DNA of 64,000 nt from Pseudomonas sp. MM223 (GTDB taxonomy: Bacteria; Pseudomonadota; Gammaproteobacteria; Pseudomonadales; Pseudomonadaceae): the NCBI GenBank assembly GCA_947090765.1, contig OX352322.1, forward strand, positions 5,511,001 through 5,575,000, given 5' to 3'. Both the position numbers and the translations under genes were made by a program. Positions 1 through 64,000 of this stretch are shown one piece after another. Below the pieces are notes generated by a model that made no database searches, had not been told where the DNA came from, and saw nothing but the letters and a program-made list of their open reading frames with translations. Position 1 is the stretch's first letter, and each line of letters starts with the position of its first letter.

Positions 1-2
1 AT

Positions 3-1037
3 TTCAGCAGTATGTATGCAGTGGCGAGTGTCGCCGGGCCAGTGCTGGGGGGGTGGTTGACCGAGTACCTGTCCTGGCGCTGGGTGTTCTGGATCAACCT
101 GCCGCTGGGGCTGGTTGCCTTGTGGGCGATCCACCGGGCCCTCGGCGGCATGCCGGTGCAGCGCCGCGAGGCGCAGGTGGACTACCTCGGTGCCGTGCTG
201 CTGATCCTCGGCCTGGGAAGCCTGTTATTGGGCATCACCCTGGTCGGCCAGGGCCACGCCTGGGTCGACCCGGCCGTACTGACCCTGTTCGCCTGTGCCG
301 TGCTGGGCCTGGCGTTGTTCATCGTTCATGAACGCCGCTGCCCAGAGCCGCTGCTGCCCTTGGGCCTGTTCGGCAACCGAGTGGCGGTGCTGTGCTGGGG
401 TGTAATCTTTTTCGCAAGCTTCCAGTCGATTTCCCTGACCATGCTCATGCCATTGCGCTATCAGGGCATCACCGGCGCAGGGGCCGACAGCGCCGCCCTG
501 CACCTTCTGCCACTGGCAATGGGGCTGCCCCTGGGTGCTTTTACCGGCGGGCGCATGACCAGCCGGACCGGGCGCTACAAACCGCAGATCCTGGCCGGTG
601 CACTGCTGATGCCAGTGGCGATTTTCGCCATGGCGTTGACCCCGCCTCAATCTGGTTGGCTCAGTGCATTGTTCATGCTGCTGACCGGCATTGCCTGCGG
701 GTTGCAGTTCCCGACATCGCTGGTAGGCACGCAAAGCGCGGTGGACAGCAAGGATATTGGTGTGGCCACGAGCACCACCAACCTGTTCCGTTCGCTGGGC
801 GGGGCCATGGGCGTGGCCTGCATGTCCAGCCTGTTGTTGGCACTGCTGCACCAGGGTGGGTTCGAAATGTTGGGCAACCCTTTACTGGGGAGCCTAAAGG
901 CCGGTGAAGTGGACCTGGTCACGCAAGGGCGCCTGCTTGAGACGTTCCGGCATTTGCTGATGGGGAGTGCACTGATTGCGGTGCTCGGGCTTGTAGCGGC
1001 AGTGGCGCTGCCCGACCGGCAACTGCGCGGGCGCTGA
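3..1037 (+). CDS. MFS drug exporter, EmrB/QacA (DHA2) type, 5'-truncated by window edge
   Basis: This is the C-terminal part of a 14-helix major facilitator family proton antiporter of the inner membrane. The open frame runs in from the window edge, so the first ATG at position 12 is internal and not the start. Near the visible N-terminus is the antiporter motif C (VAGPVLGGWL), followed by the helix sequence WRWVFWINLPLG typical of the EmrB/QacA group. About ten hydrophobic segments follow, with motif-A-like basic loops (GGRMTSRTGRYKP). It ends convergently with ttgR. The substrate cannot be read from sequence. Its position beside ttgR suggests a drug or solvent export role, but that is inference. 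Confidence 0.85.
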   Translation, partial: FSSMYAVASVAGPVLGGWLTEYLSWRWVFWINLPLGLVALWAIHRALGGMPVQRREAQVDYLGAVLLILGLGSLLLGITLVGQGHAWVDPAVLTLFACAVLGLALFIVHERRCPEPLLPLGLFGNRVAVLCWGVIFFASFQSISLTMLMPLRYQGITGAGADSAALHLLPLAMGLPLGAFTGGRMTSRTGRYKPQILAGALLMPVAIFAMALTPPQSGWLSALFMLLTGIACGLQFPTSLVGTQSAVDSKDIGVATSTTNLFRSLGGAMGVACMSSLLLALLHQGGFEMLGNPLLGSLKAGEVDLVTQGRLLETFRHLLMGSALIAVLGLVAAVALPDRQLRGR

Positions 1038-1043
1038 GCGTTC

Positions 1044-1068
1044 GGGGCCGCCCGGCGGCCCCGGCTTT
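1044..1068. terminator. Possible weak bidirectional terminator between MFS gene and ttgR
   Basis: GGGGCCG (1044-1050) pairs with CGGCCCC (1056-1062) around a 5-nt loop, followed by GGCTTTAATTT. It lies between two convergent genes. The T-run is poor, so this is tentative. Confidence 0.35.
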
Positions 1069-1121
1069 AATTTCCCCTTAATACAAAGAGGAAACACTCC
1101 CTCACAATCCTTAACAAAGTG

Positions 1122-1754
1122 TCATTTGCGCAGAGCCGGGCTCAAGCGCAGCATATCCAGCCCGGTGTCGACCCATTTTTCGACATCGCCCGACAGGTCG
1201 ACACTGTCAGGCAGCAACAGCCAGCGCCCGATCAGGCCATCGACATAGGCAAACATGGCCACCGCTGCGCGCTCGACATCCAGCGCCTCAGGCAACTGGC
1301 CCCGGCGAACTGCATTGGCCAACGCCAGAGTAATGCCCTTGTGGCAATCCAGCACTGCGCCCTGGCGCTGCTGGCGAATTTCACACATGTCATCGGTGAA
1401 CTCGCACTTGTGATGCAGAATTTCATTGATACGCCGGGTTCGGGCATCGAGCACCAGCTCGTTGAACACCTGCAACAGCAGCTTGCGCATGCAGCCAAGC
1501 GGGTCGACTTCGTCCTCGCTTTCACTCGCCCGCGCCAAGTGGTCATGGGTTTCGTGCAGGCTGTCGAGCAGCGCCTGCACCAGCTCCGCCTTGTTATTGA
1601 AGTGCCAGTAGATCGCCCCCCGCGTCACACCCGCCAGTTCGGCGATGTCGGCCAGGGTGGTTCGCGCAACCCCGCGCTTGTAGAAGGCCTTTTCCGCCGC
1701 CTCGATGATCTGGGCGCGGGTTTCCTGGGCTTCTTCTTTGGTTCGACGGACCAT
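1122..1754 (-). CDS. ttgR: TetR-family repressor TtgR
   Basis: TtgR is the repressor of the ttgABC efflux pump and of its own gene. It is released from DNA by antibiotics, flavonoids and aromatic compounds. The 210-aa length equals that of known P. putida TtgR. The N-terminus ([16 protein letters not shown]) leads into a TetR helix-turn-helix at about residues 30-55 ([20 protein letters not shown]). The all-helical remainder is the ligand-binding and dimerisation domain. The gene is divergent from ttgA, and the operator lies in the 256 bp between them. The protein is close to identical to the DOT-T1E/KT2440 protein as I remember it. Confidence 0.97.
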
Positions 1755-1874
1755 GGCAGTACAACCTCATCTGGCCCGAACGCACGGCGCGCACGGGGAA
1801 CGCTCCGGGGGCACCTCTGCAGGGTGCCTCGCGGATAAGCTAATCAAGGACTGTGGCAGTACCCAAGTACAACC

Positions 1875-1914
1875 CAGCGGTATTTACAAACAACCATGAA
1901 TGTAAGTATATTCC
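1875..1914. promoter_or_regulatory. TtgR operator overlapping the ttgA promoter
   Basis: This 40-bp stretch matches the published TtgR operator from memory, with CAGCGG instead of CAGCAG at its left end. It contains the inverted half-sites TTTACAAACA and TGAATGTAAG. For ttgA, TTTACA (1883-1888) and TATATT (1907-1912) are spaced 18 bp apart as a plausible -35/-10 pair, so bound TtgR would cover the promoter. The divergent ttgR promoter must overlap the same stretch. Confidence 0.9.
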
Positions 1915-2010
1915 TTAGCAAGCTATTTATCCACTCGATAGCAATTTTTCCAGATCAAGACTCTTCCACTACTCTTGAGCGTTTCCTGCTCCAGCGCCCC
2001 GAGGATCCTC

Positions 2011-3165
2011 ATGCAATTCAAGCCAGCCGTTACCGCTCTGGTTTCCGCCGTCGCCCTGGCAACCCTGCTCAGTGGCTGCAAGAAAGAAGAAGCAGCGCCT
2101 GCGGCGCAGGCTCCTCAGGTCGGCGTAGTAACCCTTCAGCCGCAAGCCTTCACCCTGACCTCGGAATTGCCGGGGCGCACCACTGCCTACCGCGTCGCCG
2201 AAGTGCGCCCACAGGTCAATGGCATCATCCTCAAGCGCCTGTTCAAGGAAGGCAGTGAGGTCAAGGAAGGCCAGCAGCTCTACCAGATCGACCCTGCCGT
2301 GTACGAAGCCACCCTGACCAATGCCCAGGCCAATCTGCAGGCTACCCGCTCGCTGGCCGAGCGCTACAAGCAGCTGATCGACGAGCAGGCCGTGTCCAAG
2401 CAGGAATACGACGACGCCAATGCCAAACGATTGCAGGCCGAGGCCTCACTGAAAAGTGCACAGATCGACCTGCGCTACACCAAGGTCCTGGCACCGATCA
2501 GCGGCCGTATCGGTCGCTCTTCGTTCACTGAGGGTGCCCTGGTGAGCAATGGCCAGACCAACGCCATGGCCACCATCCAGCAACTCGACCCGATCTACGT
2601 CGACGTCACCCAGTCCACCGCCGAGCTGCTCAAGCTGCGCCGTGACCTGGAAAGCGGCCAACTGCAGAAGGCTGGCGAAAATGCAGCCTCGGTGCAGTTG
2701 GTGCTGGAAGACGGCAGCCTGTTCAAGCAGGAAGGCCGCCTGGAGTTCTCGGAAGTTTCGGTTGACGAAACCACGGGTTCGGTCACCCTGCGTGCCCTGT
2801 TCCCCAACCCCGATCACACCCTGCTGCCGGGCATGTTCGTGCATGCGCGGCTGAAGGCCGGGGTCAACGCCAACGCCATCCTGGCCCCGCAACAGGGCGT
2901 GACCCGTGACCTTAAAGGTGCTCCGACCGCACTGGTGGTCAACCAGGAGAACAAGGTCGAACTGCGCCAGCTCAAGGCCAGCCGTACCCTGGGCAGCGAC
3001 TGGCTGATCGAAGAAGGCCTGAACCCGGGTGACCGCCTGATCACCGAAGGGCTGCAGTACGTGCGCCCGGGCGTCGAGGTGAAGGTCAGCGAAGCCACCA
3101 ACGTCAAGAAGCCGGGCAGCCCTGATCAGGCCAATGCGGCGAAAGCAGACGCCAAAGCGGAGTAA
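2011..3165 (+). CDS. ttgA: TtgA, RND efflux periplasmic adaptor lipoprotein
   Basis: TtgA is the membrane-fusion component that bridges TtgB in the inner membrane to TtgC in the outer membrane. The start is ATG 2011, preceded by GAGGA at 2001, which gives 384 aa, the known TtgA length. The in-frame upstream alternative (1975) would destroy the signal peptide. The lipobox is LSGC with Cys23. A biotinyl-lipoyl/barrel region (EVRPQVNGIILKR, then KVLAPISGRIGRS) flanks an alpha-helical hairpin. It is first in ttgABC and 3 bp from ttgB. It resembles MexA and AcrA. Confidence 0.97.
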   Translation: MQFKPAVTALVSAVALATLLSGCKKEEAAPAAQAPQVGVVTLQPQAFTLTSELPGRTTAYRVAEVRPQVNGIILKRLFKEGSEVKEGQQLYQIDPAVYEATLTNAQANLQATRSLAERYKQLIDEQAVSKQEYDDANAKRLQAEASLKSAQIDLRYTKVLAPISGRIGRSSFTEGALVSNGQTNAMATIQQLDPIYVDVTQSTAELLKLRRDLESGQLQKAGENAASVQLVLEDGSLFKQEGRLEFSEVSVDETTGSVTLRALFPNPDHTLLPGMFVHARLKAGVNANAILAPQQGVTRDLKGAPTALVVNQENKVELRQLKASRTLGSDWLIEEGLNPGDRLITEGLQYVRPGVEVKVSEATNVKKPGSPDQANAAKADAKAE

Positions 3166-3168
3166 ACC

Positions 3169-6100
3169 ATGTCGAAGTTCTTTATCGATCGCCCGATCTT
3201 CGCCTGGGTGATTGCCTTGGTGATCATGCTGGTCGGCGCCTTGTCGATCCTGAAGTTGCCGATCAACCAGTACCCCAGCATCGCGCCGCCGGCCATTGCC
3301 ATCGCCGTGACCTACCCGGGCGCCTCGGCGCAAACCGTGCAGGACACCGTGGTACAGGTGATCGAGCAGCAGCTCAACGGTATCGACAACCTGCGTTACG
3401 TGTCTTCGGAAAGTAACTCCGACGGCAGCATGACCATTACCGCCACCTTTGAGCAGGGCACCAACCCCGACACTGCGCAGGTACAGGTACAGAACAAGCT
3501 GAACCTGGCCACCCCGCTGTTGCCGCAAGAAGTGCAGCAACAAGGTATCCGTGTCACCAAGGCAGTCAAAAACTTCCTGCTGGTGATCGGCCTGGTGTCC
3601 GAAGACGGCAGCATGACCAAGGACGACCTGGCCAACTACATCGTCTCCAACATGCAGGACCCTATCTCGCGTACTGCAGGTGTGGGTGACTTCCAGGTAT
3701 TCGGTGCGCAGTACGCCATGCGTATCTGGCTCGATCCGGCCAAGCTGAACAAGTTCCAGCTGACCCCGGTCGACGTCAAGACCGCCGTGGCCGCGCAGAA
3801 CGTGCAGGTGTCCTCCGGCCAGCTCGGTGGCTTGCCGGCCATGCCGGGCACCCAGCTGAACGCCACCATCATCGGCAAGACCCGCCTGCAAACCGCCGAG
3901 CAGTTCGAGAAGATCCTGCTCAAGGTCAACAGCGATGGTTCGCAGGTGCGCCTGGGCGATGTCGCCGAAGTGGGCCTGGGGGGTGAAAACTACGCGGTCA
4001 GCGCCCAGTTCAACGGTAAACCGGCTTCCGGCCTGGCAGTAAAACTGGCTACCGGTGCCAACGCCCTGGATACCGCCAAGGCACTGCGTGAGACCATCAA
4101 AGGCCTGGAGCCATTCTTCCCGCCTGGGGTGAAAGCGGTATTCCCGTATGACACCACGCCGGTGGTCACCGAATCGATCAGCGGCGTGATCCACACCCTG
4201 ATCGAAGCCGTGGTCCTGGTGTTCCTGGTGATGTACCTGTTCCTGCAGAACTTCCGCGCCACCATCATCACCACCATGACCGTACCGGTGGTGTTGCTGG
4301 GTACCTTCGGCATCCTTGCCGCTGCGGGCTTCAGCATCAACACCCTGACCATGTTCGCCATGGTCCTGGCCATCGGCTTGCTGGTGGACGACGCCATCGT
4401 CGTGGTGGAGAACGTCGAGCGGGTGATGTCCGAGGAAGGCTTGCCGCCCAAGGAAGCCACCAAGCGCTCGATGGAGCAGATCCAGGGTGCCCTGGTGGGT
4501 ATCGCCCTGGTGCTTTCGGCGGTACTGCTGCCGATGGCGTTCTTCGGTGGCTCCACGGGTGTGATCTACCGGCAGTTCTCCATCACCATCGTCTCGGCCA
4601 TGGGCCTGTCGGTGCTTGTTGCGCTTATCTTTACCCCGGCGCTGTGCGCCACCATGCTCAAGCCGCTGAAAAAGGGCGAGCACCACACCGCCAAAGGCGG
4701 GTTCTTCGGCTGGTTCAACCGCAACTTCGACCGCAGCGTAAACGGCTACGAGCGCAGCGTAGGCACCATCCTGCGCAACAAGGTGCCGTTCTTGCTGGCC
4801 TATGCGCTGATCGTGGTTGGCATGATCTGGCTGTTCGCCCGCATCCCTACCGCGTTCCTGCCGGAAGAAGACCAGGGCGTACTGTTCGCCCAGGTGCAGA
4901 CCCCGGCCGGCTCCAGTGCCGAGCGCACCCAGGTGGTGGTGGACCAGATGCGCGAGTACCTGCTGAAGGAAGAAGCCGATACCGTGGCCTCTGTGTTCAC
5001 CGTCAACGGCTTCAACTTTGCCGGTCGCGGCCAGAGCTCGGGCATGGCCTTCATCATGCTCAAACCATGGGGCGAGCGCTCGAAGGAGAACAGCGTGTTC
5101 GCGCTGGCCCAGCGTGCCCAGCAGCACTTCTTCACCTTCCGTGATGCGATGGTGTTCGCCTTCGCCCCACCCGCGGTGCTCGAACTGGGTAACGCTACCG
5201 GCTTCGACGTGTTCCTGCAGGACCGCGGCGGTGTCGGCCACGAAAAACTGATGGAAGCGCGCAACCAGTTCCTGGCCAAGGCCGCACAGAGCAAGGTCCT
5301 CAGCGCCGTGCGCCCGAACGGCCTGAACGATGAACCGCAATACCAGCTGACCATCGATGACGAGCGTGCCAGCGCCCTGGGCGTGACCATTGCCGACATC
5401 AACAACACCCTGTCGATTGCCTTGGGTGCCAGCTACGTCAACGACTTCATCGACCGTGGCCGGGTCAAGAAGGTGTACATCCAGGGCGAACCAAACGCGC
5501 GGATGAGCCCGGAAGACCTGCAGAAGTGGTACGTGCGCAATGGCAAAGGCGAGATGGTACCGTTCTCCTCCTTCGCCAAGGGCGAATGGACCTACGGATC
5601 GCCGAAGCTTTCGCGTTACAACGGCGTCGAGGCGATGGAAATCCTGGGTGCACCGGCACCGGGCTACAGTACCGGTGAAGCCATGGCCGAAGTCGAGCGC
5701 ATTGCTGGCGAGCCGCCAAGTGGCGTCGGCTTCTCGTGGACTGGCATGTCCTATGAGGAAAAACTCTCCGGTTCGCAGATGCCGGCACTGTTCGCCCTCT
5801 CGGTACTGTTCGTGTTCCTGTGCCTGGCAGCCCTGTACGAAAGCTGGTCTATCCCGATTGCTGTGGTCTTGGTAGTACCGTTGGGTATCATCGGTGCACT
5901 GATCGCCACCAGCCTGCGCGGCTTGTCCAACGACGTGTACTTCCTGGTCGGCCTGTTGACCACCATCGGTCTGGCAGCGAAAAACGCCATTCTGATCGTC
6001 GAGTTCGCCAAGGAACTGCATGAACAAGGCCGCAGCCTGTACGACGCAGCCATCGAGGCGTGCCGCATGCGTCTGCGCCCGATCATCATGACCTCGCTGG

Positions 6101-6321
6101 CGTTCATCCTCGGCGTGGTACCGTTGACCATCGCCAGTGGCGCCGGTGCCGGCAGCCAGCACGCCATCGGTACCGGTGTGATCGGCGGCATGATCAGTGC
6201 GACCGTGCTGGCCATCTTCTGGGTACCGCTATTCTTCGTCGCAGTGTCGTCGCTGTTCGGCAGCAAAGAGCCGGAAAAAGACGCCACCCCTGAAACTCCA
6301 CGTTATGAGGCTGGGCAATGA
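3169..6321 (+). CDS. ttgB: TtgB, RND efflux inner-membrane transporter
   Basis: TtgB is the proton-driven pump subunit of the TtgABC system (HAE1 family, AcrB/MexB-like). It exports solvents such as toluene, chloramphenicol, beta-lactams, tetracycline and flavonoids. The 1050-aa length is standard. The N-terminus [14 protein letters not shown] is typical. The proton-relay aspartates are visible as D407-D408 in [14 protein letters not shown], and the relay lysine in [12 protein letters not shown] is at about residue 938. Two large periplasmic loops each follow the first helix of a half. The stop overlaps the ttgC start by 4 bp (ATGA), which indicates translational coupling. Confidence 0.97.
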
Positions 6322-7772
6322 CCAAGTCTTTGTTGTCCCTGGCGGTAACCGCTTTCATCCTTGGCGGTTGCTCGCTGATCCCTGACTACCAGACCCCGGA
6401 AGCGCCGGTGGCAGCGCAGTGGCCGCAAGGCCCTGCGTACTCGCCAACCCAGTCGGCAGACGTTGCTGCTGCTGAGCAGGGCTGGCGCCAGTTCTTCCAC
6501 GACCCGGCACTGCAACAGCTGATTCAGACTTCGCTGGTCAACAACCGCGACCTGCGCGTCGCGGCATTGAACCTCGACGCCTACCGTGCGCAGTACCGCA
6601 TTCAGCGGGCCGACCTGTTCCCGGCGGTTTCGGCCACTGCCAGCGGCAGCCGCCAGCGCACGCCGGCGAACATGTCGCAAACCGGCGAATCTGGCATTAC
6701 CAGCCAGTACTCGGCCACGCTGGGCGTCAGCGCCTACGAACTGGACTTGTTCGGCCGCGTTCGCAGCCTGACCGAGCAAGCCCTGGAAACCTACCTGTCC
6801 AGCGAGCAGGCACGTCGCTCCACGCAAATTGCCCTGGTGGCCAGCGTGGCCAATGCCTACTACACCTGGCAGGCCGACCAGGCCCTGTTCAAGCTGACCG
6901 AAGAAACGCTGAAAACCTACGAGGAAAGCTACAACCTCACCCGACGCAGCAATGAAGTCGGCGTGGCTTCGGCACTCGACGTCAGCCAGGCGCGCACCGC
7001 CGTGGAAGGCGCCCGGGTCAAGTACTCGCAGTACCAGCGCCTGGTCGCTCAAGACGTCAACAGCCTGACCGTACTGCTGGGCACCGGCATTCCAGCCAAC
7101 CTGGCCAAACCCCTGGAGCTGAATGCCGATCAGCTGGCCGAAGTACCGGCCGGCCTGCCGTCCGATATCCTCCAGCGCCGCCCGGACATCCAGGAAGCCG
7201 AGCACCTGCTCAAGGCCGCCAACGCCAACATTGGCGCCGCCCGTGCAGCGTTCTTCCCGAGCATCAGCCTGACCGCCAACGCCGGCAGCCTGAGCCCCGA
7301 CATGGGTCACCTGTTCGCGGGTGGCCAGGGCACCTGGCTGTTCCAGCCGCAGATCAACCTGCCTATCTTCAACGCCGGCAGCCTGAAGGCCAGCCTGGAC
7401 TACTCGAAAATCCAGAAGGACATCAACGTCGCCAAGTACGAAAAAACCATCCAGACTGCCTTCCAGGAAGTCTCCGATGGCCTGGCCGCGCGCAAGACCT
7501 TCGAAGAGCAGCTGCAGGCTCAACGCGACCTGGTGCAGGCGAACCAGGACTACTACCGCCTGGCCGAACGCCGCTACCGCATCGGTATCGACAGCAACCT
7601 GACTTTCCTCGACGCCCAGCGCAACCTGTTCAGCGCCCAGCAGTCGCTGATTACCGACCGCCTGTCGCAGCTGACCAGCGAGGTCAACCTGTACAAGGCC
7701 CTCGGCGGTGGCTGGTACGAGCAGACCGGGCAGGCCAACCAGCAGGCATCGGTGGAAACACCGAAAGGCTGA
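6318..7772 (+). CDS. ttgC: TtgC, outer-membrane efflux channel lipoprotein
   Basis: TtgC is the TolC/OprM-type outer-membrane exit duct of the TtgABC pump. It has 484 aa, a signal peptide and a lipobox ILGGC with acylated Cys18. Two tandem outer-membrane-efflux repeats are visible, each with coiled-coil helices; the second carries [16 protein letters not shown]. It is the last gene of the operon and is followed by a clear intrinsic terminator at 7792. It overlaps ttgB by 4 bp. Confidence 0.97.
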
Positions 7773-7791
7773 TTGAGCAGCTAGTAGCATC

Positions 7792-7818
7792 AAGCCCACC
7801 TTCACGGTGGGCTTTTTG
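7792..7818 (+). terminator. Intrinsic terminator of ttgABC
   Basis: AAGCCCACC (7792-7800) and GGTGGGCTT (7806-7814) form a 9-bp stem with a 5-nt loop and a T-rich tail. It lies 20 bp after the ttgC stop. Confidence 0.9.
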
Positions 7819-7830
7819 TTCTGGCATTGC

Positions 7831-7910
7831 TGGCCCTTTCGCAGCACAAGGCTGCTCCTACAACGGTAACGCTGCCCTGTAGGAGCAGCCTTGTGCTGCG
7901 AAGAGGCCGG
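7831..7910. repeat. Paired inverted REP-type repeat (GCAGCACAAGGCTGC subtype)
   Basis: Two inverted copies of a roughly 33-bp unit (about 7831-7862 and 7877-7910) share the core GCAGCACAAGGCTGCTCCTA. The unit is intergenic, downstream of ttgC. The same subtype recurs at 26739 and 39892. Confidence 0.85.
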
Positions 7911-8111
7911 TGCAGGAAAACAATTAACTAACTGGAACATTCCGTTCGATTATCGCCCCGTTCCGTTTGCGGCGAATTGCCTCACCCCCGCACTACCCCG
8001 CAACATCCCCTTACGCAACGTTGCCCAAGTTCATCAAAAAAAGACCCGCACCTGCAGGCTCGCCCCCGCAGTGCACCGGCTCGCCCCATAAAAACAAGAG
8101 ATCCACGACAG

Positions 8112-9365
8112 ATGAGCACTTTGCAACCCGCACGCCAGCTGCTGCCCGGCCTGTTGGCCATGTCCTGCGCCTTCCCCCTGTTCGCCGCCGAAGGCGGTTT
8201 CATGGAAGACGCCAAGGCCACCCTCAACCTGCGCAACTTCTACATCAACCGCAATTTCGTCGACCCGGCCCACCCGCAGGGCAAGGCCGAAGAATGGACG
8301 CAAAGCTTCATTCTCGACGCCCGCTCCGGCTTCACCCAAGGCACCGTCGGTTTCGGGGTGGACGTGCTGGGCATGTACTCGGTCAAGCTCGACGGCGGCA
8401 AAGGCACCACCAACACGCACCTGCTACCGGTGCACGACGACGGCCGCCCAGCCGATGACTTTGGCCGCCTGGGTGTGGCGCTGAAAGCCAAGCTTTCCGA
8501 AACCGAGCTGAAAGTCGGTGAATGGATGCCGGTACTGCCAATCCTGCGCTCGGACGATGGCCGCTCGCTGCCGCAGACCTTCCGCGGTGGCCAGTTGACC
8601 TCCAAGGAAATTGCCGGCCTGACGCTGTATGCCGGCCAGTTCCGCGCCAACAGCCCACGCAACGACGCCAGCATGGAAGACATGTCGATGAACGGCAAAG
8701 GCGCGTTCACCTCCGATCGTTTCAACTTCGGCGGCGGCGAGTACACCTTCAACGACAAGCGCACCATGATCGGCCTGTGGGATGCCCAGCTCAAGGACAT
8801 CTACCGCCAGCAGTACCTGAACCTGACGCACAGCCAGCCGCTGGGCGACTGGACCCTGGGCGCCAACCTGGGCTACTTCATCGGCAAGGAAGATGGCGCA
8901 GAGCGCGCCGGCAAGCTGGACAACCGCACCGCCTCGGCCATGCTTTCGGCGCGCTACCAAGGCCACACCTTCTACGTCGGCCTGCAGAAGGTCAGCGGCG
9001 ACGACGCCTGGATGCGGGTCAACGGTACCAGTGGCGGCACCCTGGCCAACGACAGCTACAACTCCAGCTTCGACAATGCCAAGGAGCGGTCCTGGCAGGT
9101 GCGCCATGACTTCAACTTCGCCACCGTAGGCGTGCCAGGGTTGACCCTGATGAACCGCTACATCAAGGGTGACAACGTCACCGTGGGCAGCGTGGATGAT
9201 GGCAAGGAATGGGCACGTGAGACCGAACTGGCCTACGTGGTGCAGTCCGGCAGCTTCAAGGACCTGTCGGTGAAATGGCGCAACTCCACCATGCGCCGCG
9301 ATTTCAGCACCAACGCGTTCGATGAGAACCGGTTGATTGTGAGCTACCCGCTGAATCTCCTTTGA
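8112..9365 (+). CDS. OprD-family outer-membrane porin, BenF-like
   Basis: This is an 18-strand OprD-type channel for a small carboxylate. BenF relatives are linked to benzoate and other aromatic acids. ATG 8112 gives 417 aa with a signal peptide ending near LFAAEGG, followed by the family N-terminus (MEDAKATLNLRNFYINRNF). Other family traits are the plug-loop region DGRSLPQTFRGGQLTSKE and the C-terminal strand ending LIVSYPLNLL. In-frame extension upstream to 7977 lacks a ribosome site. It sits beside the pca cluster, so uptake of an aromatic acid is likely but not proven. Confidence 0.88.
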   Translation: MSTLQPARQLLPGLLAMSCAFPLFAAEGGFMEDAKATLNLRNFYINRNFVDPAHPQGKAEEWTQSFILDARSGFTQGTVGFGVDVLGMYSVKLDGGKGTTNTHLLPVHDDGRPADDFGRLGVALKAKLSETELKVGEWMPVLPILRSDDGRSLPQTFRGGQLTSKEIAGLTLYAGQFRANSPRNDASMEDMSMNGKGAFTSDRFNFGGGEYTFNDKRTMIGLWDAQLKDIYRQQYLNLTHSQPLGDWTLGANLGYFIGKEDGAERAGKLDNRTASAMLSARYQGHTFYVGLQKVSGDDAWMRVNGTSGGTLANDSYNSSFDNAKERSWQVRHDFNFATVGVPGLTLMNRYIKGDNVTVGSVDDGKEWARETELAYVVQSGSFKDLSVKWRNSTMRRDFSTNAFDENRLIVSYPLNLL

Positions 9366-9367
9366 AT

Positions 9368-9457
9368 GCTTCGCGGGCACGCCCGCTCCCACAGGGAATG
9401 CACTGCCCTCAGGCCAGATGCAATCCCTGTGGGAGCTGGCTTGCCGGCGATAGGGCC
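9368..9457. repeat. Mixed REP pair (two different arm subtypes)
   Basis: The left arm (9368-9396) carries GCGGGCACGCCCGCTCCCAC. The right arm (9425-9457) carries the CTGGCTTGCCGGCGAT subtype in inverse orientation. The other pairs in the window, apart from the fused palindrome at 10546, use matching arms. Confidence 0.75.
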
Positions 9458-9567
9458 AGAAGCCCTTTCAAATAACCATAAGACATAAACAAATCAATAA
9501 ACCTTCTTGGACGACATAAGCTGTAACAGCTTGAATAGGCCCCTGATTCCCGCCCCAGAGCCGTGAC

Positions 9568-10491
9568 ATGGACCTCCGCCAGCTGCGCTACTTCATCGCC
9601 CTCACCGAATACCGCAGTTTCGTCCGTGCCGCAGAGGCCATGGGCATCACCCAGCCCGCCTTCAGCCGTGCCATTCAGGGCCTGGAACACACCTTCGGCT
9701 GCCCGCTGGTGGACCGCGCCAGCAAAGCCCTGCTGCCTACCCCCGAGGGCCTGGTGGTACTGCAACACGCCCGCCGCCTGGTACAGGGCGCCGCGCAACT
9801 GAGCAACGAAGTGCTGCAAATGACCAAGCTCGACGCTGGCGAGCTGCACTTTGGCAGTGGCCCGGCGCTGGCCGTGCGCTTGGTCCCCGACGCCTTGCGC
9901 CACTTCATCGAGCGCCACCCGGGCATCCGCACCTCGTTGCTGGTGGACAATGCCGAACGCCTGGGCCAGGCCCTGCGCCGTGAACAGATCGAGTTTTTCG
10001 TCGACGATATCCGACCGTTCGAAGCTGACCCCAACTTCCACACCGAGCCCCTGTCACCACGCCCCGGCCTGTTCTTCTGCCGGCCGGGCCACCCATTGCT
10101 GGCCAAGGACAGCCTGTCGACCAACGACCTGTTCAGCTACCCCCTGGCCAGCGCCCTGCTCGCCCCCGGCGTACGCAAACGCCTGGCCAACCTGAGCGGG
10201 CGCAGCGACTTCACCCCGCACCTGCAAACCGAGCACCTGGCCATATTGCGCAGCGTGGTGCAGGCCAGCGATGCGATTGGCACTGCCAGCGAAGAGGCCG
10301 TGGCCGAAGACCTGGCCGCAGGCACACTGGTGCGCCTGCACTGGCGTAACCTGCCGCCGGCGCTGGAGGTGCTGAGTGTGCGCTGTGGAGTGGTCAGCCG
10401 CAGCGGTTACCGGTTGTCGCCGGCGGCACGGGCGATGATCGAGACACTGGTTGGGCTGGATGCACCGATGAAGGCTGCCGCCATTCGCTGA
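9568..10491 (+). CDS. LysR-family transcriptional regulator
   Basis: This is a LysR-type activator or repressor of unknown target, 307 aa. The N-terminal winged helix-turn-helix (MDLRQLRYFIALTEYRSFVR, then ITQPAFSRAIQGLE) spans residues 1-60. The rest is a periplasmic-binding-like effector domain with GELHFGSGPALAV at about residues 92-104. It stands between the porin and the DUF962 gene, all on the plus strand, with REP pairs on both sides. That arrangement argues for its own transcription unit. Control of the upstream porin is possible but not shown. Confidence 0.85.
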   Translation: MDLRQLRYFIALTEYRSFVRAAEAMGITQPAFSRAIQGLEHTFGCPLVDRASKALLPTPEGLVVLQHARRLVQGAAQLSNEVLQMTKLDAGELHFGSGPALAVRLVPDALRHFIERHPGIRTSLLVDNAERLGQALRREQIEFFVDDIRPFEADPNFHTEPLSPRPGLFFCRPGHPLLAKDSLSTNDLFSYPLASALLAPGVRKRLANLSGRSDFTPHLQTEHLAILRSVVQASDAIGTASEEAVAEDLAAGTLVRLHWRNLPPALEVLSVRCGVVSRSGYRLSPAARAMIETLVGLDAPMKAAAIR

Positions 10492-10545
10492 ACTGATGAT
10501 GGTGGTGGCTGCGGGCTATCCTGAGCTATATCGGTTGCCAGTGCC

Positions 10546-10577
10546 GGCCCTTTCGCGGGTTCACCCGCGAAAGGGCC
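10546..10577. repeat. Near-perfect REP palindrome
   Basis: GGCCCTTTCGCGGGT (10546-10560) and ACCCGCGAAAGGGCC (10563-10577) are perfect 15-bp inverted arms separated by 2 bp. It looks like two REP heads fused tip to tip. It could fold as a strong hairpin in RNA but has no T-run. Confidence 0.8.
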
Positions 10578-10623
10578 AGTGCAGGCAATACACCCCGATC
10601 AGGCAAACCAGGGAGGCACAACA

Positions 10624-11136
10624 ATGAAAACCCTCGTCGACCACCTGAGCCAATACGCCAGCTACCACCGCGACCCGCGCAACATTGCTACCCACTTCGT
10701 CGGCATCCCGTTGATCGTGCTGGCGGTCACCATCCTGCTGTCGCGTCCTGGTGGGGAGGTGGCTGGCATGTGGCTGTCCCCTGCCCTGCTGGCAGCGGCG
10801 GCTTCGGTGTGGTTCTACCTGCGCCTGGACCTGCGCTTCGGGCTGGTGATGGGGCTGTTGCTGGGCCTGTGCCTGTGGGTTGGCCAGGTGCTGGCAATAC
10901 AGTCGACAACGCTGTGGCTCAGCGCCGGGCTCGGGTCATTCGTGGTGGGCTGGATCATCCAGTTCGTCGGCCATTACTACGAAGGCCGCAAACCGGCATT
11001 TGTCGACGATATCAGCGGCCTGATCATCGGGCCGCTGTTCGTGGTGGCAGAAGCAGCGTTCATGCTGGGCCTGTGCCCGGCCCTGAAACAGGCCGTAGAA
11101 AACAACTCAGGCCCGGTAGCCATGCGTCAGATGTAA
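10624..11136 (+). CDS. DUF962 / Mpo1-like small integral membrane protein
   Basis: This 170-aa membrane protein belongs to the YGL010w/Mpo1-like family. Its yeast member is a dioxygenase of 2-hydroxy fatty acid oxidation; the bacterial role is not established. ATG 10624 follows a good GGGAGG at 10609-10614. The family N-terminus LSQYASYHRDPRNIATHFVG holds conserved His residues. Four hydrophobic segments follow, and FVGHYYEGRKPAF near residue 115 adds the second conserved His. The C-terminal sequence GLIIGPLFVVAEA is also typical. Confidence 0.85.
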   Translation: MKTLVDHLSQYASYHRDPRNIATHFVGIPLIVLAVTILLSRPGGEVAGMWLSPALLAAAASVWFYLRLDLRFGLVMGLLLGLCLWVGQVLAIQSTTLWLSAGLGSFVVGWIIQFVGHYYEGRKPAFVDDISGLIIGPLFVVAEAAFMLGLCPALKQAVENNSGPVAMRQM

Positions 11137-11145
11137 ACATTCCAT

Positions 11146-11240
11146 GGCCCAATCGCCGGCAAGCCAGCTCCCACAGGGAATGCACTGCCCTCAGGCCTGA
11201 TGCAATCCTGTGGGAGCCTCGGCTTGCCGGCGATTGGGCC
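11146..11240. repeat. Paired REP-type repeat (GCCGGCAAGCCAGCTCCCAC subtype)
   Basis: The arms at about 11146-11178 and 11207-11240 are inverted copies. The right arm has three extra bases (GAGCCTCGGCTTG). It lies between the convergent DUF962 gene and pcaC. Confidence 0.85.
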
Positions 11241-11250
11241 AGTGAAGGCA

Positions 11251-11646
11251 TTACTGCTGTCGAGACTCTACACCCGGCTCATCCCACACAGACTCAGCCA
11301 TGTGGAAGGTGGCATTGGCCGCCGGGATGCCGCAATAGATCGCGCTCTGCATCAGCACTTCCTTGATCTCTTCACGGGTCACGCCATTGTTGGCTGCGGC
11401 GCGCAGGTGCAGTTTCAGCTCGTCGTTACGGTTCATGCCGATCAGCATGGCGATGGTGATCAGGCTGCGCGTATGGCGCGGCAGGCCGGGGCGGGTCCAG
11501 ATGTCACCCCAGGCGTGGCGGGTGATCATCTCCTGGAACTCGCCGTTGAAGTCATTGAGTTTTTCCAGGCTGCGGTCCACATGGGCATCGCCCAGCACCG
11601 CACGGCGCACTTGCATACCGGCGTCGTAACGTTGTTTCTCATCCAT
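11251..11646 (-). CDS. pcaC: 4-carboxymuconolactone decarboxylase
   Basis: PcaC converts gamma-carboxymuconolactone to beta-ketoadipate enol-lactone in the protocatechuate branch. It is a cytoplasmic protein of 131 aa from ATG 11646, the usual PcaC length. The longer in-frame extension is antisense to the pcaD end and was discarded. Family features are GEFQEMITRHAWGDIWTRPG and the AhpD-like helical core HLRAAANNGVTREEIKE. It is last in the pcaTBDC run and 10 bp after the pcaD stop. Confidence 0.95.
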   Translation of the reverse strand: MDEKQRYDAGMQVRRAVLGDAHVDRSLEKLNDFNGEFQEMITRHAWGDIWTRPGLPRHTRSLITIAMLIGMNRNDELKLHLRAAANNGVTREEIKEVLMQSAIYCGIPAANATFHMAESVWDEPGVESRQQ

Positions 11647-11656
11647 GGGGTTGTCC

Positions 11657-12448
11657 TCAGTGAGCCAGCAGGAAGTCGAGCACGCGGCGGCTGAACGCTT
11701 CACCGATTTCGACGTTGGACAGGTGCGCTGCCGGGAAGTCGACGTACTCGGCACCCTTGATACCGGCCTGCATGAAGCGGCCATGTTCAGGGGTGGTAAC
11801 CACGTCTTCGGTGCCAGCAACGATCAGCGCGGGCACCTGGATGCGGCCCAGTTGCTCACGGTAATCGGCATCACGCACCGCGGCGCAGTTACCGGCATAA
11901 CCCTGCGGGCTGGTTTGCGCCAGCATCTGGCAAATGCGCTGGGCTTGCTCTGGCTGGGCCTGGGCAAAGCCCGGGGTGAACCAGCGGGCGATGGAGCCAT
12001 CGCGCAGGTCGACCATGGCCTGCTGGCCACCTTTGAGCACGGTGTCGATACGGGTGTTCCACACCTCGTCATTGGCGATCTTGGCGGCGGTGTTGCACAG
12101 GGTCAGGCTGTGCAGGCGCTCGCCTGCGTTGATGCCCAGCCACTGGCCGATCAGGCCACCCATCGACAGGCCGACGAAATGCGCTTTCTGGATGTCCAGG
12201 CCATCGAGCAGGGCCAGCACGTCACCGCCCAACTGTTCGATGTTGTAGGGGCCTTCGGTGACCAACGATGCGCCATGGCCACGGGTGTCATAGCGCAGCA
12301 CACGAAAGTGCTGGCTCCACAGCGGAATCTGGGTGTCCCACATGCCCAGATCGGTACCCAGCGAGTTGGACAGGACCAGCACCGGGGCGTTTTCCGGGCC
12401 ATCGATTTGGTAGTTCAAAACGCCATCGGCCAGTTGCAAGTGCGCCAC
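11657..12448 (-). CDS. pcaD: 3-oxoadipate enol-lactonase
   Basis: PcaD hydrolyses beta-ketoadipate enol-lactone to beta-ketoadipate. It is an alpha/beta hydrolase with nucleophile Ser95 in GLSMGG, an acid in the GTEDVVTTPEHG region and a catalytic His in the HLSNVE region near the C-terminus. The start is GTG 12448, which sits behind AAGGAG and gives 263 aa, matching known PcaD. The longer frame overlaps pcaB. Gaps to pcaB and pcaC are about 10 bp, so one transcript is expected. Confidence 0.95.
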   Translation of the reverse strand: MAHLQLADGVLNYQIDGPENAPVLVLSNSLGTDLGMWDTQIPLWSQHFRVLRYDTRGHGASLVTEGPYNIEQLGGDVLALLDGLDIQKAHFVGLSMGGLIGQWLGINAGERLHSLTLCNTAAKIANDEVWNTRIDTVLKGGQQAMVDLRDGSIARWFTPGFAQAQPEQAQRICQMLAQTSPQGYAGNCAAVRDADYREQLGRIQVPALIVAGTEDVVTTPEHGRFMQAGIKGAEYVDFPAAHLSNVEIGEAFSRRVLDFLLAH

Positions 12449-12459
12449 AGCGGTCTCCT

Positions 12460-13812
12460 TCAGGCAGTGAAACGTTGATGTTCGGATACGGCACGCGCCA
12501 CCCATACTCGGGCCTGGCCCAGGTAATGGGCGGGGTCGAGCAGGCGATCAAGTTCTTCGGCAGACAGCTCGGCACTGACCTGCGGTTCGTCACCCAGCAC
12601 CGCACGCAGGTGGCGCTGTTCGGCCACGGCACGCTGGCAGCATTGTTCCAGCAGGTGGTGGGCACGGTCGCGGCCCAGTCGCTGGGCGAGGACAATACTC
12701 ACCGCTTCTGCCAGCACCAGCCCTTGGGTCAGGTCGAGGTTACGGCGCATGCGCGCTGCGTCCACTTCCATGCCCTCGGCAATCACCTGGGCCTGGCGCA
12801 ACGCGCCGGAGACCAGGCAGCAGATATCCGGGAGGGTTTCCCATTCGGCATGCCACAGGCCCAGGCTGCGCTCGTGTTCCTGAGGCATGGCGGCGAACAG
12901 CGTCGACACCAGCCCCGGCACACGGGTCGCGGCACCGATCAGCACCGCGGCGCCCACCGGGTTGCGCTTGTGCGGCATGGTCGAGGAACCGCCCTTGCCC
13001 GGCGCGGAAGGCTCGAACACCTCCCCAGCCTCGGTTTGCATCAGCAGGCTGACATCGCGGCCGAACTTGCCCAGGCTGCCGGCCACCAGGCCCAGCACCG
13101 AAGCAAACTCCACCAGGCGATCACGCTGGGTGTGCCAGGGTTGCTCGGGTAGGGTCAGTTGCAGCTGCTCGGCCAGGGCCTCGGCCACCGGCATCGCCTT
13201 GCTGCCCAAAGCGGCCAGGCTGCCCGAGGCGCCGCCGAACTGCAGCACCAGCAAGCGTGGGCGCAGTTCCTGCAGGCGCTGGCGGTGGCGGGTCAAAGCC
13301 CCCAGTACGCCGGCCAGTTTCATACCCAAGGTCACCGGGGTAGCGTGTTGCAGCCAGGTTCGGCCCACCAACGGCGTGTCGGCATGCTTCAAGGCCTGCT
13401 GCGACAGGGTGTCGGCCAGCTTGCCCAAGTCGGCTTCGATCAGGTCGAGGGCATCGCGCAACTGCAACACCAGGCCAGTGTCCATCGCGTCCTGGCTGGT
13501 GGCACCCAGGTGCACATAGCGCTCGGCTTCAGGCACCCCCGTGGCAATCACCTTGCCCAACGCCTTCACCAGCGGGATTGCCGAGTTGCCAGCGGTGGCG
13601 ATGGCATTGGCCAGCGCGCCAACGTCATAGCGCTCGGCCTGGCATGCCGCCTCGATGGCCGCCACGGCGCTGTGCGGGACCAGCCCGGCAGCGGCTTCGG
13701 CATGGGCCAGCGCGGCTTCGAAATCGAGCATGCCCTGCAAGCGGCCACGGTCGGAAAAAATCTCGCGCATGGCCGGCGCGGTGAAGTAGGCGTCGAACAG
13801 TAGGTTGGTCAT
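12460..13812 (-). CDS. pcaB: 3-carboxy-cis,cis-muconate cycloisomerase
   Basis: PcaB lactonises 3-carboxy-cis,cis-muconate to gamma-carboxymuconolactone. It belongs to the fumarase/aspartase superfamily. The 450 aa match known PcaB. The superfamily signature GSSTMPHKRNP is at residues 275-285, and GATSQDAMDTG, the second conserved region, at about 103-113. It lies 9 bp downstream of pcaT in the same operon. Confidence 0.96.
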   Translation of the reverse strand: MTNLLFDAYFTAPAMREIFSDRGRLQGMLDFEAALAHAEAAAGLVPHSAVAAIEAACQAERYDVGALANAIATAGNSAIPLVKALGKVIATGVPEAERYVHLGATSQDAMDTGLVLQLRDALDLIEADLGKLADTLSQQALKHADTPLVGRTWLQHATPVTLGMKLAGVLGALTRHRQRLQELRPRLLVLQFGGASGSLAALGSKAMPVAEALAEQLQLTLPEQPWHTQRDRLVEFASVLGLVAGSLGKFGRDVSLLMQTEAGEVFEPSAPGKGGSSTMPHKRNPVGAAVLIGAATRVPGLVSTLFAAMPQEHERSLGLWHAEWETLPDICCLVSGALRQAQVIAEGMEVDAARMRRNLDLTQGLVLAEAVSIVLAQRLGRDRAHHLLEQCCQRAVAEQRHLRAVLGDEPQVSAELSAEELDRLLDPAHYLGQARVWVARAVSEHQRFTA

Positions 13813-13821
13813 GCCACGTCC

Positions 13822-15111
13822 TTAGTCATCATGGTGCAGGTACGCAGCCTGCTTCGGCAGGCGCAGGCTGAACAGGAAGGCAATCGCCATCATCGCCGTC
13901 ACGTACCAGTAGAAAGTGTTTTCCATGCCCAGGGTCTTCAGGCCCAGGGCCACGTACTCGGCGGAGCCGCCGAATGCCGCATTGGCCACTGCATAGGCCA
14001 GGCCCACACCCAGCGCACGCACCTGTGGCGGGAACATCTCGGCCTTCACCAGGCCGCTGATCGAGGTGTAGAAACTGACGATACACAACGCCAGGCTGAT
14101 CAGCACGAAGGCCATGAACGGGCTGGTCACGGTTTTAAGCGCCATCAACAGCGGTACGGTACACAGGGTACCGAGCGCGCCAAACAGCAGCATCGAATTG
14201 CGCCGGCCGATACGGTCGGACAACATGCCGAAGAACGGCTGCAGCACCATGAACAGGAACAGCGCGCCTGTCATGACGTAGCTGGCGTTTTTCGCCGTCA
14301 TGCCGGCGGTGTTGACCAGGTACTTCTGCATGTAGGTGGTGAAGGTATAGAAAATCAGTGAGCCGCCAGCGGTGTAGCCAAGCACGGTGATGAAGGCCGC
14401 CGCATGGTTGCGGAACAGGCCACCGATCGAACCAGCATCCTTGTCGTTGCGGGTTTCGGCGCTGCTGGTCTCGTGCAGCGAGCGGCGCAACATCAGCGAG
14501 ATCAGGGCGGCAATAGCCCCTACCACGAACGGAATACGCCAGCCCCAGGCCCGCAGCTCATCTTCAGTCAGCAGCTGTTGCAGGATCACCACTACCAGCA
14601 CCGCCAGCAACTGGCCGCCGATCAGGGTGACGTACTGGAACGACGCAAAGAAGCCGCGCTGCCCACGCAGGGCTACTTCACTCATGTAGGTGGCGGTGGT
14701 GCCGTATTCGCCACCCACCGACAGGCCCTGGATCAGGCGGGCCAGCAACAGCAGTGCCGGGGCCCAGGTACCGATGCTTGCATAGGTGGGCAGGCAGGCG
14801 ATCATCAGGGAGCCGAAACACATCATCAGCACCGAGATCATCAGGGAATTCTTGCGACCATGGCGGTCAGCGAGGCGGCCGAAGATCCAGCCACCGATGG
14901 GGCGCATCAAAAAGCCTGCGGCAAACACACCGGCCGTGTTCAACAGTTGCACGGTGGGGTCGTCGGAGGGGAAGAAAGCCGGGGCGAAGTAGATTGCGCA
15001 GAAGGCGTAGACGTAGAAGTCGAACCATTCCACCAGGTTGCCTGATGAGGCACCGACGATAGCGAAGATGCGCTTGCTGCGTTCTTCGCCGGTGTAATAG
15101 GTTGAGGTCAT
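13822..15111 (-). CDS. pcaT: PcaT, MFS dicarboxylate (beta-ketoadipate) transporter
   Basis: PcaT is an inner-membrane proton symporter of the metabolite:H+ symporter (ShiA/KgtP-like) family; P. putida PcaT imports beta-ketoadipate. It has 429 aa with 12 predicted helices. The family signature at the N-terminus is [16 protein letters not shown], and motif A is [13 protein letters not shown]. It is first in pcaTBDC, separated from pcaF by 189 bp that contain a REP pair. Confidence 0.93.
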
Positions 15112-15208
15112 GACGGTTTTACTCCTGGAGGGTCCTAGGTAAGTCTAGACATACCTGGTAACACACTCGTTCCGCTATCTGGCTGGCAATTGGCCTTGTG
15201 TCTAACAA

Positions 15209-15292
15209 GGCCGGCCTCTTCGCGGTTGAACCCGCTCCCACAGCAGGAGGCGTGGTTCCTCCTGTGAGAGCGGGTTCAACCGTGAAGAGGCC
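15209..15292. repeat. Paired REP-type repeat (CGCGGTTGAACCCGCTCCCAC subtype)
   Basis: The inverted arms at about 15209-15245 and 15260-15292 lie in the pcaF-pcaT gap. This is the subtype closest to the classic P. putida REP. If pcaF and pcaT are co-transcribed it would form a hairpin in the message and could lower downstream expression. Confidence 0.85.
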
Positions 15293-15300
15293 AGTACAGG

Positions 15301-16503
15301 TCAAACCCGCTCGATGGCCAACGCCAGGCCCTGACCGACCCCTACACACATGGTCGCCAGGCCTTTACGCCCACCACTCTTCTCCAACTGATGCAGCGCA
15401 GTCAGCACCAAACGCGCACCGCTCATGCCCAGCGGGTGGCCCAGGGCGATTGCGCCGCCATTAGGGTTCACCTGCGGCGCATCGTCGGCCACACCCAGCT
15501 CACGCAGCACCGCCAGGCCTTGGCTGGCAAAGGCTTCGTTAAGCTCGATCACATCGAAGTCATTCACCGCCACACCCAGGCGCTCGGTCAGCTTGCGCAC
15601 CGCCGGCACCGGGCCAATGCCCATCACCCGTGGTGCAACACCGCCGCTGGCCATACCCAGTACCCGGGCACGCGGGGTCAGGCCGTGTTTTTTCACTGCC
15701 TCGGCCGACGCCAGGATCAGCGCCGCAGCACCGTCGTTCACGCCCGAGGCGTTGCCGGCAGTCACAGTCTTGTCCGGGCCGTTGACCGGCTTGAGCTTGG
15801 TCAGCGCCTCCAGCGTTGTTTCCGGACGCAGGTGCTCGTCGCGCTCGACGATGGTTTCGCCCTTCTTGTGCGCGATGCGCACCGGCACGATCTCTTCGGC
15901 AAAGAAGCCGGCAGCCTGGGCGGCGGCAGCTTTCTGCTGGCTGCGCAGGGCGAAAGCGTCCTGGTCAGCACGCGAAACCTGGTAGTCGTCGGCCACGTTG
16001 TCGGCGGTTTCCGGCATGGAGTCCACGCCGTACTGGCTCTTCATCAGCGGGTTGATGAAACGCCAGCCGATGGTGGTGTCTTCGAGCTTCATGTTGCGCG
16101 AATAGCCACTTTCAGCCTTGCCCATGACGAACGGTGCGCGCGACATCGACTCGACGCCGCCAGCAATCGCCAGCTCCATCTCGCCGCTGGCGATGGCGCG
16201 GAAGGCAGTGCCAATGGCATCCATGCCCGATGCACACAGGCGGTTCAGGGTGACGCCCGGGATGCTCTCCGGCAGGCCGGCCAGCAGCAGCGCCATGCGC
16301 GCCACGTTACGGTTGTCTTCACCGGCCTGGTTGGCGCAGCCAAAGAACACTTCATCAACCTGGTCCCACTGCACAGCCGGGTTGCGCTCGATCAGCGCTT
16401 TCAGCGGCACGGCAGCCAGGTCGTCGGCACGCACACCCGCCAGGGCGCCGCCGAAGCGGCCGATTGGGGTGCGGATGGCATCACAGATAAATACGTCGCG
16501 CAT
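15301..16503 (-). CDS. pcaF: 3-oxoadipyl-CoA thiolase
   Basis: PcaF is the last enzyme of the beta-ketoadipate pathway. It cleaves beta-ketoadipyl-CoA with CoA to succinyl-CoA and acetyl-CoA. It has 400 aa from ATG 16503. The active Cys90 lies in [13 protein letters not shown], the catalytic His in [14 protein letters not shown], and the second catalytic Cys in TMCVGVGQG. Two PcaR-like sites lie 105-140 bp upstream. The pcaIJ transferase genes that precede it in the pathway are not in the window. Confidence 0.96.
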
Positions 16504-16607
16504 TGGGCTTCTCCTGCCACTGGCCATGGGCCGCGGCGGTACGTGTGGAGGCTACTGGTCAGGGTGCTTCGATGAGCTCAGATTAAGGAGAGTGGCGGTA
16601 GGCTTAC

Positions 16608-16642
16608 AATCCGATAATCGACTATCCGTGCGGTTATCGAAC
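16608..16642 (-). promoter_or_regulatory. pcaF promoter with two PcaR-like sites
   Basis: On the minus strand GTTCGATAACCGCAC (16642-16628) differs by one base from the PcaR consensus GTTCGATAATCGCAC. A second related box, GTCGATTATCGG (16622-16611), follows. TTCGAT (16641-16636) and GATTAT (16619-16614) are spaced 16 bp apart as a -35/-10 pair, so each box overlaps one promoter element. This agrees with published work showing PcaR bound over both elements. Confidence 0.8.
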
Positions 16643-16682
16643 CAATTATTGCATCCCTAACTATCTCCCCTTCGTTGCCAGT

Positions 16683-16778
16683 ACCGGCCTCATCGCCGGC
16701 AAGCCAGCTCCCACAGGTACGGCACCGGCCTCTGGCCTTGTGTCATCCTGTGGGAGCTGGCTTGCCGGCGATGAGGCC
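16683..16778. repeat. Paired REP-type repeat (GCCGGCAAGCCAGCTCCCAC subtype)
   Basis: The inverted arms at about 16683-16717 and 16746-16778 lie directly downstream of the pcaK stop and upstream of the pcaF promoter. Confidence 0.85.
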
Positions 16779-16784
16779 ATTGGG

Positions 16785-18131
16785 TCAGGTCGCGTCGGCG
16801 TGGCTCACCAACCCTTTCACGATCACACCCACGGTCGCCAGCGCCGCAGGCACCAGCAATGCCGTCAGCACCTGCTCGAAGTTCCACCCCAGCCCCAGCA
16901 GCGTCGCGCCGCTCCAGGCCCCGAGAATCGCACCGAAGCGGCCAATCCCCAGCATCCAAGATACACCCGTGGCACGGCCCTGGGTGGGGTAGAAGCGCGC
17001 CGCCAGCGACGGCATCGCCGACTGCGCACCGTTCACGCACATGCCGGCAATCAGCACCAGGGTAGCCAACAGGGTGATGTTGCCCAGGCTCTGCCCCACG
17101 GCGTAGGCGAACACCCCGGCCAGCAGGTAGAAAATGCCGATCACCTTGTGCGGATTGAAGCGGTCCATGGCCCAGCCCACACCCACTGCACTCAGCACGC
17201 CACCGAACTGGAACAATGCACCAATGAACGCGGCCTGCTCCATGCTCGCGCCGCTGTCACGCATCAGGGTTGGCAGCCAGCTGGTCAGCAGGTAGACGAT
17301 CACCAGGCCCATGAAGTAGGTCAGCCACAGCAGCACGGTGCCCAGGCCATACGTGCCGGAGAAGATCACCGCAAACACGCTGCGCGCAGCTACAGCCTTT
17401 TGCTCTGGCACGCTGAAGCTGCCTGCCTCGGCCACCACCTGCGGCGCAATGGGCGACAGGGTCTTGCGTATCTTGTCGGTACCACGGTTGCGCACCACCA
17501 GGAACCGCGCCGACTCCGGCAGCCAAACCATCAACACCAGCGCCAGCAGCAGTGGCAGCACGCCGCCGATGACCAGCAAGCTGTGCCAGCCATAGGCCGG
17601 AATCATCTTGGCAGAAATAAAGCCACCGCCGGCCATACCCAGGTTGAAGCCGCAGAACATGCTGGTCACCAACAGCGACTTGAGGCGCTCTGGGGTGTAT
17701 TCGGACAGCAGCGTGGTGGCATTGGGCATGCCGGCACCCAGGCCCAGGCCGGTCAAAAAGCGCAGCACCAGCAACTGGTCAACGTTGGTGGCATAGGCCG
17801 AAGCCAGGCTGAAACCGCCAAACACCAGTACCGCGCCTACCAGCACGCCTTTGCGGCCGAAGCGGTCAGCCAGCGGCCCGGAGCCCAGGGCACCGAACAC
17901 CATGCCGATCAGCGCGGCGCTCATCACCGGGCCGAGGCTGGCCCGGTCGATGCCCCATTCCTGCGACAGCGCCGGGGCGATGAAGCCCATGGCGGCAGTG
18001 TCCAGGCCATCAAGGAAGACGATCAGGAAGCACAGCAACACAACCCGCCACTGGTAGCGGGACAGCGGCTGCTGATTGATGAACGACTGGACGTCGAGGC
18101 TTTTGCCGACGCTGTTTTGCGCTTGGTTCAT
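16785..18131 (-). CDS. pcaK: PcaK, 4-hydroxybenzoate/protocatechuate MFS transporter and chemoreceptor
   Basis: PcaK is an aromatic acid:H+ symporter family protein that imports 4-hydroxybenzoate and protocatechuate and is needed for chemotaxis to them. It has 448 aa from ATG 18131; the longer ORF start is not used. Family motifs are FLDGLDTAAMGFIAPALS, with the conserved charged residues in helix 1, and motif A GPLADRFGRKGVLV. It lies between pcaR and pcaF, each with its own PcaR-like site. The leader is unusually long if transcription begins at the site near 18390. Confidence 0.96.
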   Translation of the reverse strand: MNQAQNSVGKSLDVQSFINQQPLSRYQWRVVLLCFLIVFLDGLDTAAMGFIAPALSQEWGIDRASLGPVMSAALIGMVFGALGSGPLADRFGRKGVLVGAVLVFGGFSLASAYATNVDQLLVLRFLTGLGLGAGMPNATTLLSEYTPERLKSLLVTSMFCGFNLGMAGGGFISAKMIPAYGWHSLLVIGGVLPLLLALVLMVWLPESARFLVVRNRGTDKIRKTLSPIAPQVVAEAGSFSVPEQKAVAARSVFAVIFSGTYGLGTVLLWLTYFMGLVIVYLLTSWLPTLMRDSGASMEQAAFIGALFQFGGVLSAVGVGWAMDRFNPHKVIGIFYLLAGVFAYAVGQSLGNITLLATLVLIAGMCVNGAQSAMPSLAARFYPTQGRATGVSWMLGIGRFGAILGAWSGATLLGLGWNFEQVLTALLVPAALATVGVIVKGLVSHADAT

Positions 18132-18218
18132 TGTTGTTATCCAGAATGTAGGGCACAGCCAGACCACTGCACGCGGGCAACCGGTACAGAGGACGATGAT
18201 GGGGGAATATGGCCTGCG

Positions 18219-18281
18219 TCAGCCTGGATACAACGGTACTGCGTGCGGGTGCGGCCGCAGCAGTAAGTGGACAGTATTCAT
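18219..18281 (-). CDS. Possible 20-aa leader ORF upstream of pcaK
   Basis: ATG 18281 opens a 20-codon frame rich in His and Pro (MNTVHLLLRPHPHAVPLYPG). It is preceded by AAGAGG at a 7-nt spacing and ends 87 bp before pcaK. It lies inside the long presumed pcaK leader, downstream of an 8-bp perfect hairpin at 18310-18328. No family is recognised. It may be chance. Confidence 0.25.
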   Translation of the reverse strand: MNTVHLLLRPHPHAVPLYPG

Positions 18282-18309
18282 GGTAAGTGCCTCTTGTGTT
18301 TTTCTTGTT

Positions 18310-18328
18310 CGGTCGGCAGGGCCGACCG
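18310..18328 (-). other. Hairpin in the pcaK leader
   Basis: CGGTCGGC (18310-18317) and GCCGACCG (18321-18328) form a perfect 8-bp stem with a 3-nt loop. No T-run follows on either strand, so it is not a plain terminator. The wider 18132-18452 gap holds this, the small ORF at 18219 and the PcaR-like site at 18385. Confidence 0.5.
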
Positions 18329-18384
18329 TTGCGAGAGACATTAATCAGCGGGCGGCGGTGACGCAATTCACCCGAAGCGACACT

Positions 18385-18399
18385 GTGCGTTTATCGCAC
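18385..18399 (-). promoter_or_regulatory. PcaR-like site upstream of pcaK
   Basis: GTGCGTTTATCGCAC differs at two positions from the complement of the PcaR consensus (GTGCGATTATCGAAC) and is more symmetrical than it. It lies between the pcaR stop (18453) and pcaK, 254 bp before the pcaK start. It suggests a PcaR-controlled promoter with a leader of more than 200 nt. Confidence 0.65.
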
Positions 18400-18452
18400 A
18401 AGAAACGGTTTTGCCTGTTCTAATTTGGGGCCACTTTGCGGCCCCTGCAATC

Positions 18453-19328
18453 TCAACCAAACAACTGGTGGCAAAGGTCGCGGCTGGCCGCCAGCAAGAT
18501 CGGCAGGAAACGCTGCTCCAGTTCGCTACGTGTCACCCGCCCCACATGGGTGCTCACGTTCAACGCCGCCAATACCTGCCCCGAAGCGTCATAGATCGGC
18601 ACGGCAATCGAACGCAGCCCCTGCTCCAGCTCCTGGTCCACCACGCACCAGCCCTGGGCGCGCACCTGCTGGATACAAGCGAACAGTGACTCTGGGTCAT
18701 GCAGGGTACGGCTGGTACGCGCCTTCAGGTCGGCACGTTCCAGGTATTCACGCAGGCTGGTGTCATCCATTGCCGCCAGCAAGATGCGCCCCATCGATGT
18801 GCAATAGGCCGGCAAGCGCCCACCCACCGACAGGTCCACCGATATCAGCCGCTCCACCGTGGCCGAACGGGCTATATAAAGAATGTCGTCGCCTTCGAGG
18901 GTGGCCATGTTGGCGGCTTCGTGCAATTGGTCACTGATACGGTCCAGATAAGGCTGGGCAGAAATCGCCAGTGGCGTCGACGACAAGTAGGCGTGCCCCA
19001 GCGTCAGCACTTTGGGCAGCAGCGAATAGGTACGCCCGTCGGAGGTGGCGTAACCCAGCTTGATCAGCGTATGCAGGCAACGGCGCACCGCTGCGCGGGG
19101 GATTTCGGTGCGGTGGCTGATCTGGGCGATGGTCAGGTGGCGCTTGCGTTCCTGGAAGGCCTGGATCACGGCCAGGCCACGTGCCAGGGAGGTCATGAAG
19201 TCGGGATCGCCGGTAAACGCCTGGATGCGCTTGGCCGGGGAAGCGACGATCGGCGGCGCCATGGCGGCCGGAGCGGGTCGCACCGGCTCAGGATTGACCG
19301 GATCGTTGACCAGGGTTTCGTCACTCAT
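18453..19328 (-). CDS. pcaR: PcaR, IclR-family regulator of the pca regulon
   Basis: PcaR activates pca genes in response to beta-ketoadipate and represses its own gene. The start is ATG 19328 behind GAGGTG; the TTG four codons upstream was not chosen. It has 291 aa. The winged helix-turn-helix covers about residues 45-110 (LTIAQISHRTEIPRAAVRR). The IclR effector domain includes YCTSMGRILLAA and VVDQELEQGLRSIAVP. Its upstream region has a perfect inverted repeat of PcaR half-sites. Confidence 0.96.
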   Translation of the reverse strand: MSDETLVNDPVNPEPVRPAPAAMAPPIVASPAKRIQAFTGDPDFMTSLARGLAVIQAFQERKRHLTIAQISHRTEIPRAAVRRCLHTLIKLGYATSDGRTYSLLPKVLTLGHAYLSSTPLAISAQPYLDRISDQLHEAANMATLEGDDILYIARSATVERLISVDLSVGGRLPAYCTSMGRILLAAMDDTSLREYLERADLKARTSRTLHDPESLFACIQQVRAQGWCVVDQELEQGLRSIAVPIYDASGQVLAALNVSTHVGRVTRSELEQRFLPILLAASRDLCHQLFG

Positions 19329-19355
19329 CGCACACCTCAAAAAAAACGCCCGTTC

Positions 19356-19390
19356 GTGCGATTATCGAACAAACGGCCGATAATCGCAAT
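19356..19390. promoter_or_regulatory. PcaR autoregulatory operator (inverted repeat)
   Basis: GTGCGATTATCGAAC (19356-19370) is the exact complement of the PcaR consensus. Its core GCGATTATCG (19358-19367) is repeated perfectly in inverse as CGATAATCGC (19378-19387), 10 bp apart. It lies 28 bp before the pcaR start. It also abuts a possible plus-strand promoter (TTGACC at 19390-19395), so binding may affect both directions. Confidence 0.85.
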
Positions 19391-19422
19391 TGACCGCTGA
19401 CACTTTTGCTTATACCTTTCTC

Positions 19423-19513
19423 CTGCCACTTGTGGCTTCTTTGGAGAGACTGGTCAGGTACCCACCGTAGAAGTCCCCAGGCAACGGCCTCGCCTTTCGG
19501 CGAGGCCGTTTTT
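19423..19513 (+). ncRNA. Candidate small RNA divergent from pcaR
   Basis: A strong plus-strand terminator at 19483-19513 has no plus-strand gene in front of it: pcaR runs the other way and only 150 bp separate them. Upstream are TTGACC (19390-19395) and TTATAC (19410-19415, preceded by TGC as in an extended -10). Predicted folds are GCCACTTGTGGC near the 5' end, with TCTCC and GGAGA flanking it, and the terminator stem. There is no convincing ORF or ribosome site. I could not match it to a named RNA. Confidence 0.45.
19483..19513 (+). terminator. Strong intrinsic terminator
   Basis: A perfect 12-bp stem (AACGGCCTCGCC and GGCGAGGCCGTT) with a TTTC loop is followed by TTT. On the minus strand no T-run follows, so it works on plus-strand transcripts. 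Confidence 0.85.
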
Positions 19514-19665
19514 CATTCGGGCCTCTTTCGGCATTGCAGCGAACTTTTATCCGCCATGCCTTTCAAACTTGTACGCAGCGTCCAAACTGTTTGCCGACAC
19601 CTTCCACTACTTACGTCAGATGATGTCAGGGTTGGGTAAATAACGATGTTCGGTGAATTATCGGT

Positions 19666-19674
19666 TGCTATAAT
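19666..19674 (+). promoter_or_regulatory. Extended -10 promoter for the 66-aa gene
   Basis: TGCTATAAT is a consensus extended -10 element, 130 bp upstream of the small gene at 19804. No good -35 is seen. The rest of the 19514-19803 stretch shows no gene. Confidence 0.55.
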
Positions 19675-19803
19675 CGATTACGCGGGCCTCGACGCTGGCG
19701 TGGTAATGGAACCTTCCACTGTCTCTCGCCGTTGCGGCCAGCGAGGCATGTGCATGCTGCACAACGCATAACAACAGCCCTCACATTTATTCAGGTACTG
19801 CAT

Positions 19804-20004
19804 GTGACGAAAGATGAACTGCGCGCAGAACTCGAGCGCCAGGCTGAACGTTACAAGGATGTTTACGGTGGTGAAGTCACCACTTACGCCGCACAACCGG
19901 ATCCGGAACGCAAACCTTGGCGCAAACGTGCCAGCGTGCGCGACCAGGCGTTCAACCAGGAACTGGAACGTATTGAAAAGGAACTGCGCAGCGACAATCC
20001 CTGA
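19804..20004 (+). CDS. Small conserved hypothetical protein, 66 aa
   Basis: This is a short, highly charged cytoplasmic protein from GTG 19804. The upstream in-frame extension reads like non-coding sequence. The N-terminal half is helical and Glu/Arg-rich (DELRAELERQAERYKDVYGG). The middle holds a Pro/Arg patch (PDPERKPWRKR) and the C-terminus is another helix (ELERIEKELRSD). No catalytic motif is present and no family is recognised. It is followed by a GC-rich hairpin at 20028-20048 without a T-run. Confidence 0.6.
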   Translation: MTKDELRAELERQAERYKDVYGGEVTTYAAQPDPERKPWRKRASVRDQAFNQELERIEKELRSDNP

Positions 20005-20315
20005 CCCGGGACCACGCCAGCGCGTCGTCGCCCGGCCTGCCCGGGCGAGGTCGATCTTTACCGCCTGACCGAAGATGAAATGGAATTACACAAATTTCAT
20101 ACGATCGTTTGAATGATGGCGAAACGGCCATTTCTTCGCTTTTCTGCCTGATTTCACCAGGCTTCGCGCTTTTTAGCCGATATTTCCCTGCCTGAATGCC
20201 TCAACGTGCACCCCGCGTTCGCGCCATGAAGATTGCCATCGGTCTGTAGCAGGTGCATCGATTGCCAAGGTTTTCTGGCATAATCCCGTCCCCCTATGAC
20301 CGCCAGACAACCTTC
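20005..20315. other. Intergenic region between the 66-aa gene and pit
   Basis: It holds the hairpin TCGCCCGG/CCGGGCGA (20028-20035 and 20041-20048) and then a locally AT-richer stretch around 20077-20170 that probably carries the pit promoter. No ORF with coding character was found. Confidence 0.4.
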
Positions 20316-21788
20316 ATGATCGATTTATTCAGCGGACTGGATGCCTGGGTGTTGGTGAGCCTGCTGCTCGCCTTGACCTTCGTACTCGCCTTCGAGTTCA
20401 TCAATGGCTTTCATGACACCGCCAACGCGGTAGCTACAGTCATCTATACCAAAGCCATGCCGCCGCACCTCGCCGTGTTCTTCTCCGGCGTGTTCAACTT
20501 CCTTGGCGTTCTGCTCGGCGGTGTGGGGGTGGCCTACGCCATCGTGCACTTGCTGCCGGTAGAGCTGCTGATCAATGTGAACACCGGACACGGCCTGGCC
20601 ATGGTCTTCTCGCTGCTGGCTGCGGCCATCACCTGGAACCTGGGCACCTGGTACTTTGGCATCCCCGCCTCCAGCTCGCACACGCTGATCGGCTCCATTC
20701 TTGGTGTCGGCCTGGCCAACGCCCTGATCAACGACATCCCACTGGGCGATGGCGTCAACTGGCAGAAGGCGATCGACATCGCCATGTCGCTGGTGGTTTC
20801 GCCAATGGCCGGCTTTGCCGTTGCAGCCCTGGTGCTGATCGGCCTGAAGTGGTGGCGCCCGCTGTCGAAGATGCACAAAACCCCCGACCAGCGCCGCAAG
20901 CTCGACGACAAGAAGCACCCGCCATTCTGGAACCGCATGGTGCTGGTGGTTTCGGCCATGGGCGTGAGCTTCGTGCACGGCTCCAACGATGGCCAGAAAG
21001 GCATCGGCCTGATCATGCTGGTGCTGATCGGTATTGTCCCGGCCAAGTTCGTCCTCGACCTGAACAGCACCACCTACCAGATCGAGCGTACCCGCGACGC
21101 TACCCTGCACATGAGCCAGTTCTACCAGCGCAACGCCGCCACCCTGGGCGACTTCCTGGCACTGGGCAAGGCCAAGTCCAGCGACCTGCCGGAGCAGTTC
21201 AGCTGCAACCCGCAGCAGACCGAGCCGACCATCGCCGCACTGCAGTCCTCGCTTCAGGGCGTGACCGACTACCACAGCCTGGATGCCGACAAGCGCGTTG
21301 AAGTGCGCCGCTACCTGCTGTGCCTGGACGACACTGCGAAGAAAGTTGGCAAGCTTCCGGGCCTCGACGCCCGTGAAAAGGCCGACCTGGAAAAACTGCG
21401 CAAAGACCTTACCGCCACCACCGAGTACGCACCGTTCTGGGTGATCGTGGCCGTCGCCCTGGCCTTGGGCCTGGGCACCATGGTTGGCTGGAAGCGTGTG
21501 GTACTGACCGTTGGCGAGAAGATCGGCAAACAGGGCATGACCTATGCCCAGGGCATGTCGGCTCAGATCACCGCAGCCTGCGCCATCGGCATGGCTAACG
21601 TATTTGCCCTGCCGGTATCGACTACCCACGTGCTGTCGTCCGGTGTAGCCGGCACCATGGTCGCCAACAAGAGCGGCCTGCAAGGCGGCACGGTGAAGAC
21701 CATCCTGCTGGCCTGGATCCTGACCCTACCGGCCTCGATGGGCCTGGCAGCCGGCCTGTTCTGGCTGGCGTCCAAAGCCATTGGCTGA
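20316..21788 (+). CDS. pit: Pit-family inorganic phosphate transporter
   Basis: This is a low-affinity phosphate (metal-phosphate):H+ symporter of the PiT family in the inner membrane. It has 490 aa from ATG 20316. The PiT signature is seen twice: FEFINGFHDTANAVATVIYT near residue 28 and MGVSFVHGSNDGQKGIGL near 220. The paired SSSHT motif (GIPASSSHTLIG) and its C-terminal partner (LPVSTTHVLSSG) are also present. A long cytoplasmic loop separates the halves. A clear terminator follows. Confidence 0.93.
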   Translation: MIDLFSGLDAWVLVSLLLALTFVLAFEFINGFHDTANAVATVIYTKAMPPHLAVFFSGVFNFLGVLLGGVGVAYAIVHLLPVELLINVNTGHGLAMVFSLLAAAITWNLGTWYFGIPASSSHTLIGSILGVGLANALINDIPLGDGVNWQKAIDIAMSLVVSPMAGFAVAALVLIGLKWWRPLSKMHKTPDQRRKLDDKKHPPFWNRMVLVVSAMGVSFVHGSNDGQKGIGLIMLVLIGIVPAKFVLDLNSTTYQIERTRDATLHMSQFYQRNAATLGDFLALGKAKSSDLPEQFSCNPQQTEPTIAALQSSLQGVTDYHSLDADKRVEVRRYLLCLDDTAKKVGKLPGLDAREKADLEKLRKDLTATTEYAPFWVIVAVALALGLGTMVGWKRVVLTVGEKIGKQGMTYAQGMSAQITAACAIGMANVFALPVSTTHVLSSGVAGTMVANKSGLQGGTVKTILLAWILTLPASMGLAAGLFWLASKAIG

Positions 21789-21806
21789 GTGACACCGCAA
21801 TGAATG

Positions 21807-21830
21807 AAGGCGCCCTCGAGGCGCCTTTTT
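21807..21830 (+). terminator. Intrinsic terminator after pit
   Basis: AAGGCGCC (21807-21814) and GGCGCCTT (21820-21827) form an 8-bp stem with a 5-nt loop and TTTTT tail. Confidence 0.9.
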
Positions 21831-21846
21831 CATGGGTGTTGCTCCT

Positions 21847-21998
21847 GTACCGGCCCTATCGCCGGCAAGCCAGCTCCCACAGGGACCGCACCGCCCAACA
21901 GGCCTGTGCAGTACCTGGGAGCAACTGTCTTGCACAAACTCTAAAAGCTGGCGCGATCACTGTGGGAGCTGGCTTGCCGGCGATAGGGCCGGTACAGG
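21847..21998. repeat. Paired REP-type repeat with a long spacer
   Basis: The arms (about 21847-21884 and 21961-21998) are inverted copies of the GCCGGCAAGCCAGCTCCCAC subtype. The spacer of about 76 bp is the longest of any pair in the window. Confidence 0.85.
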
Positions 21999-22002
21999 CA
22001 AA

Positions 22003-23478
22003 CTACCTTTTCTTGCCCCCCAGCAACGACCCCATCAGCCCGCGCACCAGTTGCCGGCCCAACTGGTTGGCGGCCTGTCGCACGGCCGATTTGATCGCCT
22101 GCCCCGCCGCACTCTGCAAGAAATCGCCGGCCTTGTCGGCAAAGCTCTCTTCATCCGCCTTCGGCTGCGGGGCTGGCTCCACTGCCTCACCCTTGCGCTG
22201 GGTCAGCATTTCATAGGCCGACTCCCGGTCCACTGGCTTGTCATAGCGCCCCGCCAGCGGCGAAGCAGCAATCAGCGCACTACGCTCGGCCGCACTCAAC
22301 GGCCCGATACGCGACTGCGGCGGTGCAATCAGCACACGCTGCACCATCGCAGGCGTGCCCTTCTCTTCAAGTGCCCCCACCAGCGCCTCGCCAATCCCCA
22401 GCTCGGTCAGCACCGCCAGGGTGTCGAATGCGGGGTTCGGGCGAAAGCCATCGGCCACCGCCCTCAGCGACTTCTGCTCCTTGGCGGTAAACGCCCGCAG
22501 GCCATGCTGAATGCGCAACCCCAACTGGGCCAGCACCGCATCCGGCAAGTCACCCGGTGACTGGGTAACGAAGTACACCCCCACACCCTTGGAGCGGATC
22601 AGCCGCACCACCTGCTCCAGGCGGTCCTGCAGCGCTTTGGGCGTACCGTTGAACAGCAAGTGCGCTTCATCGAAGAACAATGCCAACACCGGCTTGTCGG
22701 CATCTCCACGCTCGGGCAACTGCTCGAACAGTTCGGCCAGCAGCCACAGCAGGAACGTCGCGTACACCTTGGGCGCCTCATGTACCAGCCGGCTGGCGTC
22801 GAGCAGATGGATGCGTCCACGGCCATCCGAGCCCGGCCGTAGCAGGTCTTCGAGCTGCAATGCCGGCTCGCCGAACAGCGCCTCGGCGCCCTGCTGCTCC
22901 AAGGTCGCCAGCCGCCTCAACAACGCCTGGGTAGAGGCCGTGGTCATCAGTGCACTGTCTTCACCCAGCAATTGCGGGTTGTCCTTCAGGTGCGCGAGCA
23001 GCGCCTTGAGGTCCTTGAGGTCCAGCAACAACAGGCCCTCACGGTCTGCCACCTTGAAGGCCGCATACAGCGCCGCCTGCTGGCTGTCGGTCAACTCCAG
23101 GAGGTTGCCCAGCAGCAACGGCCCCATTTCACTGAGGGTAGTGCGCAGCGGGTGGCCGGACTGGCCGGCGATGTCCCACAGGCTTACCGGGTAGGCCTGG
23201 GGCTTGTGCCCCAGCCAGGGCATGCCGGCAATCCGCTCGGCCACCTTGCCCTGCGGCGCACCGGCAGCACCCAGGCCACACAAGTCACCTTTGACGTCGG
23301 CCGCGAATACTGCCACCCCAGCGTCGCTGAACGCTTCCGCCAGGTGCTGCAAGGTCACGGTCTTGCCGGTACCTGTCGCGCCCGCCACCAGGCCATGGCG
23401 GTTGGCCAGCCGCATCGCTTGCCCGACTGGCTGGCCATCTGGGCCAGCACCTACAACTATGGTCGAAGTTTCCGGCAT
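22003..23478 (-). CDS. HerA/FtsK-like P-loop ATPase, DUF853 (YjgR-type)
   Basis: This 491-aa protein belongs to the DUF853 helicase-like ATPase family (E. coli YjgR), whose role is unknown. Walker A is GATGTGKT at residues 33-40. Walker B is VLALFFDEAHLLF, and a sensor-like FVTQSPGDLPD follows. The C-terminus is a low-complexity acidic linker and then a helical, Gly-rich tail (GLMGSLLGGKKR). The gene is a single unit facing away from the chemoreceptor gene, with the IS in between. A role in DNA processing is inferred only from HerA resemblance. Confidence 0.87.
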   Translation of the reverse strand: MPETSTIVVGAGPDGQPVGQAMRLANRHGLVAGATGTGKTVTLQHLAEAFSDAGVAVFAADVKGDLCGLGAAGAPQGKVAERIAGMPWLGHKPQAYPVSLWDIAGQSGHPLRTTLSEMGPLLLGNLLELTDSQQAALYAAFKVADREGLLLLDLKDLKALLAHLKDNPQLLGEDSALMTTASTQALLRRLATLEQQGAEALFGEPALQLEDLLRPGSDGRGRIHLLDASRLVHEAPKVYATFLLWLLAELFEQLPERGDADKPVLALFFDEAHLLFNGTPKALQDRLEQVVRLIRSKGVGVYFVTQSPGDLPDAVLAQLGLRIQHGLRAFTAKEQKSLRAVADGFRPNPAFDTLAVLTELGIGEALVGALEEKGTPAMVQRVLIAPPQSRIGPLSAAERSALIAASPLAGRYDKPVDRESAYEMLTQRKGEAVEPAPQPKADEESFADKAGDFLQSAAGQAIKSAVRQAANQLGRQLVRGLMGSLLGGKKR

Positions 23479-23632
23479 CTCTGTAATCCTCTGCTCAAGC
23501 TTTACCTTAATTCGGCCGATACCTTTGGGTGATATTCGCCTTAATTAGAGAGGAACAACCGAAAAGGGACTTTTCGGGATGTTGCACTGCTTTGCGGCTC
23601 CACCCGTGCGAACGCCTGATATAACACCTTAG

Positions 23633-24824
23633 GGAAGGTCTGAAGTAGCCCTGTATTTCCGGTCGACTTCAGCCCTCGCTGCTTTTGAAAGCGGGCCGTC
23701 GATCAAATTCGACCAGGTAACCCGCTCAGTTCTCCGTTTTTGGCCGCCGCGAGCACCTCGCAGCAGCCATTTTCCGCATTACAGGTGCACCTTTCCTGCG
23801 GTAGTCAGCAAATGTCGGCGCGCCATCCATAGGTTCGACAGCGCGAACAGCGTCACCAGCTGAGCGGTGTTCTTGGCCAGGCCACGGAAGCGCACCTTCA
23901 CGTAACCGAACTGGCGCTTGATCACTCGAAACGGGTGCTCGACCTTCGCTCGCACTTGTGCCTTGGCCTTCTCGATCTTGCGCTTGGCTTTGTACAGGGC
24001 GCTGCGTTTATCGAGCTTCTTGTAGGTGCTGCGGCGTGCTGCGACCTGCCAGATCACTTCGCGGCCAGCATGTTCGGGGCGCTTTTCGACGCCGGTGTAG
24101 CCGGCATCGGCGCAGACGACGTTCTCGTCACCGTGCAGCAGTTTGTCGACCTGGGTGATATCCGCCACGTTGGCTGCCGTGCCTACCACGCTGTGTACCA
24201 GCCCCGACTCATCATCCACGCCGATGTGCGCCTTCATGCCAAAGTAATACTGGTTCCCTTTCTTGCTCTGGTGCATTTCCGGGTCGCGCTTGCCGTCCTG
24301 GTTCTTGGTCGAGCTGGGCGCGTGGATCAGTGTGGCATCGACGATAGTGCCCTGGCGCAGCGACAGGCCGCGATCCCCCAGGTAGCCATTGATTACGCCG
24401 AGGATGCCGGCTGCCAGCTCATGTTTCTCCAGCAAGCGACGGAACTTGAGGATGGTGGTTTCGTCGGGAATACGCTCGAGGCTCAGCCCGGCGAACTGAC
24501 GCAGGATGGTCGTCTCGTAGAGCGCTTCTTCCATGGCCGGGTCGCTGTAGCCGAACCAGTTCTGCATCAGATGGATACGTAACATGGCCATCAGCGGATA
24601 GGCTGGACGACCACCTTCACCCTTTGGGTAGTGTGGCTCGATCAGGGCAATCAATCCCTTCCACGGCACCACCTGATCCATCTCGATCAGGAACAATTCC
24701 TTACGGGTCTGCTTGCGCTTGCCGGCGTACTCGGCGTCGGCGAAGGTCATCTGCTTCATGGAAAAACTCGGCTGGCGGGATCGGCGTATTTCACCAGATT
24801 CAGGAAGTCTTTTTCAGACCTTCC
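23633..24824 (-). mobile_element. Complete IS5-family insertion sequence, 1192 bp
   Basis: The ends are the 12-bp perfect inverted repeats GGAAGGTCTGAA (23633-23644) and TTCAGACCTTCC (24813-24824). They are flanked by identical 4-bp target duplications TTAG (23629-23632 and 24825-24828), fitting the YTAR target of IS5 elements. One transposase gene fills most of it. Intact ends, intact duplication and an intact gene indicate a recent insertion. It sits 20 bp before the start codon of the chemoreceptor gene. Confidence 0.95.
23779..24759 (-). CDS. IS5-family DDE transposase
   Basis: This 326-aa transposase is complete. The N-terminal [20 protein letters not shown] is typical of IS5-group proteins. 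The DDE triad is visible as D141 ([11 protein letters not shown]), D218 ([10 protein letters not shown]) and E274 ([12 protein letters not shown]). The R-x3-E-x6-K spacing is intact (R270, E274, K281), while the usual Tyr three residues before the Arg is Ala. No frameshift is present, so it should be active. Confidence 0.95.
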
Positions 24825-24844
24825 TTAGCGGACCCGATTACGCC

Positions 24845-26719
24845 ATGAACAAAAGCCTTCGTTTCAGCCACAAGATTCTTTTGGCAGCATCATTGATCGT
24901 GATACTCGCCTTCAGCCTGTTCACACTCTACAACGATTACCTCCAGCGTAATGCGATCCGCGAGAGCCTGGAAAACTATCTGGCTGAAATGGGCGCCTCC
25001 ACTTCGACCAACATCCGCAACCTGTTCGAAGGCCGTATCAAGCTGGTAGAAAACCTGGCACAGAACATTGCCCAGGCCCCCACCAACGCCGAAACCCTGA
25101 TGGGCCAGAATGCGCTGGTTTCCAGCTTTCTTACCGTTTACCTGGGCAAGGTGGACGGCGGCTTCAGCGTGCGCCCGGACGCAAAAATGCCCGACGGCTA
25201 CGACCCGCGCACCCGCCCCTGGTACAAGGACGGCATGAGCGCCACCGGCGTAACCCTGACCGAACCTTACATCGACATGACCACCAACAAGATGGTCATT
25301 GGCATCCTCAGCAAGGTGTCCAGCAATGTCGGCGTGGTGGGTGGCGACCTGGCCCTGGACGGCCTGGTGCAGATCATCAACTCGCTGAACTTCGGCGGCA
25401 TGGGCTACGCCTTCCTGGTCAACGACCAGGGCAAGATCCTGGTACACCCTGACAAAGACCTGGTGATGAAGTCGCTGTCGGACCTGTTCCCGCAGCACAC
25501 ACCAAAACTGACCGGTGAACTGACCGAAGTGCAGAGCGATGGCCAGGCCCGCCTGCTGACCTTCACCCCAATCACCGGCCTGCCTTCGGCCAACTGGTAC
25601 ATCGGCTTGTCGGTGGACAAGGACAAGGCCTTCTCGATGCTCAGCACCTTCCGCACTTCGGCGGTGATCGCCACGGTGGTGGCGGTGGTGATCATCATCG
25701 GCCTGCTCGGCCTGCTGATCCGCGTGCTGATGCAGCCGCTGCACACCATGACCCGCGCCATGGAGGACATCGCCGAGGGTGAAGGCGACCTGACCAAACG
25801 CCTGCGCATTCACAACCACGACGAATTCGGCATCCTGGGCACCGCGTTCAACCGTTTTGTCGAGCGCATTCACAGCTCGATCAGCGAAGTGTCCTCGGCC
25901 ACCGAGCAGGTCAACGAAGTGGCCCTGCGTGTCATCAGCGCCTCGAACTCGTCGATGACCAACTCTGACGAACAGTCCAACCGCACCAACAGCGTGGCCG
26001 CCGCCATCAACGAACTGGGCGCCGCCGCCCAGGAAATCGCCGGCAACGCCGCCCAGGCATCGCAACATGCCAGCTCGGCTCGCCTGCTGGCCGAAGAAGG
26101 GCAACAGGTGGTCGAGCGCAACATTGCGGCAATGAACCGCCTGTCGGACCTTATCGTCACCTCCAGCGCGCACATCGAGACGCTGAACAACAAGACCGTC
26201 AACATTGGCCAGATCCTCGAAGTGATCACCAGCATTTCCCAGCAGACCAACCTCCTGGCGCTGAACGCCGCCATCGAAGCCGCCCGTGCCGGTGAAGCCG
26301 GCCGCGGCTTTGCCGTAGTAGCCGACGAAGTACGCAACCTGGCGCACCGCACCCAGGAATCGGCGCAGCAGGTGCAGACCATGATCGAAGAACTGCAGGT
26401 TGGCGCCCGCGCGTCGGTCGAGACCATGGACCAGAGCCAGCGCCACAGCCAGGACAGCGTGCAGATCGCCAACCAGGCCGGTGAACGGCTGGACAGCGTT
26501 ACCGTACGCATCGGCGAAATCGACGGCATGAACCAGTCGGTGGCCACCGCCACCGAAGAGCAGACCGCCGTGGTCGAGGCGATCAACATGGACATCAACG
26601 AGATCAACATGCTCAACCAAGAGGGCGTGGAGAACCTGCAGGCCACCCTGCGCGCCTGCTCGGACCTTGAACAACAAGCCGGCCGCCTGAAACATCTGGT
26701 AGGCAGCTTCCGCATCTGA
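24845..26719 (+). CDS. mcpG: Methyl-accepting chemotaxis protein, dCACHE type (McpG-like)
   Basis: This chemoreceptor has 624 aa from ATG 24845. TM1 is at about residues 10-28, a dCACHE sensor at 30-270, TM2 at 272-295, then HAMP and the signalling tip ([20 protein letters not shown]). The sensor has the dCACHE amino-acid motif: Y119, R124, W126, Y127 and D168. From memory KT2440 PP_1371 (McpG) senses GABA and has this genomic setting; identity of ligand here is inferred. An in-frame reading from inside the IS (24713) is fortuitous. The IS separates the gene from its native upstream region. Confidence 0.88.
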
Positions 26720-26738
26720 CCGGAGCTACACCCTTCTC

Positions 26739-26832
26739 TGTAGGAGCAGCCTTGTGCTGCGAAGAGGCCGGTGAAGGCAACATAGCTGTGTTGCCTGTAC
26801 TGGCCTCTTCGCAGCACAAGGCTGCTCCTACA
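26739..26832. repeat. Paired inverted REP-type repeat (GCAGCACAAGGCTGC subtype)
   Basis: The arms at 26739-26771 and 26800-26832 are nearly perfect inverted copies. The spacer itself contains a shorter inverted repeat (GGCAAC and GTTGCC). It lies downstream of mcpG. Confidence 0.88.
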
Positions 26833-26957
26833 AGGATTGCGAACTCCCCCTCTCCTCAAACCGATCGAACAAACTATCCTTCTGAAAGGTCCACCTTTAG
26901 GCGCGTCATCGCCGGCAGCTAACGCCGGATGACAGACCCGAAGATGATCCCGGAGGG

Positions 26958-28079
26958 ATGCTGATCGTGCACATCGCCGACATCACCATGTTCTACGCCC
27001 CCGCCAGCGGCGGCGTACGTACCTATCTTGATGCCAAACACCGCCGCCTCGACGCCACTCTCGGTGTACGCCACAGCCTGCTGATCCCCGGTGCCAGCGC
27101 ACAGCACGCCGATGGCATCTACCAGGTGCCCGCCCCGCCACTGCCATTCGGCAAGGGTTACCGCTTCCCGGTGCGCCTGGCCCCCTGGTGCAGTGAACTG
27201 CGCCGGCTCAAGCCCGACCTGATCGAAGTCGGCGACCCCTACCTGACCGCCTGGGCAGCACTGGAGGCACGGCGCCAACTCGATGTGCCGGTGATCGGGT
27301 TCTACCATTCCGACCTGCCTTTGCTGGTCAGCAACCGCATGGGCAACTGGTTCACCCCCAATGTCGAGGCCTATGTCAGCAAGCTGTACGGCAATTTCGA
27401 CCGGGTGCTCGCGCCCAGCCAGGTAATGGCTGACAAACTGCGCCGCCTGGGCGTACGCGATGTGCATGTGCAGCGCCTGGGCGTGGACCTTGCCACCTTC
27501 AACCCCGAACAGCGCGACCCGCGCCTGCGCGCGGAACTGGGCATAGCCGACACCAGCCGCCTGCTGATCTATGCCGGCCGCGGCTCGCGGGAAAAGAACC
27601 TGCCGGTGCTGCTCGACTGCATGCAGCAGCTGGGCCGCCCCTATCACCTGCTGCTGGTGGGCTCGAACATGCCGGCCAACGTGCCGCACAACGTCAGCGT
27701 GATCGACCACTTCTGCCCCGCACCGGAAGTTGCCCGGCTGTTGGCCAGCGCCGACCTGCTGGTGCACGCCGGAGACCAGGAAACCTTCGGCCTGGTCATA
27801 CTCGAAGCGATGGCCAGCGCCACCCCCGTGGTGGCCGTGCGCGCCGGGGCCTTCGGCGAAATCGTCAACGAGCAGTGCGGGCGCCTGTGCCGCCCCAATG
27901 ATGCCCAGGCCATGGCGGCGGCCGTGCGCGAGGCATTCGAGGCAGGCACACGCAAACTCGGAGCACAGGCTCGCCGCCACGTCGAGCAGCACTATTCGTG
28001 GGACAACGTGGTCTGCGGCCTGTTGCAGCACTACCAGGCCGTGCTCGGCCACCCGCCGCAGGCCCGTGCCCATGGCTGA
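26958..28079 (+). CDS. GT4-type glycosyltransferase
   Basis: This is a cytoplasmic group-1 glycosyltransferase (GT-B fold), 373 aa. Features are the N-terminal glycine loop in APASGGVRTYL, the nucleotide-sugar region GRGSREKNLPVLLD and the E-x7-E motif in QETFGLVILEAMASATP. GGAGGG touches ATG 26958; GTG 26967, nine bases further, has better spacing and may be the true start (370 aa). It overlaps the next gene by 8 bp. With its two partners it looks like a glycolipid or surface-sugar pathway of unknown product. Confidence 0.87.
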   Translation: MLIVHIADITMFYAPASGGVRTYLDAKHRRLDATLGVRHSLLIPGASAQHADGIYQVPAPPLPFGKGYRFPVRLAPWCSELRRLKPDLIEVGDPYLTAWAALEARRQLDVPVIGFYHSDLPLLVSNRMGNWFTPNVEAYVSKLYGNFDRVLAPSQVMADKLRRLGVRDVHVQRLGVDLATFNPEQRDPRLRAELGIADTSRLLIYAGRGSREKNLPVLLDCMQQLGRPYHLLLVGSNMPANVPHNVSVIDHFCPAPEVARLLASADLLVHAGDQETFGLVILEAMASATPVVAVRAGAFGEIVNEQCGRLCRPNDAQAMAAAVREAFEAGTRKLGAQARRHVEQHYSWDNVVCGLLQHYQAVLGHPPQARAHG

Positions 28080-28836
28080 GGCACGGCCGCCATCACGCAG
28101 CCTGATGCTGGTGCTGCACGATGTCGCGCCCGAGACCTGGCCAGACTACCAACCCTTCGTCGAGGCCATAGATGCCCTCGGCGGTGTCCCCATGACCTGG
28201 CTGGTGGTGCCGGACTTTCACCAACGCAACCTGCTGCTGCGTTCGCCCACCTTCTGCCGCCTGCTTGAACGGCGCCTGGCCCAGGGCGACGAGCTGGCCT
28301 TGCACGGCTATTACCATGCCGACAACGGCCCACCGCCACGCACGCCTGGCGAATACTTCATGCGCCGCGTCTACACCCATGAAGGTGAATTCTACGGCCT
28401 TGACCAGCAGCAGGCACTGCAACGGCTGGAGCGCGGCCTGGCGCTATTCCACCAGCAGGGTTGGCCTGTAGCCGGCTTTGTCGCGCCAGCCTGGTTGATG
28501 AGCGAAGGCACCCGCCAGGCCCTGCGCCGCTTGCCGCTGCGTTACACCAGCACGCCACAGCACCTGTACCGCTTGCCGGACTTCACCGCGATCGAAGCCC
28601 CGGGGCTGGTGTGGAGCGCCCGTAGTGCCTGGCGCCGAGGGTTTTCCAGGGTGTTGTGCGACTGGCAATGCCGCCGTTGGCGCGACGCCGAGGCCATACG
28701 CCTGGGCCTGCACCCTGTAGACATGCGTCACCGCACCTCCCGTGACTACTGGCTGAACACCTTGCGCAACTTGCTGGCTCAAGGCCGCGAGCCACTGACC
28801 AAGTCGGCCTGGCTGGACCGCAAGGCCAACGCATGA
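28072..28836 (+). CDS. DUF2334 polysaccharide-deacetylase-like protein
   Basis: This 254-aa protein belongs to the DUF2334 group, related to NodB carbohydrate deacetylases. ATG 28072 lies inside the end of the glycosyltransferase gene. Metal-site-like residues are seen in LVLHDVAPETW (HD near residue 15) and ELALHGYYHAD (two His near residue 80). FVAPAWLMSEGT follows as in the family. It overlaps the flippase-like gene by 4 bp (ATGA). Likely it modifies the product of the upstream glycosyltransferase. Confidence 0.82.
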   Translation: MAEARPPSRSLMLVLHDVAPETWPDYQPFVEAIDALGGVPMTWLVVPDFHQRNLLLRSPTFCRLLERRLAQGDELALHGYYHADNGPPPRTPGEYFMRRVYTHEGEFYGLDQQQALQRLERGLALFHQQGWPVAGFVAPAWLMSEGTRQALRRLPLRYTSTPQHLYRLPDFTAIEAPGLVWSARSAWRRGFSRVLCDWQCRRWRDAEAIRLGLHPVDMRHRTSRDYWLNTLRNLLAQGREPLTKSAWLDRKANA

Positions 28837-29935
28837 ACCGCCTGGCCTGGCTAGGCCTGGCACTGCTCGCTGCCGTGCTGGTGCCGATCTTGCTCGGTGG
28901 CAGCGAACTGCTGCCGAGGCTGCAACGCTTCGACCCTGTGCTAATGCTCAGCCTGCTGGGCATGATCCTGCTGTGCTGGGCCCTCAACGCCATCCGCTTG
29001 CGCCTGTTGCTCGGTCAGCAAGGTGCCAGGCTTGGGCCGCTGCGTAGCTTCGGCGTGGTAATGGCCACCGAATTTGCCATCTGCACCACCCCCGGTGGCA
29101 GCGGCGGGCCCTTGACCCTAATGGCATTGCTGGCACGTGACCGCATCAGCCCGGCACGCAGCGGCGCTGTATTCGCCATGGATCAGTTGAACGACCTGGT
29201 GTTCTTCTTCTGCGCAATGCTGGCGATAGCCGGCTACGCACTGTTCCATAGCCTGGGCCGCAGCCAGGAAAGCATGTTGCTGGGCAGTGCGCTGCTACTG
29301 TGCACAGCACTGGCCGCAGTGGTCGGGCTGCTGCGCTACCGCCGCCAGGTAATGCGCCTGAACGGCAGGCTGCTGCGGCGCCTGGGCATGAGCCAGCAGC
29401 GCAAGCGCCGCTGGGCACGCAAACTGATGCACTTCATACACGCACTGGCGCAGACCTGGCAGCTGCCCAAGCGCACGCTGAGCCTGGTGTTCACCCTGAC
29501 CTGCGTACACTGGGGGCTGCGCTACAGCGTGTTGTATCTGGTATTGAGAGGGTTGGGCGTGGACCTGGCATGGATCCCCAGCTTCCTGGTGCAGATGCTG
29601 TCGCTCAGTGCCGGCCAGTTCAGCCTGTTGCCAGGCGGTGCCGGTGCCGCCGAGTTTCGACTTCGGCCAGCCTGCTGACGCCATGGGTGGGCAGTTCGAC
29701 CGCCGCGGCGGCGATCCTGATATGGCGGGCGGTTACTTACTACTTTTATCTGCTGGCGGGTGGGCCGGTGTTCGTGTGCCTGCTGGCGCGCCCGTTGCTG
29801 GAGCGCTGGCGGGGTCAGGCGGGTTGGCTGTTGCCACAGCTCGGCAGCGCCGGGGAAGTCGGTGCCGTCAGTGTCATCCAGGGCTTCGGGGTCGTAGCGG
29901 GCCAGGCAGCCTTCGCCGAGGGTGGGTGGCGGTGA
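28833..29935 (+). pseudogene. UPF0104 / LPG-synthase-like membrane protein, frameshifted
   Basis: This protein belongs to the UPF0104 (AglD/MprF flippase-domain) multi-helix family. The open frame gives 281 aa and stops at 29678. After LLPGGAGAAEF it shifts into nonsense (RLRPAC). The expected continuation (TSASLLTPWVGSSTAAAA, then IWRAVTYYFYLLAGGP) is in another frame from 29654. Adding one base near 29655, for example restoring TTCTCG from TTTCG, joins both. The continuation is open to 29935, but the natural end is probably near 29815. The last one or two helices are lost unless this is a sequence error. Confidence 0.78.
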
Positions 29936-29965
29936 GGCGGTGGGGGTGTTGCGTTGTTTGGCCAT
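29522..29965 (-). CDS. Possible small protein antisense to the flippase 3' end
   Basis: From ATG 29965 the minus strand reads MAKQRNTPTASPPPTLGEG, then CLARYDPEALDDTDGTDFPG. Codon choice is typical of this genome, so the first 50 or so residues look coding. No strong ribosome site is seen. The tail beyond about 29815 overlaps the flippase-like gene and becomes Arg/Gln-rich. It also crosses the frameshift at 29655, so the stop at 29522 is unreliable. No known domain is recognised. Confidence 0.4.
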   Translation of the reverse strand: MAKQRNTPTASPPPTLGEGCLARYDPEALDDTDGTDFPGAAELWQQPTRLTPPALQQRARQQAHEHRPTRQQIKVVSNRPPYQDRRRGGRTAHPWRQQAGRSRNSAAPAPPGNRLNWPALSDSICTRKLGIHARSTPNPLNTRYNTL

Positions 29966-29998
29966 TGGCGTATCACTCAAGATTGCCGAGGGCACTTT

Positions 29999-30079
29999 GC
30001 GCCCCATTCGCGGCACAAGGCCGCTCCTACAATCGACCGCGTGGCCTTTGTAGGAGCGGCCTTGTGCCGCGAATGGGCT
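29999..30079. repeat. Paired REP-type repeat (GCGGCACAAGGCCGC subtype)
   Basis: The inverted arms at 29999-30031 and 30048-30079 lie downstream of purU. The same subtype recurs at 45917, 50889 and 63140. Confidence 0.87.
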
Positions 30080-30099
30080 GCAACGCAGCCCTTGGGGAA

Positions 30100-30951
30100 T
30101 CAATCAAAAACAACCGTCTTGTTGCCATGCACCAGCACCCGGTCTTCCAGGTGGTAACGCAGGCCACGGGCCAGCACCATCTTCTCCACGTCACGACCAA
30201 AGCGGACCATGTCCTCGATGCTGTCGGCATGGCTGACACGCACCACGTCCTGCTCGATGATCGGGCCGGCGTCCAGCTCTTCGGTAACGTAGTGGCAAGT
30301 TGCGCCGATGAGTTTGACGCCACGCAGGGCGGCCTGGTGGTAAGGCTTGGCACCGACGAACGACGGCAGGAAGCTGTGGTGGATGTTGATCACCTTTTCA
30401 GCAAAGTCCCGGCACAGTTGCGGCGGCAAGATCTGCATGTAACGGGCCAGCACTACCACATCGGCGGCGTGCTCCTGGACCAGGCGCGACACCTCGGCAA
30501 AGGCCGGAGCCTTGTCCTTGGGGTCGACCGGTACATGGAAGAACGGAATGCCATGCCACTCGACCATGCTGCGCAGGTCGTCGTGGTTGGAAATCACGCA
30601 AGGGATCTCGCAATCCAGTTCATTGGTGTGCCAACGGTGCAGCAGGTCGGCCAGGCAGTGCGACTCGCGGCTGGCCATCAGTACCACACGCTTTTTCTGT
30701 GCCGAGTCGGTAACGCGCCAGGTCATGGAGAACTCTTCGGCGATCGGCGCAAACGCCTCGCGGAAGGCTTCGATACCGAAAGGCAGCGATTCGGCGCGGA
30801 TTTCATGGCGCATGAAGAACCAACCGCTCTGCTCATCAGAGTGGTGGCTGGCTTCGTTGATCCAGCCATTGTACAAGGCCAGGAAATTACTGACTTTCGC
30901 CACGATGCCTACACGGTCGGGGCAGGCGATCACCAGACGATAGGTGCGCAT
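30100..30951 (-). CDS. purU: Formyltetrahydrofolate deformylase
   Basis: PurU hydrolyses 10-formyl-THF to formate and THF, balancing one-carbon pools and supplying formate for purine synthesis. It has 283 aa from ATG 30951. The N-terminal ACT domain (YRLVIACPDRVGIVAKVSNF) is followed by the formyltransferase-fold domain. The catalytic region is INIHHSFLPSF with conserved Asn and His, and the Asp lies in EELDAGPIIEQD. It is divergent from the mvaT homologue. Confidence 0.95.
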   Translation of the reverse strand: MRTYRLVIACPDRVGIVAKVSNFLALYNGWINEASHHSDEQSGWFFMRHEIRAESLPFGIEAFREAFAPIAEEFSMTWRVTDSAQKKRVVLMASRESHCLADLLHRWHTNELDCEIPCVISNHDDLRSMVEWHGIPFFHVPVDPKDKAPAFAEVSRLVQEHAADVVVLARYMQILPPQLCRDFAEKVINIHHSFLPSFVGAKPYHQAALRGVKLIGATCHYVTEELDAGPIIEQDVVRVSHADSIEDMVRFGRDVEKMVLARGLRYHLEDRVLVHGNKTVVFD

Positions 30952-31235
30952 GAATGAGACTCCAGAACTTCGCAAAGGCGCCTATTCTAGCGGCCCGCCA
31001 GAAAAAACGCAGTATTGATCGCAGCCGCAGTGGCCTAGGCCGTTCAGCTTACGCCGCACGGGCATTGTCTGACAGACATGACGAAATGAAGGGTTTGTAA
31101 GTAAATTTTTGTTCACGTAGAGAAATGTTGTCACAGCTTAATTAACAGTTAATTGCGGAATATCATGTTTACTTGCGAGTATGGCCTGTCTATTATTGCC
31201 CCACACATTTCTGAACACGCATTAAGGAACACTCC

Positions 31236-31613
31236 ATGTCCCTGATCAACGAGTACCGCGCTACCGAAGAAGCCATCAAGGAACTTCAGGCCCGCCTGGC
31301 CAACCTGTCGCAGGATGACAAGCTGAAAAAAGAACTGGAGTTCGAAGGCAAACTGCGCACACTGATGGGCGAGTACTCCAAGTCGCTGCGCGACGTGATT
31401 GCCCTGCTCGACCCAGAGTCGAAACTGAGCAAGGCACCTCGCGGTGCGGTCAAGACGACTGCCACCAAACGTGCACGCAAGGTCAAGCAATACAAAAACC
31501 CGCACAACGGTGAAGTGATCGAAACCAAAGGCGGCAACCACAAAACCCTGAAAGAGTGGAAAGCCACTTGGGGTGGTGATGTGGTCGAGAGCTGGGCAAC
31601 CCTGCTGGACTGA
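31236..31613 (+). CDS. turA: MvaT/TurA-family H-NS-like xenogeneic silencer
   Basis: This nucleoid protein silences AT-rich foreign DNA. It has 125 aa. An N-terminal coiled coil (residues 1-60, EYRATEEAIKELQARLANLS) drives oligomerisation. A Lys/Ala/Arg linker leads to the C-terminal DNA-binding domain with the MvaT-type R-G-N-like loop (ETKGGNHKTLKEWKATWG). In KT2440 the gene in this setting is TurA from memory. Its upstream region (about 31090-31205) is AT-rich, which fits autoregulation. Confidence 0.93.
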   Translation: MSLINEYRATEEAIKELQARLANLSQDDKLKKELEFEGKLRTLMGEYSKSLRDVIALLDPESKLSKAPRGAVKTTATKRARKVKQYKNPHNGEVIETKGGNHKTLKEWKATWGGDVVESWATLLD

Positions 31614-31644
31614 TTGTCCGCATTCGCCTTCTGCTTATCGCAAC

Positions 31645-31673
31645 AAAAACGCCGGCACATTGCCGGCGTTTTT
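31645..31673. terminator. Bidirectional terminator between the mvaT homologue and sbcB
   Basis: AAAAACGCCGGCA (31645-31657) and TGCCGGCGTTTTT (31661-31673) form a perfect 13-bp stem with T-runs on both strands. It serves two convergent genes. Confidence 0.93.
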
Positions 31674-31686
31674 GTTTGCCCCGCTG

Positions 31687-33120
31687 TCAGCCAATTGCAA
31701 ATTGTGCCTGCAATTGCCGGGCATGCATTTGCCAAGCTTCCAGCACACGCCGGCCAGCCTCGTCAGCGCCTTCCCAGGCTTGCTGACGCGCTTGTTCGAA
31801 GTCGCCCAGCGTATTGGGTGCTCCCCACTGCGGGTCACTCAGGCGCTGCTGACAGAAGCCATGCCAGCGTTGGCGTTCTTCGCCGGTCAAGGTCTCCGGG
31901 AAGTTGCGCGCGCGATAGCGGAACAGCAATTCCGGTAAACGCGGGTCATCGAACATCCACTGCCCACGGCCCAACTGCGCGGGTTCCAGCGTACGCACTT
32001 GCTCACATAAACGGCGATCGCGGTCCCCCACAAAACCGTCATACAACTGTTGCTCCGGGTCTTCACTTGGGGCGAAGTCCTCTTTGCCGTAAATGTGCTC
32101 CAGCTTGTCTTGCCATTGCGCCTGTTGATTAGCCAACTGTTCGCCGCGCAATTGTAACAACGTCAAGTCCAGGCCCAATCGTTGTTGATCGTCCGCGCGC
32201 AATACCGACAGTGGCGCCACTACCGGGCAGCGATTGATCTGTATCAGTTTGAGTGGCACCGGTAATTCACCCTCGGCCAACGCGTCGTGACGGGTATACA
32301 AGCGCTGGCGTAGAACCTCAGCACTTTCCCTTAGTAACGGTAAGGGTTCCTGATGCAAATCACAGACGATCAGCGCGTTGCGATTACGTGGGTGCCAGGC
32401 CAATGGCAATACGACACCCAGGTAATTACGCGCCGCCGAAAAGCGCCCGGATATATGCACCAGTGGCTGCAACAAACGGACCTGCTCCATCACTTTATGC
32501 TTGCTGCGCAACTGGAAGAGCCAGTCATACAACTTGGGCTGTTGCTGCCGAATCAGCCGGGCCAGGGCAATGGTTGCCCGCACGTCGGAAAGCGCTTCGT
32601 GGGCATGCCCATGGTCAATGCCATTGGCCTTGCTCAGCAGTTCAAGGCGCAGGCTGGTGCGCCCATCCTGTTGCGGCCATTGAATACCGTCAGGGCGCAA
32701 GGCGTAGGCGGTTCGCACGATGTCGATCAGGTCCCAGCGGCTGTTGCCGCCCTGCCACTCCCGGGCATACGGGTCGAAAAAGTTGCGGTACAAACTGTAA
32801 CGGGTCACTTCATCGTCGAAGCGCAGGGTGTTGTAGCCCGCGCCACAAGTGCCAGGCTGCGCCAGTTGCGCGTGCACCCGGGTCATGAACTCGGCTTCGC
32901 ACAGGCCTTGCTCGGCCAGCAATTGCGGGGTAATGCCAGTTACCAGGCAAGCCGCCGGGTGCGGCAGGATATCGTCGGAAGGCCGGCAATAAAGGCTGAT
33001 CGGCTCGTCGATTTCGTTAAGGTCGAAATCGGTGCGCACACCGGCCACTTGCAGTGGCCGGTCGCAACGCGGGTTGATGCCGGTGGTTTCGTAGTCGTGC
33101 CAGAAAATGCTTGAGGTCAC
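31687..33120 (-). CDS. sbcB: Exodeoxyribonuclease I
   Basis: SbcB is a 3'-5' single-strand DNA exonuclease of the DEDDh family, acting in mismatch repair and recombination. The start is GTG 33120 with AGGA upstream; the TTG at 33138 was not used. It has 477 aa. Acidic residues are in SIFWHDYETTG (D and E), in LRFDDEVTRY and in ALSDVRATIALA (His/Asp of the DEDDh set). The SH3-like and helical C-terminal domains are present. Confidence 0.94.
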   Translation of the reverse strand: MTSSIFWHDYETTGINPRCDRPLQVAGVRTDFDLNEIDEPISLYCRPSDDILPHPAACLVTGITPQLLAEQGLCEAEFMTRVHAQLAQPGTCGAGYNTLRFDDEVTRYSLYRNFFDPYAREWQGGNSRWDLIDIVRTAYALRPDGIQWPQQDGRTSLRLELLSKANGIDHGHAHEALSDVRATIALARLIRQQQPKLYDWLFQLRSKHKVMEQVRLLQPLVHISGRFSAARNYLGVVLPLAWHPRNRNALIVCDLHQEPLPLLRESAEVLRQRLYTRHDALAEGELPVPLKLIQINRCPVVAPLSVLRADDQQRLGLDLTLLQLRGEQLANQQAQWQDKLEHIYGKEDFAPSEDPEQQLYDGFVGDRDRRLCEQVRTLEPAQLGRGQWMFDDPRLPELLFRYRARNFPETLTGEERQRWHGFCQQRLSDPQWGAPNTLGDFEQARQQAWEGADEAGRRVLEAWQMHARQLQAQFAIG

Positions 33121-33162
33121 GGGGTCGTCCTGTATCAAGGTCGACCCGATTCTAGCGCAGCC

Positions 33163-33522
33163 TCAGACAGAAGCGTTGGCAGGAAGGAAACTGAAATAAT
33201 CACGCAGTGAACGCACGAACTCGTCGAATTCGCGGGGCGCCTGCAACAGCATGAAGCCCGAATCGTAGTGCCCGGGCGTCTGGTCTTCGCGGCACCACAG
33301 GCAACTGGCAGTCAGGTTGACGAACTGATGCCCGCCGCCGACCAGCGGCAAGCGCAGTTGCAGTTCGTAATCGGGCCCCACCAGCACAGGCAGCTGGCTG
33401 ATGACCATCAAGCCATCCTCGGAGGCATTACCCAGCTGGCCGATTTCTTGACCGGTAAAACGGTTGAATACCTTGAGCACACAAGGCAGTTGATGGCGTT
33501 CGATGTGGCGCTTGTTAAACAT
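33163..33522 (-). CDS. PilZ-like domain protein
   Basis: This is a small 119-aa protein with the predicted fold of a PilZ c-di-GMP-binding domain (QLPCVLKVFNRFTGQEIGQL, GLMVISQLPVLVG). The classic RxxxR and D/NxSxxG motifs are only partly recognisable: an R-H-Q-L stretch near the start and NASEDG near residue 33. Ligand binding is therefore uncertain. ATG 33522 was preferred to the longer frame because the extension reads as leader. Neighbours are sbcB and a lipoprotein gene, both on the same strand. Confidence 0.68.
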   Translation of the reverse strand: MFNKRHIERHQLPCVLKVFNRFTGQEIGQLGNASEDGLMVISQLPVLVGPDYELQLRLPLVGGGHQFVNLTASCLWCREDQTPGHYDSGFMLLQAPREFDEFVRSLRDYFSFLPANASV

Positions 33523-33645
33523 GATCGCGAGTGTATTCCGTACCTGATGCCAGGAATACAAGGTACTGGCGGTTGTTGTAACAGCTGAGTTACAGATTAG
33601 CGCAGGGCGCGCAGCAAATCTCGTGAAATAAACCACACCTTGGTG

Positions 33646-34032
33646 TTATCGCCAAGGTGCGGTCGTCACCGGGCTGGCCACAGCCGCGTCGCCGCTGCGG
33701 GCATGGCCAAGTTTTTCAAGCGTCTGCAAGCGTGCCTGGGCACGATAGGCGTACTCGTTGCCCGGGTACTTCTGGATCAGGTACTGGTAAGTCTGCGCAG
33801 CATCCACATACAACGCCTGGCGCTCCAGGCACTGGCCGCGCAGCAGCGACACTTCGGGGTGGATGAATGGCCGCGAACGGCTGGTACGGTCGACTTGCGA
33901 CAGCTCCAGCATGACCCGCGCGCAGTCGCCACGGTCGTAGGCGCGGTAGGCATTGTTCAGGTGGTGGTCCATGGACCAGCGGGTGCAGCCGACGGCGCTG
34001 GCCGCCAAGGCTAAAACGATCAGGGCTCGCAT
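33646..34032 (-). CDS. Small lipoprotein with TPR-like repeats
   Basis: This 128-aa predicted lipoprotein starts at ATG 34032 behind AAAGGAG. The signal peptide MRALIVLALAASAVGC ends in a lipobox-like SAVGC (Cys16). The mature part has helical tetratricopeptide-like pairs (LNNAYRAYDRGDCARVMLEL, and YVDAAQTYQYLIQKYPGNEY). An internal Cys pair could form a disulfide. It is probably tethered to an envelope membrane as an assembly or scaffold factor. Function is unknown. Confidence 0.75.
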   Translation of the reverse strand: MRALIVLALAASAVGCTRWSMDHHLNNAYRAYDRGDCARVMLELSQVDRTSRSRPFIHPEVSLLRGQCLERQALYVDAAQTYQYLIQKYPGNEYAYRAQARLQTLEKLGHARSGDAAVASPVTTAPWR

Positions 34033-34211
34033 GGGGATCTCCTTTGATGCCTGTGTATCGGCCAACGCCAACAAATCTTCACAGGCTTTTGCAAGGATAC
34101 CCCGACCGTTCAAATGCCACCCTGCCTTGGTCGCAGGTAGTGCAACGGAACAATGACTACAGCGAGATTCAGGAGTAGCCTTTCGCTGCGCTTCACTATA
34201 GGAGTCTGTGC

Positions 34212-35666
34212 ATGAGCATCCGCCGTACCAAAATCGTCGCCACCCTTGGCCCCGCCAGCAACTCGCCGGAAGTGATCGAGCAACTGATCCTTGCCGGCCT
34301 GGACGTGGCACGCCTGAACTTCTCCCACGGCACGCCGGACGAGCACAAGGCCCGCGCGCGCCTGATCCGTGACATCGCCGCCAAGAACGGCCGCCATGTC
34401 GCGCTGCTGGGCGACCTGCAGGGTCCGAAGATCCGCATCGCCAAGTTCGCCAACAAGCGCATCGAATTGAAGATCGGTGACAAGTTCACCTTCTCCACCG
34501 CCCACCCGCTGACCGAAGGCAACCAGGACATCGTCGGCATCGACTACCCCGACCTGGTCAAGGACTGCGGCGTCGGTGACGAACTGCTGCTCGACGATGG
34601 CCGCGTGGTCATGCGTGTCGAAACCGCCACTGCAGACGCCCTGCACTGCGTGGTGATCATCGGTGGCCCGCTGTCGGACCACAAAGGCATCAACCGTAAA
34701 GGTGGCGGCCTGACCGCACCGGCACTGACCGAAAAAGACAAGGCCGACATCAAGCTGGCCGCGGAAATGGACCTGGACTACCTGGCCGTGTCGTTCCCGC
34801 GTGACGCCAGCGACATGGAATACGCACGCAAACTGCGTGACGAGTCCGGCGGCAGCGCCTGGCTGGTGGCCAAGATCGAACGCGCCGAAGCGGTTGCCGA
34901 CGACGAGACCCTCGACAAGCTGATCGCCGCCTCCGACGCGGTGATGGTTGCCCGTGGCGACCTGGGTGTGGAAATCGGCGACGCCGAGCTGATCGCCATC
35001 CAGAAGAAGATCATCCAGCACGCCCGCCGCAACAACAAAGCGGTGATCGTGGCGACCCAGATGATGGAGTCGATGATCCAGAACCCGATGCCGACCCGCG
35101 CTGAAGTGTCCGACGTGGCCAACGCCGTGCTGGACAACACCGACGCGGTAATGTTGTCGGCTGAAAGTGCTGCCGGTTCCTACCCGATCGAAGCCGTCCA
35201 GGCCATGGCCCGCATCTGCCTGGGTGCCGAAAAGCACCCGACCAGCCAGAAGTCCAGCCACCGCCTGCACACCACCTTCGAGCGCTGCGACGAAAGCATC
35301 GCCCTGGCGGCCATGTACACCGCCAACCACTTCCCGGGCGTGAAGGCGATCATCGCCCTGACCGAAAGCGGCTACACCCCGCTGATCATGTCGCGCCTGC
35401 GTTCGCACGTGCCGATCTTCGCCCTGTCGCCACACCGCGCCACCCAGGCCCGCGCCAACATGTTCCGCGGCGTATACCCGATCGCCTTCGACCCGGCCTC
35501 GCTGCCGGCCGACAAGGTGAGCCAGGCGGCAGTCGACGAACTGCTCAAGCGTGGTTTGGTGGAGCAAGGTGACTGGGTGATCCTGACCAAGGGTGACAGC
35601 TACCACACCATCGGTGGCACCAACGGCATGAAGATCCTGCATGTTGGTGATCCGCTGGTCGGTTGA
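34212..35666 (+). CDS. pyk: Pyruvate kinase
   Basis: It converts phosphoenolpyruvate and ADP to pyruvate and ATP, the last step of lower glycolysis. The protein has 484 aa, of the PykA (type II) group by length. The N-terminus RRTKIVATLGPAS has the conserved catalytic Arg region. The active-site signature is WLVAKIERAEAV with the catalytic Lys, followed by VMVARGDLGVEI with metal ligands and MPTRAEVSDVANAV. A strong terminator follows. It was named pyk, not pykA or pykF, because the paralogue cannot be compared here. Confidence 0.95.
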   Translation: MSIRRTKIVATLGPASNSPEVIEQLILAGLDVARLNFSHGTPDEHKARARLIRDIAAKNGRHVALLGDLQGPKIRIAKFANKRIELKIGDKFTFSTAHPLTEGNQDIVGIDYPDLVKDCGVGDELLLDDGRVVMRVETATADALHCVVIIGGPLSDHKGINRKGGGLTAPALTEKDKADIKLAAEMDLDYLAVSFPRDASDMEYARKLRDESGGSAWLVAKIERAEAVADDETLDKLIAASDAVMVARGDLGVEIGDAELIAIQKKIIQHARRNNKAVIVATQMMESMIQNPMPTRAEVSDVANAVLDNTDAVMLSAESAAGSYPIEAVQAMARICLGAEKHPTSQKSSHRLHTTFERCDESIALAAMYTANHFPGVKAIIALTESGYTPLIMSRLRSHVPIFALSPHRATQARANMFRGVYPIAFDPASLPADKVSQAAVDELLKRGLVEQGDWVILTKGDSYHTIGGTNGMKILHVGDPLVG

Positions 35667-35673
35667 TGTATCG

Positions 35674-35700
35674 AAAGGGCCGCTTAGCGGCCCTTTTTTT
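35674..35700 (+). terminator. Intrinsic terminator of pyk
   Basis: AAAGGGCCGC (35674-35683) and GCGGCCCTTT (35687-35696) form a 10-bp stem with a 3-nt loop, ending in seven T. Confidence 0.93.
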
Positions 35701-35778
35701 CAACTGATATTTTTGCCAGTTGTGAGGTGTCTTGGCTGAGTAGAGCCTACATGGGCTTATTGATCCAGGAGGCTCCCC

Positions 35779-37041
35779 ATGGAAAACCCAAGCGCCAACT
35801 CGCTAATCGACCCCGATTACAAAGCGGCAATTCCAGAAAGCATCGGCACAATCGAAACGTCACTGCACACTGTAAATGGACGCATCTGCGTCGGCAGTGC
35901 CTATGTGAATGACGCCACTCATTACGCTCTCCTCCGGCTCAAAGACAACGGCGAGCTGGACACTACCTTCGGGAAGCAAGGACTCACCACCGGTAGTTTC
36001 GGGCGCACCCAATCGCTGATCTACAGCGTCACTGAACTGGATGACGGCGCGTTGCTGGTCATTGGCCTCACCTCCGAGGGCTCTTATTTTTTCGACGGTG
36101 TTCCCGTCCTGGCTCGGTTCACAAAAGACGGCACGCTGGACGAAAACTTCCAGGGCAAAGGGTATGTGATCATCGAGCGGCCGGAAGGATTGAAGCAAGA
36201 GCCGCGAGTGCTGCCATTGAAGAAGGAGCAGTTGAAGCAAGAGCAGTCGGAAAGTAAGCAGAATCCCTCCCTTTCAAACAACTACCCAATCCGCTGTGTC
36301 GGCGACAAGATCCTGGTGCTAGGTAACTACTTTGGTCTGAACTGCGTGCTGATGACTTTTGACCTCAATGGTAACCGGGACGGCTTCACGGAGCTCAAAA
36401 GATCGGATGACACGTGGCTCCATGGCCTGAATCTCCATGCAAGTGAAGAAGCCATTCTGATATGCGCCCGAATCTACAATGATCTAGGCCTGCCAAACGG
36501 AGGGTGCGTGGTATCGCTTACGCCTGAAGGTGAGTACAGCCCTGGCTTTGGAACTGATGGGGTAGCTAATTTCCCCACTGCCCTGAAAACAGTGGAAAAC
36601 TTTCTGGTACTGCCTGCCGCCAAACGCATCATCGGTTGCGGTATGGGTGAAAGCCGAGAAGGCGTGCTGGTGGCGATGACGACCAAAGGCGGAGAAGACG
36701 ACTTCCGATTTTCACAGCTACGCGACTACAGTCTGGGCTGGAACCAGCTCGTCGCGTTTTCACCGCAACGTGCCGATAGCCGCCTACTTGCAGCTGGTGT
36801 ATGGAACAATCGGATCAACGCACCTATGTTGCTCGGACGCTTCTGCGCCGATGGCAAACTTGACGACTCTTTCGGCGACGGGGGGACAAAAGACATTCTC
36901 CTGGATGACATGATCTCAACTGCCGCCCGACGCTGCGAGATCGATAGCAATGGCAAGACCTTGGTGCATTGTATGAGTACCAAGTCCACCGCAATTGCCT
37001 ACGGAACGCTTATTCGCTGTCTCACCGCAATCTCCGACTGA
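35779..37041 (+). CDS. Delta-60 repeat (beta-propeller-like) protein of unknown function
   Basis: This 420-aa protein starts behind CAGGAGG. At least four Delta-60-type repeats are seen, each with a D-G-x-L-D-x-x-F-G-like core: NGELDTTFGKQG (58-68), DGTLDENFQGKG (117-128), GEYSPGFGTDG (251-261) and DGKLDDSFGDGG (358-369). A charged Gln/Lys linker spans residues 139-165. There is no signal peptide. Base composition is visibly more AT-rich and codons less biased than in the neighbours, suggesting recent acquisition. Its stop codon directly abuts the stop of the reductase gene. Confidence 0.8.
   Translation: MENPSANSLIDPDYKAAIPESIGTIETSLHTVNGRICVGSAYVNDATHYALLRLKDNGELDTTFGKQGLTTGSFGRTQSLIYSVTELDDGALLVIGLTSEGSYFFDGVPVLARFTKDGTLDENFQGKGYVIIERPEGLKQEPRVLPLKKEQLKQEQSESKQNPSLSNNYPIRCVGDKILVLGNYFGLNCVLMTFDLNGNRDGFTELKRSDDTWLHGLNLHASEEAILICARIYNDLGLPNGGCVVSLTPEGEYSPGFGTDGVANFPTALKTVENFLVLPAAKRIIGCGMGESREGVLVAMTTKGGEDDFRFSQLRDYSLGWNQLVAFSPQRADSRLLAAGVWNNRINAPMLLGRFCADGKLDDSFGDGGTKDILLDDMISTAARRCEIDSNGKTLVHCMSTKSTAIAYGTLIRCLTAISD
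36190..36244 (+). repeat. In-frame direct repeat in the Delta-60 gene linker
   Basis: TTGAAGCAAGAGC occurs at 36190-36202 and 36232-36244, 42 bp (14 codons) apart, encoding LKQE twice. It points to a small internal duplication. Confidence 0.75.
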
Positions 37042-37965
37042 TCACGCAGGTGCAGTGAACACATCAGCAAACACGTGGCTTCTCGGCAGCCCGGCGATGA
37101 ACAACCGGCGAGCAAATCGCTCTACTGAGTCGGGAGCCCCACATACCAGTGCCAGCGTTTGCCGTGACTGCAACTGCTGCGTCGCCAATGACTGCTCGAC
37201 ATCGCGGGCATCGACCAACTCAATACTTATGTGAGGATGGGCGCGTGACAGTTCGCCAAGCTCAGTGGCCAGGTAGTGCTCCCGCGCCAAGTGCAGCAGA
37301 CGGATCGGCCCACGATGGTTCTGTCGTACCGCCTCACGCAAGATGCCCCATAACGGCGCAAGCCCGGTTCCGGCCGCCAGCAGCCAGAGCGGCCGGTCCT
37401 GCCAATCCAGGTCGTAATGCAACGCCCCACCCCTGAACTCCCCCAAGCGCAACACATCCCCCACCTGCAAGGTACGGGCTCTGTCGCAAAAGGCGCCAGG
37501 GCGCTGGCAATCGATGTGAAACTCCAGAAAGTCATCTTCTCCCGGCAGGCTGGCCAGGGAGTACGGCCGAGCTACCGAACCATTCCATAACACCACATGC
37601 TGCCCCGCCTGGTAACGCACCGCCCGCTCGGGCCGCAGCCGCATGCGCAACACATCCCCGAACCAGTCCAGCGCACAGACAGGGGCCGGCACACCATCGC
37701 GCTGCGGGTCGAACAACGCGACATGCAGGTCTTCGACCACCCGGCACTGGCAGGCCAGGCGCCAGCCCAGGGCATGCTTGTCCAGCGCCAGCGCCTCAGG
37801 CAGGGCATCCAGCGGTTGCCCTGCCAGGCAATGCACCAGGCAGGCATGGCAACTGCCGGCGCGGCAGCTGTAGGGCACATTGAGCCCGGCGTCATTCAGG
37901 GCATCTAGCAGGTTGCTGCCGGTCGGCACCGCCCAGCGGCGCTCGCCCACGCAAATTTCGGGCAT
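37042..37965 (-). CDS. 2Fe-2S ferredoxin/FAD-NAD(P) reductase fusion
   Basis: This is a soluble 307-aa electron-transfer protein. The N-terminal plant-type [2Fe-2S] domain has C34, C39, C42 and C72 (PYSCRAGSCHACL, then LACQC). The reductase part has the FAD-binding RPYSLAS motif near residue 133 and the NAD-binding LLAAGTGLAPLWGIL. The architecture resembles reductase partners of ring hydroxylases and NADH:ferredoxin reductases. No oxygenase partner is adjacent, so the acceptor is unknown. Confidence 0.87.
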   Translation of the reverse strand: MPEICVGERRWAVPTGSNLLDALNDAGLNVPYSCRAGSCHACLVHCLAGQPLDALPEALALDKHALGWRLACQCRVVEDLHVALFDPQRDGVPAPVCALDWFGDVLRMRLRPERAVRYQAGQHVVLWNGSVARPYSLASLPGEDDFLEFHIDCQRPGAFCDRARTLQVGDVLRLGEFRGGALHYDLDWQDRPLWLLAAGTGLAPLWGILREAVRQNHRGPIRLLHLAREHYLATELGELSRAHPHISIELVDARDVEQSLATQQLQSRQTLALVCGAPDSVERFARRLFIAGLPRSHVFADVFTAPA

Positions 37966-38009
37966 TGTCAGCTATCTCTCCTGGCCTTTTATTTTGCCGG
38001 GGCCGCTAT

Positions 38010-38102
38010 GCGGCCCAATCGCCGGCAAGCCAGCCCCACAGGTCAGTGCAAGCTGAAGGGCTGGTGCAATCCTGTGGGGCTCGGCTTGCCGGCGATTGGG
38101 CT
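38010..38102. repeat. Paired REP-type repeat (GCCGGCAAGCCAGC subtype)
   Basis: The inverted arms flank a spacer of about 30 bp. It lies upstream of fumarase and of the reductase gene, both of which start nearby in opposite directions. Confidence 0.85.
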
Positions 38103-38217
38103 GCAAAGCAGCCCCCGTCAAGCATCCTATCTCTTCAGCGAGACAGCAAGAACAGTGCCTGCCCGTTGCCGACCATGGTCCAGACCGGCCGCAGGTGTGC
38201 CCGGCACGGATGCGCGC

Positions 38218-38258
38218 TATACTGCCGCGCCTTTTTCCGCCGGCCTGACCTGCCGGCG
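38218..38258 (+). promoter_or_regulatory. Probable fumarase promoter and leader hairpin
   Basis: TATACT (38218-38223) is a good -10 box about 115 bp before the fumarase start. A perfect 7-bp hairpin (CGCCGGC 38238-38244, GCCGGCG 38252-38258) follows in the leader. The remaining part of the 37966-38339 gap is the REP pair. Confidence 0.45.
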
Positions 38259-38339
38259 CCTTGCAAGGCGTTTCGACATGCTGGTCGGCACCGTCGAGCG
38301 CCTTTATGAATGTTCCCGTCTTTAAGAGGAGCGCGCTGC

Positions 38340-39863
38340 ATGACCGTGATCAAGCAAGACGACCTGATTCAGAGCGTCGCCGACGCCCTGCAATTCATCT
38401 CGTACTACCACCCCGTCGATTTCATCCAGGCCATGCACGAGGCCTATCTGCGTGAAGAGTCGCCTGCTGCGCGCGACTCCATCGCCCAGATCCTGATCAA
38501 CTCGCGCATGTGCGCCACCGGCCACCGCCCGATCTGCCAGGACACCGGTATCGTCACCGTGTTCGTGCGTGTGGGCATGGACGTGCGCTGGGACGGCGCC
38601 ACCTTGAGCGTCGACGACATGATCAACGAAGGTGTGCGTCGCGCCTACAACCTGCCTGAAAACGTGCTGCGTGCTTCGATCCTGGCCGACCCGGCCGGTG
38701 CCCGCAAGAACACCAAGGACAACACCCCGGCAGTGATCCACTACTCCATCGTCCCCGGCGACAAGGTCGAGGTCGATGTCGCAGCCAAAGGCGGCGGCTC
38801 GGAGAACAAGTCGAAGATGGCCATGCTCAACCCGTCCGACTCGATCGTCGACTGGGTACTGAAGACCGTCCCGACCATGGGCGCTGGCTGGTGCCCGCCT
38901 GGCATGCTCGGCATCGGCATCGGCGGTACCGCCGAGAAGGCCGCCGTCATGGCCAAGGAAGTGTTGATGGAATCCATCGACATCCACGAGCTGAAAGCCC
39001 GTGGCCCGCAGAACCGCCTGGAAGAAATCCGCCTGGAGCTGTTCGAGAAGGTCAACCAGCTGGGCATCGGCGCCCAGGGCCTGGGTGGCCTGACCACCGT
39101 GCTCGACGTCAAGATCATGGACTACCCGACCCACGCCGCGTCGCTGCCGGTGTGCATGATCCCCAACTGCGCCGCCACCCGTCACGCCCACTTCGTGCTC
39201 GACGGCTCCGGCCCGGCCGAACTGGAAGCGCCGTCGCTGGACGCCTACCCGGAAATCGTCTGGGAAGCCGGCCCAAGTGCCCGCCGCGTCAACCTCGACG
39301 ACATCACCCCGGAAGAAGTCGCCAGCTGGAAGCCGGGCGAAACCATCCTGCTCAACGGCAAGATGCTGACCGGCCGCGATGCCGCGCACAAGCGCATGGT
39401 CGAAATGCTCAACCGTGGCGAAGCGCTGCCGGTGGACCTGAAAGGCCGCTTTATCTACTACGTAGGCCCGGTCGACCCGGTTGGTGACGAAGTGGTAGGC
39501 CCTGCCGGCCCGACCACCGCTACCCGCATGGACAAGTTCACCCGCCAGATCCTTGAGCAAACCGGCCTGTTGGGCATGATCGGCAAGTCCGAGCGTGGCC
39601 CGACCGCCATCGAAGCGATCAAGGACAACAAAGCCGTGTACCTGATGGCCGTTGGCGGCGCTGCCTACCTGGTGGCCCAGGCCATCCGCAAGTCGAAGGT
39701 CCTGGCCTTCGCCGAGCTGGGCATGGAAGCGATCTACGAGTTCGAGGTCAAGGACATGCCGGTTACCGTTGCCGTAGACAGCAACGGTGAGTCGGTGCAC
39801 ATCACTGGCCCTGCCCTGTGGCAGAGCAAGATTGCCGAGAGCCTGGCAGTCGAAGTGAAGTAA
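38340..39863 (+). CDS. fumA: Fumarate hydratase, class I (iron-sulfur)
   Basis: It interconverts fumarate and malate in the TCA cycle with an oxygen-sensitive [4Fe-4S] cluster. ATG 38340 behind AGAGGAG gives 507 aa, the class I length. Features are the conserved CQDTGIVTVF with a cluster Cys, GAGWCPPGMLGIGIGGTAEK and IPNCAATRHAHF with further candidate Cys ligands. The C-terminal region KSERGPTAIEAIKDNKAVYL is typical of the beta subunit. It is monocistronic between REP pairs. Confidence 0.94.
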   Translation: MTVIKQDDLIQSVADALQFISYYHPVDFIQAMHEAYLREESPAARDSIAQILINSRMCATGHRPICQDTGIVTVFVRVGMDVRWDGATLSVDDMINEGVRRAYNLPENVLRASILADPAGARKNTKDNTPAVIHYSIVPGDKVEVDVAAKGGGSENKSKMAMLNPSDSIVDWVLKTVPTMGAGWCPPGMLGIGIGGTAEKAAVMAKEVLMESIDIHELKARGPQNRLEEIRLELFEKVNQLGIGAQGLGGLTTVLDVKIMDYPTHAASLPVCMIPNCAATRHAHFVLDGSGPAELEAPSLDAYPEIVWEAGPSARRVNLDDITPEEVASWKPGETILLNGKMLTGRDAAHKRMVEMLNRGEALPVDLKGRFIYYVGPVDPVGDEVVGPAGPTTATRMDKFTRQILEQTGLLGMIGKSERGPTAIEAIKDNKAVYLMAVGGAAYLVAQAIRKSKVLAFAELGMEAIYEFEVKDMPVTVAVDSNGESVHITGPALWQSKIAESLAVEVK

Positions 39864-39891
39864 ACAGCGCCCCTGACGGCGGCCCCGCACT

Positions 39892-39991
39892 TTGTAGGAG
39901 CAGCCTTGTGCTGCGAAGAGGCCCTGTATCACCCCCACAGATGTCCGGGTGATCACAGGACCATTCGCAGCACAAGGCTGCTCCTACAGGG
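39892..39991. repeat. Paired inverted REP-type repeat (GCAGCACAAGGCTGC subtype)
   Basis: The inverted arms surround a spacer that itself holds ATCACCC and GGGTGAT. It lies between the convergent fumarase and hydrolase genes. Confidence 0.87.
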
Positions 39992-40008
39992 TCGGGGCCG
40001 CTGTAGTT

Positions 40009-40881
40009 TCAGCCAATCCTGTCAAACTGCTCCGGCCAGTCCCTTCGGGTAAACACCTGTCCCTCCCGCCTCACCCGCCGCACTTCCTCCAGGTCCACCT
40101 CACACACCAGCCACTGGCTGCTCATCGGACTCAGAGCCTCACTCAAGGCCACCACCCCATCCCCCGGCATCCCGTGATCCGGCGGAACGAACAACCCTGC
40201 CCGCCCGATATTCTCGTCCAGCGCCGGCGACCACGGTGCCAGCCCTACCGTAGGGCTTTGCAGCACGGCAACCTGGTTCTCCAGCGCCCGTGCCTGGGCA
40301 CCGATGCGTACCCGGTGGTAACCCGCCTCGGTATCGGTACAACTCGGCGCCAGGATCAGGTCGGCACCGGCCTCGGCCAGGCGCCTGGCCAGCATGGGGA
40401 ATTCATTGTCATAACAGATCAGGATGCCCAAACGCCCCAGTTCGGTGTCGAACACCTGAAGCCCTTGGCCCGCAGCAATGTCCCACTGCTCCCGCTCGAA
40501 TCGGGTCATCATCAGCTTGTCCTGATGGCCCAGCACGCCCCTGGGGCCGAACAGCCAGGCACGGTTCCGGTACCGCCCATCGCTGTCCAGCACCGGCACG
40601 CTGCCCGGTTGCAGGTAGATTCCCCAACGCCGGGCAAGGCTTTCGCACAGTGCCTTCCAGGGTTCGATCAATGGCTGGATGCCGGCAATCGAAGCCTTCA
40701 GGTCACCCCGTTGCTCGGCATTCAGTTGGCCGCTCAGTACCAGCCCGGCGTACTCCGGCAACAGCAGCAAGCGTGCCCCCGCCTCCACGGCCTCGGCGCA
40801 CAGGCCCTGCAAATGGTCGGTGTAGGCGTCCCAGGTTTCATGCAGTTCGATGGCGTACTGGCAGGCCGCCAGGCGGATCAT
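40009..40881 (-). CDS. Carbon-nitrogen hydrolase (nitrilase superfamily)
   Basis: This is a 290-aa C-N hydrolase of the omega-amidase/N-carbamoylase type. The catalytic triad is visible as E43 (LLLPEYAG), K122 (GHQDKLMMTRFE) and C156 (GILICYDNEFP). It overlaps the upstream GNAT gene by 4 bp (40878-40881), so the two are translationally coupled. The pair may acylate and de-amidate the same metabolite. The substrate cannot be read. Confidence 0.9.
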   Translation of the reverse strand: MIRLAACQYAIELHETWDAYTDHLQGLCAEAVEAGARLLLLPEYAGLVLSGQLNAEQRGDLKASIAGIQPLIEPWKALCESLARRWGIYLQPGSVPVLDSDGRYRNRAWLFGPRGVLGHQDKLMMTRFEREQWDIAAGQGLQVFDTELGRLGILICYDNEFPMLARRLAEAGADLILAPSCTDTEAGYHRVRIGAQARALENQVAVLQSPTVGLAPWSPALDENIGRAGLFVPPDHGMPGDGVVALSEALSPMSSQWLVCEVDLEEVRRVRREGQVFTRRDWPEQFDRIG

Positions 40882-41468
40882 ATCGGCAGTTCCTTGAGCC
40901 AGAACGACATCAGCTTGTCGGAGCTTGCCTGCTCATCCAGGTCGCGCCAGGCGTAGGTGGTACGCAACGACGGGTCATGCAGGAAGCCGCGGTTGCGCCA
41001 AAAACCGTGCAACGGTTTGTAGTCGGCTGGCCGTCGCGGGTGCACACCTGGCCGCTCCACCGCGCAGAACGCGCAGTAATCGAATTCGGCCAGTTTGTGC
41101 GCGTAGGATTCGCGCTCGATAAAGAAGCGCACCCCCAGGCCTTGGCCACGGTATTCCGGCAACACCAGCGACTCACCGAAGTAGTACACGCTGGCCGGGT
41201 CGCGCCCTTGGGCCAGGAACGGCTGCTGGAACTCGGCGGCAACATCCACCAGCGGCAAGCCGGTGGAGGCGCCGACCACCTTGCCGTCGTCCAGCGCCAG
41301 CACCACCAGGCTGCGCCCGGAGCGGGTATAGGCGGCCAGGTAGTCAGCCTCGTACTCTGGGGTACCGTCGTAAAGGTAGGGAAACTCGCGAAACACGCTA
41401 AGGCGCAGGCGAGCGAGGTCATCGATGTATGGCGCAATAGCGGCGCCGTGCAACAGGCGTATTTCCAT
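40878..41468 (-). CDS. GNAT-family N-acetyltransferase
   Basis: This 196-aa acetyltransferase has the acetyl-CoA pyrophosphate loop in the region ESLVLPEYRGQGLGVRFF (Q/R-x-x-G-x-G/A near residue 105). It is upstream of and coupled to the nitrilase-type gene. The substrate is unknown. Small polyamine or amino-acid targets are typical for the family. Confidence 0.85.
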   Translation of the reverse strand: MEIRLLHGAAIAPYIDDLARLRLSVFREFPYLYDGTPEYEADYLAAYTRSGRSLVVLALDDGKVVGASTGLPLVDVAAEFQQPFLAQGRDPASVYYFGESLVLPEYRGQGLGVRFFIERESYAHKLAEFDYCAFCAVERPGVHPRRPADYKPLHGFWRNRGFLHDPSLRTTYAWRDLDEQASSDKLMSFWLKELPI

Positions 41469-41583
41469 GCTTGGCGGTCGTTTTGTCGATGTGGATGACG
41501 CGCTCGGCTAAGCCGGGCTTGAGGGGAAACCCTATCATCCGAGGCAACGACCCGCCTTTTCCCTACACGACAGGTATTGTTCC

Positions 41584-41982
41584 ATGACCGCTACCGAACT
41601 GGTTAATGCTTACTACGCCGCGTTCAACGCCGGTGACATGCCGGGTTTTCTCGCCCTGCTCAGCGAGGACGTGATCCACGACATCAACCAGGGCGAACGG
41701 CAGATGGGCAAGGCCCGGTTTGCCGCGTTCATGGACAAGATGAACCGCTGCTACCGCGAACGCCTGGCCGATATCGTGGTAATGCAGAACGCCGACGGCA
41801 GCCGCGCGGCGGCGGAGTTCACCGTGCATGGCGAGTACCTGGCCGACGATGAAGGGTTGCCGACGGCCAACGGGCAGACCTATGTGCTACCGGCGGGGGC
41901 GTTTTTCTATATTCACTGCGGCAAGATTGCCCGGGTGACCAACTACTACAACCTCAATGACTGGGTTGAGCAGGTTGCCTAA
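41584..41982 (+). CDS. SnoaL-like / nuclear-transport-factor-2 fold protein
   Basis: This 132-aa single-domain protein has the NTF2-like cone fold seen in ketosteroid isomerases and polyketide cyclases. Typical features are ELVNAYYAAFNAGDMPGFL, FTVHGEYL and KIARVTNYYNLNDWVEQV. It is divergent from the GNAT gene. The fold is used for many reactions, and no catalytic assignment can be made from sequence alone. Confidence 0.83.
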   Translation: MTATELVNAYYAAFNAGDMPGFLALLSEDVIHDINQGERQMGKARFAAFMDKMNRCYRERLADIVVMQNADGSRAAAEFTVHGEYLADDEGLPTANGQTYVLPAGAFFYIHCGKIARVTNYYNLNDWVEQVA

Positions 41983-42008
41983 GCCTGGTTGAGCCTGTGC
42001 TGCCTGCA

Positions 42009-42104
42009 CCGGCCTCATCGCCGGCAAGCCAGCTCCCACAGGTTGAGCGAAGACCTCAAGACCTGTGCAGTACCTGTGGGGCTGGCTTGCCGGCGATGAG
42101 GCCC
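42009..42104. repeat. Paired REP-type repeat (GCCGGCAAGCCAGC subtype)
   Basis: The inverted arms at about 42009-42042 and 42073-42104 lie between the convergent SnoaL-like and DJ-1-like genes. Confidence 0.86.
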
Positions 42105-42106
42105 TA

Positions 42107-42685
42107 TCAGGCAATACGGGTACCCAGCACCTTGAGGAAGGCCGCCAGCCACGCCGGGTGCGCTGGCCACGCCGGTGCGGTCACCAGGTTGCCATCCACA
42201 TGGGCCTGGTCCACCGCGATATCGATGAACTTGCCGCCCGCCAAACGCACCTCTGGCGCACACGCCGGGTACGCGCTGCATTCGCGCCCCTCCAGCACAC
42301 CCGCCGCTGCCAGCAGCTGGGCGCCATGGCACACCGCCGCAATCGGCTTGCCGGCCTGGTCGAACGCCCTCACCAGCTCCAGCACCTTCTCATCCAGGCG
42401 CAGGTATTCCGGCGCACGACCACCCGGGATCAGCAGCGCGTCGTAACTCTCGGGCCGCACCCGCACAAAGTCGTAATTCAGGGCAAAGTTGTGCCCCGGC
42501 TTTTCGCTGTAGGTCTGCTCACCCTCAAAATCATGGATGGCAGTGCGCACGGTCTGCCCCGCCAGTTTCTCCGGGCACACCGCATGCACCGTGTGGCCCA
42601 CCATGCTCAAGGCCTGGAACGGCACCATCGCCTCGTAATCTTCGACGTAGTCGCCCACCAGCATCAGAATCTTCTTCGCCGTCAT
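42107..42685 (-). CDS. DJ-1/PfpI-family protein
   Basis: This 192-aa protein has the flavodoxin-like DJ-1/PfpI fold. The nucleophile is the Cys in [11 protein letters not shown], with the family His next to it, and [10 protein letters not shown] precedes it. ATG 42685 has AAGGAG eight bases ahead; the GTG three codons earlier has poor spacing. Family members are cysteine peptidases, glyoxalases or chaperones. Which one applies here is unknown. Confidence 0.9.
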
Positions 42686-42736
42686 CGCACCCACTCCTTC
42701 GGTTAACCGTGAACAGTCAATGCACGATAGCCGCTG

Positions 42737-43894
42737 TCAGTCACGGCGGTCGAGCACGTTGACCACCAGTCGGTCGATCCAGCCCCAGATCCGTTGTTTT
42801 ACCCGGCGCCACAGGGGGCGGGCATGCCAGTGGTCGAGGTTAACTTCCTCGCTCAAGGCAAAGTCGTGTTCGAAACTGGCCACCACCGCCGCCGTCAACG
42901 GCGGGTCCAACGCCTCGATGTTGGCCTCAAGGTTGAAGCGCAGGTTCCAGTGGTCGAAGTTGCACGACCCGACGCTGACCCAGTCGTCTACCACGGCCAT
43001 CTTCAGGTGCAGGAAGCACGGTTGGTATTCGAAAATCCGCACCCCGGCGCGCAGCAGGCGTGGGTAGTAGCGGTGCCCGGCATAGCGCACCGACGGGTGG
43101 TCAGTGCGTGGGCCAGTCAGCAACAGGCGTACATCAAGCCCTTTGCTGGCGGCACGGCGCAACGAACGGCGCACGCTCCAGGTCGGCAGAAAGTACGGCG
43201 TAGCCAGCCATACCCGTTGCTTGCCACTGTTCAGCGCCCGCACCAGCGAATGCAGGATGTCCTGGTGCTGGCGGGCGTCAGCATAGGCCACCCGGCCCAT
43301 GCCCCGCCCGTGGGCAGGCACCTTGGGTAGCCGCGGCAGGCCGAAGCCTTCGGCAGGGCGCCAGGCGGTGCGACGGTTGTTGGCGTACCACTGGCGGTCG
43401 AACAGCAGCTGCCAGTCGGTAACCACCGGCCCCTGAATCTGCACCATTACCTCATGCCATTCGCTGGTCGCGTCGCCCGGTTTCCAGAACTCGTCGGTAA
43501 CGCCTGTGCCGCCCACCACCGCCCAGCGTTCGTCCACCAGCAGCAGCTTGCGGTGGTCACGGTACAGGTTGCGCAGGCCACGCTTCCAGCGCAGGCGGTT
43601 GTACCAGCGCAGGTACACACCGGCCTCCAGCAGGCGCTGGCGCAGGGCGCTGTTGAAGGCCAGCGAGCCATAGTCATCGAACAGGCAACGTATCCGCACA
43701 CCACGCCGGGCGGCCTGTTCCAGCGCTTCGACCACTGCCTCGGCACAGGCGCCGGCCTCTACCAGGTACAGCTCCAGGTCGACTTGAAACTCGGCACGCT
43801 CGATTGCCGCCAGCATGCGCGGAAAGAACTCGGGGCCGTCGATCAGCAGTTCGAACTGGTTGCCATCCCGCCAGGGGAAGACCGGCCCCGGCAT
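42737..43894 (-). CDS. Phospholipase D / cardiolipin synthase family protein
   Basis: This 385-aa protein has two PLD catalytic motifs: DHRKLLLVD near residue 113 and HLKMAVVDD near residue 298. The latter is followed by GSCNFDHWNLRFNLEAN. Together they form the active site of a cardiolipin synthase-like phosphatidyltransferase. There is no signal peptide or membrane anchor at the start. It is preceded by a YceI gene with a 1-bp gap, so it is probably co-transcribed with the genes between 43896 and 45894. Confidence 0.9.
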   Translation of the reverse strand: MPGPVFPWRDGNQFELLIDGPEFFPRMLAAIERAEFQVDLELYLVEAGACAEAVVEALEQAARRGVRIRCLFDDYGSLAFNSALRQRLLEAGVYLRWYNRLRWKRGLRNLYRDHRKLLLVDERWAVVGGTGVTDEFWKPGDATSEWHEVMVQIQGPVVTDWQLLFDRQWYANNRRTAWRPAEGFGLPRLPKVPAHGRGMGRVAYADARQHQDILHSLVRALNSGKQRVWLATPYFLPTWSVRRSLRRAASKGLDVRLLLTGPRTDHPSVRYAGHRYYPRLLRAGVRIFEYQPCFLHLKMAVVDDWVSVGSCNFDHWNLRFNLEANIEALDPPLTAAVVASFEHDFALSEEVNLDHWHARPLWRRVKQRIWGWIDRLVVNVLDRRD

Positions 43895-43895
43895 G

Positions 43896-44477
43896 TCAGC
43901 GGGCGGTGAAAATCAGCACCGCGCTAACCGGCACCGACGGGTTGATGGACTTGAGCCCGGCGAACTTGCGCAGCTTTTCCAGCCCTGGCAGCAACCCGAA
44001 ATCCTCGGCGCGTAGCAGCAGCGGTTCCAGGGTCACAACCTGGAACCGCCGCGCATCCAGGCGAGTGGCCAGCAGCAGGGCGTTGTAGCTGTGCGATTGG
44101 CCATGCAAAGTGACCGTCAGCGGCAGGCGCAACTCAATCTGTGCACCATCGGCCAGGTCATTGATCGGCCGCAGATCGATCTGCGCCTTTACTGTGGCCT
44201 CGGCAAAGCGCCCGACCTCGAACAGGTTGTCGCGCATTTGCTCATCACGCAGCGGGATGCCGCTGCTGACAGCATCCATCTCGATGCTCAGCCCTGCCGC
44301 GCCTTTGCGGTCGACCGTGCCATGCAGCACCAGAAAACGGTGCACTTCAGCGGTGTCACCGTTCTTGCCGGTAATGAACGACAGGCGCGACGATTCGCCA
44401 TCAAGGTGCCAATTGGCGTGGGCGGGCAGGCATAAAGCCAGCAACAAGGCGGGCAGCAGACGGGGCAGTTTGAACAT
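43896..44477 (-). CDS. YceI-family periplasmic lipid-binding-like protein
   Basis: This 193-aa exported protein has the signal peptide MFKLPRLLPALLLALCLPAHA. The YceI beta-barrel (lipocalin-like) follows (WHLDGESSRLSFITGKNG, and RFAEATVKAQIDL). YceI members bind polyprenoid lipids. The adjacent PLD-family gene makes a membrane-lipid link plausible, but that is inference. Confidence 0.88.
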   Translation of the reverse strand: MFKLPRLLPALLLALCLPAHANWHLDGESSRLSFITGKNGDTAEVHRFLVLHGTVDRKGAAGLSIEMDAVSSGIPLRDEQMRDNLFEVGRFAEATVKAQIDLRPINDLADGAQIELRLPLTVTLHGQSHSYNALLLATRLDARRFQVVTLEPLLLRAEDFGLLPGLEKLRKFAGLKSINPSVPVSAVLIFTAR

Positions 44478-44521
44478 GACAAATCTCGTGAAACCAGGCC
44501 GCCAACCTTACCCGCCCGCCT

Positions 44522-44818
44522 TCATGGCAGCAAGCGGCAGCCCTCGCGGGGGCTTAACCAGGAGGCCTGATTGCGCCGCCCCAGGCCCTCGGCGATGACC
44601 TGCCGCTGCGCCGTGTTTTCCTCCAGCAGGCTCAGCGGCAACCATTGCTTCACATAACCCTGGCAATACGTTTGCTCAAAGCCCATGACGAAGCGGCACG
44701 AGCAGTACTCCTTGGCCGAGTAGGCGGAGAGAATGCCGGGGAAGTCTGCCAGGGCCTGACGCTCGAGCCAGGCCCAGAACACCAGCCCCATCAGCACCAG
44801 CAGCAGTACGCGCTTCAT
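44522..44818 (-). CDS. Small exported Cys-rich hypothetical protein, 98 aa
   Basis: This protein begins with a signal or anchor helix (MKRVLLLVLMGLVFWAWL) and has cysteines at 39, 41, 52 and 94, which could make two disulfides outside the cytoplasm. It overlaps the end of the serine-hydrolase gene by 4 bp, so translation is coupled. No family is recognised. It could be a partner or modulator of that hydrolase. Confidence 0.7.
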   Translation of the reverse strand: MKRVLLLVLMGLVFWAWLERQALADFPGILSAYSAKEYCSCRFVMGFEQTYCQGYVKQWLPLSLLEENTAQRQVIAEGLGRRNQASWLSPREGCRLLP

Positions 44819-45894
44819 GCACCCTCCCCGGCCAAAGCCGCCAGCACGCGCTTGAGCAGTTCGTCGTGCTGGTAACTGCCGTCACGGTCATCGGCATAAC
44901 GCACGATCACCAGCTTTTGTGTCGGCAGCACATACAACGCCTGGCCCCAGTGCCCCAGGGCAGCGAAGGTGTCTGCAGGCGCACTCGGCCAAGGCCGCCC
45001 GGCGCCAGGCAGCGGCTGATTGAGCCACCAGTGGCCGCCCGGATTGGCCTCACCGGGGACAGGTTCGGCAGGTGTAAACGGCGTACGGCTGAAGGCTACC
45101 CAGGCCTTGGGCAGCAGTTGCCGGCCTTGCCACTGCCCCTCGCGCTGCATCAGCAAACCGATACGCGCCAGGTCACGGGCACTGAGGTACAGATAGGAAG
45201 AACCCACGTAGGTGCCCGCCCGGTCACGCTCCCACACGGCGCTGTCGATACCCAACGGGGTGAACAGCGCGTGCCAGGGGTAATCGGGGTATTGCCCGGC
45301 ATTGAGCATGCCGCGCAATGCAGCAGCCAGCAGGTTGCTGTCGCCACTGGAATAGAGAAACCGCTGGCCGGGGCTGGCCGCCGTGCCCCGTGCTGCCGTG
45401 TAGGCGGCCATGTCGTCACGGCCACGGGTATACAGCATGGCCACCACTGAGGACTTGAGCGGGGCGTATTCGTAGTCTTCCTGCCAGTCCAGGCCACTGG
45501 CCCAGTGCAGTAGGTCGGCCATGCGTACACCTGGGTGGGTGCGCATGGCCGGGTAGTAGCGGGCGGCCGGGTCTTGCAACTGAAAGCGTCCTTCGCCTTG
45601 CGCCACGCCCATGAGTGTGGCCAGTACGCTCTTGCTGACCGACCAAGTCAGGTGGGCGGTGGCGGCGGTGGTGGGGGCGGCGTAGCGCTCATGGAGGATG
45701 CGGCCGTCGCGGATGATCAGCAGGGCATCGGTGCGGATGCCGCTTCGGTCGGGGATGCGGTCAGGGAAGGCGTAGGCGTCGACCGCTTGCCAGTTGAAGG
45801 TGACAGGGTCCGTCTGCCAGTCAGGGGCAGGCCAGTCCTCAGCCTTGGCGGATGCCATGGCCAGGCAAAGAACCAACAGCAGACCTTTCAGCAT
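44815..45894 (-). CDS. Serine hydrolase of the class C beta-lactamase/DD-peptidase fold
   Basis: This 359-aa secreted enzyme has the signal peptide MLKGLLLVLCLAMASAKA. The nucleophile is S85 in SVSK (S-x-x-K, K88). The second motif is Y181-S-S183 in RFLYSSGDSN (Y-x-S instead of the classic Y-x-N), and the third HWGQ lies near the C-terminus in place of KTG. The Y-x-S and HxG variants fit the esterase-like EstB/nylon-hydrolase branch rather than true AmpC. It is upstream of the 98-aa gene. Confidence 0.87.
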   Translation of the reverse strand: MLKGLLLVLCLAMASAKAEDWPAPDWQTDPVTFNWQAVDAYAFPDRIPDRSGIRTDALLIIRDGRILHERYAAPTTAATAHLTWSVSKSVLATLMGVAQGEGRFQLQDPAARYYPAMRTHPGVRMADLLHWASGLDWQEDYEYAPLKSSVVAMLYTRGRDDMAAYTAARGTAASPGQRFLYSSGDSNLLAAALRGMLNAGQYPDYPWHALFTPLGIDSAVWERDRAGTYVGSSYLYLSARDLARIGLLMQREGQWQGRQLLPKAWVAFSRTPFTPAEPVPGEANPGGHWWLNQPLPGAGRPWPSAPADTFAALGHWGQALYVLPTQKLVIVRYADDRDGSYQHDELLKRVLAALAGEGA

Positions 45895-45916
45895 CGTGTT
45901 TCAGGCTCGCAATTTT

Positions 45917-46021
45917 GGGGCTGCTGCGCAGCCCTTTCGCGGCACAAGGCCGCTCCTACAGCAACGCGCGTAATCACTGTAGGAGCGGCCTTGCGCCGCG
46001 AAAGGGCCGCAAAGCGGCCCC
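45917..46021. repeat. Paired REP-type repeat (GCGGCACAAGGCCGC subtype)
   Basis: The inverted arms at about 45917-45960 and 45978-46021 extend into flanking GGGGCTGC/GCGGCCCC arms, giving long nested symmetry. Confidence 0.87.
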
Positions 46022-46055
46022 AGGATTGACCGGTTTACGCAACCCTATCAGGCAT

Positions 46056-46943
46056 TCATGACAATCCCGCAGCAGCCCAAGCTTTGTTCAATCGCTTCTC
46101 CCGCGCCGCGACGGCCAACGCCATCACCCCCTGGTCACGCTGCCAGATCTGCGCCCAGTGCACCGGCCCAGCCGCCAACGCCGCATCGATCTCCCCTCGC
46201 AACGCCAGAAACTGGGCGAACAACCCACCCAACAGCAAGTGGCAACCCACGCTATCGGCGCATTGCCGGCTGCCCTCGGCACACCCGGCCAGCAGCCCAA
46301 GCAATTGCAGGCGCAAGCCCTGCGGCCAGGCACATTCCTGCCCCACGCCATACAACCAGGCGGTCAACGCCGCCAGCACATACAAGTCCTCCAGCGAGCG
46401 GAACGGCTTCACATAGGCATCCCAGCCGTCACCCGCCAGCAACTCGCACGTCGCCTGCTCCAGCAGCAAGCGCCCATGGCCCACCTCTGGCATCAACGGC
46501 AGGGTCGGCAATGGCTCCAAGGTGACGCCAGGTTCCCCGGGGTAGACCACCGCCAGGTTCAACTGTGGCGGTGCACCTGCCGTTTCGCTGCGCGCCGCCA
46601 CCAGTAACCACTCCGCCTCCAGCCCGGCTGTGACGAAGTCCTTGCTGCCGGTCAGCCGCAAGCCGTCCAGCCGCGTGTGCATGTCTGCCGGCCGCACGCT
46701 GCGCCGCTCGGTGGCGCACAGGGCGCCGAGGCTGGGCGGAGCACTGGGCCACAGCACGCGCAAGGCGGCCTGGTAACCCACCAGAAAAGCCAGGCCCGGC
46801 GTGGCCATCGCGCGCCCTCCCAGTGCCGCCAGTTCGAAGGGGGCAACCGGGCCGAGGTGCTCAAGCAGTGCGGCGTAGGTTTCGCCCAGGGTGCCCGCCA
46901 GCATTTGGCGATGCGGGTCGTTCAATCGTTGCAACCAGGCCAT
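46056..46943 (-). CDS. Acyl-CoA dehydrogenase-like protein, short form
   Basis: This 295-aa protein resembles part of the acyl-CoA dehydrogenase fold ([20 protein letters not shown] and the C-terminal helical bundle). It is about 80-100 residues shorter than usual (~380). The start is ATG 46943 behind AAGGAG. The N-terminal helical domain is much reduced and a clear catalytic Glu is not seen, so enzymatic activity is doubtful. It faces away from olsBA, with a shared upstream region. Confidence 0.6.
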
Positions 46944-46984
46944 GGGACGGCTCCTTGCTGGGGCTTTCTGGTCAAGGTTTGGGG

Positions 46985-47013
46985 GTGTCACGCAAGCATC
47001 ACCAAAGATTCAC
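46985..47013 (+). promoter_or_regulatory. Pho-box-like 11-bp direct repeats upstream of olsBA
   Basis: Three tandem copies at exact 11-bp spacing: GTGTCAC (46985-46991), GCATCAC (46996-47002), GATTCAC (47007-47013). PhoB boxes also use 7-bp units every 11 bp, with TCAT or TCAC ends. Ornithine-lipid synthesis is induced by phosphate limitation in P. aeruginosa. The site also overlaps the perfect inverted repeat GGTGTCAC/GTGACACC (46984-46991 and 47018-47025). Confidence 0.5.
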
Positions 47014-47101
47014 AGGGGTGACACCGCGTCTACCTAGGCTGACTTTGCACAACAAAGCCGACCGGCCGCAACCCTTCATGGCTGGCTTATGGAGACTCGC
47101 A

Positions 47102-47857
47102 ATGACTCGGATCGCTCATTCTGGCGACAACAGCACTGAACGCCGTCTGCAAGCCGAACGCCTGGTTGGCGCCGCGGCACTGCAAGAGGCCCAGGCCCTG
47201 CGTTTCAAAGTGTTCAGCGCAGAATTCAAGGCCAAGCTCAAGGGCGCCGAGCAGGGCCTGGACATGGACGACTATGACGTGCACTGCCGCCACATTGGTG
47301 TGCGCGACCTGAGCACCGGCGAGCTGGTGGCCACCACCCGACTGCTCGACCACGAGGCCGCCAGCAGCCTGGGCCGCTTCTACAGCGAAGAAGAATTTCG
47401 CCTGCACGGCCTGTTGCAGTTACAGGGCCCGATCCTCGAGCTGGGCCGAACCTGTGTGGCCCCCGACTACCGCAATGGCGGCACCATCGCCGTGCTGTGG
47501 GGTGAACTGGCCGAGGTGCTCAACGAGGGCCGCTACAGCTACCTGATGGGCTGCGCCAGCATCCCCATGCAAGACGGCGGCGTGCAGGCCCATGCCGTGA
47601 TGCAGCGCCTGCGTGACCGCTACCTGTGCAACGAGCACCTGCGTGCCGAGCCGAAGAACCCGCTGCCAAGCCTGGCCCTGCCGGGTAACGTCATCGCCGA
47701 AATGCCACCGCTGCTAAAAGCCTACATGCGCCTGGGCGCAAAAATTTGCGGCGAGCCGTGCTGGGACGAGGACTTCCAGGTGGCCGACGTGTTCATCCTG
47801 CTCAAGCGCGACGACCTGTGCCCACGCTACGCCCGCCACTTCAAGGCGGCAGTCTGA
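47102..47857 (+). CDS. olsB: OlsB, L-ornithine N(alpha)-acyltransferase
   Basis: OlsB transfers a 3-hydroxyacyl chain from ACP to ornithine to form lyso-ornithine lipid, the first step of ornithine-lipid synthesis. It has 251 aa with a GNAT-like hemolysin (OlsB/HlyX) fold ([34 protein letters not shown] and [13 protein letters not shown]). ATG 47102 follows GGAG at a 7-8-nt spacing. Its stop shares one base with the olsA start. Confidence 0.93.
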
Positions 47858-48645
47858 TGCCGAAGTTGCGGGTATTGGCCCGCCTGACCCGACTGCTGCT
47901 GGTACTGCTGCTGGGCATGCTGATGGCCAGCCTTATCGCCCTCGGCGAACGCCTGGGCTTCAAGGCCCCCCTCGAACGCCGCCAGCGCTGGACCTGCCTG
48001 TTCATGAAACGCCTGGTCGCCGCCCTGCCTTTTGACGTACGGGTAGTGGGCGAGCTGCCGCAGCGGCCGATGCTGTGGGTCAGCAACCATGTTTCGTGGA
48101 CCGATATCCCCCTGCTCGGCATGCTGCTGCCGCTGTCCTTCCTGTCCAAGGCCGAGGTGCGTCATTGGCCGGTGGCAGGTTGGCTGGCGGAAAAAGCCGG
48201 CACGCTGTTCATCCGCCGTGGCGGGGGTGACAGCCAGCGCCTGCGCGAACAGATCGCCGGGCAACTGGGGCTGGCCCGGCCGCTGCTGATATTCCCTGAA
48301 GGCACCACTACCTGCGGTCGCAACCTGCGCACCTTCCATGGCCGCCTATTGGCAGGTGCCATCGACCGAGGCGTGGCGGTGCAGCCCGTGGCTATCCAGT
48401 ACCTGCGTGATGGCCAGATCGACCCAGTTGCACCGTTCATTGGCGATGACGACCTGGTATCGCACCTGATGCGCCTGTTTGCCCTGCCGCGGGGCGAGGT
48501 ACGCATTCACCTGCTGCAACCCATTGGCAGCGTGGGCAAGGAACGTGCGGTACTGGCGTTGCAGGCGCAGCAGGCGATTCACCTGGCGCTGTTCGGGGAG
48601 GACGAAGTTGAGTCTGCGCCACGGCGGCAGGCGCGGGCTGCCTGA
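47857..48645 (+). CDS. olsA: OlsA, lyso-ornithine lipid O-acyltransferase
   Basis: OlsA esterifies lyso-ornithine lipid to ornithine lipid at the inner membrane. It has 262 aa. The PlsC-family H-x4-D motif is NHVSWTD (H78, D83), and the second block is LIFPEGTTTCG. One N-terminal membrane helix lies at about residues 8-28. ATG 47857 overlaps the olsB stop (TGATG), so the two genes are translated together. Confidence 0.93.
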   Translation: MPKLRVLARLTRLLLVLLLGMLMASLIALGERLGFKAPLERRQRWTCLFMKRLVAALPFDVRVVGELPQRPMLWVSNHVSWTDIPLLGMLLPLSFLSKAEVRHWPVAGWLAEKAGTLFIRRGGGDSQRLREQIAGQLGLARPLLIFPEGTTTCGRNLRTFHGRLLAGAIDRGVAVQPVAIQYLRDGQIDPVAPFIGDDDLVSHLMRLFALPRGEVRIHLLQPIGSVGKERAVLALQAQQAIHLALFGEDEVESAPRRQARAA

Positions 48646-48660
48646 TTTCTTTGTGCTGTC

Positions 48661-48768
48661 AGTACTGGCCCTATCGCCGGCAAGCCAGCTCCCACAGGTA
48701 CTCCACAGGTCTTTAAGCTGTTGCTCAACCTGTGGGAGCTGGCTTGCCGGCGATAGGGCCGGTACAGG
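48661..48768. repeat. Paired REP-type repeat (GCCGGCAAGCCAGCTCCCAC subtype)
   Basis: The inverted arms at about 48661-48698 and 48730-48768 lie between the convergent olsA and AcpH-like genes. Confidence 0.86.
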
Positions 48769-48777
48769 CGAATACAA

Positions 48778-49359
48778 TCAGCTGTCAGGCATCCGCGCCG
48801 CCGCAAAGGCCTGCAGTTGCGGGTAAAACTCGCGAAAATCCGCCAGCAGCGGCTCATACAGCCGCTCCAGCTCCACCATCACCCCGGCCATGCCCTCAGG
48901 CCGCGACAAGCGCCGGGCAATGCCATTGAACACCTGCTCCAGCGTGGCGAAATCGCCGTACGCCCCCAGCCAGTCATCGGCTGCCATGAACGGCGCAATC
49001 CGCGCCAGCCGCCCCGGCGGCTCGGGCTCCGCCAGCAGCACCCGATAAAACGCGCCAGTAAACTGCTCCAGCGGCTGCTCGGCATAATTGCCCCAATACC
49101 GCGCCAGGCAATGGTCGAAAAACACATCCAGCACGATGCCGGCAAAGCGCCGCCGCTCGCGCGGAAAGCGCGCCAGTGCCGCCAGCACCAACGGGTGCCG
49201 ATCGGTGTAGCTGTCAATATGCCGGTGCAGCCGGATAGCCGCCTCCAGCGCAGGTGGGAAGCGCCCTTCCAGCGAGCCTTTGACAAAGTCGCCATACAGG
49301 CTGCCAAGCAGTTGTTGCGGCGCCGGGCCGCCCAGGTGCAAGTGTGCGAGGTAGTTCAT
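48778..49359 (-). CDS. ACP phosphodiesterase-like protein (AcpH/DUF479)
   Basis: This 193-aa protein belongs to the AcpH family, which hydrolyses the 4'-phosphopantetheine of acyl carrier protein. Typical blocks are MNYLAHLHLGGPAPQQLLGS, RLHRHIDSYTDRHPLV (HRxID metal-binding) and DVFFDHCLARYW. These His/Asp sets suggest an HD-type metal site. It is divergent from the ArsR gene; whether they share control is not known. Confidence 0.88.
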   Translation of the reverse strand: MNYLAHLHLGGPAPQQLLGSLYGDFVKGSLEGRFPPALEAAIRLHRHIDSYTDRHPLVLAALARFPRERRRFAGIVLDVFFDHCLARYWGNYAEQPLEQFTGAFYRVLLAEPEPPGRLARIAPFMAADDWLGAYGDFATLEQVFNGIARRLSRPEGMAGVMVELERLYEPLLADFREFYPQLQAFAAARMPDS

Positions 49360-49385
49360 GAGCGCAGTCTAGCACCGCTCACTCG

Positions 49386-49487
49386 TATATCGTTATAACG
49401 CGATATAGCGATTCGTGCTCAGCTCAGAACCTCTTCATATTTGTATATCGGGAACGGGCGATTTACATTTCGTCTTATCGCGATATA
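49386..49487. promoter_or_regulatory. Operators upstream of the ArsR-xenB pair
   Basis: TATATCG (49386-49392) and CGATATA (49401-49407) make a symmetric site with an 8-bp spacer. A second pair of the same half-sites is TATATCG (49444-49450) and CGATATA (49481-49487), the latter inside the perfect palindrome TATCGCGATA (49476-49485). Four half-sites in 102 bp between acpH-like and arsR-like genes point to an autoregulatory operator. Confidence 0.7.
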
Positions 49488-49508
49488 CCGCTACAACGAG
49501 CCTCAACC

Positions 49509-49811
49509 ATGCCTCTCGATCTCGACGAAATCATAAAAGCGCTGGCCCATCCGGTCAGGCGAGAAATCCTCAGCTGGCTGAAAGACCCGGCAACGCAATT
49601 CCCCGACCAGTACCACAGCACCGAAAACGGTGTGTGTGCCGGGCAGATCGACCAACGCTGCGGCTTGTCGCAGTCGACCGTCTCCGCCCACCTGGCCACC
49701 TTGCAGCGCGCCAGGCTGATCAGCAGCCAGAAGATCGGCCAATGGCACTTCTTCAAGCGCAACGAAGCCACCATCGAGGCGTTCCTCGAACAACTGCGCC
49801 AAGCACTTTGA
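49509..49811 (+). CDS. ArsR-family transcriptional regulator
   Basis: This is a 100-aa winged-helix repressor. The helix-turn-helix is in AGQIDQRCGLSQSTVSAHLA at about residues 44-63, and the wing follows with QWHFFKRNEA. The canonical metal motif ELCVCD is absent, and only two Cys (43 and 51) are present, so it is more likely redox- or electrophile-responsive than arsenic-responsive. It is 17 bp upstream of the xenobiotic reductase gene, so co-regulation is expected. Confidence 0.88.
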   Translation: MPLDLDEIIKALAHPVRREILSWLKDPATQFPDQYHSTENGVCAGQIDQRCGLSQSTVSAHLATLQRARLISSQKIGQWHFFKRNEATIEAFLEQLRQAL

Positions 49812-49828
49812 CAAGGCAGGTAACCGCT

Positions 49829-50878
49829 ATGACAACGCTTTTCGATCCGATCACCCTGGGCGACCTGCAACTGCCCAACCGCATCATCATGGCCCCGCTC
49901 ACCCGCTGCCGTGCCGACGAAGGCCGCGTGCCCAATGCACTGATGGCCGAATACTACGTGCAGCGCGCCAGTGCCGGGCTGATCCTCAGCGAGGCGACTT
50001 CGGTCAGCGCCATGGGCGTCGGCTACCCGGACACCCCCGGCATCTGGAACGATGAGCAGGTGCGTGGCTGGAACAACGTCACCAAAGCCGTGCATGCTGC
50101 GGGCGGGCGCATCTTCCTGCAGCTTTGGCACGTTGGCCGCATCTCCCATCCCAGCTACCTGAACGGCGAGCTGCCGGTCGCCCCCAGCGCGATCCAGCCC
50201 AAGGGCCATGTAAGCCTGGTACGCCCGCTGAGTGAATTCCCGACCCCGCGCGCGCTGGAAACAGAGGAAATCATCGATATCGTCGAGGCTTACCGCAGCG
50301 GTGCCGAAAATGCCAAGGCTGCCGGTTTCGATGGTGTAGAGATCCATGGCGCCAACGGCTACCTGCTTGACCAGTTCCTGCAAAGCAGCACCAACCAGCG
50401 CACCGACCGCTACGGCGGCTCGCTGGAAAACCGCGCACGCCTGCTGCTGGAGGTGACCGATGCGGTTATCGATGTGTGGGGCGCGAATCGCGTGGGCGTG
50501 CACCTGGCGCCGCGTGCCGATGCTCACGACATGGGTGATGCAAACCGCGCCGAAACCTTCACTTATGTGGCCCGTGAGTTGGGCAAGCGCGGCATCGCCT
50601 TTATCTGCTCACGGGAACGGGAAGCCGACGACAGCATCGGCCCGCTGATCAAAGAAGCGTTCGGCGGCCCGTACATCGTCAATGAGCGGTTTGACAAAGC
50701 CAGTGCCAATGCGGCCCTGGCCAGTGGCAAGGCCGATGCCGTGGCGTTTGGCGTGCCGTTCATCGCCAACCCCGACCTGCCGGCACGGCTGGCGGCGGAT
50801 GCACCGTTGAACGAGGCGCGGCCGGAAACCTTCTATGGCAAGGGGCCGGTTGGGTATATCGATTACCCGCGGTTGTAA
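49829..50878 (+). CDS. xenB: NADH:flavin oxidoreductase of the Old Yellow Enzyme family (XenB-like)
   Basis: This FMN ene-reductase of 349 aa equals P. putida XenB length. It reduces activated alkenes, nitro-esters and nitroaromatics with NAD(P)H. ATG 49829 has GGCAGG upstream. Features are the N-terminal FMN region RIIMAPLTRCRAD, the substrate-binding block QLWHVGRISHPSY and the pair His/Asn of EIHGANGYLLDQFL. Transcription is probably driven by the ArsR operator. Confidence 0.9.
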   Translation: MTTLFDPITLGDLQLPNRIIMAPLTRCRADEGRVPNALMAEYYVQRASAGLILSEATSVSAMGVGYPDTPGIWNDEQVRGWNNVTKAVHAAGGRIFLQLWHVGRISHPSYLNGELPVAPSAIQPKGHVSLVRPLSEFPTPRALETEEIIDIVEAYRSGAENAKAAGFDGVEIHGANGYLLDQFLQSSTNQRTDRYGGSLENRARLLLEVTDAVIDVWGANRVGVHLAPRADAHDMGDANRAETFTYVARELGKRGIAFICSREREADDSIGPLIKEAFGGPYIVNERFDKASANAALASGKADAVAFGVPFIANPDLPARLAADAPLNEARPETFYGKGPVGYIDYPRL

Positions 50879-50888
50879 TCGAGATTGC

Positions 50889-50978
50889 CGGGGCCGCTTT
50901 GCGGCCCTTTCGCGGCACAAGGCCGCTCCTACAGGGGAACGCGATCTCCTGTAGGAGCGGCCTTGTGCCGCGAATGGA
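50889..50978. repeat. Paired REP-type repeat (GCGGCACAAGGCCGC subtype)
   Basis: The inverted arms at about 50889-50936 and 50948-50978 lie between convergent xenB and the coiled-coil gene. Confidence 0.86.
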
Positions 50979-51001
50979 GGGCAACGCCCTCCCCTGCGGT
51001 G

Positions 51002-51871
51002 TCACGGCCGAGCGTTGATCTGCTGTTGCAGGTTCTGAACCTGGCTCTGCAAGGTATTCAGGTTGCGGGTCATCTGCGCCCGGAAGGCATCGAATTCCTG
51101 AACCGAGGCACCACCGGACGCTGCCGCAGCCGGGCGGTTGTCGATCTGGCTCTTGAGCACGACCATGTCCTGCTCCAGGCTCTGGATCGCCGCACTAGGG
51201 TTACCCTGCTTTTTCAGCACTGCCACATCGCTGCCCAAGCTCTTGAGCTGCCCGTCCAGCTTGCCGCCATCCACCTGCGCGGCCTTCAGCGCTGCAACTT
51301 GCTCATTAAGGCCCTTGAACTGGGCATCCAGCTTGCCACCATCAACCTGTCCCGAACGCAACGCGGCCAGTTCGCCGTTCACCAGTTTCAGCTGTGCCTG
51401 CAACTGGCTTTGCAGCTCGCTCACAGCCTTCTGCTGTTCACGGGTATCGGCCAGCACCTGCTCCAGGCGCTTGCCCAGGTCGTCGGTCTGACCGGCCACG
51501 CCTTTTTGCAACTGCCGCAATTGCAGCTTCAGTGCCTCGCTGTTGGTCGAGGCACCGGATTCGGTGGCCGCCACCTTGCCGCTGATCGCCTGCAGGCGCC
51601 CGGCTGCTTCTTCGCTGATGCGGGCAAAACTTTCCTGGGTCGCAACCAGTTGCTGCTCCATCAGCGAGATCTGCTGGAAGCTCCACCAGCCCAGGCCCGC
51701 CAACGCGATGAACGAAGCGCCGAGCAACGCCCACAACGGCGCCGTGCTGGCTCCGCGAGCGGCTTTCTGGCGGCTGCGCACCACGTGCGCCGGCATGAGT
51801 TCGTCATCATCAACGGTACCCGCCCGCAAGGTAGGCACGTCATCGTAGTCATCGTGAGCATGGTTACGCAT
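51002..51871 (-). CDS. Membrane-anchored coiled-coil protein
   Basis: This 289-aa bitopic protein has a charged cytoplasmic head (residues 1-50, DDYDDVPTLRAG), one transmembrane helix (LWALLGASFIALAGLGWW) and a long helical exterior rich in Leu/Gln/Lys heptads. In it the sequence QVDGGKLD recurs twice (VDGGKLDAQFKGL, VDGGKLDGQLKSL). ATG 51871 was chosen for the charged head, though it lacks a clear ribosome site. An envelope structural or scaffold role is possible. No named family is certain. Confidence 0.7.
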   Translation of the reverse strand: MRNHAHDDYDDVPTLRAGTVDDDELMPAHVVRSRQKAARGASTAPLWALLGASFIALAGLGWWSFQQISLMEQQLVATQESFARISEEAAGRLQAISGKVAATESGASTNSEALKLQLRQLQKGVAGQTDDLGKRLEQVLADTREQQKAVSELQSQLQAQLKLVNGELAALRSGQVDGGKLDAQFKGLNEQVAALKAAQVDGGKLDGQLKSLGSDVAVLKKQGNPSAAIQSLEQDMVVLKSQIDNRPAAAASGGASVQEFDAFRAQMTRNLNTLQSQVQNLQQQINARP

Positions 51872-51958
51872 GGATACATTCAACCGCGGTAGTCGCAAAG
51901 AGGCACGAGTATAAACCGCAAGCGCGGCGCGTTGATAAGCATTGTCACTTCAGCGGCT

Positions 51959-52954
51959 TTACTGCCCCGGCGGCAGGTGCTTCCACCAGCCACAGAATTC
52001 ATCCAGCGCTGTCCACAGGCTGACCTTGGGCTGGTAGTCCAGCAACTGCCGGGCACGGCTGATATCCAGGGTGAAATCACGGCTCATCACCTGCATCCCC
52101 AAGCGTGACAGGGTGGGTTGCGGGCGCCCCGGCCACAACATGCAGACAGCTTCGTTCACCGCGGCCAGGCTGTAGGCCATGCCGTAGGATCGGTAGCGGG
52201 TAACCTGCGGCAACTGCATCTGGCGCATCACATAATTGACCACATCCCACAGCGGCAACGGCTGGCCGTTGCTGATGTTGTAGGCCTGGCCCAGCGCGCG
52301 GTCGTCGGCAAACAAGGCGCTTAGCAGTGCTTCGTTGAGGTTGTGCACGCTGGTGAAATCGACTTTGTTCAGGCCGTTGCCGATGATTGCCACGCGGCCT
52401 TTGCGCTGCATCTGCATCAGCCGCGGGAAGATGCTGGCATCGCCGGCACCAGTGACGAAGCGTGGGCGCAGCGCCAGCACTTCAAGGCCGAACTCCTGGG
52501 CACCGAACACTTTTTGCTCAGCCAGGTGCTTGGTCTGCCCATAGTGATCATGAAAACGGCGCGGCACCTGGTCTTCACGGATGTCCAGGCGCGAGCGGCC
52601 ATTGAAATAGATCGACGGCGACGACAGGTGCACCAAGCGCCGCACATGTTCCTTCAGGCAGCCCTCGACCACGTTTTCGGTGACAACCACGTTGCCTTGA
52701 TAGAAGTCCTGGTAGCGCCCCCAGTTGCCCACGGCGCCGGCACAGTGCACCACAGCCTCGATGCCCTGGCACAGGCGGCGGGCCAGCTCGGGATCACCCA
52801 GGTCGCCGGGGATGAACTGGGCCCCACGCTTGACCAGGTGCTCGACCCCTTCGGCGCGGCGGCCGCTGACCCGCACGTCCAGGCCCTGCTCCAGGGCGAA
52901 GCGCGCAAAGCGCCCACCAATGAAGCCACTCGCGCCGGTGACCAGAATTCGCAT
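51959..52954 (-). CDS. NAD-dependent epimerase/3-beta-HSD-like oxidoreductase
   Basis: This extended short-chain dehydrogenase of 331 aa has the Rossmann motif RILVTGASGFIGG at the start. The catalytic Tyr-x3-Lys occurs as DHYGQTKHLAEQ, with a Ser in HLSSPSIYF. Similar proteins act on sugars, sterols or cinnamyl compounds. It lies downstream of the argP-type gene but separated from it. The substrate is unknown. Confidence 0.88.
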   Translation of the reverse strand: MRILVTGASGFIGGRFARFALEQGLDVRVSGRRAEGVEHLVKRGAQFIPGDLGDPELARRLCQGIEAVVHCAGAVGNWGRYQDFYQGNVVVTENVVEGCLKEHVRRLVHLSSPSIYFNGRSRLDIREDQVPRRFHDHYGQTKHLAEQKVFGAQEFGLEVLALRPRFVTGAGDASIFPRLMQMQRKGRVAIIGNGLNKVDFTSVHNLNEALLSALFADDRALGQAYNISNGQPLPLWDVVNYVMRQMQLPQVTRYRSYGMAYSLAAVNEAVCMLWPGRPQPTLSRLGMQVMSRDFTLDISRARQLLDYQPKVSLWTALDEFCGWWKHLPPGQ

Positions 52955-53003
52955 GTAAGACTCCGTCTTGCCAGATTTCAGATGCAACTGACGCCAGCTG
53001 TGG

Positions 53004-53894
53004 CTACAAGGGCACCAGCCATTGCTGTGCGGTGTGCCGCAGGTGGTCGGTCAGTTGCGCGAGCAATTGCCCGCCATTGCGCCAATGATGCCAGTACAGC
53101 GGCACGTCGATGGGGGTATCGCTGCAGATTTCCACCAACTGCCCGCTGGCCAGTTGCTCCCGAGCCTGCAATTCGGGCACCAGCCCCCAGCCCAGCCCGG
53201 CCTCGGTCATGCGCAGGAAGCCTTCGGATGACGGGCACAGGTGGTGCAGGAAACCATCCTCGATGCCCAGTGATGCCAGGTAGCGATGCTGCAGGAAGTC
53301 ATCCGGGCCGTACACGATCGCCGGGGTGCGGGCCAGGCGGCTGGCGACAAAGCCCTGGGGGAAATGCCGCGCCATGAACCCGGGGCTGGCCAACGCCCGG
53401 TAGCGCATGGCCCCCAGTAGCAGGCTGCGCGCCCCGGCGACGGGGCGTTCACTGCCACACAGGCAGGCCGCCACTTCGCCGGCACGCATGCGTTTCAGGC
53501 CCACTTCCTGGTCCTCTACCACCAGGTCGGTCAGCACGTTCTGTTGCGCACAGAAGTTGCCCACCGCACCAGCCCACCAAGTGGCCAGGCTATCGGCGTT
53601 GAGGGCGATACGCAGGCGTTCCGGCATGCCTTCTTCGTCCAGCGCCGGTACCTGGCGCTGCAAGTCACGTTCAAGCAGGCGCACCTGCTGCACATGGTTG
53701 AGCAACTGCCGGCCAACTTCGGTCGGGCTGGGCGGCATGGCACGCACCAGCACCGGTTGCCCGACCCGTGCTTCAAGCAACTTGATGCGCTGGGAGATGG
53801 CCGACTGCGACAGGCCCAGCACTTGCGCGGCACGCTCGAAACCGCCCTGTTCGATCACCGCCGCCAGGGCGGCCAGCAACTTGTAGTCGAACAT
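53004..53894 (-). CDS. argP: ArgP (IciA)-type LysR regulator
   Basis: This is a LysR regulator that controls arginine or lysine exporters in response to basic amino acids. It has 296 aa from ATG 53894. The HTH is in GGFERAAQVLGLSQSAISQR at about residues 18-37. The effector domain starts near residue 90. It is divergent from the LysE-family exporter, the arrangement known for argP and argO in Pseudomonas and E. coli (the E. coli genes are not adjacent). Confidence 0.9.
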   Translation of the reverse strand: MFDYKLLAALAAVIEQGGFERAAQVLGLSQSAISQRIKLLEARVGQPVLVRAMPPSPTEVGRQLLNHVQQVRLLERDLQRQVPALDEEGMPERLRIALNADSLATWWAGAVGNFCAQQNVLTDLVVEDQEVGLKRMRAGEVAACLCGSERPVAGARSLLLGAMRYRALASPGFMARHFPQGFVASRLARTPAIVYGPDDFLQHRYLASLGIEDGFLHHLCPSSEGFLRMTEAGLGWGLVPELQAREQLASGQLVEICSDTPIDVPLYWHHWRNGGQLLAQLTDHLRHTAQQWLVPL

Positions 53895-53995
53895 CGATTT
53901 TCCTAATGCCTGATCAGCTTTATTTGTTTTTCTTATACAGCGCAAACCAACACAATTGCCAGCATCTTTCAGGTTCTTTATATGGAGAGCACGCC
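53895..53995. promoter_or_regulatory. Divergent argP-argO control region
   Basis: The 101-bp spacer contains AT-rich tracts (around 53909-53938) and a TTATAT-like element (53978-53983) near argO. LysR proteins bind such divergent regions. No exact ArgP motif was identified. Confidence 0.45.
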
Positions 53996-54595
53996 ATGTG
54001 GCAAAGCTATCTCAACGGCATGCTGGTGGCCTTCGGCCTGATCATGGCCATCGGTGCACAAAACGCCTTCGTCCTCGCCCAGAGCCTGCGCCGCGAGCAT
54101 CACCTGCCGGTGGCAGCGCTGTGCATCGTCTGTGATGCCCTGCTGGTGGCTGCCGGAGTGTTCGGCTTGGCCACGGTACTTGCGCACAACCCGACCTTGC
54201 TGGCGGTCGCACGTTGGGGCGGTGCAGTGTTCCTGATCTGGTACGGCGCCAAAGCCCTGCGCAGCGCCTGTTCCAAACAAAGCCTGCAACACCAGCAGGG
54301 CCAGGGCGTGCGCTCGCGCCGTGCAGTGCTGCTCAGTGCCCTGGCAGTCACGCTGCTGAACCCGCACGTCTACCTTGATACGGTGTTGCTGATCGGCTCG
54401 CTGGGCGCCCAGCAGACTGCACCTGGCGCCTACGTGGCCGGGGCAGCCAGTGCCTCGCTGCTGTGGTTCTCGACCCTGGCGATTGGTGCAGCCTGGCTGG
54501 CACCGTGGCTGGCACGCCCGGCGACCTGGCGCATGCTCGACCTGATGGTAGCGGTGATGATGTTCGCGGTGGCGGCGCAGTTGATCTTCAACTGA
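53996..54595 (+). CDS. argO: ArgO/LysE-family amino-acid exporter
   Basis: This inner-membrane exporter of basic amino acids has 199 aa with six hydrophobic segments. The LysE-family N-terminus is FGLIMAIGAQNAFVLAQSLR. The conserved NPH region is AVTLLNPHVYLDTVLLIGSL. ATG 53996 sits behind GGAG (53983-53986) at 9-nt spacing; the longer ORF starts inside the control region. Confidence 0.92.
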   Translation: MWQSYLNGMLVAFGLIMAIGAQNAFVLAQSLRREHHLPVAALCIVCDALLVAAGVFGLATVLAHNPTLLAVARWGGAVFLIWYGAKALRSACSKQSLQHQQGQGVRSRRAVLLSALAVTLLNPHVYLDTVLLIGSLGAQQTAPGAYVAGAASASLLWFSTLAIGAAWLAPWLARPATWRMLDLMVAVMMFAVAAQLIFN

Positions 54596-54833
54596 CCGCT
54601 GGCCTGCATGGCCCGGTACACCTGTGTTGGCCTGGAAACGACCACCACTGGTCGGTGCCCGCCAAGCGCTGCGGAACCTCTATTCCCTATGTTTGTTGCG
54701 TGGTTATGCGCCGGGGCTGGTGCTATGATCGACCCCTTGCGTCGCAAAGAGTACAAACTCGCCGACGCTCATAGGGCCGCCCGTGATCGGCCCTGCGCAA
54801 ACCGCGAACTAGACCTGAATCAGGAGATCCACC

Positions 54834-55430
54834 ATGGCTTTTGAATTGCCGCCGCTGCCGTACGCCCACGATGCCCTGCAGCCGCACATCTCCAAGGAAA
54901 CCCTGGAGTATCACCACGACAAGCACCACAACACCTATGTCGTGAACCTGAACAACCTGGTCCCAGGCACCGAATTCGAAGGCAAGACCCTGGAAGAGAT
55001 CGTCAAGACCTCTTCGGGCGGCATCTTCAACAACGCCGCTCAAGTCTGGAACCACACCTTCTACTGGAACTGCCTGGCACCTAATGCCGGCGGTCAACCA
55101 ACCGGTGCCCTGGCTGACGCCATCAACGCCGCTTTCGGTTCCTTCGACAAGTTCAAGGAAGAGTTCACCAAGACTTCGGTTGGCACCTTCGGTTCCGGCT
55201 GGGGCTGGCTGGTGAAGAAAGCTGACGGTTCCCTGGCCCTGGCCAGCACCATCGGCGCTGGCTGCCCGCTGACCAGCGGCGACACCCCGCTGCTGACCTG
55301 CGACGTCTGGGAACACGCCTACTACATCGACTACCGCAACGTCCGTCCAAAGTACGTCGAGGCGTTCTGGAACCTGGTCAACTGGGCCTTCGTTGCCGAA
55401 CAGTTCGAAGGTAAAACCTTCAAGGCCTGA
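54834..55430 (+). CDS. sodB: Iron superoxide dismutase
   Basis: SodB dismutates superoxide in the cytoplasm. It has 198 aa. The metal ligands are in their expected places: H27 (EYHHDKHH), H74 (WNHTFYW), D157 and H161 ([11 protein letters not shown]). An extended -10 (TGCTATGAT, 54721-54729) is about 100 bp upstream. The monocistronic unit ends at the terminator at 55454. Confidence 0.96.
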
Positions 55431-55453
55431 GTCCTTCAGCCCTGAACGTAAAG

Positions 55454-55477
55454 ACCCGGCCATGTGCCGGGTTTTTT
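55454..55477 (+). terminator. Intrinsic terminator of sodB
   Basis: ACCCGGC (55454-55460) and GCCGGGT (55466-55472) form a 7-bp stem with a 5-nt loop and a T-run. Confidence 0.88.
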
Positions 55478-55592
55478 ATGCCTGTGCCCGCGAAAAGGCC
55501 GGCACGGTTTTGCTTGCTCCGCCCGTATACCGCGCTAACATCAAACCTCTGGAAGATTGACACAGCGCACTCAAGTTGCGGGGTCAGGCAAC

Positions 55593-55627
55593 CGATACAC
55601 TGCTCATGATCGGCCGGTAGTGTATCG
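55593..55627. promoter_or_regulatory. Perfect inverted repeat upstream of bifA
   Basis: CGATACACT (55593-55601) and AGTGTATCG (55619-55627) are perfect 9-bp inverted arms with a 17-bp spacer, 50 bp before the bifA start. No known operator was matched; it looks like a dimeric regulator site. Confidence 0.5.
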
Positions 55628-55677
55628 TCATCGTTGATGGCAAAATGATGCCATGCGCATGGATTAAGGAAACCCCA

Positions 55678-57732
55678 TTGAAGCTGGAATTGCGGAACAG
55701 CTTGTCGGTCAAGTTGCTCAGGGTCGTGCTGCTGTCGGCGTTGGCGGTTGGCGTCGTGCTCAGCTGTGCGCAAATTGTCTACGACACCTACAAGACCCGC
55801 CAGGCCGTGAACAACGATGCCCAGCGCATCCTCGACATGTTCCGCGACCCCTCCACCCAAGCGGTGTAAAGCCTCGACCGCGAAATGGGCATGCAGGTGA
55901 TGGAAGGCCTGTTCCAGGACGAATCGGTGCGCATGGCCTCCATCGGTCACCCCAACGAAACCATGCTGGCAGAAAAGTCCCGCCCGCTGCAGGACATGTC
56001 CATGCGCTGGCTCACCGACCCGATCCTCGGCCAGGAACGCACCTACACCACGCAACTGGTCGGCCGCGGCCCCTATAGCGAATACTACGGCGACCTGAGC
56101 ATTACCCTGGACACCTCGTCCTACGGTGAAGACTTCCTGATCAACGCGGTGATCATCTTCATTTCCGGCGTACTGCGGGCCCTGGCCATGGGCCTGGTGC
56201 TGTACCTGGTCTACCACTGGCTGCTGACCAAACCGCTGTCCAAGATCATCGAGCACCTCACCCAGATCAACCCCGACCGCCCCAGCCAGCACCAGATACC
56301 GCTGCTCAAGGGCCACGAGAAGAACGAACTGGGCCTGTGGGTCAACACTGCCAACCAGCTGCTGGCCTCGATCGAGCGCAACACCCACCTGCGCCATGAG
56401 GCCGAAAACAGCCTGCAGCGCATGGCCCAGTACGATTTCCTCACCGGTCTGCCCAACCGCCAGCAACTGCAGCAGCAACTGGACAAGATCCTCGTCGATG
56501 GCGGCCGCCTGCAACACCGTGTGGCGGTGTTGTGCGTGGGCCTGGACGACTTCAAGGGCATCAACGAGCAGTTCAGCTACCAGGTCGGTGACCAATTGCT
56601 GCTGGCCCTGGCCGACCGCCTGCGTGCCCACAGCGGCCGCCTGGGCACCCTGGCGCGGCTGGGCGGTGACCAGTTTGCCCTGGTGCAGGCCAATATCGAG
56701 CAGCCCTACGAGGCGGCCGAACTGGCGCAAAGCATCCTCGACGACCTGGAGGTGCCTTTCGACCTCGACCACCACCAGCAGATCCGCCTGCGCGCCACCA
56801 TCGGCATCACCCTGTTCCCCGAAGACGGCGACAGCACCGAAAAACTGCTGCAAAAAGCCGAACAGACCATGACCCTGGCCAAAGCCCGTTCGCGCAACCG
56901 CTACCAGTTCTACATCGCCAGCGTCGACAGCGAGATGCGCCGCCGCCGCGAGCTGGAAAAAGACCTGCGCGAAGCCCTGCCGCGCAACCAGTTGTACCTG
57001 GTGTACCAGCCACAGATCAGCTACCGCGACCACCGCGTGGTCGGTGTCGAGGCGTTGCTGCGCTGGCAACACCCGGAGCTGGGCATGGTGCCGCCAGACC
57101 AGTTCATTCCGCTGGCCGAGCAGAACGGCAGCATCATCAGCATCGGCGAATGGGTACTGGACCAGGCTTGCCGGCAACTGCGCGAATGGCACGACCAAGG
57201 CTTCAGCGAGCTGCGCATGGCGGTCAACCTGTCCACCGTGCAACTGCACCACAGTGAACTGCCACGGGTGGTCAACAACCTGCTGCAGGCCTACCGCCTG
57301 CCACCACGCAGCCTGGAGCTGGAAGTGACCGAAACCGGCCTGATGGAAGACATCAGCACCGCCGCCCAGCACCTGCTGAGCCTGCGCCGCTCCGGGGCGC
57401 TCATTGCCATCGACGACTTCGGCACCGGCTATTCGTCACTCAGTTACTTGAAATCGCTGCCGCTGGACAAAATCAAGATCGACAAGAGCTTCGTCCAGGA
57501 CCTGCTCGACGACGATGACGACGCCACCATCGTTCGCGCCATCATCCAGCTGGGCAAGAGCCTGGGCATGCAGGTGATCGCCGAAGGCGTGGAAACCGCC
57601 GAACAGGAAACCTACATCGTTGCCCAGGGCTGCCACGAGGGCCAGGGCTATCACTACAGCAAGCCGCTGTCGGCCCGCGAGCTGACCAGTTTCCTCAAGC
57701 AGGCGCAGCGTAACCAGGTTTCGATGTTCTGA
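55678..57732 (+). pseudogene. bifA: bifA, c-di-GMP phosphodiesterase gene with premature stop
   Basis: BifA degrades c-di-GMP and controls biofilm and swarming. The frame runs from TTG 55678 (behind AAGGAAA) to 57732 without shift, except an in-frame TAA at 55867-55869 (codon 64). That is most simply a Tyr TAC/TAT turned to TAA after STQAV. Everything else is intact: membrane helices near residues 9-30 and 160-180, degenerate GGDQF (329-333), and the catalytic EALLRW (458-463). It would be 684 aa restored. Internal ATG 55885 could allow weak re-initiation without the first helix. The neighbourhood (sodB, icmP) matches P. aeruginosa. Confidence 0.9.
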
Positions 57733-57796
57733 GCCGACCTGGCGGGTTACAAGCTGTGACCGGCATTTACATGAATTGCGCATCCGCCCCTTTACA

Positions 57797-57815
57797 GCAA
57801 ATGCAAATCTTTCGC
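57797..57815 (+). promoter_or_regulatory. Fur-box-like site upstream of the first imelysin gene
   Basis: GCAAAT (57797-57802), GCAAAT (57803-57808) and the partial inverse CTTTCGC follow the hexamer layout of the Fur box. By eye 12 of 19 bases match the consensus. It lies about 75 bp before the start at 57891. Confidence 0.45.
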
Positions 57816-57890
57816 ATGATGTTGCGGTTTCGCGTGCCACGGCGCACGGTCCACCCCTTGGTCCAACCACACGACGCAGGAAAACCAATA

Positions 57891-59231
57891 ATGATTCGAA
57901 TGCCTCTGGCCTCCGCCAGTCTGCTGGCCATTGCCATCGCTCTCGCCGGTTGCGGTGAAGGCAAGGACGACAAAGCCGCCGCGCCGCAAGCCCAGGCACC
58001 TGCTGCTGCCGCCAGCACCACCGCTGCTGCGCCAGGGGCTGTCGACGAAGCCGCCGGTAAAGCCGTGGTCAAGCACTACGCCGAAATGGTCTATGCCGTG
58101 TACAGCGACTCGCTGAGCACCGCCAAGGCCCTGCAGAGCGCAGTCGACGCGTTCCTGGCCAAGCCCAACGACGAAACCCTGAAAGCCGCCAAGGAAGCCT
58201 GGTTCGCCTCACGCGTACCGTACCTGCAAACCGAGGCCTTCCGCTTCGGCAACACCATCATCGACGACTGGGAAGGCCAAGTGAACGCCTGGCCGCTGGA
58301 CGAAGGCCTGATCGACTACGTCGACAAGAGCTACGAGCACGCCCTGGGCAACCCGGCCGCCGGCGCCAATATCATCGCCAACACCGAGATCCAGGTGGGC
58401 GAAGAGAAGGTCGACGTCAAGGACATCACCCCCGAGAAGCTGGCCAGCCTGAACGAACTGGGCGGTTCTGAAGCCAACGTCGCCACCGGCTACCACGCCA
58501 TCGAATTCCTGCTCTGGGGCCAGGACCTGAACGGCACCGGCCCAGGCGCTGGCAACCGCCCTGCATCGGACTACCTGGAAGGCCCGGGCGCCACGGGTGG
58601 CCATAACGACCGCCGCCGTGCCTACCTGAAAGCAGTCACCGACCTGCTGGTCAAGGACCTCGAAGAGATGGTCGGCAACTGGGCGCCGAACGTCGCCGAC
58701 AACTACCGTGCCACGCTGGAAGCGGAGCCTGTCAACGACGGCCTGCGCAAGATGCTGTTCGGCATGGGCAGCCTGTCGCTGGGCGAACTGGCGGGTGAGC
58801 GCATGAAGGTTTCGCTGGAAGCCAACTCGCCGGAAGACGAGCAGGACTGCTTCAGCGACAACACCCACTACTCGCACTTCTATGACGCCAAAGGCATCCG
58901 CAACGTCTACCTGGGCGAGTACACCCGCCCGGACGGCACCAAGGTGACCGGCCCGAGCCTGTCGTCGCTGGTAGCCAAGGCTGACCCGGCCGCCGACGCC
59001 ACCCTCAAGGCCGACCTGGAAGCCACCGAAGCCAAGATCCAGGTGATCGTCGACCACGCCCTCAAAGGCGAGCACTACGACCAGCTGATCGCTGCCGACA
59101 ACGCTGCGGGCAATCAGATCGTGCGTGACGCCATCGCCGCCCTGGTCAAGCAGACCGGTGCGATCGAGCAGGCCGCAGGCAAACTGGGTATTGCCAACCT
59201 GAACCCGGACACCGCAGATCACGAATTCTGA
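57891..59231 (+). CDS. Imelysin-family lipoprotein, IcmP-like
   Basis: This envelope protein has 446 aa. The lipoprotein signal ends at ALAGC (Cys20), followed by an Ala/Pro linker and a helical imelysin domain. The characteristic GxHxxE is GYHAIEFLLWGQD. Relatives such as P. aeruginosa IcmP are linked to insulin cleavage in vitro and to iron-regulated periplasmic function. It ends at a terminator, so the downstream genes form a separate unit. Genomic order matches PA4370. Confidence 0.88.
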   Translation: MIRMPLASASLLAIAIALAGCGEGKDDKAAAPQAQAPAAAASTTAAAPGAVDEAAGKAVVKHYAEMVYAVYSDSLSTAKALQSAVDAFLAKPNDETLKAAKEAWFASRVPYLQTEAFRFGNTIIDDWEGQVNAWPLDEGLIDYVDKSYEHALGNPAAGANIIANTEIQVGEEKVDVKDITPEKLASLNELGGSEANVATGYHAIEFLLWGQDLNGTGPGAGNRPASDYLEGPGATGGHNDRRRAYLKAVTDLLVKDLEEMVGNWAPNVADNYRATLEAEPVNDGLRKMLFGMGSLSLGELAGERMKVSLEANSPEDEQDCFSDNTHYSHFYDAKGIRNVYLGEYTRPDGTKVTGPSLSSLVAKADPAADATLKADLEATEAKIQVIVDHALKGEHYDQLIAADNAAGNQIVRDAIAALVKQTGAIEQAAGKLGIANLNPDTADHEF

Positions 59232-59254
59232 TCCTGCTGTAGCGGTGATGAAAG

Positions 59255-59280
59255 AGGCGGCCTTCGGGTCGCCTTTTTTG
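59255..59280 (+). terminator. Intrinsic terminator after the first imelysin gene
   Basis: AGGCGGCC and GGTCGCCT (59255-59262, 59267-59274) pair with one G-U around a TTCG loop, followed by TTTTT. Confidence 0.85.
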
Positions 59281-59284
59281 CTTA

Positions 59285-59379
59285 TGGCCCTATCGCCGGC
59301 AAGCCGCTCCCACAGGTACACCACTTGCCTCGAAACCTGTGAAGTACCTGTGGGGGCTGGCTTGCCGGCGATAGGGCCC
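59285..59379. repeat. Paired REP-type repeat (GCCGGCAAGCC subtype)
   Basis: The inverted arms at about 59285-59315 and 59347-59379 lie between the two halves of the imelysin locus. Confidence 0.85.
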
Positions 59380-59423
59380 GTGCAGCACATGAAGATGCTG
59401 GCATTTCACATCCTTTTCACCCA

Positions 59424-59440
59424 AGCAATTGCAAATTGCT
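59424..59440. promoter_or_regulatory. 17-bp palindrome upstream of the di-haem gene
   Basis: AGCAATT (59424-59430) and AATTGCT (59434-59440) are perfect 7-bp arms around GCA, 67 bp before the start at 59507. It may be an operator; no regulator is assigned. Confidence 0.4.
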
Positions 59441-59506
59441 CTTATTCAAAGAACGCTGGCCTGCTAAGCTTGCACGCCGGTTTTTCGTCCACGCCCAGGA
59501 TTTTGC

Positions 59507-60934
59507 ATGTCCTCGTCGCTGTTCCGACTCTCCCCCCTGCTGCTGACCCTTGCCCTCGCCGCCTGTGACGACGCCCCGCGTTTCACCCAGGCCGAGCCCG
59601 GCGAAGCGTTGTCGGGTGGCAAGGCGACCGTGCAGCGCAGCGACCGCAATGCCTATTCCCTGCCCTCGGCCAACTTGTCAGCCGAGCGGCGTCTGGACTT
59701 CGCCGTGGGCAACAGCTTTTTCCGCAACCCCTGGGTGATCGCCCCGTCTACTACCACCGCACGTGATGGCCTGGGCCCGCTGTTCAACACCAACGCCTGC
59801 CAGAACTGCCATGTGCGCGATGGCCGTGGCCACCCGCCAGAGCCGGGTGACAGCAATGCAGTAGGCATGCTGGTACGGCTGTCGATCCCAGACCAGCCCT
59901 ACCTGGCCAAGGTGATCGAGCGCCTCGGCGTGGTGCCGGAGCCGGTGTACGGCACCCAGTTGCAGGACATGGCCATCCCTGGCGTGGCGCCAGAAGGCAA
60001 GGTTCGGGTGAGCTACACCCAGCAAACCGTGTCGTTCAAGGACGGCCACCAGGTCGAACTGCGCAAGCCAACCCTGCAAATTACCCAGCTCGGTTATGGC
60101 GTGATGCACCCCGACACCCGCTTTTCGGCGCGGGTGGCACCGCCGATGATAGGCCTGGGCCTGCTCGAAGCCATCCCCGAAGCCGACCTGCTGGCCAACG
60201 AAGACCCGGACGACCACAACCGCGACGGCATTCGCGGGCGGGCCAACCGCGTGTGGGACGACGCCCAGGGCAAGACCGTGATCGGCCGCTTCGGCTGGAA
60301 AGCCGGGCAGCCAAACGTCAACCAGCAGAACGTGCACGCCTTCGCCGGCGACATGGGCCTGACCAGTACCCTGCTGCCCAAAGACGATTGCACCCCGGCC
60401 CAGGCCGACTGCCTGGCCGCGCCCAACGGCGACGGCGCCGATGGCGAGAAGGAAGTCAGCGACAACATCCTGCGCCTGGTGACCTTCTACACCCGCAACC
60501 TGGCCGTGCCGGCCCGCCGCGATGTAGGCGCGCCGCAGGTACTGGCGGGCAAGAACCTGTTCTACCAGGCCGGCTGCCAGGGCTGTCACACCCCGCAGTT
60601 CACCACCGCCGCCAATGCCGCCGAGCCGGAGCTGGCCAACCAGGTCATCCGCCCCTACAGCGACCTGCTGCTGCATGACATGGGCCCGGGCCTGGCCGAC
60701 GAGCGCACCGAATTTGCTGCCAACGGCCAGGACTGGCGTACCCCGCCACTATGGGGCGTGGGCCTGAACGAAACGGTCAGCGGCCACAGCCAGTTCCTGC
60801 ACGACGGCCGCGCCCGCAACCTGCTTGAAGCCGTGCTCTGGCATGGTGGCGAAGCCGAGGCAGCACGCAACTTCGTACTCACTTTCAATGCCGAGCAGCG
60901 TGCCGCGTTGCTGGCGTTCCTGAACTCACTTTAA
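59507..60934 (+). CDS. Di-haem oxidoreductase family protein (DUF1111)
   Basis: This exported protein of 475 aa has a lipoprotein-like signal (LTLALAACDD, Cys20). Two c-type haem sites are seen: CQNCH near residue 103 and CQGCH near residue 361. The DUF1111 (thiol oxidoreductase-like) family architecture resembles the MauG and cytochrome c peroxidase groups. It is first in a three-gene periplasmic set with the second imelysin and DUF1513 genes. Electron donor and substrate are unknown. Confidence 0.87.
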   Translation: MSSSLFRLSPLLLTLALAACDDAPRFTQAEPGEALSGGKATVQRSDRNAYSLPSANLSAERRLDFAVGNSFFRNPWVIAPSTTTARDGLGPLFNTNACQNCHVRDGRGHPPEPGDSNAVGMLVRLSIPDQPYLAKVIERLGVVPEPVYGTQLQDMAIPGVAPEGKVRVSYTQQTVSFKDGHQVELRKPTLQITQLGYGVMHPDTRFSARVAPPMIGLGLLEAIPEADLLANEDPDDHNRDGIRGRANRVWDDAQGKTVIGRFGWKAGQPNVNQQNVHAFAGDMGLTSTLLPKDDCTPAQADCLAAPNGDGADGEKEVSDNILRLVTFYTRNLAVPARRDVGAPQVLAGKNLFYQAGCQGCHTPQFTTAANAAEPELANQVIRPYSDLLLHDMGPGLADERTEFAANGQDWRTPPLWGVGLNETVSGHSQFLHDGRARNLLEAVLWHGGEAEAARNFVLTFNAEQRAALLAFLNSL

Positions 60935-60953
60935 ACGCGCAAAGGAGCCGGGC

Positions 60954-62018
60954 ATGTTCCGACCCAAACTGTTGTTCACCAGCCTCGCCGCACTCGCCCT
61001 CGGTGCCTGCTCGCCGCAGGACCCGCAAGCAGTGACCTCCGCTGCCATCGCCAAGCAGGTCATCCTGCCCACCTACAGCCGTTGGGTCGAAGCCGACCGC
61101 ACGCTGGCCGCCAGCGCCCTGGCCTACTGCGAAGGCAAGGAAGACCTGGACAAGGCCCGCGCCGACTTCCTCAACGCACAAAAGGCCTGGGCCGAGCTGC
61201 AACCGCTGCTGGTCGGCCCGCTGGCCGAAGGCAACCGCGCCTGGCAGGTACAGTTCTGGCCCGACAAGAAGAACCTGGTTGGCCGCCAGGTCGAGCAGCT
61301 GGTCAACGGTGACAAGCCGGTCGATGCCGCTTCCCTGGGCAAGGCCAGCGTGGTGGTACGTGGCCTGTCGGCCTACGAGTACATCCTGTTCGACAGCAAG
61401 CCGGACGTCGCCACTGCCGAGCAGAAAGCCCGCTACTGCCCGCTGCTGGTGGCCATCGGTGAGCACCAGAAGGCCTTGGCCGAAGAGATCCTCAAGAGCT
61501 GGAACAGCACCGACGGCATGCTTTCGCAGATGACCAAGTTCCCCAACCAGCGCTACGCCGATTCCCACGAGGCAATCGCTGACCTGCTGCGCTCCCAGGT
61601 CACCGCCCTGGACACCCTGAAGAAGAAGCTGGGTGCGCCGATGGGTCGCCAGAGCAAGGGCATCCCGCAGCCGCTGCAGGCCGAAGCCTGGCGCAGCCAC
61701 TCCTCGCTGAAGAGCCTGGAGGCCACCCTCAAGGCTGCCGAAACCGTTTGGGTCGGGGTCGACAACCAGGGCCTGCGCGGCTTGCTGCCCAGCGATCAGA
61801 AAGCGCTGGCGGACAAGATCGACGCCGCCTACGCTACCTCGCTCAAACTGCTGGCCAACAACCAGAAAACGCTCGGTGAGCTGCTGGCCGACGACGCTGG
61901 CCAGCAAACCCTCAACCAGATCTACGACAGCCTGAACGCCGTCCACCGCCTGCACGAAGGGGACCTGGCCAAGGCGCTGAACATCCAGCTGGGCTTCAAT
62001 GCCAACGACGGTGACTGA
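60954..62018 (+). CDS. Second imelysin-family lipoprotein
   Basis: This 354-aa lipoprotein starts at ATG 60954, 19 bp after the di-haem gene. The signal ends at ALGAC (Cys19). The helical imelysin domain follows, with VRGLSAYEYILFDS in the place of the GxHxxE block of the first paralogue. The Gly-x-His-x2-Glu set is thus altered to G-x-S-A-Y-E, so the metal or substrate site may differ. The DUF1513 gene begins 2 bp after its stop. Confidence 0.86.
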   Translation: MFRPKLLFTSLAALALGACSPQDPQAVTSAAIAKQVILPTYSRWVEADRTLAASALAYCEGKEDLDKARADFLNAQKAWAELQPLLVGPLAEGNRAWQVQFWPDKKNLVGRQVEQLVNGDKPVDAASLGKASVVVRGLSAYEYILFDSKPDVATAEQKARYCPLLVAIGEHQKALAEEILKSWNSTDGMLSQMTKFPNQRYADSHEAIADLLRSQVTALDTLKKKLGAPMGRQSKGIPQPLQAEAWRSHSSLKSLEATLKAAETVWVGVDNQGLRGLLPSDQKALADKIDAAYATSLKLLANNQKTLGELLADDAGQQTLNQIYDSLNAVHRLHEGDLAKALNIQLGFNANDGD

Positions 62019-62020
62019 TC

Positions 62021-63118
62021 ATGCTGCGACGCCAGGCACTCAAACTCGGTAGCGTATTGCTCAGCGCCCTCACCTTGGGCGGCTGGAGCCTGTTCCGCAA
62101 CAAAGGCAGCGAACCCCTGCTGCTCTCGGCGCGTGACGACGGCGACGGCAAGCACTATGCCGTCGGTTTCCGCCTGGACGGCACCCAGGTGTTCAGCACC
62201 CAGGTCGCCCAGCGTTGCCATGCCATCATTCACCATCCCGAGCAGCCGATCGCCCTGTTCGTCGCCCGCCGCCCCGGTACCGAAAGCTACCTGGTCGACT
62301 TGCGCGACGGGCGCCTGCTGCAAACGGTGGTCTCGCAGCCGAACAGGCACTTCTACGGCCACGCGGTGGTGCACAAGGGTGGCGAGTGGTTGTATGCCAC
62401 CGAAAACGACACCACCGACCCGGGCCGCGGCGTGCTGGGCGTATACCGTTTTGAGGGCGAGCGCCTGGTGCACACCGGCGAAATCCCGACCCACGGCATT
62501 GGCCCGCACGAAGTGGCCTGGCTGCCGGACGGCGAGACGCTGATCGTGGCCAACGGCGGTATTCGTACCGAAGCCGAAAGCCGGGTGGAGATGAACCTCG
62601 ACGCCATGCAGCCGAGCCTGGTGCTGATGCAGCGCGACGGTACCCTGCTGAGCAAGGAAACCCTGGCCCAGCAGATGAACAGCGTGCGCCATCTGGCGGT
62701 GGGCAGCGATGGCACCATCGCCGCCTGCCAGCAGTTCATGGGCGATGCCGACGAAACTGCCGAGCTGTTGGCGATCAAGCGCCCGGGCGAGCCGTTCAAG
62801 GCCTTTCCGGTGCCAGAGCGGCAACTGCAGGCCATGGCCCAGTACACCGCCAGCGTTGCCATCCACAGCGAACTGCGGCTGGTGGCGCTGACCGCGCCAC
62901 GGGCCAACCGCCTGTTTGTCTGGGACCTGGACAGCGGCGCAGTGCGGCTGGATGCGCCCATGCCCGATTGCGCGGGGGTTGGCGCGGTGAAAGACGGCTT
63001 TGTCGTCACCTCCGGGCAGGGCCGTTGCCGGTTCTACGATTGCCGCAAGGCCGAACTGGTCGGGCAGCCAATGAACCTGCCGTCCGGCTTCTGGGACAAC
63101 CACCTGCATCTCGTCTGA
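62021..63118 (+). CDS. DUF1513 periplasmic beta-propeller-like protein
   Basis: This 365-aa protein has an RR-containing signal (MLRRQALKLGSVLLSALTLG), which may use the Tat route. The body has repeated propeller-like blades (YAVGFRLDGTQVFSTQV, EVAWLPDGETLIVANGG). The DUF1513 family is often found beside imelysins and di-haem proteins. It is third in the operon, with a 2-bp gap. A role with iron uptake or haem-protein maturation is a hypothesis. Confidence 0.85.
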   Translation: MLRRQALKLGSVLLSALTLGGWSLFRNKGSEPLLLSARDDGDGKHYAVGFRLDGTQVFSTQVAQRCHAIIHHPEQPIALFVARRPGTESYLVDLRDGRLLQTVVSQPNRHFYGHAVVHKGGEWLYATENDTTDPGRGVLGVYRFEGERLVHTGEIPTHGIGPHEVAWLPDGETLIVANGGIRTEAESRVEMNLDAMQPSLVLMQRDGTLLSKETLAQQMNSVRHLAVGSDGTIAACQQFMGDADETAELLAIKRPGEPFKAFPVPERQLQAMAQYTASVAIHSELRLVALTAPRANRLFVWDLDSGAVRLDAPMPDCAGVGAVKDGFVVTSGQGRCRFYDCRKAELVGQPMNLPSGFWDNHLHLV

Positions 63119-63139
63119 TTCCTGCAAGGCTGCGCGGTC

Positions 63140-63262
63140 CCTGTAGGAGCGGCCTTGTGCCGCGAATGGGCCGCAAAGCGGCCCCAGGGTTTCTGCACCT
63201 GCGTGGTGCTTTCCGGGGCCGCCATGCGGCCCATTCGCGGCACAAGGCCGCTCCTACAGGGG
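63140..63262. repeat. Paired REP-type repeat (GCGGCACAAGGCCGC subtype) with nested arms
   Basis: The outer arms and nested GGGCCGCAAAGCGGCCC (63169-63185) and GGGGCCGCCATGCGGCCC (63215-63232) blocks make one of the longest symmetric units in the window. Confidence 0.86.
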
Positions 63263-63397
63263 GCTGTGCAGGCTGCGACATCGCAATCCATTTCCCCGCC
63301 AGCCAAAAACAGTCAATACTTCCCCCATTCACACGTGGGCAGGATCGCCCGTTGTCGTGCCTAAGCTAATAACAACCGAATCCAAGGAACCGGACCT

Positions 63398-64000
63398 ATG
63401 CTGCGCCGCCGCATGCTGATCATGTTGGCCGTGGTTCTGCTGATCGTGCTGGCCCTGGGGGGCTACAAGGCGTTCTCCATTTACCAGCAGATCCAGATGT
63501 TCACTGCCCCCAAGCCGCCTATCACCGTAGCGGCAGCCTTGGCCGAACAGCGCCAGTGGCAGGAGCGCCTGCCCGCCGTCGGCAGCCTCAAGGCACTGCA
63601 GGGCGTGGAGCTGAGCCTGGAGGTGGAGGGTATCGTCAAATCCCTGCACTTCGATTCAGGCCAGCAGGTCAAGGCCGGGCAACTGCTGCTGCAACTCAAC
63701 GATGACCAGGAAACGGCCCTGCTCGGCACTGCCCAGGCCGACCTGGGCCTGGCCAAGGTCGATTTTGGCCGTGGCAGCCAACTGGTCGGCGACTCGGCCA
63801 TTTCCCGGGGCGAGTTCGATCGCCTTAGCTCCCAGTACCGCCGAAATCAGGCGGTGGTCGAGCAGCTCAAGGCGCAGAAGATCAAGAAGAGCATCAACGC
63901 CCCGTTCAACGGCACCATCGGCATCCGCCAGGTAGACATCGGCCAGTACCTGGCCGCCGGCACGGTGATCGCCACCCTGCAGGACACCTCCAGCCTGTAC
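63398..64000 (+). CDS. RND efflux membrane-fusion protein, truncated by window edge
   Basis: The open frame runs off the window end (201 codons shown). ATG 63398 follows AAGGAA. An N-terminal membrane helix (MLIMLAVVLLIVLALGGY) anchors it. The biotinyl-lipoyl region (GSLKALQGVELSLEVEGIVK) and hairpin follow, with the second half-motif INAPFNGTIGIRQVDIGQYL. In P. aeruginosa the equivalent gene follows DUF1513 (PA4374), from memory. An RND transporter should lie next. Confidence 0.88.
   Translation, partial: MLRRRMLIMLAVVLLIVLALGGYKAFSIYQQIQMFTAPKPPITVAAALAEQRQWQERLPAVGSLKALQGVELSLEVEGIVKSLHFDSGQQVKAGQLLLQLNDDQETALLGTAQADLGLAKVDFGRGSQLVGDSAISRGEFDRLSSQYRRNQAVVEQLKAQKIKKSINAPFNGTIGIRQVDIGQYLAAGTVIATLQDTSSLY

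What the first reader, a model, noticed from the sequence alone, without database searches (positions are those of the whole stretch)
55678..57732. bifA carries an in-frame stop at codon 64
The reading frame from TTG 55678 to 57732 is unbroken except for TAA at 55867-55869; both sides are in the same frame and the degenerate GGDQF and catalytic EALLRW are intact. A single base change in a Tyr codon explains it. Loss of this phosphodiesterase would raise c-di-GMP, favouring biofilm and reducing dispersal and swarming. If real it is a recent natural variant.
Basis: partly seen in the sequence, partly recalled or inferred. Interest (0 to 1): 0.72.

Follow-up and report, generated by a model that had tools for sequence, protein, structure and literature searches.

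The report
Stop codon in a biofilm-control gene
The genome record shows one early stop codon in an otherwise well preserved biofilm-control gene of a Pseudomonas, probably a very recent loss of the gene; but the same assembly contains clear sequence errors, so it must be checked against the raw reads before it means anything.

Summary
The frame 55678-57732 is bifA, open except for TAA at 55867-55869 (codon 64 from the TTG). All 109 relatives' loci compared (105 distinct sequences) carry a Tyr codon there. The orthologue is present once and is otherwise kept: one near relative differs by 113 synonymous but only 2 amino-acid changes. So the stop is either very recent or not real.

Against two relatives it has uncompensated frameshifts in 15 of 246 conserved genes, versus 1-4 of 235-255 in the relatives. 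metG and leuS, indispensable, are each found only in two pieces. The record thus has indel errors about every 17 kb of coding sequence. The bifA change is a substitution, however, and stop-type changes are not in excess (4 of 662 genes, versus 8 of 673 in the comparison genome; weak test).

I lean slightly to a real, very recent null allele (0.55) over a base-call error (0.37). Loss-of-function bifA alleles are already described in P. aeruginosa (PMC11307329). An ordinary finding; the raw reads would settle it.

The parts
55571..55598 (+). FliA-type promoter of bifA, intact
   Evidence: string located; 17 nt of it equal a KT2440 bifA promoter primer printed in PMC5300878 (passages; compared by eye); FliA consensus recalled
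55664..55672 (+). ribosome-binding site of the TTG start
   Evidence: pairing -6.1 kcal/mol, spacing 5
55678..55866 (+). 63-codon remnant before the stop; holds only the first membrane helix
55699..55785 (+). first hydrophobic helix (residues 8-36)
   Evidence: Kyte-Doolittle windows
55867..55869 (+). in-frame TAA, codon 64
   Evidence: 109 of 109 relatives have a Tyr codon here
55885..57732 (+). open remainder from the next ATG, 615 aa
56128..56226 (+). second hydrophobic helix (residues 151-183)
56425..56901 (+). GGDEF domain, degenerate (GGDQF)
   Evidence: Pfam PF00990
56959..57666 (+). EAL phosphodiesterase domain
   Evidence: Pfam PF00563

Best explanation
bifA of this strain carries a single, very recent nonsense substitution at codon 64. 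Translation from the TTG stops after 63 residues, at the beginning of the periplasmic part, so no phosphodiesterase is made, or only traces by restart at poor internal starts. BifA normally lowers c-di-GMP at starvation and so lets LapG cut the adhesin LapA; the expected result is higher c-di-GMP, persistent biofilm or pellicle and weaker swimming. Shown here: the stop in the record, no second bifA, intact remainder and promoter, no decay. Inferred: that the base is real, and every consequence in this strain.
For: Stop at a residue that is Tyr in 109 of 109 relatives. No second bifA: the other matches in the genome are paralogues of 47% identity or less. Strong constraint up to the present: dN/dS 0.005-0.041 against eight near relatives, so unconstrained for at most 3.5% (against L066) or 6.2% (against L039) of its branch. 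The proven error mode of the assembly is the one-base indel, not the substitution; stop-type changes are not in excess, 4 of 662 genes here against 8 of 673 in NBRC 14671; no frameshift confirmed by the three-way test lies in this window. bifA loss is a known target of selection in P. aeruginosa (PMC11307329, passages).
Against: The assembly is shown to be error-rich. Absence of decay is also exactly what a base-call error predicts. The stop count is small, and several entries on both sides look like mis-called starts or doubtful short frames. bifA is broken in only 1 of 109 relatives besides this genome (L027). No reads and no other strain of the species were at hand.
Confidence: 0.55

Rival explanations
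1. The TAA is a base error of the assembly; the living strain has an intact bifA and nothing happened.
For: 15 of 246 conserved genes frameshifted here against 1-4 of 235-255 in two relatives; metG and leuS each only in two pieces; a second 400 kb gave 20 of 289 genes (two-way only). The rest of bifA shows no sign of relaxed selection.
Against: The proven errors are indels, this is a substitution. Only 3.3% of random substitutions in this gene make a stop. No excess of stops. The comparison of rRNA copies meant to measure substitution errors was inconclusive.
Confidence: 0.37
2. The stop is real but function is largely kept: ribosomes restart just downstream or read through, giving an EAL protein without the first membrane helix.
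For: In-frame ATG or GTG codons lie 15-63 nt after the stop and leave 599-615 aa with helix 2, GGDEF and EAL. GTG 55927 and ATG 55933 have pairing of -4.0 kcal/mol; CTG 55909 has -6.8 but CTG is a rare start.
Against: The natural TTG has -6.1 and the nearest ATG only -1.6; the 5 internal start codons further on reach up to -4.2 by chance. Without helix 1 about 80 residues would have to cross the membrane unaided (inference).
Confidence: 0.06

Closest known systems
BifA of P. putida and P. aeruginosa (c-di-GMP phosphodiesterase, degenerate GGDEF plus EAL)
   Same: Domains, two helices around a periplasmic part, promoter, and near-identical sequence to relatives' full-length proteins.
   Different: In-frame stop at codon 64 in this record.
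bifA loss-of-function alleles of P. aeruginosa (evolved L438R; clinical A479E and L440Q; PMC11307329, passages)
   Same: Loss of BifA by one substitution, if the stop is real.
   Different: Those are missense changes in the EAL domain, confirmed by experiment; this is an unconfirmed nonsense change in another species.
Consensus errors of under-polished long-read assemblies (general knowledge)
   Same: Scattered one-base frame breaks with conserved sequence on both sides, indispensable genes included.
   Different: Those are indels; the bifA change is a substitution.

Membership tests
BifA phosphodiesterase | EAL domain with catalytic motifs and degenerate GGDEF | tested here: met
BifA phosphodiesterase | two membrane helices around a periplasmic sensory part (described as HmsP domain in PMC6669338, passages) | tested here: met
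   hydropathy only, residues 8-36 and 151-183 of the read-through frame
BifA phosphodiesterase | orthologous to KT2440 bifA | tested here: met
   84-95% identical genes in 4 relatives and 35 same-genus genomes (79-92%); three KT2440 bifA primers printed in PMC5300878 match at 17 of 17, 17 of 18 and 16 of 18 nt (by eye)
BifA phosphodiesterase | unbroken reading frame | tested here: not met
   TAA at 55867-55869
BifA phosphodiesterase | c-di-GMP hydrolysis | not testable with these tools
   needs an assay
Real loss-of-function allele | stop present in the DNA of the strain | not testable with these tools
   no reads at hand
Real loss-of-function allele | no second copy of the gene | tested here: met
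Assembly error | record shown to contain errors | tested here: met
Assembly error | errors include stop-making substitutions in excess of a relative | tested here: inconclusive
   4 of 662 against 8 of 673: no excess, but small numbers and doubtful entries on both sides; rRNA copies uninformative

The most novel reading that the evidence does not exclude
The strain has really lost BifA, and some of the other breaks in adhesion genes of this genome (the secretion adaptor beside the lapD-like gene, algG and its neighbours) are real second-site losses that relieve permanent adhesion, so that the genome records a c-di-GMP off-switch lost and then compensated.
Probability: 0.03. Interest if true: 0.5.

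Novelty: already known. Interest (0 to 1): 0.15.

Why it matters
If real, it is one more independent case of bifA loss, outside P. aeruginosa, and a dispersal-deficient isolate. The more useful lesson is about the record: frame breaks in it, in bifA or elsewhere, should not be read as biology before the assembly is checked, since metG and leuS are broken in it too.

Tried and rejected
A second bifA making up for the loss: none found. Three other c-di-GMP genes flagged with a stop were looked at (L119-L121): each has a whole frame of 386-648 aa, so the flagged stops lie outside the frame or in overhang. A conserved or programmed stop: rejected, 109 of 109 relatives have a sense codon. EF-G of the str operon is also in two frames, but is not counted as proof of error, because a second EF-G frame exists and PMC3832671 (abstract) reports the str-operon form as the less active one in P. 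aeruginosa. rRNA copies as a measure of substitution errors: inconclusive, copies differ by a few mismatches and gaps and part of the stretches reads N. Earlier scans of the bifA block counted mis-called starts, antisense frames and compensated gaps; one search replaced them. Two-way scans give results against my reading as well: the three small blocks showed frameshifts in 3 of 60, 1 of 32 and 1 of 29 genes here, against 2 of 61, 0 of 32 and 3 of 31 in NBRC 14671; the reverse direction gave 10 of 274, 13 of 294, 1 of 45, 0 of 30 and 3 of 30 genes in NBRC 14671. Some of those mirror breaks of this genome; I did not sort out how many, and rely on the three-way test.

Full report
What is there. 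The frame 55678-57732 starts with a TTG behind a good ribosome site. An intact FliA-type promoter lies at 55571-55598 (located; 17 nt of it equal a KT2440 bifA primer printed in PMC5300878, passages; FliA consensus recalled). The frame reads 684 codons with one internal stop, TAA at 55867-55869, and then stays open to 57732. The 615 aa from the next ATG carry GGDEF and EAL. The 63 aa before the stop hold the first hydrophobic helix only. The window lies in a 6.73-Mb genome of two contigs; the search of that genome found bifA once, and its other matches are paralogues of 47% identity or less.

Is the codon special? I compared 29 relatives' loci (30 loci were given there, one being the window's own) and 80: 109 in all, 105 distinct. 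The aligned codon is TAC in 88 and TAT in 21; only the window's genome has TAA. At protein level 108 of 109 show Tyr; the best match in the last, L027, does not reach the residue because that gene has a frame break of its own. In an alignment with 93 relatives (16 of 109 dropped because the start register slipped or the frame broke), residue 64 is the only position where the window has something none of the 93 has; residues 55-67 are otherwise invariant.

Recency. Against eight near relatives the gene differs by 96-123 synonymous and 2-17 amino-acid changes, dN/dS 0.005-0.041. If all amino-acid changes are charged to this genome's branch, the gene can have been free of constraint for at most 3.5% (against L066) or 6.2% (against L039) of it (a rough Poisson bound). 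So the stop is very young, or it is not there in the living strain.

Quality of the record. I compared 400 kb around bifA with the matching contigs of P. putida NBRC 14671 and P. inefficax. Of genes intact in both relatives, this genome has 16 uncompensated frameshifts in 15 of 246 genes (266 kb); with the reference swapped, 16 in 15 of 236. Tested the same way, P. inefficax has 2 of 244 and 4 of 245, and NBRC 14671 1 of 235 and 2 of 255; one of these, seen in both, is the mirror image of a break in this genome. In the first set 15 of 16 breaks are one base and 14 of 16 touch no run longer than two. A second 400 kb gave 21 frameshifts in 20 of 289 genes, without a third genome as control. Ten plus five broken reference genes were named with NCBIfam; lon, lepA, algG and metG are above cut-off. 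metG is decisive: in this genome it appears only as two pieces with open frames of 222 and 555 aa, while the two relatives have one frame of 691 and 716. leuS is 147 plus 760 against 927 in both. Both are indispensable (general knowledge), so these breaks are errors of the record. The secretion adaptor next to the lapD-like gene (lap names recalled) is 305 against 463, which a hasty reader would take for biology.

Results against this. Two-way scans also find frameshifts in NBRC 14671: 10 of 274, 13 of 294, 1 of 45, 0 of 30 and 3 of 30 genes, against 18 of 269, 20 of 289, 3 of 44, 0 of 31 and 0 of 29 here. Some of those mirror breaks of this genome, but I did not count how many. In the infB block the relative has more than this genome.

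Does that explain the bifA stop? Not directly. The proven errors are indels and the stop is a substitution. One search found four stop-type changes in 662 genes here (bifA and frames of 159, 210 and 250 aa; the last has no Pfam match) against eight in 673 in NBRC 14671. Several on both sides may be mis-called starts or frames that are not genes. Only 3.3% of random substitutions in bifA would make a stop. No frameshift confirmed by the three-way test lies in this window. I put a real null allele at 0.55, a base error at 0.37 and a real stop with kept function at 0.06; these are judgements, not computed posteriors.

If real, how it works. Termination after 63 residues leaves a peptide with one helix and no catalytic domain. 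Restart is possible but poorly supported: the ATG 15 nt downstream has almost no ribosome site (-1.6 kcal/mol against -6.1 for the TTG), GTG 55927 and ATG 55933 reach -4.0, a CTG at 55909 has -6.8 but is a rare start codon, and five start codons further inside the gene reach -4.2 by chance. A restarted protein would lack the first helix and with it the normal placing of the periplasmic sensory domain, whose exchange in hybrids matters for BifA function in P. aeruginosa (PMC6669338, passages). In P. putida BifA lowers c-di-GMP at starvation, which frees LapG to cut LapA; a deletion gives a thick pellicle (PMC5741744, abstract and passages) and weaker swimming (PMC5300878, passages). In P. aeruginosa a bifA point mutation abolished function and won in biofilm competition, with little effect on swimming; 6432 of 7482 strains (86.0%) have the identical protein (PMC11307329, passages).

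Known or new. Loss of BifA function is a known kind of variant; this would be one more case, by nonsense, in another species. The library searches that touched this were made; from their listings I opened passages of four papers (PMC5300878, PMC6669338, PMC5741744, PMC11307329), so I make no claim that a bifA nonsense allele of P. putida is not in print.

The homologue search scored 7999 candidates and listed 120 of 7981 matches, of 626-699 aa; none of the 120 is a 615-aa product that a second strain with the same stop would give. Clustering at 90% identity could hide one. No other strain of this species was at hand: the collection scan may leave out records very near the window's genome.

Noticed in passing
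G000:C1:5385168-5387205 (L124 5168-7205): metG, an indispensable gene, is in two frames in this assembly (222 and 555 aa) and whole in two relatives: an assembly error.
   Followed up: yes
G000:C1:6027849-6030525 (L209): leuS is in two frames (147 and 760 aa) against one of 927 in two relatives.
   Followed up: yes
G000:C1:597256-599398 (L182): The EF-G gene near rpoB is in two frames here and whole in NBRC 14671.
   Followed up: yes
L119 3842-5217: The secretion adaptor beside the lapD-like gene has an open frame of 305 aa against 463 in two relatives.
   Followed up: partly
window about 7970 and 28833-29824: Two weak frame-break candidates against NBRC 14671, not confirmed by the three-way test; possibly mis-called starts or a non-coding frame.
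   Followed up: no
L027: A relative (G034, one contig, completeness 95) has bifA in two frames, the only other broken bifA of the 109 relatives.
   Followed up: partly
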